From assembly GCA_003640385.1 (NCBI GenBank), contig RCAB01000127.1:62001-126000 (forward strand): a DNA stretch of 64,000 nt, in the 5' to 3' direction. Positions 1 to 64,000 of this stretch are shown one piece after another. The DNA comes from Setaria digitata. Its lineage: Eukaryota; Nematoda; Chromadorea; Rhabditida; Setariidae. The notes beneath the pieces were generated by a model. It worked only from the letters and a program-made list of their open reading frames with translations. It made no database searches and was not told the origin of the DNA. Numbering within the stretch: the stretch's first letter is position 1; every line of letters begins with the position of its first letter. Made by a program: the position numbers and the translations under genes.

Positions 1-128
1 ACAGATCTGTCAAATGAACTGGCATAACAGCATACAATAAAATTGAGGTGAAGTGAACAATGCATGGACTGCAACATCATTCCAATAATTTCGAAATGAA
101 ATACCTTCAAGGTGAGTTCAGTAGCAAA

Positions 129-557
129 CTACTTGTCAACTTTTAAGGTGGGTAACGGAATTTTCCTTTTCGGTTGCTGCTGCTGCTGCGAATACAATTC
201 ATAAAGAGTCGTTTCTGGTCTACTGCACTCAATTTGACAAAATTCAGCAACGCCACCTAGACCTTCTGCACTAGACATTCCGGACGAGCCACCGCGTCCA
301 CTCGAACTTGATTCGATCGAAAATCTTCGTTGCTGGTTGTTGCTTGAATTCGATACTGAAGTTTCGTTCGGATTTTCTCTATCCTTCTTTGTCAGTAAAC
401 TAAAAATTTTCAGATATTTCGGAATGCCATGTATGCAGAAGCCTTTTCATGCACATATGAATATTTAATTGCCATAAGATGGGAATCGAGATCATTAATT
501 TCGTTGTAAGAATATGAAAAAGTAACCTAAGATATATTCCTTCCCATCAAGGATTTA

Positions 558-590
<33 letters not shown>

Positions 591-3500
591 ACAGTCGAAC
601 TATGAACGTCAGAAGAGAACTTGGAAAATACGAGAAATCTTGAAATTTCCAACAAACTTAATTTTTAAATAATGACAAACTAACGTGCTTGCTTGATTGA
701 CAGTGAATGCAGATGCGGAGCCCTCAAGTGCCGGCTTCCTCATGCTATTCATATGAATTGAATCGGCTTCATATGCAGTTGAATCGGAAAAACGAGTATG
801 TCTTACAGGTGGGAAAGGAAACTTTGTGCCTCGTAATTTGCCTGAATGATGGGAAAAATTTACACGAAATAACATTACATAATAACACCATTCTAACAGA
901 TTGGTCTACTACTTCGCCTGTTGATATAACTTTTCCCTTGAATACAACGGAATTGACCGACACTGAAATAAGCTGTAGCAAAATAAGTGGAATAATTCTA
1001 TCAAACATTTTACCTTTTTCAACCGAGACTGCTTGCGCGTTCTCAACATTTACATACTGTGGATTCAGTAAGCCACTGTTGCGAATAACATTTTCTCTGT
1101 TGTTCTTTTCGCCAATAATTTCGACTTTCTTCCCAACTTCTGAATAACTGCACGGCTCATTACTTAATCGACGTTTCTTGTAGGACATCGGAGAGTCACC
1201 CCTCTCATTGGCATCTAAATCCAACAGTGCTGATACTGCTCCAGCTGACCATAAAGGTGAACCGATCGCACTATCTATTGATACTGTCGCCGTACTGTTT
1301 GAACTACGCTCATTTAAAAGCCTAAAAAGGATCAGTCTACAAATCTCGACATAAGGTTACTCGTAGAAATTATGAAACCGCAGCTGAAGATTTGAAAGCA
1401 TAAGTTCTCGATCAAAATCGAATTTTCCAGAAGTCTCACAGGATTTTAGAAATAAAATATGATAATTGAGAAACTTTTCACACAAAACCTACGACGCATC
1501 TGCTGGTGGAAGCGCAGGACATCTTCTAATAAACGCGTGATGCACACCTGGTCGGCTTTGCTCCTCGTACAATATAGCTTTTTCACCGGGCAATAAAGGA
1601 TGCGAATCATTCTCAAATTCAGGATCTGAATCGGGGTCGACTACGGGCTGAAGTTAATATCAAGTTAACTTCGAAGTACAGCAACGATATGGATGAATCC
1701 TGATAGAATGAAAAAGGATTCAAGGGCAGAAAAATTGACGGGATCATTGTTGAAATATTCACAGCAACTAATTCCGATTAACTGTATGGTTTGGCATGGG
1801 TTTCGCAGCATTTGTGGTACCAGTCGTCAAATCGTTTTGGCACGTTTACTCTTTTAGCTTCTTCAAACTATGTCGTCTTCGGTTCTGGTAGCAAAAATTC
1901 TGTTCTGCTTTCTTATCAGTCAAAACCACGCCTCATCACTTTACATCGCACAAGGGATTTAGAAGAAATTTGATGCGAAAAATGAAGACTTAATAAGAAA
2001 GATATAATTAACTAAAGTGTAGGAAAGAGTTAGAACTTCCCTGGTACAAAGGTGAAATTTAATTGAAGAAAAAACACAAATTTTTGGAATTTACTTCACT
2101 GGGACTTATAACAGGCTCCGACAGCGGTCGTGCTTTTCTGTGTTTTGATGGACTCTCCATGGAACGTAACGGAGGGGGTGGCGGTGGTGCGATATCTCTG
2201 ACTTCCTCACTTCCATCGCTAGCTGTCGATTGCACTTCCAGATAGTTCTGTAATAAATGCATAAGATGCATCTTGAATTTAAATGAAGAAAAAAACTTTA
2301 AAAGGTTCAGGTACCTCGTGATCACGAGCTGACTGAGTAAGCATCCAATCAAAATAATCAACCAGAGTGTCAAAACTTGGACGATTTTCCGGTTTTTCCT
2401 AAAATATTCAATTCAACCGTAGCACTGGGTAAATTAAGCAAGCCGTAATAATAATATATCATAAATGTGGTCATGAATGACAAATACCTGCCAACATGCA
2501 ACCATAACATCATAAACTTCTTCAGGACAATTATCCGGTGCTTCCATTCGATATCCCTCTTTAAGACATGAATATAACTGCTGCATTGCAATCGATGGAT
2601 AAGGAGTGCCACCAAGAGTCATTATTTCCCAAAGCAATATTCCAAATGACCAACTGGAAAACGAAGGATAGCTATCACTATTTGCTTCTTAACTGAATCA
2701 AAATTTTTTGCTTGGCACTGATAAAGCAGTTATAAAGAAAGCTGTAAAAAAGACGATACACATCACTGTAGATTGTGTATACATGGGAATCTAATGCTTC
2801 TAATGCCATCCATTTAATTGGTAATCGGCCATTTCCTTTCTTCCGATAATAATCATTGTAATGAACATCTCGAGAAAGACCGAAGTCTGAGATTTTCATT
2901 ACAAAACCATCCGCAACTAGGACATTTCGTGCAGCCAAATCACGGTGAATTATCTACAATGGATTCTGATTTCTTCATATAAGAAATATCCGTTTTTCCA
3001 AATTTAAAAAATATTTCCTTTTTCAAATTATTTAATAAATTGAAGGCAGATTTCTAGAAAAATAATGAAACCTTTCGACTAGCCATAAATTCCATTCCTT
3101 TGGCCACTTGCCATGCAAATTGTACAAGATGTCGTTGAGTCAAATGCTTGATAAGAACTGGTTGATCATGTGTTGATACAACAGTCAATTTTCTTTGTAA
3201 TCTTCGTGGCTCTAAGTAATGGTCACTGCTACTACCAGCACCAGCAGCAACATTTGTAGTTTCCGGAACTTGCGAACCGCTATCTGCATCCCGAGGACGA
3301 TGAGCTCTTAGAAAATCCCTGAATTGTAATATAGTGGCTGAAAAAAGTAGACCAACGCAAATGAAAAGACCAGTAATTAATTCTAAATGACTTGTACAAT
3401 TGTGTAAAAAAATAATTCACCTCAGATTTCCATGTTTGCATAGCTCCACAATAACATACAAAGGACCAGTACCAGTGCAGCATCCAATTAGTCGAAGCAA

Positions 3501-6500
3501 ATTTTCATGATGACCAATTATTTTAAATGTTTCCATTTCGCTAACCAAATCAATCAGTTCTTTTTCATGCGCCGATGCTTTCAATTTTTTGACAGCGACC
3601 TACAATTTAAGGCGTTTCAAAGCATGCGATAAACTTCGTCTCAACAGGAACCCAGGTAGCTCAATAAAAATTTAGAATTCTAAAGCATTATGAACAGTTA
3701 CCTCTTCTTCACGCATATCTCCTTGACTTGCTCGTGTCATTGGCATCCTCAGTATTGCTTTCCAAACTTCTCCAAATGCTCCTTCCCCTAACATCTCCAC
3801 AAAGTGCAACCTTAAAAGTATCTCTAAGAGCAAGATTTGAAGTTTAGGTAAAAAAAATTTGAAGTTTAAAAAGCTTTTTGTGGAATATCTGTAAATTATG
3901 ACCTGGATCTTTCGACTTCCCAAGCAGGATCAGGTGGAATTTCATAATCTGACAAAAAGGTTAAATCGCTCGAAAGTCGTCGTCTTCTAGTTCCAGATGT
4001 TGCTACTGGTTCTACATGAATTTGATAAGTAGATGGCATATCAGACCAACCATCGTTTTCTGGATCAACTGGCCGTTTTGTAACAATGACCTCAAAAATC
4101 CTTATCCTTCCTACTTAATTTTTTACGGAAGATAAAGCAGTCAGTTGAAAAGAATCTAAACTAATTCATTTAGTAACCTACTAGCATAGAAGTTTTCGGC
4201 GGAGCAAAATAAAAGGGAAGGACTTTTTAAAAAGGATGAGAAGAGAGAAATTACCCGTTTTTTAACTGGACCAATAAATTGTTCCATTTCAGCTATTTGT
4301 GCTTTTGAGCGTTTTCGAATGCAAAATATGTAAAATAGAGTGGTAGCCAAGGTGAGAATGAGTAAAATAAGAAGAATTACGACTGCTACGATAGATGCAC
4401 GAGACCATTTCGTATCAGGATTTCCTGTTGCAAGTGTCATTGCATGGAATTCGTTTACTGTTAAAGTTGCATTTGCTATCGCCTTAAATCGATTTCAATT
4501 TATTCAGAGATATTTGACTCATGTTTAAATTAAATCGTTTTTCTCGTCAATATTTTTTTCAAAGACGAAGTGAGAACCTGCTCAAAGGAAATTACTGATA
4601 GCGAAAATCTTACATGACCAAGATGATTGCCTGATACACATGCATACATTCCTTGATCGGCCACTGTTACATTTGCTATTGTTAGTGTTGATGAATCTTG
4701 TGATGTTTTCGTGACAATTGCATTCTGAAGAACAGCAAAACATTTGAAGTAAATTTCAAAAGGAGAGAAGTGAGAGGGGGACGAGGTCAAGGAGCAAGAA
4801 AGGAAGTGAAATTAAATTAAGACTGCAATATGAGATATGGCCTCTCCCAAATCTTAGTGTAATAGTAAATTTATGGGGAAAAAAATATAAACACGGCTTT
4901 AAACTTCGCAAAATATCAATGAACAACCTCAACCGACTGCATGTCAGTGTATCGGAAAACATATTTACGATCCGTTTCATTCCAGTAGTAAATGGAATCA
5001 TTGGTCATTTCTATGCGCATCCATACGATATGTGGTGTCAGATCTGATATCACCTGAAGCCAAAAAATTTCTCGAAACACACAACTTTAGGATCAGAAAT
5101 GATTTCATATGCACAGTTCTTCATTTTTTTCATTCCATTTGATTTTTTCTGCTAAGATTTCTTATTTTCATCTCGAAAGATCTACAGAAAGAAAAGGAAG
5201 CAAAGGCTTTTCTCACCTTGCAAGTGAAATTAACGGTACTGTTAACATCAACGGTTTGATTTACGAGAATATTTGGAACAATAATCGGTTTTGAACGCAT
5301 CCGATCAACAACTCTCAATTTGAAAGTTCGAGTAACCGAACCAGCCGAATTGAAAGCCTGTATTAACAAGAATTAATTCGGTGCTCGTATGGAGAAAGCC
5401 ACTTTTTCTAGGAGCTCATTTCAGAGTCTGGGAGCTTTTAAACTATTTTAGAAATATTTTGAATGGTAATGCTTTGATAAATGAATTTGATAGCGTTTTG
5501 GAAATTATGTTTTGTCTGGTAAAAAGAATCTAACAGGTGCGTTATTTTAGTAATTGTTCTTTTTTATATTACCCGCCAAATAAAACAGCGAAAAATTTAT
5601 TCCCCCCTTCCTGCTTTCTCATCAAGCACTATATAAAACGATACTGAACTTGCAGCAGGAAACTTTTCTATAGTGAAGTTTTTGATATATTTCATTATTT
5701 AAAGAGCAGATGATTCACCTCACAAGTATAGTCACCGGAATCTGATTCTGCAACATCTTCTATCTCCAGTGTATTCTTTCGCAGGCGGAACTCAGTCCCT
5801 ACTGGTCTGCGAACTTCCGTAGTAATTACCTTTTTGTTATTATTGAACCATATAACCTAAATTATGAATTTATCTTATTTTCTCTTTTAAAAGCATAACA
5901 TCAGAACAATATTGAAACATTTGAAAATTTTATATAATGACAGTGAAATTGAATTACTTGTGGCTCCGGTTGTCCTCCGGCTTTGCACTGTAGTTTAATA
6001 GTTCTTCCAGAAGGTGTTATCACTGATGTATCTGCATCTTCATCACGCACTTTGAAGTATGGTGGCACTAAAATCTTTGTATATTCGTGAATTATAATTA
6101 AACTGAATATACAGAAATGCCATTTTCTTTAACTTTTAAAAAAAGGTATTAGCAAATGAGCATTTTATGAAACAAGATGAGACCCGGCAGTAATCGAAGT
6201 AATTAAGTAAAAGACCTTTGATACTAATACTAAAATTGAACTACAGTAGCGGCGGTGAAACAACAATATTAGCAAAATGGCTGCGCCAGATTGTTATTAC
6301 AGAAACTATTTGGAAAAGCAGCTCCGGAAGAAAAAAGTGTTGACTGATTGGATATAATGCCTTGGCCGATGTCTAGTACAGCATCAATGAAGGAAAAATT
6401 CAAGAGAGAAAAACCTTTCTGGAGCGGGAAAACACGTCGGATGGTAGAGCGTGGTGTCACCGGATTCGTTACATGGAAGAAAACGGCTCTTGTTGCAGAA

Positions 6501-9243
6501 GCAGTTGTAGTTACAACAGAAACATGGATCCTTTTTGGCGCAATATCGGAAAGACGCACTTCGTCAGAATTATCCGCGCGTGGCTGATCGTGCATTAACA
6601 GGTCCAGTGGTGATTTTTCTGAGATTTTTTCGTCGATTTCATTGGAGTAGCTTTCATTGTTGTTCATTAAATTATTGATGCCCTTATTTTCTGGATCAGC
6701 ATTTTCCATATCATTAGTTGTGATACTTGCACTGATGTCTGTGATTTCTTGCTGAAGAAGTGTTCGTGCCCGAAGACGTTTCTCGGCAGCATCTAAAGTA
6801 CTCCAATCACTCAATGCTGGTTTAATGGCGGCAATTTTTTGCCGTGTTAACAGATTCGATAACAAATGACTCACGTCCACCCAGTCATTTGCCACCAGCC
6901 AGTCGAGTAATTTTACCGGATCTGAAAAGTTCGATAAAAAATGAATAATTTTTAAGTGGTACCTGAAGAAGCATGCTTACCGGATAAAAGAGCTGTTGCC
7001 TGCAAGCCACTGAGATGCTGTTGCTGCTGATGATCATGCAATATATCATTGGGCACCGCATCATGCAATCCAACTCCTTGCAAAACTTCATGCGGATCCG
7101 TTCCGATCAACTCATTCCCGCAAGCACCATTCTCACATATCTTCTTCCCTAATGGTTTCCGAACTTTGGATGCATATTTTTTGAACGCTTCACAGCGCTC
7201 ATCATTAACTTCAGTCCAGTTGATGCCATCCTTTCGATACTCGCCTGTGAGGTACCATAAGCAAATGCACTTTTCCGGAACGTGTTGAGCCGGAAACTCA
7301 TGCATGAAGAAATAATCACAGAAATCTGCAAGAATATCAAACGTGCCACAGCACCCATCAAACTCATGCAAGAAGAACGAAGAAAATACGATATTACGGA
7401 TTTATTAGTAGTTGTCTTTCTCAAACTTCAGAAACTTTAGATAAAACTCTACTCCAAGTTTTGCATGCGTTTAAGCAAATGCTTCCAGACCACTAACATG
7501 CAGTTTCAGAAATCTACGCAATTCACTTTACTATTCCAAGAAAATGTTGTTCCAGAAGAATTAAAAAAAAAAAAAAAATTGATGAGACGGTAGGATTTCC
7601 CTAGATGTGATTTAAAGCATTCCCTTTTCTTCTTCGTCTTGAAGTATACATTAAATGTCAAAGGAAATCTCCTTAGCGAAAAAGTTATTTCATGCAGTTT
7701 ACTAATGTATCAGTCAGTTTGCTTTATATGAATTGTTAGAAATGCTGTACACGCCTGTGCGTATGAACACTGATTTCGAAGCTTACCAATAATTTCTAGA
7801 GTAAAATTACGGAATATAGAGCCGGCTTGATTCCACACTTTGCATGCCCAAGAGCCCTGGAAATATCAAATCTGCTTACAAAGATTATAGATACTGTGAT
7901 CGGAATAAAACGATAATACAGTTGAAATTTAACCTGATCGCTGACTTCCACTCTCCTTATTTCCAAGGAGAAATGTTTCTTATTTTCCCGCAGACGTTCA
8001 TTATTGGCATAAGTTGTGTGATCCAAAAATTCTCCATTTCTGAACCAATGAATCTGAAAATCGGAAATAACAATTTAAGCAGCAAGAAATATATCACTTC
8101 ACTGACAGAAATAAATACCTCCTTTAAAATGAATAATCGTTTTAGTTACCAGACTGTTCAATCCTCCAGAATCAGAAACAAAACTAGAGTATTCGAACGG
8201 ATGATAAACTCATCTTCCATTCGAATTTTGTACAGATAATGAGTGATAAATACCTTTGGTGCCGGTCTCGCTAATGCAGTGCACTTGAATATTGCCTTGT
8301 CATTTAAAAAGACTTCATGGACAACTCTCTGGTTTTGCTTGAACCGAGGTGGACCAGCTATAAAAACATGTAGGTGATGAAGAAGGACTAAGATGGTGAA
8401 ATCGACTTTTTCACTTCATTATATCCAAACTTTTGTTTCAAAATGAGTTCCTTCATTATCATTGATAGAATCTACTATTAGAAGTGCTAGTGGAAACAAA
8501 ATCTTACGGAAAGATAGCACTATCAGTTTTGTTCCAGTGATTATTAACCCGAAGTGCTAATTATTTCAAAGTTTAGCTCGCTATCTTAACTTTCATCATT
8601 GAAGTATCATGAAGAGATATGATTACTGATTACGAATTAAAGTAGAATGTGACATGAGAGAAGAAACCGGTTATGTTCTATTTTCATCGCTCTCATTTAT
8701 GATTCTTCCTGTAATCTAAAACAGTTGCGAACTTATTTCAAATACTAATTCCTTCCGATTTCACTTATGAGTTGACTGAAATACAATGTTAAGATTGACA
8801 AAAGTATGAAATGATGGATATCATATGAGAAAACAGGAATTAATCTGATCTCTCATTGAACCAAGGTGGAACGGGATGAGCTGATTGACAAACTGCGGAA
8901 CAAAAAGTGGGTTAATAAATAATGCTGAAGTGTTCAGTCATCGGGTTCAATCATTTAACAATAAGTACAAGTCTGAAATAACAAGGAAGAGCAACATATT
9001 TTTCCTTAAAGACACCAAGGGACCTTTTAGTCATGATATCATAAATACTTTTTGAGAAATGATGTGTCACACAATACAGTACTCTCTATAATATCTTGTT
9101 CCTCTAAGCCTAAAAGAGTAGACAATGAACTTACTTTGAAGCCAGGGTCGTAATCCTTTGCCATTCTCATGAGTAGGCATAATAGCATTCACATGTGCTA
9201 ACAATACCGTAATCAGAAAGACATATATTACTGCAGTACTCAT
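129..9243 (-). CDS. egl-15: Fibroblast growth factor receptor, EGL-15 type
   Basis: Receptor tyrosine kinase that binds FGF outside the cell and signals through Ras and MAP kinase. Model (minus strand, first to last exon): 9135-9243, 8254-8357, 7934-8053, 7787-7856, 6981-7325, 6415-6921, 5958-6067, 5719-5856, 5217-5357, 4928-5053, 4614-4724, 4255-4482, 3903-4090, 3702-3810, 3421-3599, 3072-3318, 2760-2953, 2488-2653, 2315-2398, 2095-2247, 1493-1647, 1058-1321, 129-399; about 1372 residues. Visible parts: signal peptide at the start, Ig1 (WACKVW), a roughly 285-residue insert, Ig2 (SGDYTCE), Ig3 (MYACVSG), one membrane helix near 656-682 followed by RKRSK, then a split kinase with GEGAFG, VAVKK (Lys806), HRDLAARN (Asp949) and DFG (Asp967). 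The kinase insert is long and the tail has a proline run and a Q5 run. Fragments before and after Ig1 match the family; the donor at 6415 and the tail donors are the least certain. Confidence 0.93.
8859..8893 (-). pseudogene. Relic copy of an Ig1 exon start inside egl-15 intron 1
   Basis: A good acceptor (TTCCGCAG) is followed by about 30 bases whose end repeats the beginning of the true second exon: the plus-strand string ttgaacc-R-aggtgga occurs both here and at 8339-8353 with one difference, giving VPPWFN against GPPRFK. After this the frame meets TAA, and the only donor nearby has a phase that does not fit the next exon. It therefore looks like a decayed duplicate rather than a usable alternative exon. 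Confidence 0.35.
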
Positions 9244-12200
9244 TATTTTCAGTTATTTCTTTGAACTCCAGCAGGATACATCGTTACTTATAACCAGCAG
9301 GTTTTATATTTCACACTAGGGTAACGTTTTCGCTTGGAAAATAAATAGCAACTGCTGAAAGAAATTATCCAACAATTTCTGGACATGTTTATCTTCTGTT
9401 TAAAAAAGGAAAATTAAAAGATGATAATAGATGGAATGGAAACATAGTTAAAATTACTGGCATTTTTAAATATGAAGATGGCTTCTCACAAGACTTCACT
9501 ACTCACGACTCTAATTAAGCGTGAGAATAAACCGCCTACATATGTTACTTAGAGAAGCCTTAGTTCAATAGTTCACGAAGATTTTCTGTCTTGACTCGAA
9601 CATTTGATGGGAACTTTCTCCGACCAAATCGAAGGTTGAAAACTTTCTTTATTGAGTTAAGAGGTCTTAATATCATTGTATAATAGTCGAATTTTATAAA
9701 TGACAAAAAAAAAAAAAAACGAAATGCAGCAATCACAGAAAAGACTGATAGTATTTTCTGCAGACAAATTACCCTGACTAGGTAGCATGAGACGTAGTAC
9801 ACCTAGTTTCGTGTAGCTCATCTTTCCACATCTTTTTTAGTTCATGATGACCTCATTTAACTTTCTTCGTAGCCAGCACTGTTCTTTACACCTTTCAATG
9901 TCTACAATGATACATTTTATTTTCTTTTATTTCAAAAAAGAAAAGTCTTTCTCCTGAAGGATTCATCAACACCTTCCACTGCTATGAGTAACCATATATT
10001 TGGCCTTTACCCCTAGCCTCTATACATATATATTTAGGTCATAAAAAATATATGTATATATACATAATATATTATTATCACGTTAAAAGTTTGTTGCTGT
10101 CAAACCAATTTGTCTATCCACATGTGATACGAAGAAAGATGGAAGAACAACGAGTTCTGTTAGCATCATTTGTTATATTGGGTTACTTATGAGAAAGTAA
10201 GCACCTCTGGAAACATCTGCCGTAAGACGATGTGGAAATGGTTCTATTAGTACAGGCTTTTCAATAGTAGCTATTTGTGAGCTTAGTATTATTAATGGAT
10301 GAGAAAAAAAAATACACAGACAGTAATGATATTGTGCGAACTCCATAATGTGCTTCACATTTAAAATCGCCTTGCGATTCGTTTTTTTTTTTTTTTTTTT
10401 TTTTTCTGCACCAATCTATCTCACAGATAAATAAGGAAAATAGGGAAGAATTATTATGTCCTATGTATACATTTGTAGAAATGTTTGGAGAAAAGTTGGA
10501 GTTGGATGATGAAGTTGTTCATATTAGGGATCTGGAAAAAGATCAGGAAGTTCTCTCAGAGTGGAAAGGTTATTTAATTTGGCCCATGAAAGAGAATTCA
10601 GTAGGAACTGTTAATTTTATTGCAAGCACCATGCTGAGTGGTAGATTGAGGTACTGAATTTTTCCATCTATTTTCACTTTTCCTTTGAAATATAACCAAA
10701 AGCGGTGAACTGGACATAGTTTTCGATTCTTAGAATGGAGGGCTAAAACGTTTTCTTCTTAATAGGGTGGAAATGGACTAAAATAGCTCAACTGGTGAGC
10801 ACCTTCTCGAAAAGACGATATCTTCCTGCCTACACGGCGCATCATCGTACTAAAACAATATTATCGATTGATAACGAAGTGAATTTCAAATAGCATGTAA
10901 AATCCAGGACGTAACGAGATACTGAGGGGAACTTTCTTCCTAGCTGATAGATTGGTTAGGTAGTGAAGGATTGAAATGAGATCAGTACCGAATTTGAAGC
11001 ACGCCAATTTCTTGCTTATTTGCCAGCAAAATGCGTGGAAAAAGAGAGACAGTTTGAAAGAGGAAGAAGAAGGGGTCGGAGGACAGAAAGGAATACTTGA
11101 TTTGTCGTCATAAATAGCTTGCGGTTTTCGCGCAACGTGATGATGCATTTTGGACGCGTGGTTGTATTTGCTTGAGTCGAATTTTCAAACACGAGCATTT
11201 CTTGCCTATAGGAACTCCATACGGGTAATTCTGATGGAATCTTTGAAGAGAGATGAGCGGAGCAGCCAATGACTGTTGAAACCTGTTTTTGTTTTAAAAT
11301 CAGCGGAGACATTCCTTTTTCGCGCATTCCTCTCGTAATGATGGTATTCAACACCACACCTTATAATCAATTTTCTTTTTCCAACATGTCTGCATCATAA
11401 ATAACAGGTATAAAATCATCTCTGGTGATATCTTTTTCGGTCCTGCCACCTACAATCCAGAAAAACCATTTCTTTAAAGATTTTTGAGCGTGGCACAATT
11501 TCAAAAACTTCCGAATCTATTCATTCTATTATTCCCATCTCCCATTCATTTAAATTCTCACTAACAAGATAAATTATAAGTTGCAAAAATATTTTGTAAC
11601 AATCAATTTTATAAAAATTTTTGGGATTTTTTTTCTTCATCTATCAATGTTTGGTATTTTTTTTCTCGCTTTATCACTTCATCTAACGTCAGAGAAACGA
11701 AAATTCGTCACAAAGTAAATAACCATTAAGGTTCTTTCTTCAACAAGTTGAAATGAGTGAGACATCGGGCAACACTCACCGCCTCAGCACTCACCAATTT
11801 TTAACACAACATTCTAAATAGCAAGTTTAACTTTCACCTCAAAGTACAAACAATAAAAGTAACATTACGGATCACCTTACGTTACTCTCTCCTAATTTTC
11901 GTCCTCGGCTAATCTCCTTCTTGATTCCAAGCACCAATTTAAGAATAAACTGAAATGTAAAGGACGAAAAGAAGCAAATATACAGAAATGGGCGAAATTC
12001 CTTTCCACGACCGGTACACCACCCAACACACGGACACTGGACAGGAACACACAGATACACACACACAGCAACGCAACAGATATAGATAGACACAGACATC
12101 CATGTGTAAAGCTGTTCCACATCGAATGCACACAGAAAATGGTTTTCGTGATAGCGCCGTTGATGATGTGCTGATATCTTGGACGGAATTCACCGTCGTG

Positions 12201-15200
12201 AAGACGGACGCAGTTTGTGCGTGTTGCGTCTAGTTGACAGTCTTCGTTTTATCGCTACGTTTGGAAGCTGTGCGAATACATTCTTCGCCCCCGAAAGCGT
12301 TGTAATGCGATGGTTACAATTGATCGCAACATTACCAATTATCACTTATAGCAGTGAACAATGTTGGTGCTCACTATATCTGAGAAACAAGTAGACGTGG
12401 TAAATAGGAGAATGCGAAGAAATCGATTCGGAGTGCTAATTGAAGTAAGAGCAGCAATTGCTAATTATATCCATTTCTTTTTTCAACTTTTAAGAAACGA
12501 AAGATGGAATGCTGAGGTTAACTGAGTTTTGTATTTCGGAAATACAACTGACATTGTCAAGTTGACAGTTTTAATTTGTCTTTTAGTTGAATAATTACTA
12601 ATCTAAACAAACGATAAGATATGCCAAACAAGGTAAACACTTTGCAACAGAGTTCCTTAGCATCGCAACACTTCAATAGACAATGATTTATGACAGTGCT
12701 ACCACAATGGCTTCTAATCAACAGTGTGGAAACCGAAAAGAACTGTCTTGCTTGTAAATATGGCACTTCAAACGGGCTTTCTGCTATCCTTGGGTTCATA
12801 TAACTACGTTGGAGACTATATGGAATAGTTACAGATAATCTCGATTTCATAGTGAAACATCATCATGATGCAACGATTTAATGAAGTGATGATGCTTGTC
12901 ATTGAGAAATGGTAGATAAATAAGTGTTATTAGTATATGGAAAATTTATTTGTCTCTGAACAGCTAATTTGAAGCGACGTTTACGTGCAAGAGGTATGGG
13001 ATTTTCCCGTTGTCACATTACTGTATAAATGATACACGAAAAAAATAAAAAAAAAAATGACATTCCATAACAGCTAGTAGCATATTAATAAATAAATTGA
13101 GATGAGTGAGTTTGTTAGGAGATATCGAAGAAAAGCAACTAGTGATTTGTTATTGAATAACTCTGATACTAAGTGTATATAAATGAATGACTATTTTCTA
13201 ATAAAAAAAGCAAACTTTGATAAGAATCTTTACTATCCAATACTTTAAGAACTGCATATTAGAATCTACTTTTAACAGAATACTCTACTGAGCGTACAAC
13301 AATTTGAAAAAGTTGGCAGTTGGAAGAACAATTGATGATGAGAATAAAACCCATATATTTTGCAGTTCATAAGTAATTTATTAGAACTGCAACTCAACAT
13401 ACTTCCATAATTCTTATACAAATACTTTCCGCGAATTCGTTCGCTTTAAAAGCCAAAATAAATCCACTCTACCTTTCAAGAAGTGCAGTATGAAGGATTT
13501 ATGTGGGTAAAATTGAACTTTATTTGGATTGATGTTCCTTTCTCTTAAAGTCTGTTGCCGAACCTTTTCTGTTTCAACCCTGTAATCAAACAAAGGCCGA
13601 ACGATGGTTCAGCTTCGTTCAGTTGAATTTATTCATCGGTTACTTTAGCTTATCGGAAAGTTATTCAAAACTGGTTTTTTCCTCTTCCAACATCTCAATA
13701 TACATTAGTCCATTTAACATGCTGTCCATTGTCTTAGTTTGCAGAAAAGGATGCAGAAATCATACAGCAGTTAGTTTCTACAATTATTCTAAATTTAAAT
13801 TTAGTGTAAAAAATAGAGGTCAGAATGAATACCCTTATATCACTTATTTCGAGAAATAAGTTGAGATGAAAACATCATGCTCATATCACTTATTTCTGGA
13901 AAGGAATACAAGATAAAGTTAAAGTAAGGTCCATTATTTGGAAGGGAAAATGACAATAGCCAAGCATTACTTGGAAAAACTTTCCCTTTTGAGCTATTCA
14001 TTTTAATAGTTGTCGAAATCATCACTTCAATTCATGCTGAATTCTAACTTAGAGGTATCTTATTATTACATAACACCTATTACTAAGTTTTATTAATACC
14101 ATCACCACTGTTGCACCAATATAGGAAAAGTAACTGAACAGTTAGAGTTACGCCTTGCCCAAACTGATAAAGAAAACGATAAAAATCTGTATCTGTGTGG
14201 TTTGCAATTCCTTATTTCTAAATTTGTATCTGCTAACTTTTCTTCGAAATTTAGCTTTATGACTTTAAGATGGTATAAAATATTTTTAAAAAAAAAAGTA
14301 TTTAAAAAAATCTCTGGATCAACAGTATAAATTGAAGTCACCCTTTTGAAGAATTAGACAGTGTGACAAATTAAGAAGTAGATGCAGATAATGTATATTA
14401 CAATAAATTTGCACGAGGACCAGTTACCAGAAGTCTTTAATAAATTACAGTTGTCATTAAAATGATTGTAAAAAGGAATCAGGAAAGCTGTCGAATACAT
14501 TAGCTAGCCTGAAATGCATTCCATATCATCATCACCAGCAAATGGGTAATTTTTGCAATTTTAGTCATAATAACGAATTCCGGAAATGAAAGTCAACAGA
14601 GACCAGATGTGAAGATACCGATGATAACGACTTTATTCATCTTGCAGGAGTCTTCTAACATCATTCGAAATCTATATAAATTAGATCTCATCTTGGAGCA
14701 TTCAACGTCAGACGGCTTTCATTTGTCGTCCGATTTTATTAATCGATCTATTTAGTCAAGAATTAAGGAAAAAAAAAAAATGAAAGAGAAATGCTTTTCA
14801 ATCTGCTGCTACTAAATCTAGTAATTTAGCAAAGGAATTCTAGAATTGTATTTTATGAACATGATTTGTGTCCTGACTCTTCCGTGCAAACAGATCCTCT
14901 TAAAGAGATTTTTTTTAACTTGTGCGTTTTTTCCAGATAAATTTTATTTCTTACTATTCGTAGTAAGTTATTATTGAGTTGTAAGCCCTTGAATATGCTC
15001 TTTTTAATTCAGTAAGAATTACTCTTTAAACGACACTTGTGAGTATGAATGTGGTGTGTGTGCAAGCTGTTATGTGACGATAAAATTAAATGACAATCTA
15101 ACTTGCAAGAGACTCTAGCAGTATCCTTTAAAGTATGAAATTGTTATTCACTTACTTGACTCAACAAAATTTGATTGTAAATTATCATCTATCAGAAATT

Positions 15201-16372
15201 TCTTGTGCACATCAAACCTGTCATGGAGTAGAACATTTGCAAACAATTGTATTGGCATTAAACTGAGTTCAGAGAAAAAAGGTTTGAGAATTTTCTATAT
15301 GATTGAAAGGCAAGGTAAACACTGAATATTGGAGACAATCACTTATTCATTCATTTTAGTATGAAACTTAGCCGCTACCTCTATCTTTCAGAAGACCTTG
15401 TGAACATTAGGAATCAAATTAACAGGAATACAATATTTTTGGGGCGAAGTAAACCTAGTAATATCGTTCTATATCTCTCATAACGCAAAATACAACATTT
15501 AATAAAGAAATACGACATTCAATAAATTATTTTGTGGCACTGTACAACTTAGGCTTTAAATAAAGATAAAGAGAAAGGCAAAATATTATTGCATTTCAGT
15601 CAAATTTAAGGAAATCATTTGATAGCTAATACTTATTTTAAAAAAATGCAACAATAGCCGATGAGTTTCATGTTTTTAACAAGATGTATAACTGAAAGAA
15701 ATTTCATAATGGAGAAGTCGTGAATAATTAACAAGAAGGGATAAACGAATTAAATTCAATGAGATTTTCCGTTCAATATATTCATCTCAGAGGTGATTGA
15801 CTAAAATCGGCGTCATCGGCGTCACGGCGTCACAATATTCCGACAAATTAATGAGCAGATAAAAATAAATCAAAAGAGCATAAAAAATAAACAACGATTA
15901 GTCCAAAATCAAAATTAAAAGAAATCAGTACTGGGAAAAAAATTAACTGAAATGATTAAACGAAAAAAAAAAGGTAGAAGGAGACAAAGCGATGAAAATA
16001 TTCTATTAGCTTCGGCTCATTATCATACAAAGCTTTCTAAAGAGAATAATTTTGTAACGAATCATTTGGGCACAACTAACGTTCCGATATCTTAACAATA
16101 AAAAAAATATGCAAACAACTGTAACACACAATACCTGTTTCAGTGAGGTTCTGAAAGAGAGTTGCAAAAAAATTGAATTGATAGATCTTAGTAAATCGAA
16201 ATCTAATAGAACTAAGCAAATTTGCGTATTGTCAATAATTCCAGCATGAAAATGGGGAACACCATAAATTTCAGCTTATTTGTATTTTTCAGAATAACAT
16301 ATATCATGTTTGTTTTTCTTTGCAAAATGTGTGAAATGGATCATTCGATTTTCACTAAACATCAAATTTTTC
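9244..16372. other. Spacer between egl-15 and the deaminase gene
   Basis: About 7.1 kb of AT-rich sequence holding homopolymer runs (T24 near 10382-10405), a CA-rich patch around 12024-12100 and only short, low-complexity open frames, apart from the orphan exon candidate at 10427-10650. The part next to 9243 should contain the egl-15 promoter and the part next to 16372 the 3' end of the deaminase transcript. I found no tRNA-like, rRNA-like or transposase-like sequence. Confidence 0.6.
10427..10650 (+). CDS. Orphan exon candidate, unknown protein
   Basis: An open frame of 74 codons plus two bases lies between a strong acceptor (T24 tract, then ctatctcacag) and a donor (TTGAG followed by GTACTG). 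The translation is protein-like, not low-complexity: it runs through FVEMFGEKLELDD, HIRDLEKDQEVL, EWKGYLIWPMKEN and FIASTMLSGRL, with an acidic first half. I do not recognise the family. No matching exons are evident within about 1.5 kb on either side on this strand, so it may be an exon of an unrecognised small gene, a relic of a larger gene, or chance. It lies 1.2 kb upstream of egl-15 and is divergent from it. Confidence 0.3.
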
Positions 16373-19300
16373 TTAACCAATAGCTCCTTTGTGAGCTAAA
16401 AATTCCAATAAAGTTTCAATTTCCATGTTGATATTGGCAGTGGCACGACCTATTCGTTGTGCGATTTCATTTGTTTCGCCATCATCAAATGATCGACCAC
16501 AAAACGATGCCACCATCGCTTGCGCATGTGCATCATCACTTAAATTAATGAATTATGTGAGTGAGACACGGCTAATTATTATCTCTTCCTTCCTTTTCTT
16601 TTCCTTACTGCCCTCTCTACTGCCAGATATTTCCCTCATTTCAATCAAAAATAACACATTTGCAAGAGTTCATTCACTTTCTAATGTTAAAATGAAACCT
16701 GGCAACAGACATATTACTCCCATTTTTATTCTTATCCGAATGCCTTAATAAAAGCTTGTCCCGTAATTCGAGCATATCAATGAAGCTACGACGCTTGCTT
16801 GGCGTTGAACGAATTTTATGCGGTGTTGCTGTCAGGTCCAGCTAAAATTGGAAAGAAAAAATAAAATAAAAAAGTAAAAAATGAAAATAAGCAAAAAATT
16901 GCCAAAAATATACTGTAATGGACATCGAAATTTTCGAGTGCTTCCGGAAATCATTAGCAATAAGGCAGATTTGTGATCTGTCAGGAAATTGAAAATATTT
17001 TTAAAGTACACCTTTATCGGCACATTCCAAGATACCTTAATCTATAAAGCGATGACTTATACCTGTTTCAATGCATCATTTAATTCGCCACACTTTACTC
17101 GGATCTCAGAATAATGAAGAATGGTATTTTTAACGATTTCATGTATTTCAGCTACCCAAAACTTCATCGATAAGCCTAGAGCACGCCTACATTCGTTGAT
17201 AAATGATTGAGATTGTGCAACTGCTTTATCAAGATTGTGACTGTTCCATAACTGAATGTAGACAATAATGTATTTCGGAACAATGTTTTAGCCATTTGTA
17301 GTGCTGTTAACTACTATTGATCATGAAATCGTGAAGAATTCTGTTACAGATTTCCGTTTACTTTGACAATGTTGAATGATTTCTGAATAAATTAACAAAT
17401 GAAAGAATTAAGTGAAAATTTGTAACCTGCAGATATTCTCCTTTATGATCAGCGTGAGGGGTCCAGTCCATTACCGCAGACCAGTCTTTGAGCAATAATG
17501 GTTCTACCTAAACAAATCATCTTGTAATTTTAAATAACCAGCAAAAAAAAAAAAAAAAAAAACAATTCTTGAGATACTGTGTTGAACAAATTTATTTCAT
17601 ATGAAAATAGTTATGCATCAAAAATTTTCAATTCTCATGAAGTTCATTGAAATCCAAATACAATCAGTTTTGACAGGTGGCAGCAAGCTGAAGCTGATAA
17701 AATCCAAACTGAAAAAGAATTCAGTGAAAATGCAAAACATACCTTTATACCAGCTTGTAGCATACAAAGTATGCCCTGTTTGGTATACAGGTCACCGCGG
17801 TTCAAATGTGGATATAAGAATTTGACAGTCATTTTAACATCTACTTTACTAAGTTCCTTGCGGATTTTAGACAACAATAGACCAAGCAATTTTGCACAAG
17901 CTTTATTACTTTTACATTCATCCACCACTTCACATTTTGGATCACAATCCTGGTGAAAACATGGACTTTTGGAAACATATATCACTGCTTCGAACAGATC
18001 TACCTGCAACTTTTGTGTTTCATAAATCCTATCTTCTTCATGTATAAAGGATTTAGATCATTATCAGAAAGTAATAAAATCATTCAGTCTTTTTAAAAGG
18101 AAATAAGAAGCTTAATCAATTTCAAGGGAAAAAATGACATACCTTATACTTGGAAATGAGATCATAAATGGCAGCTACCAGCTGCTCTTCAACGTGAAGT
18201 TCAGTTCGGCTTTCGTGGTAAAAGTCACCCCGATAGATGTAATTTTCACCTATTAACGTAAGAATTAATCCACTGCTCTCATTCTTGTGCTCCAGAAAGC
18301 AACTCTGTACATGTTTTGGGACATGAAATTTTGATGGCCCATTTGTACAATCACCATTGCATTTACACCTGAAATATAAGTCTACACTTACAACGCCTCT
18401 CTGCGTTTCAGTTTAACTTGAGCTGATTCAATTCGGTAATAATAAGCACCTGTCACTACAGAACTCATACATTGTTCGACATGGACATTCTTTCTTCACG
18501 CATTGCTTTTTGCCTTTAGTACACTGGCAACCCTTCGTTGACTTTGCACTCTGGAATATGCTCGGATTAGATACGGTGCGGAAACATTTAGCAAAATTAT
18601 CTGTGGTTATCATTACTTTGTAATGTCACTGACTCCATCCAGAGCAGAAAAAGCTAATGATTTAAATATTATAAGCTGATTAGGACGTTAACTACTATGA
18701 ATTCTGCTGCTTTCACAGAGAATTCCATTCCAGATTTAAAACATTTATTTGGAAAACATGAAAAAGTACAAAATAGTAAGGAATGCTTTCGAAGACTCTT
18801 ATAATTGTTCTCTTCCCCTCCACAGATCCTAACTACCATTATCTATCCAAAGTTAATTTGTACCCATACTTTGAGCACTTTTTTCAGTGGTTCCTTATTT
18901 TTGCACATCTGCTTGCAGACACAAAGTTTACTACAAGGTTCCTTGATCCGCAAGCAATCACACCGTTCTGATTTTGAACACGCATTTTTTGCTGGTTTTG
19001 CTGGATCATTCTCACATGAACATTTGCATATCGCTTGATTGAGGCAGTCACCGCGATATCTATAGTTTGATTAATTAAAGTGTAGTTAGATAAATGTCTT
19101 CGAACTTATGTTCTACTTGGAGCATAATTATCGCGACAATTATATTGGGTTTCTAACATTATTCAATTGCATTAAATAAGGAAGTATTAACTCTGAATAC
19201 TACAATACAATACTGTTATATTACTGCATGTTAGTCTCTCCACAAAGCTTTCATAAATTTCTGCTCTCAAAAGCAAGCGACATTGTCTAACTCGTACAAA

Positions 19301-20061
19301 AGGAGTCTCAAACGGCGACGTTGGGTGTCAAATGCTTCCACTCTAATTCATTCAATTTCCTTCATTAGCCGCAATCTTGATCTTGGATTGAAATTTAATT
19401 GCTTTATGCACTTTATGAGTAATATTTAAATCGTCTGAATCACTTCAACGCCATAGTTATACACACGCTCGTACGATTCTAATGATCAGAATCAAAAGAC
19501 TTAGAGGACCTGCTGTATTTAGCCATATATAAATTTCTTGTGTAAGGGGTCGTTAAGTCACAAGCTCATTAAGCCGATGATAATGCAGAACTGAAGATCA
19601 AATTTATGTAAGACCAGATTCTAGGTCACACTAACTGGACAAGAGACAGTCCTGGTTCTTATTAAAAAATTAGATGATGCTACTATGTCTGTGTTTTTTT
19701 CTCTTGATAAATTATAAATGTATTCTTCTACGGTACTCACAGGCTCCACAAAAAAAAACTTCAAAGTTTGCGATTACTGGCAGCTGTACTCACTCAGCCC
19801 CACACAGATTCACCTCAACCTGCAGACTTGACTAAACTGACTAAACTTGCACAGCGCCTTCTTTCCAGCTCGTGCAACACTGAACAATTGAAAAACAGAA
19901 ATGAATGACTGAAGTGGAAAGTGTTGGTAATACCTTGCTGATTCGCAATGCTCATCGCACATACGTCGCGCACCGTAACATGGACAGGAATCGGATGAAC
20001 ACCGGTTCTGTGCCGTAGGACACTCACAACAGAATTGAGACGAAGCGCCCGGTTTGCTCAT
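16373..20061 (-). CDS. CXC-repeat protein with AID/APOBEC-like cytidine deaminase domain
   Basis: Predicted zinc-dependent nucleic-acid cytidine deaminase joined to cysteine-rich DNA-binding-type repeats. Exons (minus): 19934-20061, 18870-19059, 18450-18550, 18143-18368, 17743-18003, 17427-17507, 17063-17251, 16699-16841, 16373-16538; 494 residues. Residues 1-150 carry three CXC-like clusters (for example CQCTKGKKQC, then CPC, then CKC). Residues 173-329 read as a deaminase: two strands, then His198-Val-Glu200 (H-x-E), 28 residues, then Pro229-Cys230-x4-Cys235 inside VSKSPCFHQDC, which resembles the SPC motif of AID/APOBEC. After this come a helix, a strand with MTVKFLYPHL, and LQAGIKV followed by KDWSAVMDW, the order seen in APOBECs. 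Residues 330-494 are a mostly helical extension I cannot place. The start lies two bases after TTTCAG, a likely trans-splice site. Zn ligands are seen; the substrate and the mutagenic or editing role are inference. Confidence 0.85.
19814..19879 (-). other. Possible in-frame cassette exon of the CXC-deaminase gene
   Basis: Within the 874-base first intron there is a 66-base stretch with a good acceptor (CAATTGTTCAG) and donor (GAG followed by GTGAATC). Both ends are phase 2, so including it adds 22 residues (VARAGKKALCK and onward, basic with two cysteines) between the first and second CXC clusters without changing the frame. Skipping it also gives a clean join (CESA to RYRGD), which I chose for the main model because it keeps CXC spacing typical. 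Confidence 0.4.
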
Positions 20062-20063
20062 GG

Positions 20064-20065
20064 CT
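20064..20065 (-). other. Candidate spliced-leader acceptor, CXC-deaminase gene
   Basis: The sequence GGTTTCAG on the minus strand ends two bases before the ATG at 20061. TTTCAG is the nematode acceptor consensus, and no upstream exon is needed for the reading frame, so trans-splicing of a leader is the simplest reading. Confidence 0.5.
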
Positions 20066-20761
20066 GAAACCGCCTCTGCTCGACACTACGGCCTCAGATC
20101 GATACGTCACCCGTAGAGGATGCTTCAAGTAACTCTTGCAACTGAATTCATCCAATGCTCTCACTCTAAAATACAATTGACGTACGAATCTCTTCCTCTA
20201 CTCCTTATCGTCTACTAGTGATGGACAGCGAATGCACACCCGCACAGACAGACAGACACATGCACAAGTCTGGTCCTCATTAGGTTCTATTTTCTAATTA
20301 TTTGTAAAGCGGTGTCCTGATGCTGTAACGAGCATCTCGAGACGAGACTCTCGACATCGTCATCCCCTTACTCTGTGTTCATCTCGTAACACGAAGCACC
20401 AAGCTGTCAAGCCAAGGTCTTCGACAATTTGCTTCCTCTGTTGTGCCAATCAGCAGAAAATGGACACTTTGCATGTGCTACATTTGCCGACCCGCCAATC
20501 AGTACGAACAGAAAGCACCGAACTGCCCTCACCGGTTCGGAAGCGCACTTTGTCACTAACTCCACCTCCTCCGTTTCGCACTGACCATCGTGCAGGTCAT
20601 CCGCGCTGGTCAGTTGGCTTTCCAGAGTAATACATTGCAGTTCTTCTTGAGAACAAAAACGACTTTCTTTTCAGCTATGTTTAAAAATGCAATTACGCAT
20701 GCATCTGATAAATAATACCGCACATTATTGATTATATTTCCCTTATAACTACTGCCTGTAA

Positions 20762-20865
20762 TTAGTAGTAACAATTAATGACAATTAATAATAATGATAG
20801 TAATAATAATTAATAACAATAATAATAATAATGAAAATAATAATAATTCAAAATAATAATAAAAG
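20762..20865. repeat. AAT trinucleotide-rich microsatellite
   Basis: Imperfect run of AAT/TAATAATAA units, interrupted by single substitutions, in the shared upstream region of the deaminase and Rab3GAP genes. Confidence 0.8.
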
Positions 20866-21819
20866 AAATGGCGAATAAATTTCGTTCAGCCAAATTCAAT
20901 CCTAATTTTTCTCACCTTCTTTCACTGGCACTAAGAAAAACGTGATGATTGTGTAATAAGGTTTAAAAAAATTTTTATACTTGGATGGTAATTTTTCTGT
21001 CCTCAAAAATGAAAAAATTTATTCAACAAAAATATGATGGATAGTATTTCAAGAATAATACTTAAATTCCTTTTGAGCATTTTCCACTTTTAGCTTCAAA
21101 AAAGATAAAGCTGAATGAATTTAAGATGAGTAGAACCTATAAACAGACACAAATAAAATTAAAAAATGAAAAATGAGAATTCCCTTCTAATTAATCTTTA
21201 TTGCAGAAGATACTACGTTCCAAACGATAGAGAATGCACTTTCTTTTAAGAAACTTAACTTCTCCATCAACTGAGAATAGGATATTCATGATCGTACCGT
21301 TGTAGTACCAACTACCGTGCTTAAAATAGATCATATTTACAATTATCGAGAAAGAGATTGCAGTAAAAATTGATAGCATGCGGATAGAAAAATAAATTTA
21401 TGCTCCCAACAAAAAATTTTTTCGGACTTGAGAAAGCAACAACTTTTGAAGTTCACACTAAAGAATATTTACCAATAGGAATAAAATAATTAATGGTCTT
21501 TCGAAAGAAATTTAATTATTCCTTTAAGGATGAAAAATCTGACTTTCACAATTCAAATTCTCGCATATAGGGGAAACATCGTGTCACATATTCCTGATGA
21601 TTTCCACTTAGACAGCAACGTGGAAGAATAATTATTTGGGATTTTTTTTAAAATTTATCTTCAGTATTCAAAAAGTACAATACCAGATAGGGAAATGTCT
21701 ATATTCATTTATTTAAATTTTGAGAAGAAAAATATATTTTTCCTATATCATTTTTTATCAGTATTCTTAAATTGTTGTACTGAACTCATGGTTTTATGGA
21801 ACATAAATTATCGTCTTTA

Positions 21820-21890
21820 TATATATATATATATANNNNNNNNNNNATATATATATTTTTTTTTGAAAAATGAAGTTTATATATATATAA
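21820..21890. repeat. TA dinucleotide array with an 11-base assembly gap
   Basis: A (TA)n run reaches the N block at 21836-21846 and continues on the other side. It is followed by two near-identical stretches around 21860-21909 (ttttgaaaaaatgaag type). The Ns mark unresolved repeat length, so local distances here are not reliable. Confidence 0.85.
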
Positions 21891-23099
21891 AATTTTTGAA
21901 AAAATGAAGTGTTCTCGAGATAATTAAGTTTTTAACAGTAGTTAAAAAAGAAGTAGTGAAATAGAAGGGTTCGATGATGCAAGTCAACTGGAAGTAACAG
22001 GAGTCAAGCAGCAGAAAAAGATGGAATCGGCACTCATCCTTCTAATCAAACTCTGTTGAATTGGCCACACGAGATTTCAAGTCTGTTGTTACTCAAAAAA
22101 TTAATGATATCAGAATATGATCTTTTTGTTAGGTGTATATATGTGCTATCGTTAAATTTAGCTAGTTGGATTATTAAAGAACTGGCAATGAAGACTATTC
22201 ATACACTTCAGTACTAAGTTTCTTACTGAAAATTGGTTAAAAAATTCACTGAATAAACTAACCTGAAGGGTAGAAACAGTAGGCGAATTCAAAAACTACA
22301 AAAAAAAACGCTAATACAAGGCACTCAATTTAAAATGATGAATTGGTAATTAATACATTATTTACGAGACAATTTCAGGATTAAAAGAAATAACTTCTAA
22401 TTTTTTCGTATAAATCATTAGTAAATAAATAAGCAAATAAATAAAATAAACAGATTAAATAAATAAATCCGGAGATGCAGACCGAAGAGGAAAGCAACTG
22501 AAAACACATGCATGCGCCCAAAGTCGTTATTGCATCGCAAGAAGAGTAGAAAATGCAAAATCAACAGGTGGCGTGTAATTACGCTCAACTTTTGGTATTG
22601 CTGTTGTTTCTATACCTGAATGACAAATGTCAATCACAACTAATAGCATCATTCTTAACATTCTTATCAATCTCTGTTTCCTTGAATAACAGAATACTGA
22701 TAGCATTACCACCACAATGCTTCATAAACTTCCACCTTCCCTGCTTTAACTTCGGCACTCCCTTCATGCCCACACTTAGCAGAGGTTACACTGATGTTTG
22801 TCGGCTGCGTTAAATACGAACCCTATGATAAGGGAGGCGTGTGACGGTACAGGGGAGTAGATGTGTAGTGTGCACCTGCGCAAGAGGAAAATCAGGGGTT
22901 GGGATGTCCTGGTAATGAAATTGGGGTGTTGGAGATTTTGCATAGTGGAAAGATAGGGAGAAAAGTAATCTGAACTGTGTATGGCTTAAACGTGTACAGC
23001 AGTAGAAAACGTTGGGAATCAGTAAAGTGGGAAGACTGAAAGACAAGAAATGATTGAGTAATGGGGAGTACTGATACAGGATAACTATCAAAATCAGAT

Positions 23100-26000
23100 A
23101 TGGCATCGGCATCGACATCGTCGGGTACAGAGGACTATGACGAGGACGTTTTTGAAATTGAAGATTTTACAATTGTCACAATAAGGGAAGGATTGTGTGC
23201 TGAAATGGAGCAGTTATTACATAAATGGGAGCTTACTGGTGATAACGGCAACAATTTTTCCTTCACAAAGGTATGGAAATATTTATTATCTTCTCAAGAA
23301 AATATCATACAATAATTGCATGTTGCAGGCATCACTAGCAGATTGCCAGTGGGATTCGAAGGGTGAAAAGATTACTTATGGAAATAATCACTTGATTGTG
23401 ACTCATTACTGGCCAAAAAATCTTCAAAGAATTGAACAAACAACAAGACCAAATACAATGAATGGGGATACTTCGGATTCTTTTTTAAGCAATGCTGCGC
23501 GGCTGTTCTGGTCATCTGAGACAGATTTTTGTCCAGGATCCATTATCTGCAATCAGGTGGCTTAGAAATTCTACTAGAATCTATATTGTTTTGTTTGGAA
23601 AAAGCGATTCTTAGCAATTGTTTCTCATACTTTACTACTTGCTACTAATATAGAGTTGCATTTATTATAGTTTGGGGTTCTCGAATTCATCTTATTGACA
23701 CCATCTGACTGGTATTTAGACAAAGTGTCGAATGAGGACCAGCTTCGAGGGTTATTGTCATCGATAACGGAATCTGCTGGAAAAGCCGGATGGTATGTTT
23801 TTAATATTATTTAACTATCAGCCATTTGAACTTCTCTAAATTAGCTGCTGTAGATTCTTTGCTGCATATTGAGTGTGCAAAAAATGCATTTGTTTTGTTG
23901 TTTTCATTTTTTTTTTTTTTTTAAGTGGAATTCGCTGGTGATTTGAGTCAGTTTTTTCTAGAAACAGCAGAGTTTTTCAGTGCTTTACCTATATTTGTGC
24001 AGTATGGTGAAAGAGAACGGCAACTCTATTTCGGTATATGTCAGAATAACTCCATGCGTACTAATTTTGAGTCGGTTCATCAAAGTCGAGGTCACCCATT
24101 AAGATGTCATTTATCGGGATGTTTAGATATCTTCAAGGAAACTTTGGTATGTCTTATTGTAGATCCTCTAGCTCTTGTTAAATTTGAAAAGTACCAGTTA
24201 TCGTATATTCTGACCTGTAACGTATTGTTGAGCATGAATGTTTGCTGTTCTAGCAGTCTTCTTTAATGGATGAAGGGAATCTACGGACTTCGATACAGTT
24301 CGATTATGTACTACAGGTTTACTCTTTTTTCTCTTGAAATTAAAAGTTTATTGTTATTTTTAGACGTTACCAGATACAGTAATCCATGTTAGATTTTTTT
24401 TTTTATTTTAAGGACAAGCCCTGTTACGCATTTTCTCCGAAAAATGTTATGTTAGAGGAGGAATTGCTCCCAGCGCAAGATACAGGTATTGTCGATATTT
24501 CTCATCTTCCGTTTGGTGCTGCTACAGATGCAATCGAGTAAGTATTCTGTTTCATATTTCATGTTTTGAGTTTAACTCTGCATGAAGCAGTTTTTCCTTC
24601 TTTTTTTTTTTTTGGAGAATTTGGTCTCTCAGCTACATGGTCGAACATCGAAAGAGGGGTCGTTGTAGAAGAACAGAACCTCTCCAATTTGGATCCTCGG
24701 AGAGCCTTAGCATGGAGTGCATGGATTTCAATACAGAAGAATGCGTCATATCTATTAAGTATGGGTTTTGACGCTTTATATATTGCTAAGTTTTACCATT
24801 CTATTTTATATGAGTTTTCGGGAGCTTCTGGGAACAAATTTGGGATTTATCATGTTCAGATTATTTTATTTTATTTTGTTTTATTTTATTTATTTATTTA
24901 TTTTATCTTACTTGTTTTATTCTATTTGTTTTATTTCTTTTTATTTCTTTTATTTCTTTTCATTTATTTTTATTCATTTCTACTTGTTTTTGTTTATTTT
25001 TATTTATTTATTTATTTTTTACACAGGACAATATGGCATTATTGTACTTCCTAAGAAAATATATCACTTTTACTAAATGCTTTGTCTTCAAAGCTTATTT
25101 CTTGTCTGATTTGCCAAATGGCCTAAAAATTCACTACGGGAGTGTTGCTACCTTTAAACATTTTGTGACGAATACTGAATGTGATTTTTCCATGTTTTAA
25201 ACTGTTATTTTTTAAAGATGACATAAACGGAGAGATTAAAGGTGTAATTTTTCAAGTAAAAAAAATATTCATGAAATGTTGAACCACGGAGAAAGTGGAC
25301 TATTTATTTGAGGTTCTTGCTTGAAAACATTGTTAGAAACTGCTGAATCCAAGGAAAGCGCAAATATAGTCATTCGGAAACCAGAAGGTTCAAAACAGGA
25401 TGCAAGTCGAGCGTTGTCTTCATTGCTGTCTCCAACCAGACCAGAAAGTATCTCAATCAGAAGCACTGACCGTTTAGTGGATGAAGACGATTTAGAACCC
25501 GTGCGTTTATTTTCACTTAGAAGTTAATTATCTCACTTCTGCATTACGTGCGAGGTTAAACGTCTTCATCGGTTGAAGCTTGAGTCATCTAATTATAGGA
25601 CGTTATTCAACACTGGATTAATAAAGTGTTTGAAAGGACAAAAGAAGACCATGTTTTACAAAGCTGCAGCACTTCATGCAGTGCAGGTTTCGAATCGACA
25701 TGTTCCATGGGAAGAGCATTGAGCCCTATTCCAGGTGGTGCTGTTAAAAATATACAATATTCAAAAACATGTTATATTCAAGAAGTAACAGGAAACGAAA
25801 CTGCAGCGAACATTTACCAAAAACTTTGCGTAAGTATTCAACCGTTATGTCATATACTATTGACAAAATATGTAGTCGAGATTTTTCACTTCTGTTTCTT
25901 GTGGTTGTGGATTTGTGTTTATATTGTAAGACACTGTTCATTTCAGTTTCTATAATCTTTTGTATTTCCTTTATGTTGTAGAATGTTATGTATATGTTTT

Positions 26001-29000
26001 AATCGTATGAATTCTTAAAGGTTATAAAGATATCTCTTAAAGGATATACTGCTTGGGTGCAAGTCGGCTCCAGAATGCAGCTTGACTTGTCGTATCTCTA
26101 TTGCACTTGCTCAAATGTTATGTGCTCGGAATCACTCATCAGTTAGATTTTTTCACTTATGGTCAGCTATTACGCATGAGCTACAAAAATATTACGAGAA
26201 AAATTTGTGCATTCCTGGGTATGCTTTATTAATTTTTTCGAATGTAAAGGCAATCTTTTTTCAATTAACGGCACAACGCTGGTATTCTGTTATCTTATTT
26301 TTCCTAGATAATAAACTGTTGTAGAATGGATCAATCTCTAACTCCGGACTTATCTACCTGTAAACTGCACCAAAATCTGCAGCTTTTGCAGTGTGCAATT
26401 GAAACTAAAAAACGTCGTGAGGCGAAAAATGTTTTTATAGCGAACTGGCAACTGTGTAAACCAGGTTATAATTTTGTGATATTTTCCTCTATCCAGTTAC
26501 GAATTCAATTTTTCCAACTGCTGTATCGGAAATTATATCTGACGTTATAGAGGAAGACGAATTTTTTGACGCGCCAGAATCGATAGATGAAAATGGTAAA
26601 GAAGTGTTAGTGGATGAACGAGACTTTTCAGAGGCAGAAGGTCGTTTAAAACCTTTTGGAACATTTCGACTCCTTCACTACCCAGATAGGCTTATGTACG
26701 AACCTGTTACGCAGGTTTGTTTACTTGGTTTCTGTTTACCATTTTTTCTTTGGTATATACAAGTGTTTTTCAGAGTCGCGTTCCAGTAACTGAGGATATG
26801 CTCGAGAAGCACACAGAATATTTAACTTCGTTGAAAGATCCTGATGAACGGGTCAAAGCCCAGTTAGAGCCGCTTTTTTCAGACATGGAAGCTTTTAAAG
26901 TAAGGTGCATATCTTTATGAATATTCTCATGTTATAAATTATATCATTGATTTTTAGGCTGCTAATCCTGGTTGCTGTTTTGAGGACTTCGTAAGGTGGC
27001 ACTCCCCCCGTGACTTTATCGTGAATGATGAAAATTTGACGGAAGGTGAGCTGTGAAGTTGTTTTGCTTGTCTTTTGTTTACATTGTCATTGTAATTTTT
27101 TGATTTGACAGCTATTATCATGTACTTTAAAGGTCACTTATCAAGTCGCATGACGGGTAACGATAATACGTGGCAGCAAACATGGAATCAAGCGCAACCG
27201 AAACCTGTTTGTCGTCAAAAGATGTTATTTGATGACCTTAAAGCAGCTAATAAAGTAATCGTAATTCATTATAATTTCAAATGAGAATATTTAAACGTCG
27301 CAGTAAGAGGAGAGAGAGAGAGAGAGAGAGGGAGAGGGGGAGGGAGAGCAGTTCGATCTGATACTTTTTTTTTTCTCCTATTCAATTGACCTTTAAATGT
27401 GTGTCAACTACTTCCATGATTTACTTTCATTGTTTTGTACCAGTAATAATCATAGTTTTTTGCAGGTTATTAATGACTTCGAGAATTTCACAGTATCCAA
27501 ATTGATTGTTTATATCTTGCCAGTTTTGTTCAAATGCGCATCTATGCAGTTGGTAGACGAATGTTAGTTTTTTTATCAGTATAGTGCGATTTTCTAAGTT
27601 ATCATCCAACTTTTCTCTTTATCACTGACAAAAAGCGAGATTATCTTTACTTAATGCTCAGATGTTGTGAAAATATGCTACTACTTTCATTTGTTGCTAT
27701 ATTTCCGTTTCATAGAAGGCATCTATGGGGAATTTTATGGAAGGTTGCAGATGTTATATGCTATTATATATTTGCTGTTACCGAAATACTTCGAATTAAT
27801 AGTATATTTACTCCGCGTTTCTTTCATTTAATAACTTATTTAATTGTAGCAAAATTGTATTTTGATCTGATTGGAGACAAATTATTCACTTTGTGCAAGA
27901 AAGTGTCCATTTGTACGAGGAACGATGATTTGGAAGATTACTTAGATGCTGTCAAAGATATGACACAAATTGAGGGACTGGTCTCTTGTTGTAATGTGCT
28001 TTATACACAGTTAATTTCAGCAATGGATAAAAAGGTTAGCTTGCTTATCTTTACCATATTTCTTTCGCTGGATTTTCCGGGATTTCATAAAAGCTAATGA
28101 AAGGTGTCTTGTCAGTTATAGTTTGAATGGGCCAGCTTTTCCTGAACCTCCTTTCGAAATACTGCCACTAAATTTCGATTATGTTATGGTTTTTCTTACA
28201 CTGATTGATTGCCTACTTTTTTTAAAATTATTTTTTGTAGAACGGTTTTGTGAAAAAAAAAGTATTTGGAACTTATGACTCATAATTTCCAGTGAATTTC
28301 TGTTAGCTTACTAATCTATTATTGCTTGTTTGGTGAGTTTTGTAAAGAGTCTGGATTGGTCTTTTTTTTTTTTTTTTCTAATTCTATAAGATAAATTTTG
28401 CAGCTAACTGAAGATGAAAAGTCCGAAATACGACAATTCGTTATGTTGCTTGTGCGGTCAAGCGAGCAAGATTACAAAAACGTCATCAGTGGTGGTGAAG
28501 CTGGTGCTGGTTATCGAGTGCCGATTGTTCGAGGTTTGTGTGGTGCTGTCGGTTCAGCCCTCGAGAATCTCTTTTTTGGCTCTTCACGAAAAAGTCCCGC
28601 TGTGAGGTAAGCTTCTAATCCCCCCTTCACATTGATTTTGATCATATTTTGATCACTTGCACCATAAATTCAGATTTTGTGGAAGCAGATTACTTACATT
28701 TTTTAGTGCAGTTTACAGAATAAGTGTTTGCGAACTCTGTTTGTTTAATACATAAATTTCCTTCGTCATTTCATTCGTGCATTTTTTACAGAAAAATGAA
28801 AATAGAATTAATCTATCAGAGTTAAAATGAAAATCACTACTGGTCTCTTGTGTATGTAAAATATTTCCTAATATCTCTGGAAGTAGCTTTTCATCCTCAT
28901 ACTTTCGTAGGACCGAAAAAAGAACTCTAGAGCAAATCCTCACGGGTGACGAAGAAACACCATATCGCAGGTAATTTTTTTTTTCATATATAATAAGAGC

Positions 29001-29259
29001 ATGTTAATGTCTATTATTTACAGTCTGGAAGCTTTGTTAATAATTACTGTTTTATTATCTGTTATATATAGAAATATTTCCAATTCTATGCACAACCTTT
29101 GAAAATTAATCAATTTGTAGGAGGCAATACATAATTCGGTGTGGTGCTCGCAGGCCCACACTTGGTTCACGAACATTGCCTCAAAGACTGTATGCTGCAA
29201 TATCAAAAGATGAATACAGAATTTGTTTGACGCTGTCAAGCGATACGGTCTTATCATAG
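23100..29259 (+). CDS. rbg-1: Rab3 GTPase-activating protein catalytic subunit
   Basis: Catalytic half of the Rab3GAP heterodimer, which acts on Rab3 (GAP) and Rab18 (exchange) in synaptic vesicle cycling, ER organisation and autophagy. Exons: 23100-23270, 23329-23556, 23671-23792, 23981-24146, 24254-24316, 24413-24537, 24618-24758, 25313-25500, 25599-25829, 26043-26218, 26325-26464, 26497-26714, 26774-26899, 26958-27045, 27112-27254, 27466-27552, 27716-27743 (28-base microexon), 27850-28034, 28404-28606, 28911-28970, 29121-29259; about 1008 residues, near the human 981. Family landmarks in order: VFEIEDFT at the start, AGCALPIFVQ, HLSGCLDIF, LPFGAA, FGLSATW, CKSAPECSLT, EDEFFDAPES, EGRLKPFGTF, DMEAFKAANPG, CFEDFVRWHSPRDF with the catalytic Arg segment, TWQQTWNQA, ending PQRLYAAISKDEYR and SSDT. 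One junction (24537 to 24618) is off by one base. The gene converges on the phosphatase gene. Confidence 0.93.
24845..25022 (+). repeat. T-rich low-complexity tract (TTTAT/TTTTA units)
   Basis: Almost pure T with scattered A, G and C, in irregular TTTAT and TTTTC units, lying inside the 554-base intron of the Rab3GAP gene just before an unused TTTACACAG. It produces long spurious open frames rich in Phe, Tyr and Leu. Confidence 0.85.
27308..27349 (+). repeat. GA/GGGA microsatellite in a Rab3GAP intron
   Basis: About ten GA units followed by GGGAGAGGGGGAGGG-type sequence, within the intron after the exon ending at 27254. It is a purine-only stretch and shows no coding sense. Confidence 0.85.
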
Positions 29260-30351
29260 TTCCGGATGTGGTATTAGTACCAACAAATTATGCCACCTGA
29301 AGGTAGTATGAGAAAATAGTGTTAGGAACACGCTGAAATGGTATCAGCAGATATGAATCAGTTTAAATATTCATGAATTGTAAAAGCTCGTGAAGTTTAT
29401 TCAGAATGTGATTTTCGTTGTGAATATGTGGGTAAAATCGTGGTAGATAAGGAAAGTTACTCTTGGGAAAATGCGTTTTAGTTAACTTCTCTATAATGAT
29501 CTAGATTAGCCGAGACTGTAAAACAACGGGAAATAAAACGGAAAAAAAAATGTGGCGATGCTGTGATATTCTTTTGATTATTTTTGATATATACAGTCTT
29601 AACAATCGAAGTACTGTTTGTGTCTCATATGGCTTTTCAAATCAGCCAATTTGATTGAGTTTGCGTCTGTAGGTTTTTTTTTTTTTTCTTTAGCAGTTTG
29701 ATCATACTGAGCACAGTGTTATAGTCAAGCATATTTCAAGTTCTTGGAAACGCAGAGTTTAGTAACTTCAGTTTACTTTAGTTTAGATGAGATCATCTGA
29801 TTATATTGCCTCAATTTTATAAAACGATAATCGTTTCAAATATGCTGCATTCTTTTTGCGTTTCTATTTCTTAATACTTCGTATTTTGTGGTAAAGGAGG
29901 TTTTATACAGTTTCTAGATAATTCATTAATATTATCGATGGTTAAAAAAATAGACGGGTTTGAGTTTTAAAAAATAGGTTGGGTTACGGTATCTACATGT
30001 ACATATCCATTGCTATTCTCCATTAGTTGTAGTCCTTATAAGAAGGATAAAAAACTTCTACATTATTGTCACTTTTCGAAAATCTATTAAGTGTATTTGC
30101 GATAACCAAATTGGGTATAACCAGATGTATTATGTAAGGAGTCGATTCGCAAATTGTTATTAGAAATTGTTGAAGAATAGATCAATCTGGTTATTCCAGA
30201 GTAATTCATCGTCGTTCCCGTTATTTGACTTTGTATGTTCGTCCATGGCTGTTTCTAGAAAAGTTATTTTTTTAACGCTTATTGGGTTGGATTATGTGGT
30301 ATTTAATGGTGTAATAGATGACAAATAGTTTTCTCTAATTCCTTCTTTGTA
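29260..30351. other. Convergent intergenic region
   Basis: About 1.1 kb between the 3' ends of the Rab3GAP (plus) and phosphatase (minus) genes. It includes several A/T homopolymers and AATAAA at about 29530, a plausible poly(A) signal for the Rab3GAP transcript. Nothing else is visible. Confidence 0.6.
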
Positions 30352-33183
30352 TTATTTTAATATCAATGATTTAAGAGTAGAAGTTATACCTGAGAACGTA
30401 AGGGTTGTAGGGAACTTGTTTTGGCCATTTTTCCCGCACAACTCGGGCAGAAGTTTTTCCATGCGTTGCAGGACCAAGTAAATAAATGCATACTGTCTTG
30501 GAAGCTGTACAGCTCCAAATCTACAACGTCTGCCATTAATTTCTATCATTAAAAGTGGAAGTATAGCTCGAAGGTCTTCGAAATATTTTAAAAAGGGGGG
30601 TGTATCAGTGAGGAAAAAATCCTGCAATTGAAACAGCGTATCGATAAATTGGATGACTGCTAAGCTATCAACCAGATAAGAAAACCTTGAGCTAAATAAC
30701 TGTGTAGCTACTTATATTACTTCATCGTTCTGCACTATTTCTATTTTTACAAACCTTTGCCTGCGCAATCTGGATACAATGGAAAAAACATCGATATTTT
30801 CAGGAGTTTTACAGAGTTGATCCATTCCCAGAGCTATCGCAATAAATGTACAAGTTCGACCAATTCCAGCGCTTCAAGCACTAATTACTGCATTCTTCCA
30901 GTAGAAAGAAATAAATCATCATTTTGAAAAGAAATGTTAGTTATTTTTTTCGAATCAATTAAGAAGAGAGTTACCTGCAGTGAACAATAACTGGTGCTGC
31001 ATAACAGAACAGCTGTCTATATTCATTCCTGTAATTTTCCGCGGCAACAATGGTTTTCAAAAGTTGAGTAATGTGCTGCGTAGGCAAATGGTGATCTAAC
31101 CATTTGGTAAACCAAATGTGCCTGAGATGATGTTCCGTGCCACCGCACTAGAAATATAAATAGCTGTTTTTCGTAGTCTACAGTCTACAAGATGATTTTT
31201 GACTAAAAATTAAGTTTTTTGAGAGGGACTTAAGACAAGAAGCATTTAGTTTTATTGGAAATGTTGCTTCGTCTTCATACTTTTGTGAGGATAGCTAACT
31301 TGTTGCAACGTTTCTGTACGCTGCTCCATTAACAATTAAAAATCCTAAAAAGCTCTTTGAAAGAAAGATAAAATTCGTGTCGTGTTTCTCACGATTTTGA
31401 TTTTTACTTCTAAGTGTAAGGAATAATTATTGTAGTCTTATAGTCTGCTTTAAGACGCTAGGCATAACTGTTATTACATGTCTGAAATTCGCGATCTGCT
31501 TAAAAAATTAGCTTCTGATTAAATAAAAATCCATACATTTAAAACAATGTGGCGAATTTGTACACCGTCATAAAATTTTGTTGATACAACAGTAACATCA
31601 ATTTCGCCATAACAACCACGGCTATCCGGCCAGTATTTTTCACACTTTTTCTGTAAAATTTCCTAATTTTTTTGTACAAAAATTCATCATTTCAAGTTGA
31701 ACAAGAAAAAATCGCATGGGCTATGGAAATATTTTTTATATTTTCCATAATTTCTTATTCAAGCTCTCGGATTCTTTAAGAAAATGGACCAGTGGTAACT
31801 TGGATCCATATGGTTTTTCCTCTAAACTGGTCACCATCACAATAGCTGGTGCGCGTTCCTGAAGGACCATTAACCAAAAATCGTTCACTGTATTCAGCAT
31901 TGGACCTTCTGTTGCGATATACACCAATTCTGATCCCGAATCCTATACTTGACCTATTTATTGGAAATCAATATCAATATAAATCAAGATTGGGATGGTT
32001 TTTCTTACTGCAAGAATTTGTTTGTTTTTGAAACCTTCAAATGTAATTGTTATTCCGTGGAGATATTTTACGAATAGAGTAGGGAGTCGTCAAAAAATTC
32101 ATAGCTTTACGAACAAATTTGGAGGTGATGTCTGACCTGACTCCTGTCAGTGTTTTGATGTTTTCCATTAAACAGCAAGGACTTTTCCTACGATCTTGCA
32201 GCTATAGTTAATGAAGTCGTGAAGAGTTGAGCACGACGAGGGCAGATGAAATTCTTGAGATGGAACTGATCTTCATTTGCAGGTGCCAGAAAAGTGATTA
32301 GCTAACCAAAATATAGTTGGCATTGATATAACTCCGCGAAACATCTTCAGGTTCAGAACTGCATGATGCCCTGTAGCTGGATGATAGTTGTACACGGGTT
32401 TCTCGTATGGGCCATAATGTGTGGCGATTTTTTTGGCTACAACCAGCTACTTTTTCACATAAAGAAGTGCTTGGATTCGGTAAAACCTGCAAAAAAGTGA
32501 TGATGGATTATATTTGTTCACATGTCAATCTAATAATTCGTTCCATTCTTAAATCATTCCAATGAACAGCATAAATGATGATTGAACTTACAGCAAATTC
32601 TCCATAAATCATAGACAGAGAAGCCAAAATATCAAGATGGCGCAACTGGTAACGTGTCATACGACCGAGCTTTCCAAGTCCCATCTCTCTAGCAATACTG
32701 AAATTTATTAAAATATCCTTTGCTAAATGAGTTATATGGCGTTTTCTGAGCAAGAAATGAAGTAAACTCTTATGACAAACCATTTATATTGTGACTGTCA
32801 TTTTACATCCCATCCTAAACGCAGAAGGAGTCCTTTTTTTAAGAATGAAATAGAAAAATAGTTTGGAGCAGGTAGAGATGACGCATTAAAGGTATAGTTT
32901 TAAGCACGAACTCATCATGGGCCGGTGATGTTTCAAAATCTGAACTTTCAAATTGGCTGGGATCGATTGTTAGCGAAACTGATGAGCCACGCCTGAAATA
33001 TTGATATATAATAAGAATATGTGGTGCGGGAGTAAAAGTTTAAGCTTCAGAAGCAGATTTATTTAAACAGAAAAAAGGATTCGTTTGGGTTATTATCTTG
33101 TGGCCTTTCAAATAAAATGAATGTTTGGATCTTTACCTTTCACGAAGGCTGCAGTTGCGCATTGAGACATAAGATGCAACCAT
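30352..33183 (-). CDS. Single-domain protein tyrosine phosphatase
   Basis: Classical, cysteine-dependent tyrosine phosphatase, probably cytosolic: no signal peptide or membrane helix. Exons (minus): 33137-33183, 32912-32992, 32592-32697, 32307-32486, 31790-31942, 31537-31650, 30975-31147, 30755-30871, 30352-30520; 379 residues. Domain motifs in order: [36 protein letters not shown] (the WPD loop, with Leu in place of Pro and Asp245 kept), VIVHC (nucleophile Cys284) and SAGIGRT (Arg290). The Cys codon ends one exon and the Ser codon spans a phase-2 intron. The C-terminal helix [14 protein letters not shown] replaces the usual MVQT..QY. Size and divergence fit the large nematode group of short phosphatases, many of them germline or sperm genes; that role is inference. 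The donor at 31790 (GTCCAT) is weak. Confidence 0.9.
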
Positions 33184-36100
33184 TAGCTAAGAGAACTAAA
33201 ATGAAGCAAAAGAGCCAAAGTCTTCGATTTGCCGCTTTTCTATTCACTAAACTGTAGATTTTTTTTTAGACAAAAACAAGCAATATATTAAAGCACCTAC
33301 AGCAGACTGGTTAATGTCAGAAACGTTGAAATACTAACTATATCTATTGTTCTCAATCATTTCATAACAATATGATACTCATTAAACCAGTTTAAGGATA
33401 GCTGTGCGTCTTAGAGCGCTCTATATCTGTGTTTCATTCACCAATGCTAAACGCTGTTCTTATTACAATTGAGAACTGCTATATTAATGATGTCTGGTAA
33501 TCTACGGCCAAGAATTTCGGAAAGTATTCTTTTACTACATTGTCTGGTGGCATTTATAGAAAAATTTTATCCGCTACAGTACAAAAACTTAAGAAGAAAT
33601 TAAGTAGTATCGGTTGAATTTCAGAAATAAGACCAACTAAGACAGCTTAATGTTCTTTGTCAACAGAACTAGATTAAACTGTTATTTAGGCGATGAAAAA
33701 GCAAGGACTGATAATTTGTAATTGTTAATGTGTAAGGGTTAGAAATAGGGATATTCGTTACTGAGAAATAGCCGAAAAAAAAAAAACTCTCAAACAGTGT
33801 CCTTTCAAAGAATATCTGGTCTCTTTATATATCAAAACTTTTTATGTGATGGAAAAGTGGCAATAGTTTCTACATACGTCACTTCCGCGCTGACTTTTGT
33901 GAAAAATTTTTGAGTTGATGAACAAGTTAACTGTTGGTCCATTTTTTACGGTGCCATTTGGGTGGTGCTTATGAAGGATGTAATAAGTTAATTAACTAAC
34001 AAAAGTTTTAAAATGAATGATTTCTTCCTGTCAAGCTCTTCTTTTATGATGAAATGACTACAAACAAGAAAAAAAGTGCTTCTTTTTTAAAAAACATTTT
34101 CCGAAAATAAGTTTTGGCATGCTGAAATTAATTTTTTTGTCGATTGAAAGAACATGGAATTTAAACATTAAAAAAAAACGCAAAAGTGTTTAACTTTTAA
34201 AAGAGTTTAATCACCCAAAATCTCGTCATTATCAACTCCTTTTCTTCATTTCGGCTATTGATTTATCAAAGTGTATCGTTCTATAATAACCGAGAGTTTT
34301 GAAAATTAATCATGTCGAAGTTGGAGAATAGCATCAGAGTAATATCATGTGGAAACGAGAAATTAACGCATATCTTGAAATATGAAAAGAGGTTGATTAA
34401 AGCCCTCGAGCATTGGAGTAATTAAATTATCCGTATAAATCTGTGTTGCTCGTTCTTTGCTTTGTTTCAAATTTTCCTTGAAATTGATTTCCAGGAAAGT
34501 AAGATTATAAAAAATGTTTTCCAAAATTATTTGCCAAGTTTAACAGCGGGAATGTCATTATTAAATTAAAAAGAAGCATGCTGCTGTTCAAAAAGTAGTA
34601 ATCCATGAGTGAAAACGAAGGTATAGTTAGCAAGAAACACACCAAGTTCTGTAATTATTCTTTTGGAGTCAATACCCCTTTTTTCCATCATTAAATTAAT
34701 CGTCTAAGAACTGTAACATTGAGCGGTTGGAAATGTGGGAATTTTCGAATATACATTTTTAAAGTTGAAGTAAAAGCTGAAAGATCATTCACTGCACTGG
34801 ACAGTTCCATTAACCATTAATTCCACATGTTTTTCATTCAACTGAGTTTTTTTTTATCGACATAATTTATGTTCACATAGGCACGCGCTTGTAACCGGAA
34901 ATGGTTCTATTTACGCGATCAACTTCTACTTTTGAGTAGAGGGCAAGTGTACGAAAAAAGTCATAGAATTCTGAAAATTAAAGTATTGTACTTCTTTTTC
35001 TCTTCAAATACAAATTGCACTCGTCCTATTTCCGGTTCAAGTAATTTGCTTCTTTTAAAAACATATTGTAATGCATTACCATCAAGGAGCGATCAATGTA
35101 TCCTAACACCTCTTTATCGCTTTAACGAATAGAAGAGGCTGAACATTTATAGTATGACCGCAATTTCTAACATCATCACTTGGCCTTGAAATAATCCAGT
35201 GAGCTCATCACGTGAAATGATCGTGGTAGAATTAAAATATTTAAAAAAAAAGTAATTGAAATTAAACGTTCATTTCAACAATAATCAGCTAAGACTGTTT
35301 TTCCATCATCAGATAATTGGGAGAGATCTCGAAGTTCGAGAGAAACCAGAATTAAAAGAAGGAACAATTACTTCGAAAACTCTATACCATTCTATAATTT
35401 GACTGCTTTTCTGTATGCCATAAGCTTTTTCATTTTTTACAAATAAGTTGCTTTCTTCTGAAGAGTTCATCACCTCAGTTATTAAATGAACTTTTTGGAA
35501 GAGGAAACGCTGCCTTAGAATAATAACTTTGCGGCTCTGTTTTAGTTGAATTAATGTCAGTAAAGTTTCTCAGAACTAAGCAGACATTTTTTTTATTAAT
35601 ATCTTTTGTAAAACTCATCCCTTTCTTTCATATTCCTTTCCACCTTTTGCATTCTTGATCCCGAAGTGCCGAAATAGTCAGGATTTCCTACAATTCTCGC
35701 CATTCCAAAATTGAGAAATACATGGATCTGTTTTCTCTTTTTTCTTTTCTCTGTTTTCTACCTGTGCAAGATTACTATATTCAAAACTATTCAAAATTTC
35801 TATTATGACCATTCCATATATTCTACCTAGACCTACATTTTCACTGCTTCTTGAAAATGTCAAAATATACTTATGTTGTCAAATTCAATTGAATTTAAAA
35901 AAAAAAAAGTACACATTAACACATGGTATACTAAGTGCTAGTGATGGCGAAACTTTGTGATATTGTGATAAGCATGATTTGGATTTGTTGATTTGAGAGT
36001 AAAAGAAAATAAAGCTGAAATGAAATGACAAATTTCAATTTAAGTGGAAAAAGTCCAAAAAAAAAAATTACCCAGAAAGTCTATCTTCAATTTAGGTCAA

Positions 36101-39100
36101 TAGTGACAACTTGGTAGCCACTACTAGGAAATGTAAATAAGCACAAATTAACAGACTCAGCCACTGTATAAACTTTAGCTTTCAAATTTATTTCGCAAAT
36201 GACACCAACAATCAGTTAAAATTCGATCACTTGAAAACCAGTCCTGACTTTTTTTCACTCTGGTTCTATGTCATGCATCAACCTTTGAAACAAAAGAAAT
36301 TGAGAATTATCAGGATGATCTCTTTTCTCGTTCTCTTATTCTAAATTTGGATCAAAATTTTTCGTCTTCTAAAATGTCATACTTGTCTCACATTTTATTT
36401 ATTGTCAGTATGTTTGTTGGACATTTGATTAGAATTTGGAAACAAAATTTTGTGTAAGTGAAAGGAGTGAGACAAGTTCAGGAAAGGAAAAGATGGAAAT
36501 TGGGACTCGTGTCCTTATTTTCATATAGTTAATTCTAAAAGATGGAATTTAAAGGTCATAAGGATCGTGCATATTTTTAAGAGATCAAACAATCTTCGTG
36601 GAGCAAACAGCCCAAGTTTGAAACTGTTCTCCAAATCTAGGAACAAATCATTCTTTTCAGCATACAGCGTATCTGCAAAAATGTCTTATAAAAAGTTTCT
36701 AAAGCTACTCAAGATGATACTAGCTACAGATTTTTATAAATGAAATGAAATATACAATATTGAAATAGATGTTGATTGCTTATCCTTTGCCTGTTTCATT
36801 ATTTTCGTCTTAAACGATAAAATTTCATTCCTGAAACATATAAAAATAAAACAATATTGTGAATAATCGATTTCAAAGTTGAGAAAGAATAAACATGTCA
36901 TACGATTCCGATCATAATATTAAATCGGACGATTTTCCTGGAGAATGGACGATGCAAATTAATGATTTCAGTTCAACATTCAAAATTAATAGCTCACTTT
37001 TAAATAACTTTCAAGACATATTATTCATATCGAACTCAACTAATGTCTAAAACTATCTTGTAGTTGTACAGTTTTCCTGTTGGATAGAATTGACGTAATA
37101 TCTGCTTTTTTTGCAATAATAATCTTTATGATTCCAATACACAGCAACTTTTTTATGAAGAAAATTGGCATCACTTGATTTGGTTTATCAACACCTTCTT
37201 GTTCATTAAGAATCCTTATCCTTATCTAAATATTAATTACCACCGAGTAATACGCATTTAAAAGAGCTAATTCACTTGACCAGTATTTTTAGATTTCGTT
37301 CATTAATGGTAAAAAAAAAAGTACTAGAAACAGTCCCAAGTGAGTTCTTGATAAACATTTAAAATATTTTATTTAAATTTATATCAATTCTTTTTATTCA
37401 AATCTACTAAATTACAAGACTTTTCATTTCAGCTATTTATGAATGTCGCAAAACGGCACCTTTCATTTTTTAATTAGCCCTACTAAATATATTCATCAAC
37501 TTTTTGAATGCCAACTAAATGGGTTGTTTTTTCTTAGAATTGGATTTTTACTATTTTCTATTGTTTTTGAATATACAGATGAATATATCAGTATTATCAC
37601 GCAAATTTTTTCTTGAAACCTCAGAAATGTTAACTGCTTATCAATTAAACGCTGATCGCACTTAACTATGCATAACTACGAAGCAGAATACATTTCTCGA
37701 AGTAGAAACAATGCGTATTACAGTGAATAGATTTGGCACTTCACCAAGAAATACAGGCAACTTTTCTTATATTGGAATACAAAGTTCCAAAAATTACTGC
37801 AGTTACATTAATTTTCCCTGAACAAAAAAAGTATTAATCAACAATGTTATTTTAGAGAAGCAAGTATGTTAATTAAATGATCCAATTCAAACAGTTCTCA
37901 GAACATAAATATTTATCTGTCTGGATTTTCTTAGTAAACATACTTATTTTTATTAGATACGTATTAGTAAACAATTGCGAAAAGTATTAAATGATCAGTA
38001 CCCTGCCACATCGCAAATGATATTTTGTACAACTGATAATTTGAAGATAAGAAAACAATTCATAAATATATTTAGATTTGTTGTAGTGGCAAATACAAAT
38101 TGTTGGTAAATATTTAGCCTCAAACTAAACGAATTATTCTAAATAACCTCACGAATAATATAACATCGTTACCGTTATTTTCAACTTTAGACTTGAAAGT
38201 TATACTCTGCCAAAAGTTCTAATTAAAATCGAAATTCTTCTCCAATTGTACTGAAATGTTATAGAAAAGAGTGTCATTCTTTATATTTCAGCAGATCAAT
38301 CGGGAACTTTCATTGATTGTCCACAAATGAACAAATTCTTTTTTCAACATCTTTTCAAATTCCCTTAACAGAATTCCAAGCAGTGACTTGAAGAGACAAT
38401 GGTGTTTCGTTGGCAAAGCTTCTTTCTTGTCTTACTTTTGTTAGAACCATTCCTTGTCTTCTATATTTTAGCATTCAGAAAAATAAAATGATGAACAACC
38501 CACTGTGAAAGTAAAAAACGCTGGAATCATAAAAAAAGAATTTAGTTGGGGAAGTAATACTAAAATTGTAGCAGATGAACCAATAAAAACTTCTTTCGGC
38601 TTTAGAACAACTGAAACGATTAGTCATAGTACGATGAATGATGGGATACTTTTCTAATGAAACGATGCCACACCATATTTCGAAACAAGTTTTCATCATA
38701 TTTCAAAGACAATGTGTAGCAGCATTCGTTGCATGGAAGAAACTTAATAACAACAAATAAATTGCCAGAATAAAAGAAAAAAAAAACGCTTTATCCCAGT
38801 TATTAATTGGAATTCAATTTGCATTTCCTGCACATTTATATATGTAATATATATTCCATTGCGTAAATACAGTAGTAATTTTCATCATTGCAGGGACAAC
38901 TCTGTCATCCTCGATAACTCCTACGAAGAACAGAACCGGTATTTTCCAAATCCGAGAGAAGAAATCGTCATGCTTAATTGAATTTCTGTTCCTCTAGATT
39001 TTTAGTTGCCAGTGTTCGTTCATTATTGCATTATTGGGAATATCGAAATATTTGCCAAATGCCATGGAAATTTTTTCCTAAATCGCTTGAATTCCCTACA

Positions 39101-41318
39101 GCCAAATTCTGCCAAGTTCATGTTTGGTGTTATTTGTAAACTCACCATCCTCTGCCTTATATTTTAGAGATACTCCAATTCACTTGAGTCAACCTAGAGT
39201 GCTTGTTACAGATTTCGATTTTGAAAATTTGCCACCACAAGAGAATGAATACGGAAATCGAACTCACAAATAAAAGTGAAAATTAGTATCACTATTCAAA
39301 TAACGAAAAGTAAGAACTATTACTTCTGTTTAAGAAAAAAAATACGTTCCAGACGACCCTGCCACATTTTTTTAATAAAATCCAAAAATCTCTATTGATC
39401 TTCGCTTTCGTATTAACCGAGAAAGGTCTTTTACAGCCTATCTTTCTAGGTAAGCAATCCTGCAACGCAGAAATAGACTCGAAGCTTTATCATTAAGATA
39501 AAGGACTCATGTATGAACATGAGTACCGAAGAGCTTGACTAGAAAATGTCAAGAATTCAAAGATGATCAAGCAGCAAAAGAGTGGATTCAAAGCTTATTT
39601 TTTATACTAAGTACAAACAAAACAAACACATCAGGGGAAACTAAAAACGACCCGAATTTAAACATTCATATATACCAGTGAAAGGTACCATGAAAAATAT
39701 TCGCTTATCAATAATTTACTTTAAAATTAAATGCTGTAAGTACGAATAATACTACTCGAAACTGACGAAATTTATAATATTTGCAGAAGTAATCAATCAT
39801 ACATACGATACACTATGAAGTTTTCATAAAGCAATGCTCGTACTTCTCCAAATCTAAGTTAACATGTTTCGAAATTTGCTTCGGCTTCTTTCACTGCGTT
39901 CAGTGAAATGAAATAACTAATGAAACATGCAGTTCTTTTAAACTTCTCATCAAATTTGATAGAGCCTAAAAAACAGTCTCAATACTTCGGTCATATTAAA
40001 TAATACTGTCGAAAAAAAAAAAAAAAAAACGAAAGTTTGGAACTAAGATGCAGTAAAAAGTATAAAAAAAAGAAAGGAACAACAAGCACATCAGAGCTTA
40101 TTCTCGAACAATGTTACCATATCAGAACCTGCACTTCTGACTTCGTCTGTCGATTCCACAACACTCGAAGGTGAAAACGCATCTCAAGAACCTACTAAGT
40201 CGTCAGTAAGGAATACTTCCAATTTTTTTCTGCATTTCCTTCGCAATCCTTGTGCTCCGAACCCAACTGACAAAGTTAGAAATAATTATAAAAAACCGTA
40301 TGCTGTAACAAAATGAAAGATGATGAACATGCTTTCATAACTAGACTTATTCTAAGGATGATCTTTTCCCAATTTTTCAATGAATTTCGAATGAAGAATC
40401 TTTATTAGTAATTCTTTTCCCTCAAGAAAAATTGTTTAGTATACAACAATGTTGAAAAGAAACCCGTGATCATGAAGAAGTAATTCTATATCTAAAGAGC
40501 AACAATCTTTTATGGACTAAAATTAGGAACACGTTTTTGATAATTGGTATAAATATTACGAACTTTTGATCACTTTGAAGCAATGAATCACACTGCAGAG
40601 CATACTGGAAGCAATACAGAAATGCACTGTTAAAGCAATTACAATACTTTTCTAATAAACAGAACTAAAGAATCAATTCAAAGTAAAATAATGTATGAGC
40701 GGTTTATGCCTATCAGTTTATCAAATGCAGTATTTTTTAGTATCTACTTTATTATGTTTTATTTTGCGACAAGATGCATGACTTTGGTTGAGGTTAACGA
40801 CCACGGACATGCCTGTTTGGACAGGAAAATGTTTGATATTCAGTTAAATAACCACTTATGAAGTAAACAGCTAAGAAAAACAGTCTCGAAATTGTCACAC
40901 GTGCTCTTCACGCCATAACGATTTTAACATCAGTAGTACGACATTTTACTGGAAGGTGATCAGCCAGGGCAATGCCGAAAAGTTCAAATGATTGCTGTTG
41001 AAGATCAAATTTCTCAGAGGGACTACCTTATTCCCAAATAAAAGAGCGGTGTTTCAGCATTACGGCACCAGTACAAATCCATCATCAGCTCTTCGACATA
41101 TGTTGAGAGGGTAAAGATTCACTTTATTCACCATTTACACAACCAGATCTTCTGCAACGTAATCCAGTACAACACGTCAACTACTAAAATTAGCATATGT
41201 GACTGCTGCTTAAAACAAAAGGAATCTCAATCTTTTAAATAGTTTTACTAGAGAATATGGCTAACAATTATTATTTAAAAAAAAAAAAAGACCGAAAGAA
41301 ACATAGGAATGGGAAATA
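33184..41318. other. Gene-poor 8.1-kb spacer
   Basis: No open frame longer than about 75 codons and no exon-like stretch with family resemblance on either strand. Composition is AT-rich, with many short A/T runs (for example near 33776-33787, 35898-35909 and 40011-40031). It lies upstream of the phosphatase and downstream of lin-45. TAATAATAA-like and TATA-like strings occur, but none can be tied to a start. I saw no tRNA, snRNA or transposon feature. Confidence 0.55.
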
Positions 41319-44300
41319 TTACAATTGATCCGTCCAGCTGCATGTAGTAAAAAGCGGGAAATTAGTAGCAACATTTGGTTTCGGAGAATTCGGTGTCTGA
41401 ACCGGCAGTAAAAAATCATGGTCATAGTAGCTCCTATACATCTGCGGTTCTGACACAGAACGTTTCAATCTCGGAAGACCAGCTGAGGCTCGCTCAAGAT
41501 AAATAAGAACCTAGAAAAAGTCAATCTGATAGAACAAAATTTCTAAACAACCAGTGGTTAACGCAAAATTAAAAATAATGTGTCAACCTGTTCAAATTCC
41601 GGACGCTCGTCTCGAGAGAACTTAATGCATTTTTCAAGCAGAGTAAGCAAGCCCTTGGGTGTATCGTGGCGCACTTTCGTCAAATCGGGCTTCAAATAAC
41701 CTCTACCAACCATGAACAAAATCTGAATTTTACGAATAGAAACAAATCTCAAATTGCGATGTTCACAAGTAATAATGTCATCAAACACACAGACCTGATC
41801 CCTACTGTTGATATGAGAATAAGGTAGAATTCCTGATAATAATTCAAATAAACAAATGCCAAATGAATATACATCAGAAAGCGTTGTGTATGGATTTGTA
41901 TCTTGCATTCTTATCACTTCCGGAGCCTAAATATTTTTATATCTCGTCAAAACATTACATGGAACACCGAAGGTGAAGCTAAATGAAGCTAAAGCACATT
42001 ATAAAAATAATAAGGAAATCATACCATCCAAAGAATACTTCCAGTTGGCTGCTGATTTTGTTGTCCACCACTCCAACGTGTTTTGACAGTCGCCAAGCCA
42101 AAATCACCAATTTTAACTGTACCATCATCAGTTAAAAAAATATTGTTCGTTTTTAGATCTCTGAAATCTCAGAAAAAAAGTCACAATGTTTCAAAAGCAT
42201 CAATGTTAGAATTACTGATGGAAATTATAGACGAGCAAATAAAACAAAGGGGAGAACCATGCTGAGCTAAGAGAAAGATTTTGAACTGAAACTTTTCTAC
42301 AATCATATATCAAAACTGCTGAAAGCAGAGAAAAGAAGTGGTCATTATGAAAATTCCTACATTATTGCCTTGTACTTAAGTAGCTGTTCATGCAGTTCAA
42401 ATACGTGCAACGGAAAATTTTGACGGAAATGATTTAAGACAACTGATCTTGCACAATTAAGCCATATTCTGGTCACTAAGCCGTAAGCCAAATGCTAAAT
42501 TTCGAAATAAGTATAAATGATTACCTTTCTTTTTTACAGATATGAATAATAGGAGATATCATTAAAACAACAAATAAAAAGAACATAGATTGGTGGAAAC
42601 CTATGGATGATGTGACGGGAGTGCAGATAATTCATGCCCTGAGCGATCTGTTTGCAAATATCAATAACTGACGAGATTTCAAAGTCTACTCGAGGTTCAT
42701 TGACATGTATTTGTCTATACAAAGAAGATCCTTCACACCACTGAAAATATCACTGCTCATGAAGAGGAAATAGAAAGGAAAAAATAGCATTAAAAAATAG
42801 AACAAAAATGTTAAAACTAAAATCTAGCAGGAAAATGATAACTAGGACTCAATGATTACCTGTGTAACAATTGCAAGGTCTGGTTCACGCAACCAACCCA
42901 TAAAAAGTAAAACATTTGCATGTCTGGTTTTCTTCAGTACACCCACTTCGTTTTTAAAAGCTTGAAGCTGTGCAGGACTTGGTTCACCCACATTTAATTT
43001 TTTAATTGCCACTTTCCCTGAAAATATTTTTACTCAGTGGGAATTACATTTTATTATTTAGAAGTTAGAAATTTTAAGTCTTTTACCGCAATCACTAGAA
43101 ACAACCCATCTAATGGATTAGTCAACTGTGAAATAAATAAATCACAAAGATTAAACATCGATGTAAAGTGCTTAAATCAATATACTTACCAAAATAACTT
43201 CCCAAATACACAGTACCAAACGAACCACTACCAATCTTCTTATGATATGTTACCAAAGAACGATCAATTTCCCAACCTTCCATCAAAATCCGCTGCTTTA
43301 ATTTCTCTTTGTAATCACTCTAAACTTGAAACTAGTAAAATTACAGTTTCAGTGATTTCAACTTATTAGTTAAATTGTAATGGAACTGAAAAAACTGCTT
43401 AAACTTACTTCGTGAGGCTCGCCTAATCGATCCGAAGAGATAGACGATCGACCGCCCGGTCCTTTAATTGGAATCTTGTCATTTGGACCTGAATCAAAAC
43501 AATCTACAATGAAGAATGAAAGAGAACAACGAAAAAATTACTAGCCACAACTTAAATGAGCCTAATTTGAATAGAACCAGAAGCAAATGAACAACTGTTT
43601 AATTCATACTTTTGCTACGGAAGCGAAAACCAAATGTCTTTTGTGGCGGTGCGGATTGTGGAGGTGTAGGAGGCAAACCCGAACTCGGGTCATATGTGGC
43701 ACCAGAATAAGCTGGTGGAGGCGAAGAACTTGTTGACGATGGAGAAGTGGTGAAACACGGTGACCCCATTCCAGCCAGAGCTGATGGATGCAAACGATTT
43801 GGCCGCCGATTACCAGCCAATTGCCAGTCTCGAAAAGCGGAAAAATTTGTCAGCTTTCCCGTCTTTGCTGCTCCTGTATAAACAAAGACAGTATAACTCA
43901 ACAAAGCCATTAAGTAGCAGCAACACTTGATTTTGGTCCCAGTAATAATGACTTTTCGAAGTCAAGGGCAAATCATTTCAAAAACATCACATTTATTTTA
44001 GTAATAAATCAATCTCTGATTAGAAATTACTGCTAGAAAATATACCTGATGGGTGAACAAATACATGAACATTGCTACTCAGTGCATCCAACACTTTCTG
44101 AAAATTTATGTGTGTATTACAAAGCATGTTTTTGAAATTCTAACTTCAAGGAAAATCATATGTATTCTACACAACATTGAGGAAAACCGTTTCACGCAAT
44201 GTTTCATCTTTTGTTATTTCGTAAATGTTCGGAGCTGATGATGAACGATCTCGAGATGACTCATTTATCCCAACTGAGATTTCCGGTCGACCTGGTAAAC

Positions 44301-45990
44301 GCACGGCCTGTTGACGCGAAATTCCCACACGATTAGGAAGAGAATCTACAAACTTCTATTCATTTAAAAGCAGGAACAGGTCATACCATGATTTTGCATT
44401 TTTTTTTCTCCGAATTTTTTTTTTTTTTTTTTTTTTTTTGATACATCAATAATGTTATTTAGAGCTCGAAATATTCAGCAGCCTAGAATTTATGGCTATT
44501 TAAAAGCCAATTTTAAAGGAACTTTTAATAAATGTGGAAGGTAAACATGAAGTTGCCAAAACATGTTTACTAATTAATGGAAAAATAAAAGCAACAAAAA
44601 GTGGGTTACCTGTAGCGGGACTTTGGAAATGTTGGATAATCTCGGCAACAAGTGCAGCATTTGGACCTTCATACTGATCGCATATATCTCGCAATTTGTT
44701 TGCCATGCGGACATCATGTGAAATTTGTTGCATGCGATCGCAATAATTAGGGACTTTGGAACCACATTTTTGATGAAATGTGAACTGGCACAACTCGCAC
44801 CGATATCCCTAAATGCAATGTTGGAAACCGGAATTCGAACACAGCTGTGAAGTTCCTACACCTGAATTGAGAAACTCCTGGTAGTGCAGAAATAGCACTG
44901 CTTTATTTGTTCAATGGATAGGCAGCAGGAAAAGGAAAGTACGCTTCATATATAGTACATTTCTGTGATGGTTTTACTGGAAACCAAACAGTAAGCAAAA
45001 GTACCGAGCAAAAATATCATTCTACATCTCAACATGGTGCATAGAAAACAATGTGAAAGTTTGCTTTTCAAATCACAACAATTTTCACAATCGCTAGAAG
45101 AAGAGATTTAAAACATCTCAAAAAAAAAAATTAAAAGTCGAAAAATATTATTCAGAAAACTGACCTGCAGCCATATTTGTTTATGACAGACGTCACAGAA
45201 TGCTACTGACAAGAAAGTTTTCCGCACAAAACTGTGCTTAATAGATACCAATATAGAGAGATATGCACTGTGCACCCAAAGCTCCTTTTTTTCCAAAGTC
45301 TAAAATGTATCAAAAACGTAAATAAAACGTTGACAAAACAAAAAAATTTTTGAAATTAATCATAAGGAAGCTTAAAACATGAATACAATGAATAATGGAA
45401 TTTCGAGAAAACTAATGAATAATATGTAGACCACTTTACATTAGATAATGTTTCTAAATCCATGCTAAGATCGATACGCGGACTAGACGGATCACCACCA
45501 ATACACACTCTACACATCTGCGGCAGTATTGCTCTTTTTTCCAAAATTTTGGCAATGGCGTCTCGTGCTAGAATCCCGGGCTTCACCTCCACCTGTAAAA
45601 TAAGAATAGTGTAAATGAATACCTATACCTGCAAACAGAAAAACCGAAATAGATTCATATAAAGGATACTACAAACTTTTGAATGTTGATTGAAAGGAAG
45701 ATGAAGAAGGATTAAGGAGTCGCTTAGCCGTTTGGGCGAAGTACATGGTGAAGGGCTGCCACCACCTCGGCTACTGTAGACATCCTGTAAAAGGATCAAC
45801 ATTTTCATTAAAAGAATGGCAGGCATTAGAACGAGAATTTCTGGAACTAGCTTTTTTTTTTTTTTAATGGAAATGGAATGACCTGACGTAAAATCTCGCT
45901 TACCGGTGATGATGGACCAATAAGAGGTGACAAAGACTGTGATACCTGACATCCAGAACACCCTTCCGCAACGTCGCCCAACACAGACAT
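41319..45990 (-). CDS. lin-45: Raf serine/threonine kinase
   Basis: MAP kinase kinase kinase that binds Ras-GTP and phosphorylates MEK. Exons (minus): 45904-45990, 45677-45784, 45440-45592, 45165-45299, 44610-44808, 44188-44345, 44046-44097, 43610-43873, 43409-43488, 43190-43319, 42860-43017, 42601-42740, 42025-42160, 41795-41926, 41588-41722, 41319-41510; 752 residues against about 813 in C. elegans. Ras-binding domain at roughly 52-127 ([18 protein letters not shown]). C1 zinc finger 138-184 with its His and Cys pattern complete. CR2 14-3-3 site RDRSSSAPN (Ser264 region). A Pro/Ser hinge with [10 protein letters not shown]. Kinase from 436: GSGSFG, VAIKK (Lys461), HRDLKTNN (Asp556), DFGLATVK (Asp574), SILWMAPE. 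Second 14-3-3 site RSVSEP at 706-711. The start is the first in-frame ATG after TTTTAG at 46005-46006; an extra 5' exon is possible. Confidence 0.95.
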
Positions 45991-47419
45991 CCTTATCAGA
46001 CCATCTAAAATAAATCCGAATTTCTTCGACCAAGATTTACAGCAGGTTTGATTGTGCGACAGGACAAAAGCTCAGCTACTAAGGAAGGGAGAACTAGAGA
46101 CTAAACTGCTAATATCCCCAAAATTTGAATTTGGGTTAGAGTAAATTGCTGTTTTTCAGAAGAAATAATAAAAATAAGATGAAGAATCAATATCTAGATT
46201 AAAATATTTCTCAAAAATCCCACTACGCCCATTGTAGCTTGACTTCCTCCTCCCTTCTAACCTACAATTTTGACCTAGTGATTAACTGATATTTTCAACT
46301 GCAGTGCGGTAAGGATCACTGGTAGTACATTCATCCAGTATGAATCTCTCTGTAGATGAAACATATGAATGCCAAAAATCTTTTTGCTCCAGTAAACACC
46401 ACTGAGTATCCGACCACCCCAACCAACACCAGAACGAATCGCCGTCAGACAACTGAACGGGAGCAGCCAGGTACCGTTGAGCAGTCATGATAAGCGGTTA
46501 TGCTACCCAACTGCCCACTATGAAAACAACGGACTCGAGGCGTATCTACTTTTACAACTATCACGCAGAATGTGAAGTACTTAAGCGTTGTGCAAGAATG
46601 GTATACCCGGAAATAGATGTGTCACTGAGGGCCATTAAGCAATACAAAAAACAACAGTTTTTTCTTTAATATTCAAAATAAGCATACAACAAAACACCTG
46701 AAAGATAAACATCACGTTACTTTTTTTTACAGACACATACGTTTTGGAAGCAGGGAATTTTGCAAGTGTTTTATCAAAGTAAATTTTTTTCATTAACATA
46801 TTTCAAGGGTAAGGATGCGGAAAGACTCAATACTCGCTTGTCTATTTGACTAACAATCAAAACAGTGTATGTTTTGCGAAGTATCATTTCAAATTGGTAA
46901 TAGCAGTACCACAGTACATTCTTTTAACATTAATGAACTAACCAGATGAGTAAAGACAATATTAAATAAATGAAAAGAACGATAAGACATCATCGTCTTC
47001 CGCATCCTTGGACAGCCTGACATTTTTGTCCTCAAAAAACAAAGTGATCCTTCCACCCTGTTTTCAATGTTCTTTCTACGAAATGATTTCAATGCTCTAA
47101 TAATTTTAAAACAAAATGGGATTGGATGTGTTTGAATAAGTTAGCCATGATGAAGATAAAAGACAACAGTGAGGGTTTGCAGCTGTTACGGTACAAATAT
47201 TCACTGAAACTAAACAACAGAACAAAGCTGATAAGTGTTATTCAACAGGTAAGAAGAAAGATATTCAAAAGATATCCTTCTAAGGAATACATGTTCACTC
47301 GTACTTTCGTACCCATTTTGTTTAAGACCAAATAATATACAAAAAATTATCTAAAAGTATCAACAGCTGTAATAATTTTAACTTTTTCGATTCAATTGAA
47401 ATAATACAGCACAATAAAT
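45991..47419. other. Region between the acyltransferase gene and lin-45
   Basis: About 1.4 kb. It holds a 68-codon minus-strand open frame (46282-46488) that could be spliced to lin-45 as an upstream exon (donor GAAT/GTACTA, phase 1, fits the extended frame before 45990), but it resembles no Raf N-terminus. The TTTTAG at 46005-46006 could instead be a trans-splice acceptor for lin-45. Nothing else is visible. Confidence 0.5.
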
Positions 47420-47457
47420 TTATAATGCTTTGAGAGGAGATGATGAAGCATCGGCAA
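47401..47457. repeat. 57-base direct repeat, copy 1 (end of acyltransferase gene)
   Basis: Covers the last dozen codons, the TAA and the first 3' untranslated bases of the acyltransferase gene. The second copy is at 47608-47664; 53 of 57 bases agree by my alignment. Confidence 0.85.
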
Positions 47458-50400
47458 TTTGCGGTTGAGTTTTTGGTATAGTATAGTGGAAAGCTTGTCC
47501 ATTATCGGAATCGAATTTTGAGCTTTCTCGTTGTACTTTCATTTCTTTCAAATCTCTGCAAAAACTTCAGCCACGAACTCAAATATATATATATATATAT
47601 ATTTGAGATAATACAGCACAATAAATTTATAATACTTTAAGAGGACATGATGAAGTATCGGCAACAATAAATATAATATATATTACATTTACAAAAGAAA
47701 ATATCTATATTTATATATAAAGTTATATATACGAGCAATTTCAGTTCAGTAGTGAGAAATGCTCGACTGTATTTAAAAGATGAAAGAAAGCTGGAAGAAT
47801 TTTCGTTAACTAGTTTTGGTTCTCAAGTAAAAGAAACCGACTAACCTGCTTGATGAAATAACATCGTCTCCGCATTTTACATCTCGCGAACATGCTACAC
47901 CAACATTAACCTGAGTTTCGAAATCTTCGTTTGTCGCGTCATTAGTTGTACAAACATCTTCTAATTATAAAAAAATATACGCGCTTTCAAAAAAAAAAAA
48001 AAAAAAAAAATAAAAATACGTTGAAAAAAATTGCAGTAAAGTACCTTTCTGAAACACTTGCAAAGCAATTAAAGTCGAAAGCTCACTTGGGATTGTATTT
48101 ATTTCGGGAGTAGAGATACACTTTTTCATATCTTCTGAAAAATATCGTGCAAGACGATGAAAGTACCTAAAAAGGATGCTTTAAAAATAATACGATTAAT
48201 GACAATATTACAACAGTAATGGATAATAACAATAATAATAAGCAACTCGATTTAGTACAAGACTATAGTGAACCACACAAACTTTTGCTGCTGATGCAAA
48301 ATTAATTTAGTTGGCACTCGACTTCGTTTTAGCTCTCCATCCCACTGAAGATCAACAAGCCCACCACGCATAGCTATTTCTTTTTTCACGCGATTAGCGA
48401 AATCAACGGCGTTTTCATCTGGCTGAAAAGCAGTGTTAACGATTTCCATCTGGAAAACAGAAATATTACGATTATTTGAAACCAAAAAATATAAAAATCA
48501 TGGAAATCCCCTGAAGCATATTTCTGATACAAATCTATTCAGAGGTTTCATAACTGAATTAAGTCACTATTTATTTTATGATATATTAAAAAAAAGAAAT
48601 ATTATATACACATCGCCTTAAACTTTTTGCTACATGACTGAAAAATTATTCACAAATTTTTTCATTGGTTCTAGATACCAAACATCACATATGATAGCCC
48701 ATGAAGTAAGCATGCGAAAGCAGTTCTCGAACCAGCCATGCTGGCTGCTATTCCAAAACGGATCACCAAAACGCGAATCATATTTCATTGTAATTGGATA
48801 AATTGTTGTTCCAACCTTAAACTATTAATATTAAATTAAGATGAAGGGGACCTAAAAGAACGCACTAAGACATGGTTATATATATTACTTAAAAATCTTA
48901 AATATTTCCTTTCACGCACTACGAAGCATATCTATATACCTCAAATGATCCTTTTTTGAACATCATCACTGACGTGTTATTGATGCATGTACCTTCAGGA
49001 AAAATCAAAATTGGAAGCAAATTCTTATTCTCAACATGTTCTTTTAATCTGAAATTAAAAAGAAAATAAATAGATTATCCATCAGTAAAAGTCTTAAATA
49101 TTTCCTTTCACCCACTAGGAAGCATATACATCTTCTCCAGCACCATAGTATTTTGTAAATTCAAGCTCCACCTCACAACCAGCACATTCCTTTCGTTATT
49201 ATTTCGTTTAAAAAAGTCGTATAAAAAATTTTAAGCTTACTTTTCAGCAACAAATGAACGATCGCGTGCTTCACCTCGTTCAAACCATATGTGAGAACTT
49301 GCTCTGCTAAGAGCTCGCTGCAAAATCCCGAGGAAACCACCATGACGCTGTCCAACCAAATCATAAGCGCAATCCGTACTAAGTATCATTACATCTATTG
49401 GTGATGTATGATTTGCAACACAAATTCCTTAAAAAGCTACATATGGGGACTGACAGATAACATTAATATTTTACAAGCAAAGAATAATGTAAAATAATCA
49501 GTACAAATAATTATTACCTCCATTTCGAGCTCGATTTTCGCGATTATTGAATGTGATAACTGCAGACACACAACTGGATAGGATCTGATGACCGCATAAC
49601 AGACAGCGCTCATTGAACCACCGCTTCTGCGATCCTTCTGGTAGCAGTCCAATCACTGCTGTGCTAACGATCATAAAACTAACACCAGTGAGTAATAGAA
49701 TCAAACGCATCGGGAGTAAAACTGTATATCGGAACAAAAAACCCAAAGCCCAAATAGTCGATAGCTTCCAACTGCAAAAACAATTAAAGCAAAACATGCA
49801 ATAGATTAATTAAGCAGAACCAGTTTATACAAAATCTCGAAACGTACTTGATAAACTGGTTGAAAGATAAACTAGTTCGGGTAAGCATATTCCACGAAAC
49901 AAGTTGCTCTGCTTCAAATCGACTAGTTACGTCATCTTGGATAACCGCTTCAATCCCTGCCTGGAATTATTCATAAAGTGCATAAGAAAAATTCGTTGCA
50001 AAGACGGATAAAATTATAATACGAGTCTAAGCAACAGAACAATGTCAACTTCTCAAATGAAAGATAACAGCAATAAAATCAGTTAATTCCACAGAACCTA
50101 CTTCGGTGAAAAAAAAAAAAGAAAAAGGAGAAATTATGAATCTGAATTGCATCTTTAAATTTTCATCATTACTGAATGTTCATTTTTATCCTTATGATAC
50201 CTAACTCATTTTAATCCAGATATGAAAGATATGCGATTTGCAGCTTTTGATTCATTACACACTTTAAGTTTCGTTCACAAGAAACTGCTTCAATCCAAGA
50301 CCTTAACAAGATGCATACTGTCGCGTACAACCGCCCAACCCCAAATATTTGCTACTTGTTGTCCATTCTCATCGTCAAAGTGCACTGATGTCTCTCGAAA

Positions 50401-50968
50401 TATTATCCCTGTAAAAAAGCTTTTAACTTAATTTTTATCGCTATAGAATAGCTCAAAAAATAAAAAAAAAAAAACAAAGAAATGACTTACTCGGTCTCGA
50501 ATGTCTCCTTTTTCGACTTTTTATAGGCTTTTCACCAATGAAATCATCATCTAAGAGGGTTGAATGTTCCAGCTCAACATCAGAACTGTCCATATCACCA
50601 CTGTCATCCAGTTCCAAACGCGAATTTCGAGAGCTTTGATTTTTCTCCTTGGCAGACAAATGTATCTGTCGGGCGCTCCACTACAGAATACTTTCATTTT
50701 TTACCGATAGCGGTACTACTAATGTACAAATAGTTTTATTATATCGATTCAAATATGGAATCCTTTACTGCCAGTTAACAGTTGATGCGATGCTACGGAA
50801 AAGCATTACCTCAAAAATCTTCAGCAAACAGCTGACATAGTAACGGTTAAAACCAACAGATTGACCAAATAATGATAGAGCCACAACCGTTAAGACCATT
50901 AATAGAACTGGCGGAAAGAAGAGAGCACAAAATAAAATAAGTAAATGTTCTGCAGTAAAATCTATCAT
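47420..50968 (-). CDS. Glycerol-3-phosphate acyltransferase, GPAT3/4 family
   Basis: Endoplasmic reticulum enzyme that acylates sn-glycerol 3-phosphate with acyl-CoA to give lysophosphatidic acid, the first step of glycerolipid synthesis; the C. elegans counterparts are acl-4/acl-5. Exons (minus): 50810-50968, 50491-50680, 50302-50408, 49848-49960, 49518-49771, 49241-49427, 48940-49048, 48654-48815, 48283-48449, 48045-48166, 47846-47960, 47420-47555; 606 residues. Seen: a membrane segment at the N-terminus, two more near 195-245, the acyltransferase motif NHTSPID (His281, Asp286), GGFLG and WFERGEA, FPEGTCINN at 353-361, then DSRFGDPFWNSS and GGLVDLQWDG. Everything to residue 480 aligns by eye with human GPAT4 (456 residues). 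The last 125 or so residues are a polar nematode extension, and residues 55-115 hold an acidic insert. The donor at 48654 is inferred. Confidence 0.93.
47608..47664. repeat. 57-base direct repeat, copy 2 (inside last intron)
   Basis: Near-copy of 47401-47457 lying between the last two coding exons, preceded by an (AT)n run at about 47583-47602. Read on the minus strand it keeps the frame and stop: VADTSSCPLKVL then TAA, against IADASSSPLKAL then TAA. No good acceptor lies just upstream, so I do not call it a coding exon. Confidence 0.8.
48896..48932. repeat. Short direct repeat, copy 1, near the donor of acyltransferase exon 7
   Basis: The string tcttaaatatttcctttcac, then S, cacta, S, gaagcatat occurs here and at 49092-49128, 196 bases away, with two differences. 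The copies flank the exon 48940-49048. Confidence 0.75.
49092..49128. repeat. Short direct repeat, copy 2, in the preceding intron
   Basis: Partner of 48896-48932. It lies in the intron between acyltransferase exons 6 and 7, so the pair brackets exon 7. Confidence 0.75.
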
Positions 50969-50984
50969 CGTGTTTCGAGTTTCT

Positions 50985-50986
50985 CT
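50985..50986 (-). other. Candidate spliced-leader acceptor, acyltransferase gene
   Basis: ACTTTGCAG on the minus strand ends 16 bases before the ATG at 50968. The short leader has no other ATG, and the encoded N-terminus matches the start of human GPAT4, so no coding exon seems to be missing. Confidence 0.5.
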
Positions 50987-53646
50987 GCAAAGTAATGAAT
51001 ATAAACTGAGCATAAAACGAAAATTAGTGTTCATATTAAGATGATAAAAGATATGAACGATATGACATATTAGAGACACGATGAAACTAGTGTAAATGAG
51101 CCAAAGAAAACGTATAAAAAAATAAGGACAAAGTAATAATAACACGACGTAGTAGCATTATTTACTATGTGAACTTAGGATATAGGTGAAGTACAATTTT
51201 AGTAAATGGGAACAGAGCTCAATTACTATTTAGACTGACAAAATGAGGAAAGAAAATCAAGAAACTGAGTATAAAACCAAATTAAACCATTTGAAAGTCT
51301 AAATCTTTCGACGACATTGACCACGGGATCTGGAAAAAAAAATATTAACTCTTGGGAATAATTTACTTATCACACCATGTTCGAAAGTAGTGCTTCGCTT
51401 GATAGTAATATGCAATATGTTTCGCACAAAATGTACAGTATTGGGAATACAACCAACCCATGAAAATTGTACCTATGCATATTAATAAATAAGTAAAATC
51501 ATATCAGTAACTTTGCAAACATATATATTCACCATGTCACTCTTATTTCACAACTCTTGAACCTCTTTCGCTTACTGTACTTAGTTCAACAACTTTTTTT
51601 TTTACAAGATCTTTTCAGAATCTATGAAATCTCCTTATCAGTGTTTCCGCTAACTTCAATTCTAGAGATTAACATCCCTCCCAACTCTGAAGATTTCCTT
51701 CTCATACTTGGAAGATATGATTTTCTTCATATCTACAGTCCATGTGATGCCAATACACTTCAGGTCACATATTCGAGAATAATATACAAGATTGTAATGT
51801 ATTATCTAGATACTTTAGTTGGAAAACCATTGCATCGTGGCAAGTTCTTCCGATTACTTTTAGTTTATCTTTTTTATTATTGACTGGAATAATAAAATAA
51901 GTGAAATACCTATTAAAACAAGAAATAAGGAAATAAAGTCAAATACAAATGAATAATCTATGCGCCTGATCTAGTGCATTGAATCTTACAAATTAAGAAA
52001 AAATGATGGAGGAATACTAACACAACGTACCGAAAATAAAAATAAGCTGGAGGAAGCAGTGATCATATAAGGTCAAATGTAGAGGGATGTCGAAATGAAC
52101 ATTTAAAAAAAAGTGCAAGATATAAAACAGAAAAATGGCTTAGGAAAATAATATTTGTAAAGGGAATAATATTTACATGGAAAATACGTGCCACACAAAT
52201 TAGGCTTTAGAAAAGCATCTAATATCCAAATATACATGGTATTGAAATTACGAATGTTTGTAAGGTGATAGATGTAAAATTGTTTAAAAATGAAAAGAAC
52301 AGCAAGTTATACTGGCACAGTTAAGTGAATTATCATTGACCAGGAAAGGCAAAAACGGGAAGAAAAAATCAAAACAACCATAAAATAGACATCACTCGTA
52401 ATACTTATTTCTAATACTTCACAAATAAAAGAAGTGTAGAAGGCAACAATGAGGTAATAAGTAATGCTTTTCCCAATTTGTTAACTGTTAATTTTTTTTT
52501 TTTTGTAATTTGACTGTTCTAAATAACCAGGAGTAGTGTATTAATAGTTTTAGTAAACAGACGTTCTCCACTTTTTGATTATTTGTAAACTCACTTGCCT
52601 CTGAAAACAAGCTGTTCAGTAGGAACTAACCAATAATATGTGTTGCTAAGAAAAGGTTGGATAAAGGAAAACGCCAACTTAATAACAAAGAATCATTTTC
52701 TGAGGAACAACAATTAACAAAGTTATCTTCAGCAGGGCGTGAATCCTCAGTCCTATAGAGTATGCAGAAAATTGTTGGAATAAAAATATAACGCCAGTTG
52801 ATAATTTACAAATTAAAAAATTCTTATACATAATTAATATAACAAAACAGGTGCACATACTAGAAACCTGAAAAAACGAAAAATAGGAAAAAGTTTGGGA
52901 ACATCCACGGATGCTCCTCATTAAAGAACTTTAGAAGAATTCATTTTGACCAAAATAAGTATGGAATCTCAAAAAACTGATTATGTTTTCTCAAATTAAA
53001 GTGAATAACACAGAAGATAAGCAAGGAGGGGAACGTTTCTTGACAAATGATTATTATGAAACTCGAAGACATACATACAACTATTTTCAGCTCCGATCTT
53101 GAACAGTCCAGAGAAATCTGCCAAATTATTAACAGTACATCTAACAGAAAAATTATAAAACCAATCAAGAGATCGATGCACAGCTGCATCCAACACCAAC
53201 ACTAAAAACTGTGATGTATTGGTATATTCGACAAGAAAAATTAGAATGATCCATGAGACGAAGATAGTAGATAGAGACATCGTCCTTTACAAAAAAAAAA
53301 AAAAAAAAGAAAAAGAAAAAAAAAAAGAAAACTAGGAGTCTGAATTAGAAAACAAAGCTGATTATGCATTATCCTTTATATAATTGAATAAAAAGAATAA
53401 ACACTACCCAATGACTTTTGCGAATTTAACATATTCATCGCCAGGTAAACGAGTAATAGCTGCATAAAAAATTGGCTAAGAGCTAGCGCAAGAAATGGAA
53501 TGCCTAAGAAGACACATTTTAAAGGCATCATATTTTCTGACAATTTGAACCGAATTGAGAGAAACGTTTAGTGATTTAAAAAAAAAAAAAAAAATGGAAT
53601 AGGTGACATTGAGGTTATAAAGTAGGCGATGACTTTTCTACTCCCT
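50987..53646. other. Spacer between pantothenate kinase and acyltransferase genes
   Basis: About 2.7 kb, AT-rich, with an A-rich, G-containing tract at about 53288-53328 and short open frames rich in Phe, Ile and Leu that look random. It should carry the acyltransferase promoter and the pantothenate kinase 3' untranslated region. I see no further gene. Confidence 0.55.
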
Positions 53647-56961
<3,315 letters not shown>

Positions 56962-56986
56962 ATCTGCCAAATGAGCGAATACTTTT

Positions 56987-56988
56987 CT
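56987..56988 (-). other. Candidate spliced-leader acceptor, pnk-1
   Basis: ATAATTTTCAG on the minus strand ends 25 bases before the ATG at 56961. It is a close match to the nematode TTTTCAG consensus, with no ATG in the leader. Confidence 0.55.
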
Positions 56989-59900
56989 GAAAATTATGGC
57001 AAATAAAAGTGGTATTGTTGCAGTTCTATGCAGTCTTAAACATACACATAACGAATCATTTTTGTTCTGACATCATTCAGTCACTTTTAAGAAGTAGAAC
57101 AAAAAAAATTGTTATCCCTTACCAACCTGCCCTACATAAAATAAAAATCCTCTGCAGAAATAATTTAATCCAGTTATGGACTGTAATATTTTACAGTAAA
57201 CTATTTTCCTAACAATTCCCGCTCCTTTTCAAAAAAATTTTTACAGAATATTTTCATTGAGGCTTTATGATGAAGGAACTGTTATATGCTGATCAGCCAA
57301 AACAAAACCTTGATTTTATTAGGGACTAGTGCATGAATACAGTTGAAGTTGGCTCCTTCCTGTAGACACTGTGTATACAGAGTTACCTTTATCAACTGTA
57401 TTTTCATATTACCCTCACAAAAGAATTACTTTGAATAAAAAATCGTTACAAATATGATGATTCATAAATCAAAATGGTTACCAAATATGCTTCTAACAAA
57501 TATGGGAATCCGCCGATATCTTTTGATCCTTCAGTAACCAAAAGGATTTGGAAATATTAGAAGTGCTTCAAATGGCCAGAACAAAATGGATCGAAGTAAG
57601 TAAACGAGAGCAATCCAGTTCCCCAAATCCTACTTTAATTAGAACTATTTCTTGATTCTACTTCTGATTAAAAAAAGAAAAAAAAATCGTCTATCTGCAA
57701 AAAACGCTTCACTTCATCTAACCATGGCCCGTCACTGTACTCTCAGAGAAATAGGTTTGCCCTCAGAAGCGCAGAAAAATATAACTCCCCAAACCGGAGT
57801 GCCACACAGAACGCCTCCAAGCTCACCGCGGGAAGACTTAAGATAACAAAGTTTAATGGCAAATGCCGTTAAATGGTAAACACACCACCACAACCACCGA
57901 CAAATGAAAGAGGTTTTAATAAGCAGTGCTCTGCACAATGTGGTAGAGAGTTTTTGTGCCGAGTGAAATACCATAGACCTCACTGATGGTGATGTTTTTA
58001 GTCTAATTAGGAGGTCCTGAACTGAAAAGAACAGGTTCAGTCATGCTCTGGTGCTGATTGGATCAAAAATTAGATGCTCCTAATACTATGTTAGTTCTGC
58101 TCCTTGCTGAAGTTGTGCTGGAAAGGCAGAGTTTGTCAGCTGAAATTTCTAAGAGATCCAAAAGGTTTGGATCTTGCGAACACGGGGACCTTCCAACAAA
58201 TACTGCAACAGTTGCAGCAGTAACTCCTCTTTTTATTTCGTCGTATGTAATAAATTACATATAATTGAGCTCAGCTTAAAATGTAATTACTTGTTAGTTC
58301 CTAACCTTTTAATGTAAATTGCAAACATTTTGTGCAGTTGATCTCTGTAGAAAAATTTTTTTGGAATGTGCCTGCCCTTTATTGTATGACTGCATGGAAT
58401 TAGTTGGGAAAGTTTTGATTTGTATTTAAATTTCATTTTTCTCTTAGCACCAGTCTCAAAAAATCTGAAAAAAAATTAGCTTCCTCAGAGTTGAGTTTCA
58501 GCGGAAACCTTATTCGCTTTTACAGACTTATTCCGTTCTCTTCTCTCTCTCCTGATATAACGTGAATATAACTTCAATATTTTAAAATTTCAATTTTTTC
58601 TTACTTTATAGTAATAAGCTCATCGATTTCGCATAATCCACCACAACAAATTGTCATTGATATAGAGATCTATTTCATTTTTGTTTTCTTCTACTCGGAA
58701 ATGGTGAGGGAAATGATGTTTTAATATGTTGTTTTGAACGACAGCCACTGAGATGTACATTTTTTGATTTTTGGCTTTTTAATAGTAGTGACAGGAAGAA
58801 TTCAGGGGAGACCAAGGGGCCAGTCGCTTACATTTGCAGCTCTTGTTTGTTGAATGAATAATCATAGCTACTCATGATCATTAGAAAAAGTTGTTCCAGC
58901 TGTTAAAGTTCGCGGTAGCAGAGTAATGAGCATTATTTCTGTATTTTTAAGCTAGCTAAGGGAAATCGTTCGATGGCAGCAAGACGTTGCCTCCACTATA
59001 AGAATAATGTTTTATTGTTGTTGAAAGCTTTAACTGCTGTTAAAACACAGTAAAAAGTAATCACCATGAAAAAAAAAAAACGAAAAAAGAAGTAAGATAA
59101 ACCAATGTGAGGCATAGAATAGTATATTGAGAACTGGGTTAAAACCGACAGCAATGAAGCAGTGAGCTTAGGAATGAACCGAAATTTTCACTTCTTAAGA
59201 AAAAGAAGCTAAGCTTTATTTGAAGGTTTTTTTTTCACCTTTGGGCATGAAGTCTAATGATTAAGTTCAAAAACTTCATGAGTCATAAATTTCGCAACAA
59301 AAGTTTCTTGTGATGCAAATGATTGACAAAAGTTACTCGAAACAAAGTGTCGATAATTAGAGAATGATTTGATCAGGCTACTTTATATACCTTGTCCCTA
59401 TCTTATCATTTTGGCAAATTATCAATGATTACGGCACTTGTGTTCATACTGCATGTCCCGCCTATATCACTTTAGGCGCATCCATGCATTTTTATTTGCA
59501 AAGTTCAATAGAGACACCGTAGAAGCTCGAAAGTACTAATATGCTAAATATAATCCGGTCTCATAGTTTCTAAGTTTTTTCAAGAGGCATCAAGATTAAA
59601 TTGTAAACTTTGTTTTCATCAGTTTAACAAGTAATCGGGGATTTCAGTTTTAGAAGAACAGTTCTATGTCCTGACAGAGTTTTGCCAAGCTTAATGGTGG
59701 TAGTTCTACTGATTAACCTATCTATCCAGGAGTCCCTGAAACCTTACGAATTTCAAACGATAGTGGTTATCGCTCATGAGCTGAAGAAATTCATTTTTAG
59801 AAAATGAAAAGAGTTGATAAGTTTTCCCCCTTCATGTTGTTATGATTTGTGCAGAACTCAAGAAATGAGGAACTCAATGAATGAAAAGAAAAAGGGTGAC

Positions 59901-62634
59901 AGCGCAATATTTTAGGGTTCAGTATCTTGATTTTCCACATTTCTGCAGAGTAATTTTATGAGTTTACAGTTTTCTCGGTGTTGTGAAATTATTCCAGTGG
60001 GAAGTGACAGAAAGATGTTTTTTTTTTTTTTTTTTTTGAAAATTTCTGGTTTTTTTCGTTCTTGAGTTTTTCTTTTCAGTTAATCATTACGATGATTGTT
60101 CACTTCTTCGTGAATTACTTGGGACATTAGGGGTAATAAACATGTAAAAAGTATTCATAATTTTTTCGGAGGAGGAGAATTAATTATTCAAGTATGGATG
60201 GTCATGTTAAGTAGCAGAGAGCAGGTAAACTCAATTGTTGTTACCTGCGGCACTACTACTTAGAATGACACATCCTCGGAACTGTTTTTAGGATGGTTAA
60301 TCTAGTACTTGAAACGGAGACTGTCACTTTTTAAAAGTAACTATTGAATGACTGTGAAACTATAAACTGGAAAATTGCATTTTCTAAAATTATACTATAC
60401 TTGGCTTATTTGCAGAAAGACATATAAAATGGGATGCTACATTAGTCTGTGTATATAATCGAAAAAAAAAAGTCGCAAGTTAATTAAAATCGCTGAGAGT
60501 GAAATAGCAGAGGCTTTTAAAAAATATATGTATATACAAATAAATAAATTCACTTGACAAATGGAGCATGCAAAAGGAAATGACTTCTAAGACATAAAGT
60601 CATTAACCATAATCAAGTTAACAGAATGGTAGCTTTCCATGCAATCCATGAAATGATAGGTCCTTTTCGGGATAAAATCCGAATAGTGTTGACTGGTTGA
60701 GAGATTCACTGTGAATTGAACTGACTGACTTAGCTGCTGTTATGAACTGTAGCTCAAAATTAATGGGAGGATCAAAATCAAAAAATTTTATGCTGGGGAA
60801 TGCGAAAAGGGACGGAAACTTACGTGCTTTGATTGAGAAACTTAAAAAAGAGAAAAACAGAAATTAGCTGGGACAATACGGATGTGACTAGATAGATAGA
60901 TACAGGTGGCTCACTGACTATCAGGATGACAATTGTGTGTCGTCTTGCAAAAACATTTCGGTATTGTGTGAACAACTGCACCCATTTCGTAATGACTTCT
61001 AAAAATTTTCATCTATTCTCTTTCATTCTATTCCGTCCTTAACTCTAATGCTTCATTACCATTCAATCGTATATGTCTGTTATCAAGAAAAAAAAAAAAA
61101 ATCAAAACAAGCGAAACAGGCTATTCAGCAAAATTTACTATCCCTCCAGTACTTGTGTGCAAAAAAAAGTTCCGAGTTTTCAGGAGATATCCATTTCGAT
61201 AATGATGCAACTAGTTCCTAAACGAACTGCATAAAAAAGGAATCTATTTATATGCTCGGCAATAAATTTGCAGAACTGAGGTAGTATGTTCATTCTCTAG
61301 ATAGTTCTACAAATGGCAAAAGCCTGTTAATTTCCTGCCGTAATTTGGCTCTTTTAGGTCATCAGAATAAAGACAGATGTGTATATAAGAAATGTTTTGG
61401 ACTTGAAATTGAGTACTTATTTCCACTGTAGCTTAAATTGATTCTTAGAGAAATGAAACTAAGACAATCACAGATGACGGTCAAAACGAATATAACATCC
61501 TATGCTGAAAGTTTGGCAAGAGTGGTGTTTCACTTCCAGACGGAGAGACATTTATTCGGCTTTTTTCACTTCGTTCCGAATTTCACCGTGTGATAAGGAA
61601 TCTCAGTTTCATGATATTTCAGAGCAGGAGAAGGAGTGAGTGCTGCTACTGATAAAAGCATCTGCTGAAATGGGAAACAAGAAAGGATGGATGAGTGAGC
61701 ACGCTGCTCTATTATCAACAAAAAGTTCGGCACTTTCCGTTCATTGGTAGCAAAATACCGTTGTATCATTGAGAGAGGGAAGAACGGAGACGGACGATAG
61801 GTCCTGCATAGAATAACGATTTCTTGCTGTCATTTGTTTGTACAGCCGCTTATGAGGCATTCAATTTTTAGCCACTGCAATGGTCATGCTTTCCCTTTCC
61901 GTATGGATTTTTCGAAATAGACATCGGAATTAAATTATAAAATATATGTATTTATTCATTAATTTTCTGAAGAAATTTTCCGATTAACAATTCACTACGT
62001 TTAAAAGTCTTTTGAAGCCAACGCATGCCTGTTACGGCCATCCGAAATGTGCTGTGTATCCCTCTTAGTAATTAGTGGTTTAATATAGGAGCCATTTAAA
62101 TTTAAAACAGTCGTTCTATACTTTTCTTTGGTTATTCATATACCTGAGGAATATTCGGGCAGTGAATAATCGCTTTTTGATCATGTCTAAATAATATGAC
62201 TTTTTTCCTTCTAACATAATTTTCATCTGGAAGCATTTCACAGACGAACACAAAAATCTGCGTGATTAACATATTTAATGAATAACTTCATATCAATATA
62301 ACTTGAATTATATTTAATTGTACCTTTGAAATTCTAATATTTAATGACTTGTATAATGATTGTGGGAAAGTCTCTAAAATGATTCTACATCCTAGTAGTC
62401 AAAATGCAAGACAAAAATTTGCTTTCCACCATAAACACCTAGACGTTCCGGCAATAATGTCTCACTGTAATGTCTAAGAAGAAAATTAACTGTTATCGAG
62501 GAATAAATTAATTAAATGAAATGCATAAACGGAAGTAGCAAATGACCAAAAAACTGAACGTGTTTCATCATTATATTGCAAAATTCGAATGACTGTACTA
62601 ATGAAGATGCTGGATTATGTAATCGGAAAAACGT
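56989..62634. other. Gene-poor 5.6-kb spacer right of pnk-1
   Basis: Contains short open frames (for example 57732-57983 minus and 58058-58264 plus) without family resemblance or paired splice sites, a T21 run near 60017-60037 and other homopolymers. It should hold the pnk-1 promoter at its left end. A let-7-like seed string at 61277-61289 has no hairpin. No RNA gene or transposon was recognised. Confidence 0.5.
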
Positions 62635-63012
62635 ATGTTTTCTTCTGCACTGATTGCATTATTATTTTTAATCCATTTGACAGTAGTTCCTGCTGTTAAC
62701 TTCCAAAGGAATTTCAATGTTTTAAAGAATCGAGATAACGACACGACATTTACTTACCGGCCAACTACCAGAAATAACAGCAGTTGTGCACCTCTTGAAA
62801 TTTTAATCTTCAATACTTGCTCAGTCAGGCTTTCACTAAGGTCTCAAGAAAAGATGCTTAATTACTCTATAGCTTTGATTCTTTTTTATTTTTCTATCAC
62901 TTATATCTGCAACTTAAAAATACTGTTTTTATACATGATGGTTTCAAGTTCGAAAATTTTTCTCAATTATTCAGGTGTATTCCTACAAATCAAAGTTTTT
63001 TCAAGAGTTTGA
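62635..63012 (+). CDS. Possible secreted or membrane protein, unknown family
   Basis: Open frame of 125 codons beginning with a convincing signal-peptide-like stretch (Met, short polar, then ALIALLFLIHLTVV ending PAV), followed by a polar segment with two cysteines (SSCAPL, NTCSV) and N-glycosylation-type sites. Downstream of about residue 80 it becomes hydrophobic and random-looking, so the true exon may end at a donor near 62840-62860 (AAGGTCTC or TCAGTCAGG), with the gene continuing right. An exon-like stretch at about 63192-63249 has a good acceptor and donor, but all three frames are open there, so I cannot join it. No other strong evidence. Confidence 0.3.
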   Translation: MFSSALIALLFLIHLTVVPAVNFQRNFNVLKNRDNDTTFTYRPTTRNNSSCAPLEILIFNTCSVRLSLRSQEKMLNYSIALILFYFSITYICNLKILFLYMMVSSSKIFLNYSGVFLQIKVFSRV

Positions 63013-64000
63013 CGATTTCGAATAGTTTCCGTTGATTAATGCTGCTTATTGTGATTGTCACTCAGCATATATTCTTATGTTTCTTTCATAATTGCTTTTA
63101 AATGAGCTTCAGGTGATTGGACTTATTTTGCAACCCTGATAATAAAAGTTAAGATGAGTAACTATTTCTGGGATTATCAATCAGACATTCGGAGGACGGT
63201 GTTACTGCAATTTCGGTTCTGCTTTCCTTCATTCTACGATCTTGAAAATGGTAAGATGCATCATTAGTTAATGTTCCAAATGAATTTTAATTTATAAATG
63301 TAAACAGATTTGACACTAAACGGAAGAAATCCGGAAATTTTCTATCGGTCTTCCCCTCATCTGTTGATTATCAGTAATTTTTTCTTGTGGTTTTTCCAAT
63401 AAAAAGCAAACATTTATCTTTTAGTTCACGGCTTTCTTAAGCAAACATTTCCTCTTTTCCTTTCCACTTTTCTTCTTTCAAATAATATTTATTTTTCTTA
63501 TTTTATGGCTATCTTCGGGATTTTTCTTAATAAAATTGTTTTCTCTTTGCTTTGGAGAAAGCCCTTCGACAATTCTACAGTTTAATCTTTGAAATTCATT
63601 GTTATTTTTTTATTACAGTTGACAATTTCCCTTTGAATCATTGTTTCAAAATCATTTAAACTATTTTAAACAGAACCAAGATGTAGGATCTCGATGAAAA
63701 ATTTCTGTAAGGCCTTCTAGAATTTTAAAAAATTTTTCGTTTTGTTTAAGTGAAAGAAAAATTAATTAAAATATTTCCCGGCTAGTGAAAGTATAAATTT
63801 TAACAGCTAAACCAGTTTGTGGGAACAACCTTCATAGTAATTGTGTGTGACAATATTCCTAAAAACTGATTTGATTTCATTTCCACTCATGGGATTAAAA
63901 ATGATAATAGAAAGTTCATTTTATCAATATTTAAAGAATTATTTGTTTAATTACTGTAGAATTGATAGGGGTTCAGTGACAGTACTAGATATCAGTAATA

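Follow-up and report, generated by a model that had tools for sequence, protein, structure and literature searches.

Analysis of the window, that is, the whole stretch of 64,000 nucleotides examined within contig C32 of the Setaria digitata assembly (75.6 Mb and 976 contigs searched), revealed a spliced minus-strand gene whose single open reading frame joins three CXC-like cysteine clusters to a domain that matches the AID/APOBEC profile and carries a full zinc motif. We assign a probability of roughly 0.55 to the reading that its product is an AID/APOBEC-like, zinc-dependent polynucleotide cytidine deaminase, tethered without strong sequence choice by the CXC array, and these odds rest on the score against the Pfam family PF08210 (APOBEC_N). 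Under this reading, the three N-terminal CXC-type metal clusters would keep the enzyme attached to nucleic acid or to chromatin, H198, C230 and C235 would bind the catalytic zinc, and E200 would shuttle protons in C-to-U deamination of cytosine in single strands of either DNA or RNA. We further infer a site of action inside the cell, intracellular or nuclear, from the absence of a hydrophobic N-terminus, and suppose that the protein works against foreign or mobile nucleic acid.

The spliced gene model consists of nine exons, all on the minus strand, and encodes a protein of 494 residues in one open frame, with the start ATG at 20061 and the stop codon ending at 16373 (window coordinates); the interval 16373..20061 assigned to this gene in the sequence-only reading was thus borne out. 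All eight introns are bounded by GT...AG, the longest being 874 bases, every exon join is in phase, and the G+C content ranges from 0.36 to 0.53 in exons versus 0.27 to 0.37 in introns. Exon 1 (19934..20061, residues 1-43) contains the start codon and the first CXC-type repeat, whose pattern starts at residue 12, exon 2 (18870..19059, residues 44-106, with AG/GT flanks) contains the second repeat, starting at residue 56, and exon 3 (18450..18550, residues 107-140) harbors the bulk of the third, starting at residue 114. Exon 4 (18143..18368) completes the third repeat with C141, C143 and C147 and opens the deaminase with H198-V-E200, exon 5 (17743..18003) encodes S228-P229-C230-x4-C235, a cysteine insert (C239, C245 and C251) and the deaminase core, and exon 6 (17427..17507), lying within the PF08210 match at residues 159-344, encodes the KDWSAVMDW segment. 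Exon 7 (17063..17251) runs from residue 330, completes the deaminase match (at residue 344) and opens a C-terminal tail, which continues through exon 8 (16699..16841, with AG/GT flanks) and exon 9 (16373..16538), the latter ending with the stop codon. This tail of about 140 residues, which the sequence-only reading had not described, matched no Pfam family above cut-off (best hits Vta1, E 0.034, and Spectrin_Dys-1, E 0.082), and a search of NCBIfam gave no match. Two bases upstream of the ATG, the sequence TTTCAG could serve as a trans-splice acceptor. No exact copy of the SL1 spliced leader was found in the genome assembly, a copy with one mismatch lacked a splice donor after it when inspected by eye, and no spliced-leader gene was found. 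None of the signals AATAAA, ATTAAA or AATGAA occurs in the 372 bases 3' of the stop codon.

The physical fusion of both parts is visible within single exons. Exon 4 carries in one uninterrupted frame both C141, C143 and C147 of the third repeat and the pair H198/E200. The CXC-deaminase junction thus lies within a single exon and the fusion is independent of any splice join, placing the CXC repeats and the deaminase in the same gene as had been proposed; exon 7 likewise bridges, on its own, the close of the deaminase match and the first part of the tail. The possibility that exons of two adjacent genes were mis-joined, and that the fusion is not real, might draw on the length of the introns and on the missing canonical poly(A) signal in the 372 bases after the stop; against it stand the in-phase GT-AG joins throughout and exons 4 and 7, each of which spans a junction and thereby makes a two-gene artefact unlikely. 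We therefore regard a mis-joined model as very improbable.

The Pfam profile search placed residues 159-344 in PF08210 with 85.4 bits (cut-off 25, E 6e-24; score obtained with a protein version 11 residues shorter near the C-terminus, outside the match), covering profile positions 4-167 of 170. The isolated domain scored 88.3 bits (E 7.9e-25) against the same family and failed to hit PF00383, the general deaminase family, at E values up to 10, in agreement with the AID/APOBEC-like affinity put forward from the sequence. Exon 5 alone still reached 39.2 bits (E 9.4e-10), with 84 residues aligned on 61 profile positions, while exon 4 alone, and exons 6 and 7 alone, matched no Pfam family. One reversed and one shuffled copy of the domain gave no APOBEC match, the reversed copy producing a single unrelated match below cut-off (RH_dom, E 0.0012).

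The zinc motif is complete, reading HVE-x28-PC-x4-C (H198-V-E200, 28 residues, P229-C230-x4-C235) and preceded by S228 in an SPC context, with LQAGIKV at residue 297 and KDWSAVMDW at residue 309; the residues of the motif lie at the positions that had been claimed, and the two segments follow in the claimed order. The pattern HxE-x23-30-PCx2-4C, composed after inspection of the sequence, arose in 14 of 20,000 shuffles of residues 151-345. The W of SWSPC (W98) has a role in the base pocket, and in its place the protein has SKSPC, with K opposite the W of both APOBEC3G halves in alignments that score no better than chance and take SPC as their anchor. The base pocket may thus be different, with activity possibly changed or abolished. 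The family motif is given in the consulted part of PMC5956068 as H[AVS]E-x(24-36)-PCxxC, of which H[AVS]E-x(24-36)-PC is present as HVE-x28-PC at 198-230, and C235 sits at a PC-x4-C spacing, within the x2-4 range of the sequence-only reading and beyond the strict PCxxC of that source. After the zinc cysteine C235 follow C239, C245 and C251, an insert that had gone unnoticed earlier and could possibly form a second metal site.

In pairwise comparison with solved APOBECs the domain remained at noise level, with APOBEC3G the best (E 1) of three chance matches, the KDWSAVMDW segment of exon 6 aligned with APOBEC3G at a chance-level score, and the whole protein had no match among solved structures at E values up to 0.1. 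A profile score so much higher than the pairwise score suggests that relatives of this protein may already be within the Pfam model. The domain also yielded sub-cut-off matches to APOBEC2 (21.1 bits), NAD1 (20.2 bits), SNAD4 (18.5 bits) and SNAD3; these were discarded as support, since another deaminase locus of the genome, L004, scored about equally or higher on three of the four (NAD1 25.1, SNAD4 22.7 and APOBEC2 21.0 bits). Inv-AAD, which by its Pfam name we take to denote invertebrate AID/APOBEC deaminases, was not among the families matched by the domain. The SNAD families are, presumably from their name, secreted, and no secretion signal was seen here in a hydropathy scan; the SNAD3 and SNAD4 profiles stay below cut-off. 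The first 60 residues contain no hydrophobic stretch, the highest 15-residue Kyte-Doolittle mean being -0.09 (a hydropathy scan rather than a signal-peptide program), so that action inside the cell is to be expected.

AlphaFold models of single exons were of low confidence. Exon 4, predicted from the single sequence (mean pLDDT 56.0, pTM 0.47), was modelled as strands followed by a helix just past the start of the HxE region, and exon 5 (mean pLDDT 44.8, pTM 0.35) as strands, a long helix and more strands. Both models are compatible with a deaminase, at a confidence too low to bear on the fold, on zinc geometry or on the helix and strand named in the sequence-only reading.

The N-terminal part, with 28 cysteines in residues 1-150, is CXC-like in its spacing and divergent in its residues. 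The three cysteine clusters described from the sequence were recovered at positions 12, 56 and 114, all conforming to the spacing C-x-C...C...C-x-C-x6-C-x2-3-C in a pattern that permits 3-12 residues in the first gap, of which repeat 2 needs 11. At least three pattern starts were obtained in 14 of 20,000 shuffles of residues 1-150 that preserved cysteine content, this pattern too having been composed after inspection. Support from the Pfam family PF03638 (TCR, cut-off 23.5) is weaker: the whole protein scored 16.4 bits, residues 1-150 scored 17.2, repeat 3 alone (exon 3 plus the start of exon 4) reached 23.3 (E 8.2e-5), repeat 1 alone stayed far under cut-off at 10.9, and repeat 2 alone had no match; in none of the three Pfam scans did any match to PF03638 exceed the cut-off. 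The CXC match disappeared when the N-terminus was reversed or shuffled (one copy of each), and when the CXC part was compared with solved structures, the three matches returned were at chance level (E 0.62 to 2.2) and included no CXC protein.

The sequence-only reading had further proposed that these repeats guide the enzyme to particular sequences, and this proposal found no support and is weakened. According to the consulted part of PMC4974476, a tyrosine from each of the two CXC repeats of LIN54 enters the minor groove, mutation of either one abolishes binding to the DNA site, and in the CXC domain of MSL2 an arginine lies in the minor groove. The position before the second C-x-C is occupied here by S25 (SCPC), R75 (RCDC) and E127 (ECPC), and thus by no tyrosine in any of the three repeats, whereas the LIN-54-like gene of the same genome keeps Y directly before the second C-x-C in both of its repeats. 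The LIN54 crystal sequence 5fd3 also has Y at this position in both repeats, 74 residues apart, the same distance as between Tyr536 and Tyr610. R75 of repeat 2 might conceivably act, by analogy, like the MSL2 arginine. The repeats are therefore CXC-like, fail two LIN54 features (the Pfam cut-off and the tyrosine), and may bind DNA. Of the DNA-targeted deaminase originally envisaged, the AID/APOBEC-like domain, the CXC repeats and the nematode host stand, and the sequence guidance is not supported.

The genome bears out a nematode host; the spliced leader was dropped as evidence of it, and the identity rests on 46 matches in the assembly to the cuticle-collagen N-terminal domain, a family that we take to be a nematode marker. 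Eight open reading frame pieces neighbouring the gene in the window included two protein kinase matches, one C1, one Fumble and four without Pfam match, and a mir-252 precursor lies at 60199-60271; such ordinary animal genes as neighbours argue against contamination. A bacterial or phage origin was considered and is not favoured, given nine exons and no phage match. A tblastn search of the domain against phages found no match, the Wolbachia-type surface antigen PF01617 had no match, and a pattern derived from exon 5 hit 44 and 6 stretches in genome and viral contig collections, respectively, none of which was confirmed by tblastn.

The genome profile search gave two PF08210 matches, this gene and L004. 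The latter shows the reverse of the window domain, with 78.6 bits against PF00383 and 25.2 against PF08210 (cut-off 25), has no CXC repeats in its frame and reads as a Tad2/ADAT2-type (tRNA-type) deaminase. ADAR-type deaminase exons matching PF02137 were found on contigs C295 and C17. In a whole-protein search of the genome, nine of ten matches fell at the locus itself and the tenth had E 0.475, and no second locus of CXC-deaminase type was found. A uracil-DNA glycosylase gene whose product could act on dU lies at L018: one of its exons resembles uracil-DNA glycosylases of solved structure (best E 9.7e-16), and the locus contains GQDPYH and HPSPL, presumably the motifs of this enzyme. It was found only at a looser profile limit (one match, E 2.3), and the four pieces of it scanned against Pfam reached at best E 0.14. 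Since the per-exon search missed the glycosylase at the stricter limit, the claim that the CXC-deaminase gene is single-copy is weakened and holds as far as copies were found.

The altered base pocket makes a binding-only protein the strongest rival of the deaminase reading. In this case the AID/APOBEC-like fold would bind nucleic acid, the CXC repeats would add to the binding, and the protein would be a regulator and not an editor; APOBEC2 has been proposed as such a catalytically silent member. The K in place of the W of SWSPC, in a chance-level alignment anchored by SPC, and the divergence of the CXC repeats would both fit a silent protein; the zinc ligands and the catalytic glutamate, however, are all retained, and in the absence of selection one would expect them to erode by drift. 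On balance we hold a silent protein to be somewhat unlikely. A possibly changed base pocket could also point to an editor of RNA, in which the CXC repeats and the metal site of the cysteine insert would bind RNA and C-to-U changes would be made in cellular or foreign transcripts. Members of the AID/APOBEC family act on both DNA and RNA (PMC5956068, consulted part), and the repeats show no sign of LIN54-type DNA reading, but the CXC domains with described structures, LIN54 and MSL2, bind DNA (PMC4974476, consulted part), and we consider editing of RNA instead of DNA unlikely.

Doubtful to a still greater degree is an addressed form of the deaminase, in which the CXC array would combine with the cysteine insert into a recognition surface for particular chromatin or mobile-element DNA, cytosine would be converted to uracil for the uracil-DNA glycosylase, and the outcome would be mutagenic defence or regulation. 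If true, it would place such a system in an animal that has no immunity of the vertebrate kind. Should the protein be an active deaminase tethered without strong sequence choice, as we prefer, a nematode would possess a mutator of the AID/APOBEC type equipped with its own module for nucleic acid binding, and since loss-of-function genetics is easy in C. elegans, the long-standing question of what such enzymes did beyond vertebrate immunity would become directly testable; should it be silent, it would be a useful case of the deaminase fold reused for binding.

Nematode AID/APOBEC-like proteins and metal-binding inserts were reportedly described by Krishnan and colleagues in 2018. Putative nucleic acid deaminases of C. 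elegans had been identified earlier (Iyer 2011, as cited in the consulted part of PMC5956068) and have extremely low similarity to vertebrate AID, which tempers the description of this gene as a notable system in a worm. The same part of PMC5956068 reports sea urchin relatives examined in an E. coli mutator assay, where the mutations of SpAIDL1 were consistent with cytosine deamination. The consulted parts of PMC3482391 and PMC12656827 make no mention of nematode AID/APOBEC proteins, and no description of a CXC-deaminase fusion appeared among the papers listed in a literature search to whose scope Iyer 2011 and Krishnan 2018 did not belong, a result that makes no claim of absence from print.

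Compared with known systems, the window protein resembles the AID/APOBEC family (PF08210, including vertebrate AID/APOBEC and sea urchin AIDL) in its coverage of nearly the whole profile and in its HVE...PC...C zinc motif, and differs from it in the SKSPC context, the PC-x4-C spacing and the exon 5 insert with three extra cysteines, as well as in the long N-terminal CXC array and the C-terminal tail. With LIN54, tesmin and TSO1 it shares the cysteine spacing of the repeats, and it departs from them in the residue before the second C-x-C, in a different domain partner and in scores below the Pfam cut-off. L004 and the ADAR-type exons belong to the same deaminase superfamily; unlike the window protein, the former is best matched by PF00383 and has no CXC repeats, and the latter match PF02137. 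With the putative C. elegans nucleic acid deaminases of Iyer et al. (2011), as cited in PMC5956068, the window protein shares both its nematode origin and its enzyme group. The gene is thus a further nematode member of the known AID/APOBEC-like group, and its interest is in the joined CXC form and in the target of that form.

The cysteine-bearing insert of the CXC-deaminase protein (window 17896-17946, minus strand, aa 235-251) carries C239, C245 and C251 immediately after the second zinc cysteine of the deaminase and possibly provides an extra metal site in this domain. The C-terminal tail (window 16373-17176, minus strand, aa about 355-494) is encoded by three exons and matched no Pfam family above cut-off in a profile scan; the three simple patterns used for basic clusters detected a single one, KRR at 408.

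Elsewhere in the same genome assembly (G000), the tRNA-type deaminase L004 (C261:69017-69202) exceeds the PF08210 cut-off by 0.2 bits, and a bare pass at this threshold therefore does not define an AID/APOBEC protein. The uracil-DNA glycosylase gene L018 (C35, near 125229) was overlooked by the per-exon family search at its default limit; absences from such searches thus need caution.

The window also harbors, all on the minus strand, a mir-252 microRNA precursor (60199-60271; 66.7 bits versus a gathering score of 45), a pantothenate kinase-type ORF (54626-55012; Fumble, E 6.5e-20), and two further loci. In the first (2681-8074), receptor tyrosine kinase exons, including the ORF 2681-2953 (PF07714, E 3.1e-26), lie near Ig-like exons recognized by eye, and the gene looks FGFR-like. 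In the second (41561-44808), family matches identified a kinase ORF and a C1-domain ORF, the order of which, by eye, looks Raf-like.
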